Virus record (IMG/VR): IMGVR_UViG_3300046007_002462
Span: 1 to 20,859 of that record
Source: a virus
Reading direction: 5' to 3' (one strand)
DNA: 20,859 nucleotides
Part shown: in pieces, positions 1 through 20,859 of the stretch
Layout: each line of letters begins with the position of its first letter
How positions within the stretch are numbered: position 1 is the first letter of the stretch
Position numbers and translations under genes: made by a program
The notes under the pieces: model-generated
Seen by the model: the letters and a program-made list of their open reading frames with translations, nothing else
Told to the model about the DNA's origin: nothing
Database searches by the model: none

Positions 1-89
1 GTGTAGATGATGCCAGCCTCAGTGGTCTTCTGACCACCAAACTCTGCCTTCAGAGCAACAAACTTTCCAACGGGACGAAATCCATTCAT
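1..89 (-). CDS. gp31/GroES-like co-chaperonin, 3' end beyond window
   Basis: Only the first 29 codons lie in the window. They begin MNGFRPVGKFVALKAEFGGQ and continue KTTEAGIIY. A short N-terminal strand with P-V-G-x-F-V-x-L-K, followed by a K-T-T-E-x-G-I-I loop, is what GroES-fold co-chaperonins show at the first strand and mobile loop (T4 gp31 has a comparable V-T-E-S-G-L-I-I). The start ATG overlaps the stop of the upstream gene as ATGA and has an AGGGA ribosome binding site. In T4, gp31 replaces GroES and lets GroEL fold the major capsid protein gp23, which is also encoded in this window. The call rests on about 29 residues, so it is probable rather than certain; the downstream sequence would settle it. 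Confidence 0.55.
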   Translation of the reverse strand, partial: MNGFRPVGKFVALKAEFGGQKTTEAGIIY

Positions 90-454
90 GAGAGTTCCCT
101 TGTAGTGCAGTTGAACAGAGAGTCTCCGTATTGTACCTTGAGTCTCTTCTCTTGACGATATGCAGAGAGGAGAACGATATAGTTGATGACATCAACCATT
201 GTGTCCTCAAACGATTCATCCTTTACATGTTGCTTGCCCGATGCAAGAATGGAGGACAAGCGACTCATCTTGTCTGTGAGACGAACCATGAAACCCTGTT
301 CCGTGGAACAGATACCCATTGCTTCGACTCGGGTGAAGTTTGCGAATGGCTCCTTGCCATCATTACCAGCATAGTCTCGGTTCTTCTTGTCCATGAGTTC
401 CCGTGCTTGCTTGCAGAGAACTTCGTGGTGCTTCAACAGTTCTTCGCGTGTCAT
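86..454 (-). CDS. DUF1599-like (nucleotide modification associated domain 1) protein
   Basis: This 122-residue protein carries K-K-N-R-D-Y-A-G (about residues 23-30), P-F-A-N-F (36-40), G-I-x-x-T-E-Q-G-F-x-V-R-L-T-D-K-M-S-R (47-65) and an acidic D-E-S-F-E-D-T-x-x-D-x-x-N-Y (79-92). That pattern resembles the DUF1599 family, which is tied to phage and bacterial nucleotide metabolism and is an all-alpha, MazG-like fold as I recall. The substrate is unknown. It follows dUTPase and precedes the gp31-like gene with a 4-base overlap, so it sits in a nucleotide-metabolism operon. The start at 454 follows a perfect GGAGGTGAT ribosome binding site. An alternative ATG at 469 (five residues longer) overlaps the dUTPase stop as TAATG and has AGGAG seven bases upstream, so it cannot be excluded. 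Confidence 0.7.
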   Translation of the reverse strand: MTREELLKHHEVLCKQARELMDKKNRDYAGNDGKEPFANFTRVEAMGICSTEQGFMVRLTDKMSRLSSILASGKQHVKDESFEDTMVDVINYIVLLSAYRQEKRLKVQYGDSLFNCTTRELS

Positions 455-468
455 ATCACCTCCGTACA

Positions 469-966
469 TTATTTAACTCCTGTGCTTCCAAACCCACCAT
501 CTCTTGAGGTCTTCTTGCTAGGTCTTTCACCACATTCAACGAGAATGTAGTCAAGGTTACAAACCATTTCTGCCTGAGCAATACGCATTCCATGCTCAAT
601 CGTGATTCTTGAAAGAGAATCGTTCTTGAGCATGACGAAGCATTCCTCCACATAGTCTGCATCGATTATACCTTCTGCATTCTGTGTGACAAGCCCATTC
701 TTAAAAGAAAGACCAGATCGTGGATGAACACGAACAGAATGATTTTCAGGGATATCGAATATTAATCCTGTGGGGATAAGAACACGAAACTCTGCTGGAA
801 TTTCAACTTTATCTGTGCAATAAAGTTCAATAGGCTCATTCATACGAGTATAAGCCTTTACCTTCTCAACACCCATGAGACAGGCAGTCAAATCAAAACA
901 TGCAGATTGTTCGGTTGCAAAGGATGGAACGATAGCATTGGGGTTCACTTTGAACACTTTCAGCAT
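469..966 (-). CDS. dut: dUTPase (trimeric dUTP pyrophosphatase)
   Basis: Hydrolyses dUTP to dUMP and pyrophosphate. This keeps uracil out of phage DNA and supplies the thymidylate precursor. All five motifs of the trimeric dUTPase family are visible in 165 residues: ACFDLTA (22-28), HPRSGLSFKNG (81-91), GIIDADYVEE (99-108, with the catalytic Asp region), RIAQAEM (128-134) and the C-terminal Gly-rich RDGGFGSTG (155-163) that closes over the nucleotide. Motif III reads Y-V-E-E where most family members have Y-R-G-E, and motif II begins H-P-R-S-G where R-P-R-S-G is usual. Both are variants, not losses of the key Asp or Ser. An AAAGGAGA ribosome binding site precedes the ATG. It sits 18 bases behind the glycosyltransferase gene and forms a nucleotide-pool pair with the DUF1599-like gene. 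Confidence 0.93.
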   Translation of the reverse strand: MLKVFKVNPNAIVPSFATEQSACFDLTACLMGVEKVKAYTRMNEPIELYCTDKVEIPAEFRVLIPTGLIFDIPENHSVRVHPRSGLSFKNGLVTQNAEGIIDADYVEECFVMLKNDSLSRITIEHGMRIAQAEMVCNLDYILVECGERPSKKTSRDGGFGSTGVK

Positions 967-984
967 AATATAAATCTCCTTTGA

Positions 985-2265
985 TTATCGTCGGGCTTTG
1001 AACTTTTTCTTGTTCTTGTTGCGGTCAAGGAGCATCTCAAGCCGCTTGCGCTTTGCCACTTCGTCTTCTTGCTGCTTTAGCATAGTTTCTGTAGGGCTTG
1101 GTACTGCGACTGGCTTTTGTCCTTCCATATCTCGCATGGCTTGAAGAACACCACCCATTTCTTGCATCTTTGTCTTGTAGTTTGCAAGATTTGCTTCCAT
1201 ACGAGGACGCTCTGTATCGGGGAAGGTTGAATTCTTCAACAAGGATTCACATGCAGCAATACCTTCATCATACTTGTGAAGATAGAAAGCAGTTGCTGCG
1301 ATTTCATCATCACATTGCCAACGATAGACATCCTCATCGATGAATAGAATATCAAACTTAGGATAAGGCATTGTCTTTGCCATAGACGCATAGAGATACG
1401 CAAGTCTTGGTTGATTTACCAAGCGATACATCTTTGCAATTTGGTAGAGGGGTTCTGCACGAATAGGACGATAGTTCCATGCCATGAGGAACTTCTCCTT
1501 GATTTCACCAAATGTCTTGTTAGTGATTGCCGCAATCATTGCAATGCGGTAAAGAGAATAGAAGATTTCTTCTTCCCAACCACCTAACTCCACACGCTTG
1601 CGGTATGCCGCATCAGACTTTTCCCACTGTTGCGAATCAAAGTAAGATTGAGCAAGATAGAATTGGTGTCGGGTATTGGTTGGATCCTCAAGCATTGCCT
1701 TCTCAAGAACCTCAGCATCTCTGCTGTACTTCTCAACAGGAGTGATACCGACATTTCTCGCTCCACCCATGGTACGAGCGCAGATGTTGTAGTTACCTTC
1801 CAACTTGATGATCTTCGCATTCTGCTTTTCGCAAGCCGCATATTCGTGCAGAACGCCCTTGTATTCCCACTTGGAATCCAACTTGAATACTTGATTGCGC
1901 CACCAGAAGAACGATCCACGCTTGATGCGAAGAGCATAACTATCAATCTCTGTGGTGGGCGGAAGAACTAGTTCACCCTCAAGGTAATCGTCTGCATCGA
2001 TTACCCATGCGTAGTCTGCTTTTCCTTCAGCAGCCTTGAACGCAAGTGTTCTATTATGACCAAAGTCCTTCCATTCGTGGTCATGGATCTCACCAGGAAT
2101 ACCCTTCTCCTTGAAGAAGTTGGTGATGATCTCCTTGGTATTGTCGGTAGAACCTGTGTCGCAGATGACCCAATAGTCAATGTACTTGTATACTGAGTTG
2201 AGGCACTCAAGTATGATATGCGACTCGTTTTTCACAATCATGCACAGCGTAAGCGTGGGCTTCAT
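985..2265 (-). CDS. Family 2 glycosyltransferase with C-terminal TPR-like region
   Basis: The 426-residue protein starts with a GT-A glycosyltransferase domain. It shows MIVKNE (9-14), ICDTGSTDNT (34-43), the G-H-N-R-T segment near 69-73 and the metal-binding DADD near 90-93, typical of family 2 enzymes that transfer sugar from a nucleotide sugar. Residues of roughly 180-370 contain repeated helical stretches rich in Y, A and L (for example HQFYLAQSYFDSQQWEKSDA) that look like TPR repeats. The last 25 residues are very basic (KRKRLEMLLDRNKNKKKFKA). No signal peptide or membrane segment is seen, so it should act in the cytoplasm. Likely targets are virion proteins, phage DNA or host glycans, but the sequence does not say which. 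AAGGAG precedes the start, with a U-rich spacer resembling that of the dUTPase. Confidence 0.85.
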   Translation of the reverse strand: MKPTLTLCMIVKNESHIILECLNSVYKYIDYWVICDTGSTDNTKEIITNFFKEKGIPGEIHDHEWKDFGHNRTLAFKAAEGKADYAWVIDADDYLEGELVLPPTTEIDSYALRIKRGSFFWWRNQVFKLDSKWEYKGVLHEYAACEKQNAKIIKLEGNYNICARTMGGARNVGITPVEKYSRDAEVLEKAMLEDPTNTRHQFYLAQSYFDSQQWEKSDAAYRKRVELGGWEEEIFYSLYRIAMIAAITNKTFGEIKEKFLMAWNYRPIRAEPLYQIAKMYRLVNQPRLAYLYASMAKTMPYPKFDILFIDEDVYRWQCDDEIAATAFYLHKYDEGIAACESLLKNSTFPDTERPRMEANLANYKTKMQEMGGVLQAMRDMEGQKPVAVPSPTETMLKQQEDEVAKRKRLEMLLDRNKNKKKFKARR

Positions 2266-2284
2266 AATAAAGACTCCTTGATGT

Positions 2285-2701
2285 TCAGTTCTTCTTCTTA
2301 CCTATATGGTATTTAGGTACGAGTTCCCAGTTCTGTTTATCTTTATGCGGGATTATTTTCATCTGAGCAAGAGAAACAATTGGATCTCCTGCCTTCTTCT
2401 TGTCAACTATGTCAACAAGACCCCATTCCTCAAGGAGGTTTGCGATTGTGTTCCTGCGACCGATGTCTGTATCATCAATGTCTGTAGGCAAACCATCAAG
2501 TGCAAACAGTTCCTTAAAATGTACTATGTAGAACTTGCCACGTTTGTGTAGTATATGGCAACTCTGATACAACTTGTTTTCTTTCTTGGAGGAAACTCCT
2601 ATTCTCGTAAGAGTTTCCCGCACCTTAAGAAAGTCGTCGTCTGCTTTCAATGTCACCTCAAGCAAATCCTCTGCCTTGAGGCTTAATGTCCTTTTTTCCA
2701 T
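2285..2701 (-). CDS. regA: RegA translational repressor of early mRNAs
   Basis: RegA binds ribosome-binding regions of phage early mRNAs and blocks their translation, including those of the replication genes. The 139-residue product matches T4 RegA along its length. Clear shared blocks are the D-F-L-K-V-R-E-T-L-T-R-I-G segment, LYQSCHILHKRGKFYIVHFK, R-R-N-T-I-A-x-L-L-E-E-W-G-L, and the near-terminal W-E-L-V-P-K-Y-x-I-G. T4 RegA has 122 residues, so this one is slightly longer, with a KKKN tail. The frame is open upstream to a TTG at 2719. The ATG at 2701 is preferred because it has a GAGG ribosome binding site and gives a T4-like N terminus. It is last in the clamp and clamp-loader cluster, as in T4, and a CTAAATA promoter-like element lies in the gap upstream. 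Confidence 0.95.
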   Translation of the reverse strand: MEKRTLSLKAEDLLEVTLKADDDFLKVRETLTRIGVSSKKENKLYQSCHILHKRGKFYIVHFKELFALDGLPTDIDDTDIGRRNTIANLLEEWGLVDIVDKKKAGDPIVSLAQMKIIPHKDKQNWELVPKYHIGKKKN

Positions 2702-2743
2702 ATCGACCTCGCCAATCAATCAAACATTTGCGAATATCGATAA

Positions 2744-2750
2744 TATTTAG
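2744..2750 (-). promoter_or_regulatory. Possible late-promoter-like CTAAATA element before regA
   Basis: On the minus strand the 53-base gap between gp62 and regA contains CTAAATATTATCG. CTAAATA shares the TAAATA core of the T4 late promoter box TATAAATA recognised by gp55. A start about 7-10 bases downstream would give a leader of roughly 30 bases before the RegA ATG. A very similar CTAAATAATAG occurs in the 33-base gap before the gene at 13914. The motif is short and A+T-rich, so chance remains possible. Confidence 0.3.
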
Positions 2751-2754
2751 CATT

Positions 2755-3144
2755 TCAAACTCCTCCACGCATCTCAGATTCACGCTTGACAATCTTGGCA
2801 ATGGTCTTCTTGTCCAAGGTTGTCTTTATCTCCTCTGCCTTACGCACAGAACACCCGAAGATGTCCACGATCTTCTGTGTGACCTCGGCATCTTCCTTCT
2901 TTGCCCATTTCCCAACCCGCTTACGCGGTCTAATGCTATGGAGCAAGAACTCATACTGCATCTGCTTGTCGAGATGACCACGCATATTCATCTCATTTGA
3001 GTGCATTATGGTATCGGGAAATTGCGAAAGACCTCTATTCATGAGATAGGGGGCATACTCAGATGCCCCTCTACCTTCCTCACGAATAAGATTCTTCTTG
3101 GTGAGATTGATACTGTTTAGAAAGTCAAATGGTGAATCATTCAT
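2755..3144 (-). CDS. 62: Clamp loader small subunit gp62
   Basis: gp62 joins gp44 in the 4:1 ATPase that loads the gp45 sliding clamp at primer ends. The 129-residue product shares with T4 gp62 the segment L-S-Q-F-P-D-T-I-M-x-x-N-x-M-N and then R-P-R-K-R-V-G-K-W-A-K, the most recognisable part of the family. T4 gp62 has about 187 residues, so this protein is clearly shorter, mostly at the C terminus. It follows gp44 directly: the ATG at 3144 overlaps the gp44 stop as ATGA, implying coupled translation and fixed stoichiometry. A GTG start at 3159 is possible but would add only five residues and has no better ribosome binding site. Confidence 0.88.
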   Translation of the reverse strand: MNDSPFDFLNSINLTKKNLIREEGRGASEYAPYLMNRGLSQFPDTIMHSNEMNMRGHLDKQMQYEFLLHSIRPRKRVGKWAKKEDAEVTQKIVDIFGCSVRKAEEIKTTLDKKTIAKIVKRESEMRGGV

Positions 3145-4088
3145 TTCTTGAACTCGCACGAAACCATCAGTTCGCTAAGGCAAGCCATGGTGTTGATCTC
3201 TTGGTCTGCCACGAATGCAGACTTGTACTGATAATCGGCAAGGGTGAGGATAGCATGAGGAATAGACTGAGGCTCAAGGATTTCATAGATGGAATCATAG
3301 ATGCTGCGGAACAATCCGACATGGTCGTTGTCAATGTTACTGGCAACCCACTTTCGAATGGATCCAAACTCCTTCTTCTTCATATAACCGACAAGATCAT
3401 TAATCTTGTCTGTGGCAGTCGTACCAAGGATACCCACATCGATCTTCCCACCAAGGGCATACTTCTGAAGATCATTGATGAGTCTTCGGAAGTCGGGAAA
3501 ACGCCTCATGACCAATTCAGCAATGACTTTCTGATCATACTGAATCTCCTCCGAATCAAGAATAGCACACACCCTCTTCATCATCTGCTTTGCCATCTTC
3601 GGCTTTTCGGTCGAAGGAATGCGGAAGTCGATGATTGTGCATCGGGAATGAAGAGGCTGAATGATTCTATTCTTGTAGTTGCAAGTCAGAATAAACCGAC
3701 AGTTCTTTGAGAACTCCTCCATGAAGCCACGAAGTGCTGGCTGCATGGATTGTGGATTGGAATAGTCGAACTCGTCTAGGATGACTACCTTGGCACCACC
3801 ACTAAAGGAAACAGAACTTGCAAAATCCCGAATCCTAGTCCGCAGGGTGTCAATGTTTCCATCTTCGGAGCAGTTGATCAAAATCCAATCGCACCCAAGT
3901 TCATCACACAGAGCCTTTGCAACTGTGGTCTTTCCAACGCCAGGACCACCAGCGAGTAGCATATTTTGAATCTGACCACGATCTATCGTTTCTTCAAATG
4001 TCTTGAGAATGTCTTGCGGAAGAACACAATCTGCGATTCGGGTGGGACGATACTTCTCCGACCACAGATATTCGTCTGTAGCGAGCAT
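3141..4088 (-). CDS. 44: Clamp loader large subunit gp44 (AAA+ ATPase)
   Basis: ATP-driven subunit that opens the gp45 ring and places it on primer-template DNA for the phage polymerase. The 315-residue length is close to T4 gp44 (319). Visible motifs are an N-terminal W-S-E-K-Y-R-P, Walker A GGPGVGKT (47-54), Walker B VVILDEFD (101-108), sensor-1 region RFILTCNYKNRI (131-142) and the arginine-finger S-R-C (148-150). The C-terminal part is helical, as expected for the collar domain. Twelve bases separate it from gp45, with a GGAG ribosome binding site. The initiation region TGGAGTGAATAATG is nearly identical to that of gp46. Confidence 0.96.
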   Translation of the reverse strand: MLATDEYLWSEKYRPTRIADCVLPQDILKTFEETIDRGQIQNMLLAGGPGVGKTTVAKALCDELGCDWILINCSEDGNIDTLRTRIRDFASSVSFSGGAKVVILDEFDYSNPQSMQPALRGFMEEFSKNCRFILTCNYKNRIIQPLHSRCTIIDFRIPSTEKPKMAKQMMKRVCAILDSEEIQYDQKVIAELVMRRFPDFRRLINDLQKYALGGKIDVGILGTTATDKINDLVGYMKKKEFGSIRKWVASNIDNDHVGLFRSIYDSIYEILEPQSIPHAILTLADYQYKSAFVADQEINTMACLSELMVSCEFKK

Positions 4089-4100
4089 TATTCACTCCAT

Positions 4101-4775
4101 TCACTTGGTTTCGGGGCGAAGAGCAATCCAATAGGTAACGCCATTTTTTGTGCCAGTAAACTTGGCTACAGCACTACCGCCGATCTCAACCACATAATCA
4201 TCGGTGAGCATCTTGAGCAGTTCAATGTCGATGTATACAGAACCACTTGTATTCACAGACTTGGCTTTGATAGGAACCTTGTATGTGTTCGACGCGCTAT
4301 TGAGTCCAATCTTCCTATCAAATGCAACAATCTCAATACCACTAGCAGCATTTGGCTTGATGCAGAGGGTATCAAGTTGCAGTACAGAAGCAGCCTTCTG
4401 AACCTCTGCAATTTGATTAGACGATAGTTCAAACTCAGCACTGAGTTCTGGCATCTTGATAGTACGGGTTGCCTTCTCAATCAACTTCTCATCTGCATAG
4501 AAGTATTGGATCTCTCCACCCTTCTGTGAGTTGACAACCACACACTTGTCATCGAAGTTGTAGTCTGCTTCCGAAAACAGACTTGTGGTGGCAATGAACT
4601 TTCCAAGATCGAAAATCGCGAATGGCTTGGGGAAGTTTTCATCCACCTTGGCTTCTGCCATGATGTTCTTTGCTGTAGACACGGTGCGAATCACGCTACC
4701 CTTGTCAACATAGATTGATGAACGAATGCCAGAAAAGTTTTTAAGGATGTCAAATGTCTTCTTGCTGATCTTCAT
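4101..4775 (-). CDS. 45: Sliding clamp gp45
   Basis: Trimeric DNA clamp that tethers the replicative polymerase; in T4 it also activates late transcription through gp33 and gp55. The 224-residue product is almost the length of T4 gp45 (228). It begins M-K-I-S-K-x-T-x-x-x-L-K-N-F, followed by a short repeat-fold pattern including F-A-I-F-D-L-G-K-F, matching the gp45 A-I-Y-D-L-N-G-F-L region, then L-Q-L-D-T-L-C-I and the late A-V-A-K-F-x-G segment. A very strong GAGGAGGAGGA ribosome binding site, formed by the acidic end of the upstream 64-codon gene, precedes the ATG. It is directly followed by gp44 and gp62. Confidence 0.94.
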   Translation of the reverse strand: MKISKKTFDILKNFSGIRSSIYVDKGSVIRTVSTAKNIMAEAKVDENFPKPFAIFDLGKFIATTSLFSEADYNFDDKCVVVNSQKGGEIQYFYADEKLIEKATRTIKMPELSAEFELSSNQIAEVQKAASVLQLDTLCIKPNAASGIEIVAFDRKIGLNSASNTYKVPIKAKSVNTSGSVYIDIELLKMLTDDYVVEIGGSAVAKFTGTKNGVTYWIALRPETK

Positions 4776-4778
4776 AAT

Positions 4779-4973
4779 TTAGTCCTCCTCCTCAAGGTCA
4801 TCCATGAGGTCTTCGTCAATTTCTTCGCCACCATTCACCATATCCTTGAGATCTCTCAAGTGATGTTTGCTTTCATGTCGGTGTCCTCGTCGCTCATGCT
4901 TTCTACCGCGAGAAGATGAATGTCCCTTATCGAAGGGGTCTGATCCACCAACATCTTTCCAGTTCTTGCTCAC
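4779..4973 (-). CDS. Small charged protein of unknown function upstream of gp45
   Basis: A 64-residue protein starting at GTG. Residues 1-40 are basic and rich in H, R, S and G (for example HSSSRGRKHERRGHRHESKH). The last 15 residues are strongly acidic (GEEIDEDLMDDLEEED). It overlaps the upstream gene as GTGA, has a GGAG ribosome binding site eight bases before the GTG, and lies three bases before gp45, so the tight operon context supports a real gene. In T4 the gene in this position is rpbA, an RNA polymerase binding protein; no sequence similarity to it is evident. A role as a small transcription or clamp-associated protein is only a guess from position. Confidence 0.65.
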   Translation of the reverse strand: MSKNWKDVGGSDPFDKGHSSSRGRKHERRGHRHESKHHLRDLKDMVNGGEEIDEDLMDDLEEED

Positions 4974-5407
4974 TTCTCTGTCTCCTTCTTCTCTACTAAG
5001 AGTTGAGATAGGTAATCTACACCAAATGTGTCCTCAATCAACTTCTTTCTCATATTATTCTCTGATATTGTCAAAGGAATGTAATTGCTGAACCCTGGCA
5101 TATTCTTGGGACAATGAACACGCGGGTAATCCAACTTGGAATAATGATTCTCATCAAGATTTGTGAGTTGGGTGTGTGAAAAGTCCCCGCAGTTGCAAGC
5201 CTCGCAAATGAATGAATTTGGATGCTTCTTGCTTTCCAATCTACTTTCACATGGAGCAAGACCCAAAGTTTCTGAACCGTGACACGATATGTCTCGCATA
5301 TCACGAATTTCTTCAGAGACTTTAGCACCAACCAAACCGCGAGATGCAAGAGAATCTGCCACTTGCCATGCTTTTGCAAATCTGCTTCTGAGAAAATAGT
5401 TTTTCAT
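4970..5407 (-). CDS. Conserved Cys-rich protein, possible zinc-binding
   Basis: The 145-residue product has a helical N terminus (F-A-K-A-W-x-V-A-D-S-L-x-S-R-G-L). A cysteine-rich centre follows: S-C-H-G (41-44), a Cys near 53, then C-E-A-C-N-C-G-D (about 69-76), and later Y-S-K-L-D-Y-P-R-V-H-C-P-K-N-M-P-G-F-S-N-Y. The spaced Cys and His residues suggest a zinc-ribbon-like or other metal site. I recall similar unknown proteins near gp45-gp46 in marine T4-like phages, but no named family or function. It is translationally coupled on both sides, overlapping the gp46 stop (ATGA) and the next gene (GTGA). A job in replication or recombination is inferred only from this context. Confidence 0.8.
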   Translation of the reverse strand: MKNYFLRSRFAKAWQVADSLASRGLVGAKVSEEIRDMRDISCHGSETLGLAPCESRLESKKHPNSFICEACNCGDFSHTQLTNLDENHYSKLDYPRVHCPKNMPGFSNYIPLTISENNMRKKLIEDTFGVDYLSQLLVEKKETEK

Positions 5408-7131
5408 CGATTGATCCTACTAAAATTGTTTTTCTTACTGAACGTGAGAACTTCTTGAAACTTATCTGTGAGTTGATCTGTCTTGTGTGAGATGACAAAT
5501 ATGTTGCATCTCTTGCCAAGGCTCTTGATAAGTTTCATAAACTCATCCATCCCTGTCGAGTCAAGGCTTGAATCAAATACCTCATCAAGAACCAAAAGGT
5601 TGCAGTTGGTACTGTTCTTCAGCCTTGCAATCTCTCTCCATGCAAGCAATAGTGCCAAGTCAATACGCATCTTCTCACCTTCACTGAAGGAAGCGTATGT
5701 GAACTCATCACGGTGCCTCGACTTAATCGTCTCTCCAAAGTTTTCATCAAGATTGAACTGCACGAAGAAGTCCATACACGCAAGGTAGTGATTTATCAAC
5801 TTATTCATGATGGGAAGATAGTGCTTGATGATTCTCGTTTTGATGCCACTATCTTTCAGAACCGTTTGTGCAGAGGAAAGAAGTTTCTGTTCTTCTTGCT
5901 TCTCGTCATAATGCTTTTTACTGTCTTCCCATTTCTGCTCAAGTTCATCAAGAACATCCTGTTCAGTTGTCAGGCTTTGCTGAGACTTTTTAATCTTTTC
6001 CACGTCAGCGTTGAGACGTTCAATCATCTTCTCAGCAACGGCAAGTTTTTGTCTGTGTTCATTCAGAGCAGACAAAAACTTTTCATACTCAACTTCGATG
6101 TTGTCTAACTTGTTGTCTGTGATGAATTTTCTTTCGGTGGCAATACGCGATTCAACATCAAGAAGAGCCTTTCGTATCTCCTCTATCTTTCCCTTCTTTA
6201 TTACAATCTCTTTCTCACGATGCTCTTCTGTGAGAGACTGTCCACATGATGGACAGGGAACATCTTTCGTGGTTACAAGAATTGATGTCTCTTCAGTGAG
6301 AATATTGAACTTATTCTCAAGCGTGTTTTTAATCTTGGTCATGTCGCTGATGGATTGTTCCTTCTTGCGACGAAGATCTCGGTTCTTCCCAAGTACAGAC
6401 AACACGTTACCACCCTTAACCACAATCGCGGACAGAGAATCGCGAGCCTTTTCATTGTTCCGTATCTCTTCCTCAAGACCCTCAAGAGATGATCGACTCT
6501 TCTCTTCAAGAGCATCAAGATACTTTCTCTGCGTCTCTTTCTTGCTTTCTAGAATCTCCACCGATGTCTCACAGGTACGCAGATCATCCTTGTTGGTTGA
6601 AATTCTATCCTTGAGAACAACATTCATCGAAGAAAATACACCAATGTCTAATAGAGATTCGACAATGGCTCGCCTATCAGCCGCTGGCAGTCTCATGAAG
6701 GGGACATAGTTCGTGGAGCCAAGTATCACAACTTGACAGAAAGCCTTGTAGGACATCTTGAGGATTTGCTCCTCAAACATTTTCTGATAGTCCTTGGACT
6801 TGGAGTCTTGATCCAAAAGTTTGTCATCCTTATGGATCTCAAATATCTTTGGGTTCAAACCACGACGAACAAGATATTTGGAACTACCAACGTGAAACTC
6901 GCATTCAACAAGGCAATCCTTATTGTTGATGCTGTTTGGTAGTTGTGGGATGTTTATGTTGCGGAAAGGCTTGCCAAAAAGACAGAAGGTAAGCGCATCA
7001 AGGAATGTGGTCTTACCCGCACCATTCTCGCCACAGATCAGAGTCATCTCTGTTTTAGCAAGATTCAACTGCGTGAAATAGTTGCCGTATGAAAGAAAGT
7101 TTTTCCAACGAATGCTATCAAAGACTAACAT
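5404..7131 (-). CDS. 46: Recombination nuclease ATPase subunit gp46 (Rad50/SbcC-like)
   Basis: With gp47 it forms the Mre11-Rad50-type complex that resects DNA ends for recombination-dependent replication and host DNA breakdown. The 575 residues compare with about 560 in T4. Order: N-terminal Walker A GENGAGKT (34-41); Q-loop region around FCQVVILGS (131-139); long coiled-coil arms (about 175-285 and 300-430); a zinc hook CPSC (293-296); the ABC signature FSEGEKMR (481-488); Walker B LLVLDEVFD (511-519); and a D-loop and switch His in I-S-H-K-T. The ATG has GGAG eight bases upstream. Unlike the usual close pairing, its partner gp47 is about 6.8 kb upstream, across an accessory block. Confidence 0.96.
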   Translation of the reverse strand: MLVFDSIRWKNFLSYGNYFTQLNLAKTEMTLICGENGAGKTTFLDALTFCLFGKPFRNINIPQLPNSINNKDCLVECEFHVGSSKYLVRRGLNPKIFEIHKDDKLLDQDSKSKDYQKMFEEQILKMSYKAFCQVVILGSTNYVPFMRLPAADRRAIVESLLDIGVFSSMNVVLKDRISTNKDDLRTCETSVEILESKKETQRKYLDALEEKSRSSLEGLEEEIRNNEKARDSLSAIVVKGGNVLSVLGKNRDLRRKKEQSISDMTKIKNTLENKFNILTEETSILVTTKDVPCPSCGQSLTEEHREKEIVIKKGKIEEIRKALLDVESRIATERKFITDNKLDNIEVEYEKFLSALNEHRQKLAVAEKMIERLNADVEKIKKSQQSLTTEQDVLDELEQKWEDSKKHYDEKQEEQKLLSSAQTVLKDSGIKTRIIKHYLPIMNKLINHYLACMDFFVQFNLDENFGETIKSRHRDEFTYASFSEGEKMRIDLALLLAWREIARLKNSTNCNLLVLDEVFDSSLDSTGMDEFMKLIKSLGKRCNIFVISHKTDQLTDKFQEVLTFSKKNNFSRINR

Positions 7132-7146
7132 TGTTCACTCCAACGG

Positions 7147-7154
7147 TATTTATA
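7147..7154 (-). promoter_or_regulatory. TATAAATA, exact T4-type late promoter box, before gp46
   Basis: The minus strand reads TATAAATA, identical to the T4 late promoter -10 element, ending 15 bases before the gp46 ATG. It overlaps the TAA stop of the 173-residue gene, so stop-codon context (GTA-TAA) could have produced it by chance. Transcription from it would give a leader of less than 10 bases. gp46 is normally an early or middle gene, which is a further reason for doubt. Confidence 0.3.
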
Positions 7155-7671
7155 CAGCCACTTCAAGACCAAGCATCGGATTCTTTTGTTCAAACCAAGC
7201 AGGAACATTTCCAAACTTCCACTTGGCAAATCTAGCCTTCTCGCCAAGGTAATATTGACGATAGGCAACAACTGCATCCTCATGCTTGTACTGATCAGGC
7301 ATTGCCTGTGCAAATGGAGTCAGTTTGTTGTTGTGAATAATGTTTGTAGGAACGTGTCTACAGAACCAATAAGTCATCTCAAATGCTTTGTGAGTCTTTT
7401 TATATCGGTTTGTGTATTCACAAGAAAGTGCATGTGTATGATGTGCAAGCCACATGTAGTTTTCAACTGAATGTCTTGCCCACACTGTGCATGGGTGATT
7501 CATGAATGACATTTTATAGAGATCGACAGGAGCGTAAACAACATGACTCCCTGCCATGCGGTGAATTGTAGAGAGCATCTGACAACCCTCTACAATCATC
7601 TTGACTACATGTTTGTCGCACATATTAATTGCTGCGAGCAGTGGATCACGATTCAATACGAAGATGTTCAT
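7150..7671 (-). CDS. His-rich protein of unknown function
   Basis: A 173-residue protein starting MNIFVLNRDPLLAAINMCDK, then H-V-V-K-M-I-V-E-G-C-Q-M-L-S-T. The middle reads N-H-P-C-T-V-W-A-R-x-S-x-E-N-Y-x-W-L, followed by E-Y-T-x-R-Y-x-K-x-H-K. The end contains T-P-F-A-Q-A-M-P-D-Q-Y and F-A-K-W-K. Conserved-looking His, Cys, Asp and Trp residues suggest an enzyme or nucleic-acid-binding domain. I recall similar unnamed proteins in marine T4-like phages but cannot give a function. It lies between the 1428-residue protein and gp46. There is no ribosome binding site before the ATG; a TTGACA/TAGACT promoter-like pair ends only six bases upstream, an arrangement also seen at uvsY. Confidence 0.8.
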   Translation of the reverse strand: MNIFVLNRDPLLAAINMCDKHVVKMIVEGCQMLSTIHRMAGSHVVYAPVDLYKMSFMNHPCTVWARHSVENYMWLAHHTHALSCEYTNRYKKTHKAFEMTYWFCRHVPTNIIHNNKLTPFAQAMPDQYKHEDAVVAYRQYYLGEKARFAKWKFGNVPAWFEQKNPMLGLEVAV

Positions 7672-7677
7672 ACTAAC

Positions 7678-7705
7678 AGTCTATGTCAAAAAAACAAGAT
7701 GTCAA
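7678..7705 (-). promoter_or_regulatory. Sigma70-like promoter before the 173-residue gene
   Basis: The minus strand has TTGACA (7705-7700), a 16-base spacer with seven consecutive T, and TAGACT (7683-7678), six bases before the ATG at 7671. The -35 box is perfect and the -10 box weak (4 of 6). It occupies most of the 36-base gap after the 1428-residue gene. The layout closely matches the element before uvsY (TTGACATC, then GTTTT), which supports a shared host-type early promoter. A transcript from it would start at or next to the ATG. Confidence 0.45.
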
Positions 7706-7707
7706 GG

Positions 7708-10700
7708 TTAAGATGATTCATATTCTGGTAAACCATAAGATTCAGGTGATTCAAGCCAAACTCCCTTACTACCGGATGGTATCGATATAGTAGTAGGTAG
7801 ATTTGTTTGTGTTGTGCTTGTTTTGGTCAGTGTGGTTTTATTCGGAGGAACTGTAATTCTCCAAAGTCTCTTTGTAGGATCTGTAGTCATAGCACCACTT
7901 ATTACCAAATTTGTTCCTGCTTGAAACAAATCAATTCTATCAACAGTTGCACCCACTGTTGCTGTGGAATTGGTGCATGGAGAACCCACAGTATTGCCAC
8001 TCACTTCTCTCCATTCAACGAGACATTCATTTAGAAGTCTGGGAGTATTTAGTTCAATTGATTCAGCATTTTCTCCACCCGCACCAATACCAGACGCTAC
8101 ATGAAATGGATTGATTCTTCTTACTCCATTCAAACATAGATGAAAAATATGTTCTTTATAGTATTCAGCGGCATAACAATTTCCTTCGTAAAACTGAGTC
8201 GCTAATGCACCACCACTATAACCACCATCTGTTCCTCCTAATGAAGAAACAACCCAAGTGTACATACCATCAAGATATGCATCAGGCTTTGATCGTAGAA
8301 TTCCCCGAACTCGTCTAATATCATTTATAAATGCTTGATACGCTGAATTTCCAAAAGTAATACCACCTTCACTAACTGGATGCCAACCAAAAGATTTACC
8401 ATATCTAACGTCTTCATCTGTTGATTGAGACGGTGGATATCCATAATTTAATACATATCCACCCCCACCCCCATCCAGACCATTTGCTAGTTTTCCACCA
8501 GCGAGTTGAGCGTAGGAATGCCATACATGTCCGTAACCAGGAATGTAAACTTGCGCTCTTTGATGCCCATTAAGATCGGTAGAAAATTTAGATTCTGCTG
8601 CCGACATAGCATGTACATCAGCAGATGCACACAGAACTGATTCAAAACCAGGTTCATCATTACACGCACCACCTATAATTTTTGTCTTCGAATCTCCATG
8701 CCAAAATGTGTATATGGCAGAATTCCAAGCATACCATTGATATTGCTTATCTCTTTCTATTCCATATAAAGGTGTAAAGTCAAATCTGTCGGTTATATCT
8801 GTCAAATATGAGTTGAGAATAGTTTCAGCAGAAGCACCACAAATACCAGATCCATTTGCAAGACGGTATTGGTTGTAATAAAACTCAAACTCTTCAGCAA
8901 AACTTCTACCAGTTATACTACTAGTGATACCACGGAATCTTGGGTCTAGTACCATAGCCTTCTTTCCTCTGGCATCTGGTATTTGCAGATAATTAACATT
9001 CTGAGCAAATGCATCTATGGCTGCGGTGTTTCCTGGTGTTTGATCGTCATAGAAACTACCATATGCAAAAAACCCACCAGTTTCGGAATCATCCTGCAAG
9101 TGTGAAAAAAACAAGCCATCATTCTTTGCTTGCTTCAAGAAGTTTTGAAACGACTCCTTTGCATTGTTTCTGTGTTCATATGCCCATATCGTTGAAAATC
9201 GAAGTGGAACCGTATCTCCATACGGATAAGTTCCACCAAACTCTTGCGACGTATAGGTTTTACCGGGAATATTTGATCCATAGGTTGTACCATCACTCGT
9301 TTTCTTCCAAAAATAATCTGCTCTTCTTTGTCCAGGAGGACCATCAAGAAGCCAATATGTCGGCAAAACAACCCTGCGCTCCAAAGGAATCTGTTCCGCA
9401 AGAGTCTTAAATTGAAGATATTGATCAAATGGTAGTCCACCTGTATTGTTTACTTCAAGATTCTCACCAGAGAATCCAACGCCTATAATAGGATTACCTC
9501 TATAATAAACGGATGTTGGTCGCAGCATCGGAACTATTGATGGGGTGCTTTCTGTATCCGTGTATTGCTTATACGATGCACCAAATACTGCAAAATCCAA
9601 TGCACGGAAGAAACCAGTTCTTGATGTATCAGGTGGCTCAATCAACCCGTTGACAAGTTCTTCGTGAAGTTCGTTGAAATACAAAGAGTCAAGCCCTGCC
9701 GTGATACCACCCTTCATGCAAGCATAAAGAAGTTCGAACTCAGATGTACGAGCATTTCCCGTCCAAAAGTTCTGCGGTGGCTTTGTTGGAGTTCTTCTGT
9801 TTGCATATGGAAAATTGGAAACAACAGTGCCTTTTTGATTTGCTTCCATATTTGGTTCGAAGAATATTCCCAGGCTCTTGTCATACCATCCAGATCGATT
9901 CAAGTAATTGTAATACCCGATACCATCGTGGAAATGATCCAAGATGCTAGTATTCAATGCCAACATCGTCGGATAAAGATAGAATAAGCGGAATCTTCTA
10001 TCATGCATCCACGGAACACCATCATTAGTATTATTAAAAAATGTTCCATTAACTTTCTTCCACTTTATGTCTCCGTCATTTTCTACTTCTATAAACGTAT
10101 TATAGAAGCATGGGAATGCACTCATAGCAGACTTATTGGTGTCCGCAAGGTCTTGTGGAATGCATGATGCAAATATTTCACCAAGTTCAGTGCTACCACA
10201 AACACCCATACCCCATATAGAATTCGAATAGGTTGTTCCCCATTTTCTTTGTCCTAAAAGCATATCATGTGCTGACGAGAAAAGATCATTTGCTTTGTCA
10301 TTATCTAAACACCAGTGTCTAGGATTTGTGTCTCCACTAAATCTCCGTTGATCGTTTCTATTCGGATCATTCAACCCAACATCGTCCTTAAACATGTACT
10401 GAGCAAAACGCTCAACACCAAGAACAACTCCTTTATTTGCATTTGGACCAGAGTTTCCAAATGTGTAGTTATATTGATCTTTAACCCATTCCACGGGAAT
10501 ATTTTCAACATAACTTGCTCCAGAACTAGCAATATTTGTCCAAAGCGTGAATCCAGGTTCTTGCCAACGATGATAAGTTCTCTCTATTACTGCGCTTGCA
10601 TCCATAACAACATGTGCAAAGCCATCGAATGGCGACTTGAACTTCTCTTTCCAGTGAGAAACAGACGCATCAAGTCTCCACTTAAAATAGTTCTTATTTC

Positions 10701-11994
10701 CAGCAATAGTTGGATCTTTGTAGAGTGCAAATGGAATTCTCATTTCAAAGCCTGTTCCATAAGGAAGGCAGCCAAGATACGCAATGAATTCCATGGAGTT
10801 GCCCCATGTTTCTGAAAGTTGATTCAGCGATTCAAGGAGGGTTTCACCATATCCATAAGAAAGCCCAACCACATCAGACATCGGAGATTTAGCAACCGCA
10901 TCTGAAAGAATCTGTGGATTGGATGGGAAAGTATTTCCATTAAACATTAACAGACTATTGTAATGAAAACAAAGCCCCGCACGTTCACTAGCATTTCCCC
11001 ACCATGATGAGTATGTAATTGCATCAGGAAATCGAATCCACGGAGAACCAACAATAACTCTATCCGCAGAATATCCACCACCCGTTCTACCATAATCATT
11101 AAATGGAACTATTGATATCACACCAGCATTAAAACAAACACCCCTATAAAGAGTGTTCAAATGAATATCCGTTATGCCATCAACAACAACTCCAAGTTCC
11201 GCTGATCTTCCCATCGTGTGATCTGAAAGCAAATCTTGTATTGTTGTATTTTCTCGCATCAACAAATACATGTCAAACTGAAATGATTCAGAAGTATATC
11301 TGTCACTCAACCACGGATATCTTCGCCAATTTCCTGCGAGACTATTCATTGGGCTTGTAAAATTGCCATATGGACTATGCAATAAAGAACGACGAATACA
11401 GTTGTCGTAGTTTGCACTGAATCCCATATGAATTTGCTGTGGTAAAGAATTTCCAGGATACCAATCAAATCTTGGGTGATATCCAAAGAAAGCATTACCA
11501 CCATTAAATAAGAAATCCTGAGCATATATTCCATTCAAGTTATATTGAACAAATTTATTTGCTGCTCTCTTCGGACTTCTTGCTCGTTCAAACTTCTTGT
11601 ATGCAGCGCGAACAGCGGACGCAAAATCTTTTGGGTGTGTTAGTGGATCAAACCACCCTTCATCTCCACTTGTTGTATAATTAAAGGCAGTTTCTACAGT
11701 ACCACCTAAAACAAGCGGATTTATACCACTTGAGATACCCAACAATTGCATTGTTGCAGATTTACCGAGGTCAGCAGTTGCAGCAGACCAACCTGGTTCA
11801 TATCTGCTTATAAGATAATTGAACACTCTATTAAATTTCTCTTGAAACTCTACATTTGGTGTTTCTGTAATAATAATTGGACTGCGAGTTCCTTGTTCAA
11901 ATATAGAACTCTGTGATGAGTTTACTCCTGTGAGTTTAGCATTTGTCAACTTTACTTTATAGTTGTTGAGAACTCGTATGTTAACAATCTTCAT
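7708..11994 (-). CDS. Very large protein of unknown family, putative virion or host-interaction protein
   Basis: This 1428-residue protein is the largest gene in the window and I do not recognise its family. It is rich in W, Y, F, N and G with few charged coiled-coil stretches, as in secreted or virion-exposed beta-rich proteins and glycan-active enzymes. There is no signal peptide or membrane segment. Around residues 960-985 it has LFFSHLQDDSETGGFFAYGS, an acidic pocket-like segment reminiscent of glycoside hydrolase active sites, but no diagnostic motif. A glycine run lies near 1170. The last 100 residues are Ser/Thr-rich and beta-like, resembling a terminal sandwich domain. Its ATG overlaps the upstream beta-sandwich gene as ATGA, so it is coupled to probable structural proteins. 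The gene is visibly more A+T-rich than core genes on either side, suggesting separate acquisition. A tail-spike, fibre or decorating enzyme role is inference. Confidence 0.85.
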   Translation of the reverse strand: MKIVNIRVLNNYKVKLTNAKLTGVNSSQSSIFEQGTRSPIIITETPNVEFQEKFNRVFNYLISRYEPGWSAATADLGKSATMQLLGISSGINPLVLGGTVETAFNYTTSGDEGWFDPLTHPKDFASAVRAAYKKFERARSPKRAANKFVQYNLNGIYAQDFLFNGGNAFFGYHPRFDWYPGNSLPQQIHMGFSANYDNCIRRSLLHSPYGNFTSPMNSLAGNWRRYPWLSDRYTSESFQFDMYLLMRENTTIQDLLSDHTMGRSAELGVVVDGITDIHLNTLYRGVCFNAGVISIVPFNDYGRTGGGYSADRVIVGSPWIRFPDAITYSSWWGNASERAGLCFHYNSLLMFNGNTFPSNPQILSDAVAKSPMSDVVGLSYGYGETLLESLNQLSETWGNSMEFIAYLGCLPYGTGFEMRIPFALYKDPTIAGNKNYFKWRLDASVSHWKEKFKSPFDGFAHVVMDASAVIERTYHRWQEPGFTLWTNIASSGASYVENIPVEWVKDQYNYTFGNSGPNANKGVVLGVERFAQYMFKDDVGLNDPNRNDQRRFSGDTNPRHWCLDNDKANDLFSSAHDMLLGQRKWGTTYSNSIWGMGVCGSTELGEIFASCIPQDLADTNKSAMSAFPCFYNTFIEVENDGDIKWKKVNGTFFNNTNDGVPWMHDRRFRLFYLYPTMLALNTSILDHFHDGIGYYNYLNRSGWYDKSLGIFFEPNMEANQKGTVVSNFPYANRRTPTKPPQNFWTGNARTSEFELLYACMKGGITAGLDSLYFNELHEELVNGLIEPPDTSRTGFFRALDFAVFGASYKQYTDTESTPSIVPMLRPTSVYYRGNPIIGVGFSGENLEVNNTGGLPFDQYLQFKTLAEQIPLERRVVLPTYWLLDGPPGQRRADYFWKKTSDGTTYGSNIPGKTYTSQEFGGTYPYGDTVPLRFSTIWAYEHRNNAKESFQNFLKQAKNDGLFFSHLQDDSETGGFFAYGSFYDDQTPGNTAAIDAFAQNVNYLQIPDARGKKAMVLDPRFRGITSSITGRSFAEEFEFYYNQYRLANGSGICGASAETILNSYLTDITDRFDFTPLYGIERDKQYQWYAWNSAIYTFWHGDSKTKIIGGACNDEPGFESVLCASADVHAMSAAESKFSTDLNGHQRAQVYIPGYGHVWHSYAQLAGGKLANGLDGGGGGYVLNYGYPPSQSTDEDVRYGKSFGWHPVSEGGITFGNSAYQAFINDIRRVRGILRSKPDAYLDGMYTWVVSSLGGTDGGYSGGALATQFYEGNCYAAEYYKEHIFHLCLNGVRRINPFHVASGIGAGGENAESIELNTPRLLNECLVEWREVSGNTVGSPCTNSTATVGATVDRIDLFQAGTNLVISGAMTTDPTKRLWRITVPPNKTTLTKTSTTQTNLPTTISIPSGSKGVWLESPESYGLPEYESS

Positions 11995-12440
11995 TTCGTT
12001 GACTCCGCTTCAACTTCTATTTTTCCTGAAAGAAGTTTGCTTACTATTTCCCCACCACTTACACTATGAATAAGTTCCATATCATAAAAATATCTACCCG
12101 CTTTAAATGCGGCTGTTGTGTCTGCTGATAAAACAAGTCGCATGAATCCAGTTGCACCACCAAGGAAGAATACACCATCTTGTACAAACCCTTGAGTACT
12201 GCCTGGTTGAAAGGCATAGGTCATTGTTGTTCCTATAGTGAATAAAATAGGATCACGATACTTAGACTTTCGAATCTTCATTCGAACATTATAGTCATCA
12301 ATAGAATACACCAACGTACCAAATGCATTTATCTCTGATGTCAAAAGAGACAACGGCTGAAGTTCATCATTGAATACTTGAAACTCAAGCACAAATGTTG
12401 AACCCTGTTCAACCGACAAATCTGTATTCAATGCTGGCAT
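11991..12440 (-). CDS. BppU-like beta-sandwich protein, second tandem copy
   Basis: A 149-residue paralogue of the gene just upstream. Shared features, in order, are V-E-Q-G-S-T-F-V-L-E-F near the N terminus, V-R-M-K-I-R-K-S-K-Y-R in the middle, S-T-Q-G-x-x-x-D-G-x-F-F, then L-V-L-S-A-D-T-T-A-A-F-K-A-G-R-Y-F-Y-D-M-E-L, and finally L-L-S-G-K-I-E-V-E-A-E. This layout is typical of short phage virion proteins related to the N-terminal domain of baseplate protein BppU, which attach fibres or decorate virions. The start overlaps the previous stop as TAATG and its stop overlaps the 1428-residue gene as ATGA. It may connect that large protein to the particle, which is inferred from gene order only. 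Confidence 0.75.
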   Translation of the reverse strand: MPALNTDLSVEQGSTFVLEFQVFNDELQPLSLLTSEINAFGTLVYSIDDYNVRMKIRKSKYRDPILFTIGTTMTYAFQPGSTQGFVQDGVFFLGGATGFMRLVLSADTTAAFKAGRYFYDMELIHSVSGGEIVSKLLSGKIEVEAESTK

Positions 12441-12883
12441 TAGTTTGTCACCTCTGCTTCAATGTCCATTCTACCAGACAAAGCCTTAGTAACTTCTGTG
12501 CTACTTCCTTTCGTCTGCACAACTTCAATATCATAAAAATATTTTCCATACTTTAAAGAAGCAGTGGTGTTAGAAGAAATGACAAACTTTACTCTACCTT
12601 GATTTTCCGAGTCAAAGTAAAATCCATCAACCGTGTTGCCTTGAGTACTTTCAACATTACTCTGCAAAACTGCGTTATACGTTATCCCAAGTATCGGTGT
12701 GTTCGTCCTATACTTTGTTTTTCTGACTTTCATTCTCATGCTTATATCAGTTGCAGATGCAACTGCTGTTGACTGATTGGTTTGAGTTGTGGTCAATGCG
12801 GTATCATCATCTTTCTTCAGATCAAACTGAAGAATGAATGTAGAACCTTGCTCAACCAAAAAGTCTTGCTCAACTAAAGCCAT
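12440..12883 (-). CDS. BppU-like beta-sandwich protein, first tandem copy
   Basis: A 147-residue protein with V-E-Q-G-S-T-F-I-L-Q-F near residues 10-20, S-M-R-M-K-V-R-K-T-K-Y-R in the middle, S-T-Q-G-N-x-V-D-G-F-Y-F, then V-I-S-S-N-T-T-A-S-L-K-Y-G-K-Y-F-Y-D-I-E-V and a terminal A-L-S-G-R-M-D-I-E-A-E-V-T. The terminal G-x-x-x-I-E-A-E-V-T with an upstream Y-D-I-E is the hallmark I associate with small beta-rich virion proteins of marine phages. The next gene is a clear paralogue, so the pair arose by duplication. The start overlaps the preceding stop as TAATG. The two could form a heteromeric collar, fibre base or decoration; there is no direct evidence which. Confidence 0.75.
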   Translation of the reverse strand: MALVEQDFLVEQGSTFILQFDLKKDDDTALTTTQTNQSTAVASATDISMRMKVRKTKYRTNTPILGITYNAVLQSNVESTQGNTVDGFYFDSENQGRVKFVISSNTTASLKYGKYFYDIEVVQTKGSSTEVTKALSGRMDIEAEVTN

Positions 12884-13914
12884 TATTCCCCCTGTGTGAG
12901 ATCAGTCACGCTCTTGTCTTTACGCCACATCTGACACGACCAGTACTTTGGCGTGTCTCTTGCAATTCCGCCTTTGTCACAACCATGTCTTGCTCGGAAG
13001 TTCTTCAGTCTACCCGGTTGATCTCGCTTGATTGAAAGACCAGGATCACCAAAGCGGACAATCTTGTTGTCTACGCAGACGGCAAACTTCTTCTTCTCAC
13101 CAGGAGTTCTCCACGGCTTTCCAGCCTGTCTACCTTCACATTCATTTGCCTCAGCAAGGCTTTTACCCGTAATAGCCTTCATGAAGGAGTCTGCGGCGTT
13201 CTCGTCATCGAACATGAACTCAGTGGTTTCCTTCTGTGACTTTGTCTTGGCACCGAACTTCTTTGCATAAGAACGAAGTTCATCTGCACCAACACCCGAC
13301 TTCAAATTGTCTTGAACGATGTATTTCTCAACTACAACTGCTGCGGTTCTGCCAATGACCTCACCGAAAGTTTTCATTTCAGAAAGTATTTGTTCTCTAT
13401 CAACAAAACCATTGAAGTTGTATCTGCCTTCCTTAACGGTCTTCCAATCACCACCAAGTTCCTTGTATTTGGCAGATGCCCATCCGTTGGAGTATGCACT
13501 TGGGTGAACACGGAAACCTTTTCCGTTGTTTGGTCCTTCTATAGTCTTTCCGTTATATTCAATGCTTGCAACCTTACCAGAAACCAATGATTGGATCTTA
13601 GACCAAAGTTCCTTATTGGTTGGTTCATTTTCTTCAGTAATCTTCCCCTTGCCAAAATTGGATACCATGATCGGCTCACCCTTTCGTTCTGGATTTGGAT
13701 CGTGTTTTCTCTTTGTACGGACAGCCGATGCTCTCTCACGTTTGGAAAGCATGGCTCTCTTTTCATTGGACATGCACTTGGGCTTTGGTTCACCAGGCTC
13801 TCTGGCACAGGGACCAATCGCTTCACCTTTGGAATTGATTCGCTTCCAACCACCCTCTGGGTGGGATTTACTAAACCAATTTCTCAAATCTTCAGAAGTA
13901 AGAACTCTACCCAT
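12883..13914 (-). CDS. Cys/His-rich phage protein with DUF5872-like N terminus
   Basis: The 343-residue product has three parts. Residues 1-85 contain G-W-K-R-I-N-S-K-G-E-A-I-G-P-C-A-R-E-P-G-E followed by P-K-P-K-C and a highly basic stretch, resembling DUF5872-type segments of phage and giant-virus proteins. The centre (about 100-250) is mixed alpha/beta without a recognised motif. The C terminus (about 275-335) has KKFAVCVDNKIVRFGDPG, then F-R-A-R-H-G-C-D-K-G-G and Y-W-S-C-Q-M-W. That Cys/His/Trp module recurs at the C terminus of some marine phage capsid-assembly proteins, to my recollection, and may bind zinc. It starts at ATG 13914 with AGGAGA eight bases upstream. It is the first gene of the accessory block after gp47. 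Function is unknown; a virion or assembly role is plausible. Confidence 0.72.
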   Translation of the reverse strand: MGRVLTSEDLRNWFSKSHPEGGWKRINSKGEAIGPCAREPGEPKPKCMSNEKRAMLSKRERASAVRTKRKHDPNPERKGEPIMVSNFGKGKITEENEPTNKELWSKIQSLVSGKVASIEYNGKTIEGPNNGKGFRVHPSAYSNGWASAKYKELGGDWKTVKEGRYNFNGFVDREQILSEMKTFGEVIGRTAAVVVEKYIVQDNLKSGVGADELRSYAKKFGAKTKSQKETTEFMFDDENAADSFMKAITGKSLAEANECEGRQAGKPWRTPGEKKKFAVCVDNKIVRFGDPGLSIKRDQPGRLKNFRARHGCDKGGIARDTPKYWSCQMWRKDKSVTDLTQGE

Positions 13915-13936
13915 TTCATGTCTCCTAGTTGCCTAT

Positions 13937-13943
13937 TATTTAG
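13937..13943 (-). promoter_or_regulatory. Possible late-promoter-like CTAAATA before the accessory block
   Basis: The 33-base gap between gp47 and the 343-residue gene reads CTAAATAATAG on the minus strand, sharing the TAAATA core of T4-type late promoters and closely matching the element before regA. Placement at the head of the presumed structural cassette makes sense for late expression. The distance to the ATG is 22 bases and includes the ribosome binding site, so the leader would be short. Confidence 0.35.
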
Positions 13944-13947
13944 GAAA

Positions 13948-15000
13948 CTAGAGAGACAAACTTTCAGTATAAAGTTCTCGCATCAGGGACTTTAGGGATG
14001 ATCCATCATCGACCTTCAGTTCATCGATGTAGCCGTCGATGAGTTCAATGGTGTTCTTGGAAAGTTCCTTTTCCGACACAAACTCATCCTCAACCTGTTC
14101 CTCTTCCTCAAGTTTCTCCACGATCTGTAGATCGTAGATTCCTGATTCAAAGAGTTTGTCGCAGAACATATCAAACTTGGCAGTGTTCTTCTTTGACGAA
14201 ACCACCAATTTCACAAAAGAGTCCTTGTAAGTAGAGAAGTTGAAGTTTCCGTGACCCAGGTTGTCAAGATTCTCATTGTAAGATATCTTCTTGTACAACT
14301 TTCGGGTGTTCTCAACAAACTCTAACGAGCCATCTTCCGTGTCCAAGACATGAAAACCCTTAGTTTCCGTTGCCTCAGAGTAGAACATTTCGTAAGCAGT
14401 GCCAAGGTAGTGGACATTCCCGTTCTGCTGTTTGCAATGAAAGTGTCCCGAATACACTTGCTTGAAGCGAGAAAGTACCGATGGATTTAATCCACCTTCG
14501 TGCTTCACACCACGAACCACCTCATACCCTGTGAGTTCGAAGTGTCCAAAAAGCACATCAGCATTGCTCTTCTTGAGATACTCATATACCTCTGCCGCAT
14601 TATCCTTCGCAATCCATGGAACAAATCCACAAATCACACCACCCAACATAACATCGGTTGGTTTCTCATAGACCTTGAATGTATCACCAAATATTTCAAC
14701 AACAGAATTGACCTGATTGGTGTTCTTCCAATAGCAATCATGGTTTCCGATGACACAATGAACTTCAACCTCGTTCTTGGAGAACCACTCAGTAAATCTC
14801 CGTCGAACATTGTGTAGCGTATTGAAGTTTATGTATTTTCTGCGATCAAGCACATCACCCATGTGAATGACGGTCTTGATTCCCTTCTTGGTGAGGTAAG
14901 GGAAAACCTGTTCCTCAAAATAGGAAAGATACGCCTCAAGGAAAATCGGGTCATCATTTTTTACACCAAAGTGAGTATCTGTGATGATTGCAATTTTCAT
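13948..15000 (-). CDS. 47: Recombination nuclease subunit gp47 (Mre11/SbcD-like)
   Basis: Metal-dependent nuclease partner of gp46. The 350 residues are near the T4 length (339). The calcineurin-like phosphoesterase motifs appear in order: DTH (8-10), GDVLDRR (48-54), GNHD (85-88), GHFE (152-155) and SGHFH (184-188), giving the two-metal site. The C-terminal third is acidic (E-E-E-E-Q-V-E-D-E-F) and probably binds the base of the gp46 coiled coil. Its ATG overlaps the gp55 stop as ATGA, so nuclease and late sigma factor are translated together. The gp46 gene is not adjacent but follows a 6.8 kb accessory block. Confidence 0.96.
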   Translation of the reverse strand: MKIAIITDTHFGVKNDDPIFLEAYLSYFEEQVFPYLTKKGIKTVIHMGDVLDRRKYINFNTLHNVRRRFTEWFSKNEVEVHCVIGNHDCYWKNTNQVNSVVEIFGDTFKVYEKPTDVMLGGVICGFVPWIAKDNAAEVYEYLKKSNADVLFGHFELTGYEVVRGVKHEGGLNPSVLSRFKQVYSGHFHCKQQNGNVHYLGTAYEMFYSEATETKGFHVLDTEDGSLEFVENTRKLYKKISYNENLDNLGHGNFNFSTYKDSFVKLVVSSKKNTAKFDMFCDKLFESGIYDLQIVEKLEEEEQVEDEFVSEKELSKNTIELIDGYIDELKVDDGSSLKSLMRELYTESLSL

Positions 15001-15569
15001 TTCTTCTTGCTCTTCTTGGCGGCTTTCTTTACAACAGTCTTCGGTTCTGTCTTCGGTTCTACCTTCGGTTCCTTCTTTGGAGAAGTCTCAAAGTTCTTCA
15101 AGTCAGTCTCCGACAAAGCAAGAGACTTGAAAAAATCCTGAACCTTGTTTTCATCATAACAAACATTCTTGAGCCAGTTGGGAATCTTCCCGTTCAACTG
15201 CGCCACTTCTATGCTCTTGAACTTGATGTAATTCTGCTTCTTTTCCTTTTGTATTCTACGAACAAAAGCATAGTAGATTATTTGTGTAAAGTACGAGAAT
15301 GGATTCTTTGACTTCGTTGGATCAAAGTTTGCTGCATACATCAGGCAGTTCTCTATTCCATCCCCAACCATCTCTTCTCTATAAGGATAGTTTATAAAGT
15401 TTGGTCTGTACGATAATCGCTCTGCGATGGCAAGGAAGCACTTGCCTATGTACTCGGTTACTGGTGGCTGTGGCAGTTTCTTTCTTTTGGCTTTATTGCA
15501 TTCCTTCTTCCACTTCACCATCTCTTCGTAAAATATTTTGTTGTCTATGTAGTGACCTTGTTCGTTCAT
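14997..15569 (-). CDS. 55: Late-transcription sigma factor gp55
   Basis: gp55 directs host RNA polymerase core to phage late promoters. The 190-residue product is close to T4 gp55 (185). Diagnostic is the sigma region-2-like block D-G-I-E-N-C-L-M-Y-A-A-N-F-D-P-T-K-S-K-N-P-F-S-Y-F-T-Q-I-I-Y-Y-A-F-V-R-R-I-x-K-E-K-K (about 72-115), matching the helices that bind the beta-prime coiled coil and the -10 box. The last 30 residues are built from repeated E-P-K-x units and end in K-K-A-A-K-K-S-K-K-K. T4 gp55 instead ends in a hydrophobic-acidic clamp-binding motif, which is not seen here. AAAGG lies about eight bases before the ATG, and a sigma70-like promoter is upstream. Confidence 0.95.
   Translation of the reverse strand: MNEQGHYIDNKIFYEEMVKWKKECNKAKRKKLPQPPVTEYIGKCFLAIAERLSYRPNFINYPYREEMVGDGIENCLMYAANFDPTKSKNPFSYFTQIIYYAFVRRIQKEKKQNYIKFKSIEVAQLNGKIPNWLKNVCYDENKVQDFFKSLALSETDLKNFETSPKKEPKVEPKTEPKTVVKKAAKKSKKK
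15037..15072 (-). repeat. Three 12-bp tandem repeats in the gp55 3' end
   Basis: Read on the plus strand, GTCTTCGGTTCT occurs twice in a row (15037-15048 and 15049-15060), followed by the variant ACCTTCGGTTCC (15061-15072). In the gp55 frame they encode three E-P-K-(V/T) units. The unit is a multiple of three, so copy number can change without frameshift. Confidence 0.85.
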
Positions 15570-15594
15570 GTTGTATACCTTTCATTGTGACAAC

Positions 15595-15622
15595 ATCATA
15601 CACCAGTTATCAACATAAGCAA
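15595..15622 (-). promoter_or_regulatory. Sigma70-like promoter for gp55-gp47
   Basis: The minus strand has TTGCTT (15622-15617), a 16-base spacer and TATGAT (15600-15595), with 25 bases between the -10 box and the gp55 ATG that include an AAAGG ribosome binding site. It lies in the largest intergenic gap of the window, just after a hairpin that may end the previous operon, so a new transcription start here is reasonable. Host-type early or middle use is inferred from the boxes. Confidence 0.5.
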
Positions 15623-15703
15623 GCGTGGTAATTGATTTATTTGGAAAGGTCTTGACAGTTGAAAACGAAGTATGTAACTTGACTGTGTCGTGTTTCATCA
15701 AGA

Positions 15704-15722
15704 AGTGTTCTTTCAGAACACT
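15704..15722 (-). terminator. Hairpin after the uvsY-uvsW operon, possible terminator
   Basis: A perfect 8-bp stem, AGTGTTCT and AGAACACT with a 3-base loop, begins 12 bases after the stop of the gene ending at 15735. On the minus strand it is followed by TTCTTG, so the U-tract is poor and termination may be partial. The rest of the 15570-15734 gap holds only the gp55 promoter and leader. Confidence 0.5.
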
Positions 15723-15734
15723 ATTACTTAAGTA

Positions 15735-16484
15735 TTACAGATAGTCTTTTGGATCTGGACTCCAGTCTTTAAGACTGTTGCCCCAGTTAGTATCTTCTGT
15801 ATCACGAATACCTTGATCATCCTTCAGTTGTTTGCGAGTTGATGGATCAACATCGTCTTCAAGATCATCGTCATCTTCGTCATCAACATTCATACCAGCA
15901 GTCATGAGATCTTCAATGAAGCCTTCCTCAACAAGGTTACGGAATATCTTGGCAGGAATCATGAAATTGACAACGATGACTTCCTTGCCAGCAGGATCCT
16001 TTGGATTGAGTTGTGAGTTAATGGTTGCTTCAAAGTTAGACATGTCTTGCATAGGAGGGAAGATGCCAGCATCGGCAGACATCTCTTTCATCAGTCGAGT
16101 AACTTCCTTCTCGTACTCTTCCATTTCTCTTTTCTTTTCTTCGTCAACTTCCTCACGCAGAGTCTTCGGTTGTTCCTTTAATGGTGGAAGTGACGGATTA
16201 TCTTCCCGTTCCTTATACTTCTCATACGCATCAATGATCTCTTGGTTTGGGGACATCTTTATACCAACCCAACTATTTGGAATGCTGACTTCATTCTCAT
16301 TGGTTCTACCAATCCAATTCTCCATCACCGATGCTGCTTTGAGTGAACCATTGGCATGATCCATAAAGGGAATCTGCCTAATGATCATAGGGCGAGAAAC
16401 TTTCATACTAGTGCGGTTCTTGGATAGAACGCTGGCGATTATTTCCTCACCTGATCTCAATTTGATCAAGATGTATTCGCTCAT
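15735..16484 (-). CDS. Unknown acidic protein with Sm/LSM-like N terminus
   Basis: A 249-residue protein. The N-terminal 75 residues (M-S-E-Y-I-L-I-K-L-R-S-G-E-E-I-I-A-S-V, then R-P-M-I-I-R-Q-I-P and S-W-V-G-I-K-M) follow the strand pattern of small Sm/Hfq-like barrels, which often bind RNA. The centre (about 85-135) is a charged, probably coiled-coil region (E-E-V-D-E-E-K-K-R-E-M-E-E-Y-E-K-E). The C terminus is very acidic (DDEDDDDLEDDVD) and ends W-S-P-D-P-K-D-Y-L. The start at 16484 overlaps the UvsW stop as ATGA and has GGAG nine bases upstream; an upstream in-frame start would overlap UvsW by over 100 bases and is less likely. RNA binding is inference from the fold-like pattern. Confidence 0.7.
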   Translation of the reverse strand: MSEYILIKLRSGEEIIASVLSKNRTSMKVSRPMIIRQIPFMDHANGSLKAASVMENWIGRTNENEVSIPNSWVGIKMSPNQEIIDAYEKYKEREDNPSLPPLKEQPKTLREEVDEEKKREMEEYEKEVTRLMKEMSADAGIFPPMQDMSNFEATINSQLNPKDPAGKEVIVVNFMIPAKIFRNLVEEGFIEDLMTAGMNVDDEDDDDLEDDVDPSTRKQLKDDQGIRDTEDTNWGNSLKDWSPDPKDYL

Positions 16485-17968
16485 GGTAGATTCTCCATCT
16501 TTAGTAGCACTGGTCTGAAGTCGAAGTTTTCTGACCGATAGATCTTTATTCGTTCCGCAAAATGTCGAAGTGTGTGGTTCTTTTTGCTCTTCCATGACAA
16601 ATCATCCCCAATATCGTAAAGTTTTGCGTAGTCTTTATGTTCCGAAACACGAAGTTGTCTTCCAATAGATTGCAGCACCCTAACTCTTGATTTGCTTGGT
16701 GATGCAAATATGATGTTATGAAGTCTCTTGATTGATATACCTGTTGAGAACGTGCCATACGAAGCAACTACTATGCATGAGTCATTCTCTTCAAGTATCT
16801 TTCTTACCTTTTCTCTGTCTTCTGCCTCTGTGCCTCCATGCACGAAGAATGTCTTTCTATCGGTTTGTGAGGTTAGATGGTGTAGATATTTTCCATGCTT
16901 CTCAACAAACTGAAATAGTATAAGTGTGTTTCCCTTCAAACGAGATGCTAGATCAACGATGAATCTGTTTCTCTTGTCGTGGTGGATGAGCCACAACATC
17001 TCATCACTATAGGTATATTTGCTAACGGATCGACGTTCTTCGTCTCCGTATTGTAGCATGATCGTGTCGATCTTCAAACGAGACAAGATGTTCTTGTCGA
17101 TGAGTTTCTTGGTTGATGTCACATGATATGACGGACCAAACAGACCTTCGATTATCAACTTGTGACATTGCATTCCATCTAAAGTACCAGTTGTTCCTAT
17201 TCTATAGTCGCAGTTGGTGAGTTTCTCCATGATACCCGATAGAGACTTTGCTTTAAACATATGGCACTCGTCTCCGAATGCAACGGTGAATTGCTCAAAG
17301 TATGATCTTGGTTGTTTGAACACAGATTGCCATGTTGTCACAACAACGCGCTTACTTGTTTCTTTGTCTTGTCCTGCGTAGATTCCATGGCAGTTTTTGG
17401 AAACTTTCCAATCGGTTCCCTTGGAGTAGATCTCAAAGTCGCTCATCATCTGAGTAACCAATCCTATGGTTGGTACAACAATGAGTATCTTACCCTCTGT
17501 CTGCTCAAGCAGATGCCTCACCAGCATGTAGATGATCATAGACTTGCCACTTCCCGTTGGAGATACGAGAAGGATTCTAGATGTTTCTGATGCCTTTACT
17601 ATGGCTTCTCGTTGATGGTCATGAAGAGACGGGATTCCTGATGCCTTGCCAACATACTTGTCAAACAGTAGATCGGTTTGCTCTGCGGTCAGAGGCTTGC
17701 TTGGACTTGACTTGAGTTGGTTGTCAAGATGATATCCGCGATCTGCTGCGAACTTGGTGACATAGTTCTTCAGACCTTTGTAGATCGTGGCTTTTCCTAT
17801 GTTGTAGAGTTTGATGTCTCCAGCCCATCGCGATTTGCGAAAGCGAGACATATACTTGTGGTTCGGAACTTTGAAGGAGAAGCAATCGCTCAACTCCTTT
17901 GCGGTACCGCGCTCACATCTTACACGAATGAATACCGAATCAACATCTTCTAGAACCAATGTATCCAT
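16481..17968 (-). CDS. uvsW: UvsW superfamily 2 DNA/RNA helicase
   Basis: UvsW unwinds branched DNA and R-loops, pushing T4 from origin-dependent to recombination-dependent replication. The 495-residue product is near T4 UvsW (503). After a ~110-residue N-terminal DNA-binding domain come Q-motif region LHDHQREAI (115-123), Walker A SPTGSGKS (136-143), motif Ia VVPTIGLV, Walker B-type DECH (233-236), motif III GTTGTLDG (258-265), motif V YGTFSTGISI (404-413) and motif VI QSIGRQLR (433-440). No ribosome binding site is visible before the ATG, and the gene begins eight bases after the deaminase stop, so it may depend on re-initiation. The next gene overlaps its stop. Confidence 0.96.
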   Translation of the reverse strand: MDTLVLEDVDSVFIRVRCERGTAKELSDCFSFKVPNHKYMSRFRKSRWAGDIKLYNIGKATIYKGLKNYVTKFAADRGYHLDNQLKSSPSKPLTAEQTDLLFDKYVGKASGIPSLHDHQREAIVKASETSRILLVSPTGSGKSMIIYMLVRHLLEQTEGKILIVVPTIGLVTQMMSDFEIYSKGTDWKVSKNCHGIYAGQDKETSKRVVVTTWQSVFKQPRSYFEQFTVAFGDECHMFKAKSLSGIMEKLTNCDYRIGTTGTLDGMQCHKLIIEGLFGPSYHVTSTKKLIDKNILSRLKIDTIMLQYGDEERRSVSKYTYSDEMLWLIHHDKRNRFIVDLASRLKGNTLILFQFVEKHGKYLHHLTSQTDRKTFFVHGGTEAEDREKVRKILEENDSCIVVASYGTFSTGISIKRLHNIIFASPSKSRVRVLQSIGRQLRVSEHKDYAKLYDIGDDLSWKSKKNHTLRHFAERIKIYRSENFDFRPVLLKMENLP

Positions 17969-17976
17969 GCAGATAT

Positions 17977-18477
17977 TTATGGTTCGATAGATTCTCCATT
18001 GAAACGAATCTTAAACTCTCCGTCGTTTAGGACTTTGCCATCGTAAAGTAGAACTTCAACATCAGCAGATTCAAGTATATTGACTCCGATATTGCATTTC
18101 TCTCGCCACCGATTGGGGATTTTATCCCATATAGTCTTGTGACCAACAACTCGTTTTATTCCCGACAGGACAATGGCTCTTGCACAATCGGGACAACTGA
18201 TGAAAGGGCAATACATGTGGGTGTTCAGAGTGGTAAGACCCTTACTCACACACCTATAAATTACTGTTCTTTCTGCGTGTTCGATGTAATCATATTTGAG
18301 TTGTCCATCAGGCTCTTTTAATGATGGGTATCTGTTTACATCTGCTGATATGATTCCCGATGAAGGAAACACTATCAAAGCACCAACTTGAGTATTGGTG
18401 TCTTGACTTTTGGCTTGTGCATGGATATATGCTTGCCGTAAATATACCCTATGAATTCCTTCAGTCACTATTTTCAT
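17977..18477 (-). CDS. cd: Deoxycytidylate (dCMP) deaminase-like enzyme
   Basis: Zinc-dependent enzyme converting dCMP to dUMP, feeding thymidylate synthesis and lowering dCTP. In the 166-residue form, D-T-N-T-Q-V-G-A-L-I-V (26-36) precedes the catalytic HAE (67-69, in IEHAERTV) and the zinc ligands of SCPDC (94-98), the standard deaminase signature; H67, C95 and C98 would hold the zinc. The start chosen overlaps the UvsY stop as ATGA and gives the usual short N terminus. ATGs at 18504 and a start at 18525 would extend it by 9 or 16 residues across uvsY and are less likely. T4 CD has 193 residues. With the dUTPase at 469-966, the phage has two routes to dUMP. Confidence 0.87.
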   Translation of the reverse strand: MKIVTEGIHRVYLRQAYIHAQAKSQDTNTQVGALIVFPSSGIISADVNRYPSLKEPDGQLKYDYIEHAERTVIYRCVSKGLTTLNTHMYCPFISCPDCARAIVLSGIKRVVGHKTIWDKIPNRWREKCNIGVNILESADVEVLLYDGKVLNDGEFKIRFNGESIEP

Positions 18478-18908
18478 GCGCCACTCATGAACTTCTTCCA
18501 TTCTATTGCAGACTTGATATCCCAACCTCGTCTTCCAATAGACTGTAATATGGATTCGATATACTTCACCTTTTCTTTGAGATAATGGATACGAGCCTCC
18601 ATACGGAGAAGATCCTTATCTGATTCAAGGTAAACATCTATATCTGTGCGAAGAATCTTTAGACCAAATGGTTGCCACCCCTTTTCATCAAGGGTTTCTT
18701 GATCCATCTTGCCAAGATAGTATTCCCACTTAAGGCGACGAAGTTCTTTTTGTTCTATAGTTGCCTTATGCAGAGATAGAGACTCGTCGTGTAGCAAGTT
18801 GAGATACTTGCTGTGGAGTTGGGGTGACTTCAGAGATTCAAGGTCTAGATTCAGGTCATCGATTTTCATGTCCTGATCAACCATCTTTTTGATTGTTTCG
18901 ATATCCAT
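18474..18908 (-). CDS. uvsY: UvsY recombination mediator
   Basis: UvsY displaces gp32 and loads UvsX recombinase on single-stranded DNA. The 144 residues compare with 137 in T4 and align from the first Met: M-D-I-E-T-I-K-K-M-V-D-Q-D-M-K-I-D against M-R-L-E-D-L-Q-E-E-L-K-K-D-V-F-I-D. Further shared blocks are the S-K-Y-L-N segment, the K-E-L-R-R-L-K-W-E-Y-Y-L-G-K region, L-E-S-D-K-D-L-L-R, and the I-x-x-R-G-(W/F)-x-I-K-x-A-I end. The start has no ribosome binding site. A TTGACA/TATCTT promoter-like pair ends seven bases before the ATG, so the transcript may be leaderless. The stop overlaps the deaminase start. Confidence 0.93.
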   Translation of the reverse strand: MDIETIKKMVDQDMKIDDLNLDLESLKSPQLHSKYLNLLHDESLSLHKATIEQKELRRLKWEYYLGKMDQETLDEKGWQPFGLKILRTDIDVYLESDKDLLRMEARIHYLKEKVKYIESILQSIGRRGWDIKSAIEWKKFMSGA

Positions 18909-18915
18909 AATGAAT

Positions 18916-18943
18916 AAGATAACACTGAAAACTATGATGTCAA
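18916..18943 (-). promoter_or_regulatory. Sigma70-like promoter before uvsY
   Basis: The minus strand has a perfect TTGACA (18943-18938), a 16-base spacer and TATCTT (18921-18916), with seven bases to the uvsY ATG. The -35 box overlaps the stop codon of the tail-tube-like gene. The boxes and geometry match those in front of the 173-residue gene at 7671. It would separate the recombination operon from the structural genes upstream. Confidence 0.55.
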
Positions 18944-19506
18944 GTTACAGATTCAAGTTCAAATGATTCGAATGTGAATGTTGCACTGATTTGAACTGGT
19001 TCGGGTTCGGTTAATGCAACATTCAAATCAAATCCATCGATACTCACGGGAAAAAGATTCTTGAAAACAAATCTCTTATATGGATTTTTTGCGCTGTTCA
19101 AGCAATGGATTGTTGCTTCTGAATAATAGTTGTTCTCGTTGGTATAAACATCGTTGAAGTCTTCGAATGGAACAATTCCGCGCATCCATCTGTATATTTC
19201 ATACCAGTTTGCAAAATCCTCATCCACCTCAAATGACACTCTCAACTGATCGAACTGAACAGATGAACCTGGCACATGATGCGTTAGTAGTCTGTTTGGG
19301 ATTGATATTTCACCAACCGTTATGGATGGAATGTTCACTGACGTACACCAAAATGTGACATTCGGAATACGAGTGAATGTCATCTTAAAGTTGGTACTCT
19401 GAAACGCATTTATATTTACTGGTTGTCTCAGCAATGCGTTGTAACTTGTGCCTTCATCATTGATGGCAGCAGCATTGACTTGTGATAGATCGTATTCTTC
19501 GCTCAT
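18940..19506 (-). CDS. gp19-like tail tube family protein
   Basis: A 188-residue virion protein of the T4 gp19-like tail tube family. The core reads N-F-K-M-T-F-T-R-I-P-N-V-T-F-W-C-T-S-V-N-I-P, then I-P-N-R-L-L-x-H-H-V-P-G-S-S-V-Q-F-D-Q-L, then V-D-E-D-F-A-N-W-Y-E-I-Y-R-W-M-R-G-I, and near the end F-K-N-L-F-P-V-S-I-D-G-F-D-L, followed by a beta-hairpin end. This order mirrors T4 gp19 (F-Q-C-K-A-T-A-L-P, V-A-G-D, M-N-D-E, L-W-P). It is probably a tube-related paralogue such as an initiator or terminator-associated component; I cannot tell which, and the canonical gp19 would lie elsewhere. It follows the gp23 terminator; an AAGGA lies 12 bases before the ATG, a loose spacing. Confidence 0.75.
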   Translation of the reverse strand: MSEEYDLSQVNAAAINDEGTSYNALLRQPVNINAFQSTNFKMTFTRIPNVTFWCTSVNIPSITVGEISIPNRLLTHHVPGSSVQFDQLRVSFEVDEDFANWYEIYRWMRGIVPFEDFNDVYTNENNYYSEATIHCLNSAKNPYKRFVFKNLFPVSIDGFDLNVALTEPEPVQISATFTFESFELESVT

Positions 19507-19533
19507 GTCAATATGTATTCCTTAAAAAGAACA

Positions 19534-19555
19534 TCGGGGGGATTTCTCCCCCCGA
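19534..19555 (-). terminator. Strong rho-independent terminator after gp23
   Basis: CGGGGGGA and TCCCCCCG form a GC-rich 8-bp stem (9 bp with the flanking A-T pair) around a 4-base loop. On the minus strand it is followed by TGTTCTTTTT, a good U-tract. It lies 28 bases after the gp23 stop and would protect downstream genes from very strong capsid transcription. The downstream ribosome binding site overlaps the end of the T-tract. Confidence 0.9.
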
Positions 19556-19583
19556 CTTCTGTTATCTATCTGTCAGTCAACTA

Positions 19584-20859
19584 TCAGATTGGAGTTACTG
19601 CATTGACGCCGTGGAGATTGTCCACGCGGAAGATGCGGTAGTACATGTTTGTACGGAAGTTGACTGAATTTGATGGGTCAACATTCTGAGTGTTGACGAA
19701 TGGATTCAATGCCATGCCGTAACGGGTCTTGAAGCCGATCTTTGGCTGGAAGGTCGCGTCATTGATTGCACGAACCATTTGGAGCGGAATGTATGGGCAG
19801 TAGAAGAGTCCTGCATCATATGGTGAGGTTCCCTTGTATCCGACGCAGACAAAGTCGCGAGCGGAGGCATTAACTCCGACAGAGGAGTAAGGATCAACAT
19901 AGACCTTGATCTTGCCATTGAGAACACCAACAAAGGTGTTGCCAGTATCATCAACATCAAGGTTGACATTGAGTGCTGGGCTGATGTTAAGGAAACCACC
20001 CATTGCGAGAGCAGAAGCGACATCGGCAGAGCAGATGATGAAGTTGCCCTTTCCACGGCGGGTATCCTTAGCAATCACATTGGCTTCACGCTCAATTTGG
20101 AACATGAGTCCGCGGAACTTCTCAGCAGACCAACGACCATCTGAGTCGCGGATAAGGTCATAGACACCACCCGGTGATGCGATACCACCGCTCAATGCTG
20201 GATTTGATGCGTTTGGTTGGAAATTGTATGAGTTTCCTGATGTCTTGTAGAAGAGATCGCTGTGTTGTGCGCCGAGTTTGGCTGTAGTGTAGATCGAACG
20301 AACGACTTCGCGATTGATTTCAGCAAGGATTTCCGTGCTAAGAATGTTTGCGAGTTCTGTTTCTGCATCAAGACCATGGATTGCCTTGAGATCCTGAGCG
20401 AGTTCGATTGTATACTCTGCCTTGAGAGCGCGAGTTCTTGCTGTGACTGATGCGCGATCAATCGTGAATGCCATGGTGTTGAAGTCGCCTGCGGCTCCAC
20501 CTTCTCCAAGACCTTCACCAATTTCGCGGCTCATACCTGGGAATGGCACCCAGCCTTGAGTTGTTCCCATACCTGAACCGGTGACTCCGAGAAGACCATA
20601 TAGAGGATCACCAACAAATCCCGACGCTTCTACAGTTGATCCACCTGGTCCGGATATACCAGAGAATCTTGTAAATGCTTCATTGAACAATGCTTCTGGA
20701 CCACTACGATTTGTATAGGTTGACTTCATTGCGAAGATCAAGCCTGTTGGTGAGGTCATTGGCTGAACCGATGCAACATCATATGCCATGAGATTTGGCA
20801 TTGAGCGACGGACGAGCGAGATGAGGATTGGATCATATCCTGCAAGACCAGAAGATCTT
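19584..20859 (-). CDS. 23: Major capsid protein gp23, 5' end beyond window
   Basis: Forms the hexamers of the head shell; in T4 its N terminus is removed by protease gp21 and folding needs GroEL with gp31. The reading frame stays open to the window edge, giving at least 424 residues (T4 precursor 521), so the start lies beyond the right edge. The edge codons read R-S-S-G-L-A-G-Y-D-P-I-L-I-S-L-V-R-R-S-M-P-N-L-M-A-Y-D, then Q-P-M-T-S-P-T-G-L-I-F-A-M, the most conserved gp23 stretch. An internal Met at 20801 is not the start. Later features are E-L-A-Q-D-L-K-A-I-H-G-L-D-A-E-T-E-L and the Y-C-P-Y-I-P-L-Q end region. It ends with tandem TGA-TAG stops and a strong terminator. Confidence 0.97.
   Translation of the reverse strand, partial: RSSGLAGYDPILISLVRRSMPNLMAYDVASVQPMTSPTGLIFAMKSTYTNRSGPEALFNEAFTRFSGISGPGGSTVEASGFVGDPLYGLLGVTGSGMGTTQGWVPFPGMSREIGEGLGEGGAAGDFNTMAFTIDRASVTARTRALKAEYTIELAQDLKAIHGLDAETELANILSTEILAEINREVVRSIYTTAKLGAQHSDLFYKTSGNSYNFQPNASNPALSGGIASPGGVYDLIRDSDGRWSAEKFRGLMFQIEREANVIAKDTRRGKGNFIICSADVASALAMGGFLNISPALNVNLDVDDTGNTFVGVLNGKIKVYVDPYSSVGVNASARDFVCVGYKGTSPYDAGLFYCPYIPLQMVRAINDATFQPKIGFKTRYGMALNPFVNTQNVDPSNSVNFRTNMYYRIFRVDNLHGVNAVTPI

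Follow-up and report, generated by a model that had tools for sequence, protein, structure and literature searches.

A probable modular baseplate protein of a T4-like phage with an exchangeable cassette predicted to form a glycosidase-type TIM barrel

Phage tailspike depolymerases combine a conserved N-terminal part that anchors the protein in the virion with an exchangeable glycan module, and these modules are swapped between phages (PMC5380687, PMC8432352). Phage enzymes that degrade capsule and O-antigen have been described as beta-helix spikes (PMC5380687). In the Rhodobacter gene transfer agent (GTA), a peripheral TIM-barrel domain of the baseplate hub, or “megatron”, protrudes from the baseplate, and it has no known function (PMC13420450). 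In the incomplete collection of papers searched, none joined TIM barrel, phage, tailspike and depolymerase.

The locus described here lies on a metagenomic virus record of 20.9 kb (20,859 nucleotides; this whole stretch is called the window). Its major capsid protein gp23 is 56% identical to gp23 of cyanophages and marine T4-like phages, and this identity, together with genes of the gp46, gp47, gp55 and uvsW families, places the window in a T4-like phage. A regA-type translational regulator was likewise recognized by family match. Genes resembling gp19, gp44 and gp45 were named from their sequence and position alone. Among replication genes, and not in a baseplate cluster, is a minus-strand open reading frame of 1428 codons (positions 7708-11994; coding region 7711-11994, stop codon 7708-7710) that begins with ATG and has no internal stop; its strand was missing from the first-pass annotation. 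This is a real gene, because its N-terminal region, the head, is under purifying selection (dN/dS ~0.07 between the window and relative L002). Homologues occupy the same slot, and full-length relatives exist at 71-74% overall identity.

The 1428-residue protein has no match in Pfam, PHROGs, NCBIfam or the PDB sequences, and tblastn found none in 50,697 phage records and 72,556 plasmid records, in agreement with the first-pass annotation, which had recognized no family. The label “orphan” given there holds for isolated phages and fails for uncultured ones, as relatives were found in IMG/VR. Several features that had been noted from the letters were confirmed: a composition rich in W, Y, N and G (G 9.7%, W+Y 8.0%, N 6.9%), an acidic LQDDSETGG segment near residue 970, which lies at residues 966-974 and contains D969 and E971, and a Ser/Thr-rich, beta-like C terminus, which corresponds to residues ~1350-1428. 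Translational coupling to two small upstream genes, also proposed there, is confirmed by the gene arrangement. The start of the large gene overlaps the stop of a gene for a 149-residue protein (11991-12440, minus strand) by four bases (ATGA; AATGAAG), and that gene abuts the gene of a 147-residue paralogue (12440-12883, minus strand; 41% identical). Both small proteins belong to phrog_1084, and the 149-residue one also matches, weakly, phrog_3304 (L-shaped tail fibre assembly).

IMG/VR was scanned with the 1428-residue protein, its 149-residue neighbour and a profile of the head, and relatives (L numbers) were found on ~20 contigs. In every contig of the window's lineage the gene order is 147-residue protein, 149-residue protein, large ORF, pyrimidine-dimer glycosylase and gp46, and the same four-base overlap occurs wherever both genes are complete. 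The length of the large ORF varies between 767 and 2272 residues; in alignments a head of ~770-805 residues is always present and the part behind it varies. The head occurs alone in L017, L020 and L029, with a barrel cassette in the window, L002, L004, L015 and L018, with a beta-helix in L011, with both cassette and beta-helix in L003 and L012, and with two diverged cassette copies in L016. Within the head of L036, ahead of its last ~70 residues, a version of the cassette is inserted. The beta-helix of the relatives matches PF13229 (E 1e-12) and the tailspike family phrog_7458 (E 6e-8); such a right-handed parallel beta-helix, present in L003, L011 and L012, was not found in the window protein by Pfam search or in its model. 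The divergent head of L035 and the second cassette copy of L016 had no match among phages. Pattern scans with the cassette and head profiles across 84,980 bacterial species, in which only close relatives are detectable, returned no relative, and thus nothing that points to a bacterial donor or a prophage.

The head of the window protein comprises residues 1-805 (9580-11994, minus strand). In L035 it stands behind a gp25 domain (PF04965, E 4e-11; phrog_261, E 8e-27), and the same arrangement is seen in the sequences of L032 and L038. In L034 and L036 it stands behind a gp53-like wedge region (phrog_17744, E 1e-12 and 8e-5) that adjoins gp25 and gp6 genes and has weak matches to a cyanophage “baseplate wedge initiator”. 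Because the head is fused to two different wedge proteins in these relatives, it probably belongs to the tail baseplate, with support that is good but indirect. The larger part of the protein looks like a baseplate structural domain, and the variable module makes up only ~40%. In the window's lineage the gp25 and gp53-like genes are separate from the large ORF (~45 kb away in the record of L012). An N-terminal segment of residues 1-47 (11854-11994, minus strand) is limited to this lineage and is missing, by alignment, from the wedge-fused heads of distant contigs; it is a possible docking segment. The model of the head is of low confidence (pLDDT 46.9, pTM 0.45), and its best VIA-align rows are mostly TIM barrels with Z of 4-6, which may be chance. 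Homology between head and cassette was considered and not retained (hhalign probability 5%, not significant).

Behind the head lies the cassette, residues 806-1349 (7948-9579, minus strand). At the DNA level the window and L002 are 97% identical over positions 2276-7945 and 86% identical over 9582-12360, with no blastn alignment between, and this gap coincides with the cassette. Synonymous divergence changes at the same place: between the window and L002, dS is 0.84 for the head, climbs to 1.71 for the cassette and falls to 0.22 for the C terminus, and between L003 and L004 it rises about nine-fold at the cassette boundary, from 0.31 in the head to 2.86 in the cassette. Since protein-level selection by itself would not increase dS, recombination has replaced the cassette; fast evolution in place is ruled out by the same jump. 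In the head tree the window groups with L002-L004 (support 99/99), and in the barrel tree with L015, L016 and L018 (100/100), a grouping with which shared indels in the cassette alignment agree. With the head data, approximately unbiased (AU) tests rejected the grouping seen for the cassette (p 0.006); with the cassette data they did not reject the head grouping, that is, a congruent barrel tree (p 0.175). The argument for exchange therefore draws on the dS values, the DNA breakpoints and the shared indels rather than on the second test. The cassette has been exchanged by allelic replacement, and alignments, breakpoints, trees and dS together describe a conserved anchor with an exchangeable C-terminal module.

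An AlphaFold2 model of the cassette built on 12 sequences (pLDDT 59.8, pTM 0.65) shows helices that alternate with strands, and behind them a beta domain that is predicted well. This C-terminal domain (residues 1350-1428; 7711-7947, minus strand) is the best-predicted part, with pLDDT of ~79-89, and is more conserved than the barrel. A Foldseek search of the cassette model against the PDB gave no match below E 0.001; the best had E 0.03, and the top rows were GH13-type barrels. In VIA-align all 50 top rows were TIM-barrel carbohydrate-active enzymes, led by the GH42 structure 4uoz (Z 10.3, 361 residues, rmsd 5.3) and including PgaB (Z 8.1), GH27 (~8) and GH35 (~7.5) structures; unmatched models typically reach 7-8, a level that a Z of 10 exceeds only modestly. 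The cassette and C terminus are thus likely to form a glycosidase-type TIM barrel plus a beta-sandwich, a prediction of moderate to low confidence. Assignment to a single GH family was attempted and dropped, because Z values barely separate the rows for GH42, GH27, GH35 and GH13, and the conserved acids leave the choice unsettled. Glycosidase models of Pfam and NCBIfam gave no match to the window protein (E up to 1 and 10, respectively), nor did those of Pfam to any of the 12 cassette copies. Profiles of head and cassette had no match among PDB sequences, and a viral structure library gave no useful match for either model.

Only three acidic residues, D969, E971 and E1281 (codon 8152-8154, minus strand), are invariant in all 12 module copies, two of which are just 22% and 29% identical to that of the window. 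The D969-x-E971 pair (9082-9090, minus strand) follows a predicted barrel strand and is a candidate catalytic pair. Substrate-assisted glycosidases such as GH18 and GH25 use a D-x-E located where a barrel strand ends, but in them it is the fourth strand, whereas the pair here falls on the third one clearly visible in the model, whose strands cannot be counted with certainty. Among the 12 copies, later barrel strands offer no further invariant carboxylate. Since D-x-E pairs of this kind are used by GH18 and GH25, a polymer of N-acetylated sugars is, by analogy, a plausible substrate.

The locus shares with the tailspike depolymerases of P22, Sf6 and HK620 and with the tailspikes of Ackermannviridae a conserved anchor joined to an exchangeable, presumably host-facing module, and some of its alleles carry a beta-helix. 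Unlike those proteins, the window protein has no beta-helix; its module is predicted to be a TIM barrel with a beta-sandwich, and the anchor is a domain of ~800 residues tied to the wedge proteins gp25 or gp53-like. The T4 wedge proteins gp25 and gp53 thus have counterparts fused to the head in relatives, and the window protein itself carries no wedge domain. With the GTA megatron the locus has in common a TIM-barrel domain on a tail baseplate, which is predicted here; the megatron, however, is the hub of a gene transfer agent, and the accessible portion of its description mentions no cassette exchange (PMC13420450). A search of the window protein and the 12 cassette copies gave no Pfam match at E up to 1. 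The cassette model resembles TIM-barrel glycoside hydrolases that bear a beta-sandwich (GH42, GH27, GH35, GH13) in fold by VIA-align (Z 7-10) and in having a C-terminal beta domain, whereas sequence identity is 4-12% and the acidic residues differ, with D-x-E here on one strand.

We consider it probable that the protein is a modular baseplate adhesin or enzyme of a T4-like phage, whose exchangeable barrel binds or cleaves host glycan; virion location, catalysis and substrate are what we infer in this reading. The conserved head would dock on the baseplate. In some relatives the link would be covalent, by fusion to gp25 or to a gp53-like wedge protein; for the window's lineage we presume docking by way of the first 47 residues and/or the co-translated 147- and 149-residue proteins. 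The barrel would be held between the head and the C-terminal beta-sandwich, facing the host, and would probably bind and hydrolyse a polysaccharide of the host surface; the putative catalytic residues are D969 and E971, where a barrel strand ends. Phages may change specificity when the barrel is swapped, lost, duplicated, or replaced or extended by a beta-helix. The first-pass annotation had proposed a large exposed, glycan-active enzyme or adhesin. Its direction is borne out by the wedge fusions, the cassette swaps and beta-helix alleles, the likeness to TIM-barrel glycosidases and the invariant D969-x-E971, and it stands only in part, as we infer both activity and presence in the virion, the barrel model is moderate, the head model is of low confidence and the variable module is the smaller portion of the protein. 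Against the reading stand the moderate quality of the barrel model with no Foldseek match past the threshold, the third-strand position of the D-x-E, the lack of a further invariant carboxylate on later strands, the gene's place among replication genes, away from the baseplate cluster, and the AU test that did not reject a congruent barrel tree.

The same barrel could be degenerate and non-catalytic, serving in lectin-like sugar binding or as a spacer for the next module. Some phages of the same lineage do without the cassette, which is thus not essential; the invariant D-x-E is a single tight pair, unaccompanied by an invariant carboxylate on any later strand; and no function is yet known for the TIM-barrel domain of the Rhodobacter GTA baseplate (PMC13420450). 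Conservation of D969 and E971 in copies only 22-29% identical nevertheless goes beyond what pure binding would need, and the fact that it trades places with a tailspike-type beta-helix module points to an enzymatic class; a non-catalytic barrel is unlikely, though a serious alternative. The protein might instead be a structural baseplate component or whisker-like decoration that makes no direct host contact, its variation reflecting neutral exchange. The head makes up the greater share of the protein, is strongly constrained by purifying selection (dN/dS ~0.07) and is fused to wedge proteins, all of which is compatible with such a role. That role is nonetheless quite improbable: variation is confined to the distal module, which a tailspike-like beta-helix can replace, a pattern seen in host-recognition proteins (compare the swapped tailspike modules of Ackermannviridae; PMC8432352). 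That the gene encodes an intracellular enzyme or replication-associated protein is scarcely credible. It does sit among clamp, SbcCD, sigma and helicase genes (gp44, gp45, gp46, gp47, gp55, uvsW), but the wedge fusions, the beta-helix extensions and the co-transcribed phrog_1084/phrog_3304-like partners speak against it, as do the separate recombination history of the cassette and the low GC3 (GC content at third codon positions) of its three-gene island.

If the modular baseplate adhesin or enzyme is real, a swapped glycosidase-type barrel on a wedge-linked domain, exchanged with or extended by a beta-helix, would represent a second architecture. We put forward only tentatively, as a possibility open to considerable doubt, that it constitutes a new class of host-recognition device of contractile tails, in which a wedge-linked head, maybe itself a diverged TIM barrel, carries one or more exchangeable TIM-barrel glycosidase modules and would work as a barrel-based depolymerase, swapped like tailspike beta-helices. 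Such a protein would offer a sequence handle on host recognition for uncultured T4-like phages that lack known hosts, and would point to untried enzymes that cleave polysaccharides. With the head profile, large baseplate proteins lacking annotation are also picked up in other metagenomic phages.

The large gene had also been described as more A+T-rich than its neighbours. Overall the difference is modest (GC 0.394 vs 0.422 in the window), and it is clear at third codon positions, where GC3 is 0.27 and nearly all other genes have 0.34-0.54. The 149-residue partner gene is similarly low (0.267). The three-gene island of the 147-residue protein, the 149-residue protein and the large ORF has a low GC3 of its own, and the cassette within it shows its own recombination history.

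In IMG/VR contigs carrying relatives of the 1428-aa protein, a single ORF can join the gp25 baseplate-wedge domain to the conserved head (residues 1-805), as seen in L035 (8554-11325) and likewise in L032 and L038, with the complete fusion ORFs among these three encoding 907-923 aa. The exchangeable cassette (residues 806-1349, a predicted glycosidase-type TIM barrel) also has copies in other relatives. A cassette-like module interrupts the head of a 1646-aa wedge-fused protein (L036, 5023-9963) about 70 residues upstream of the head end, and L016 (12341-14485) carries a tandem second cassette copy that is strongly diverged (29% identity to the window cassette).

The island formed by the 1428-aa ORF and the upstream paralogues of 149 and 147 aa (window 7708-12883) has a low GC3 of 0.27-0.34. 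Because this lies below the surrounding region, which is mostly at 0.4-0.5, it suggests recent acquisition or a different codon pressure. The gene abutting the 147-aa gene (12883-13914, minus strand) encodes a 343-aa protein matching phrog_727 over residues 1-86 (E 5e-18); its close relatives vary in the central part and range from 343 to 405 aa.

GIY-YIG ORFs (PF01541), probably homing endonucleases, are inserted between gp55 and gp47 in L003 (2425-3159) and before uvsW in L004 (899-1537), and the window lacks both of these insertions. Within a replication gene cluster, the window encodes a 426-aa protein (985-2265, minus strand) whose family 2 glycosyltransferase domain (PF00535, E 4e-14) is followed by a long extension at the C terminus.
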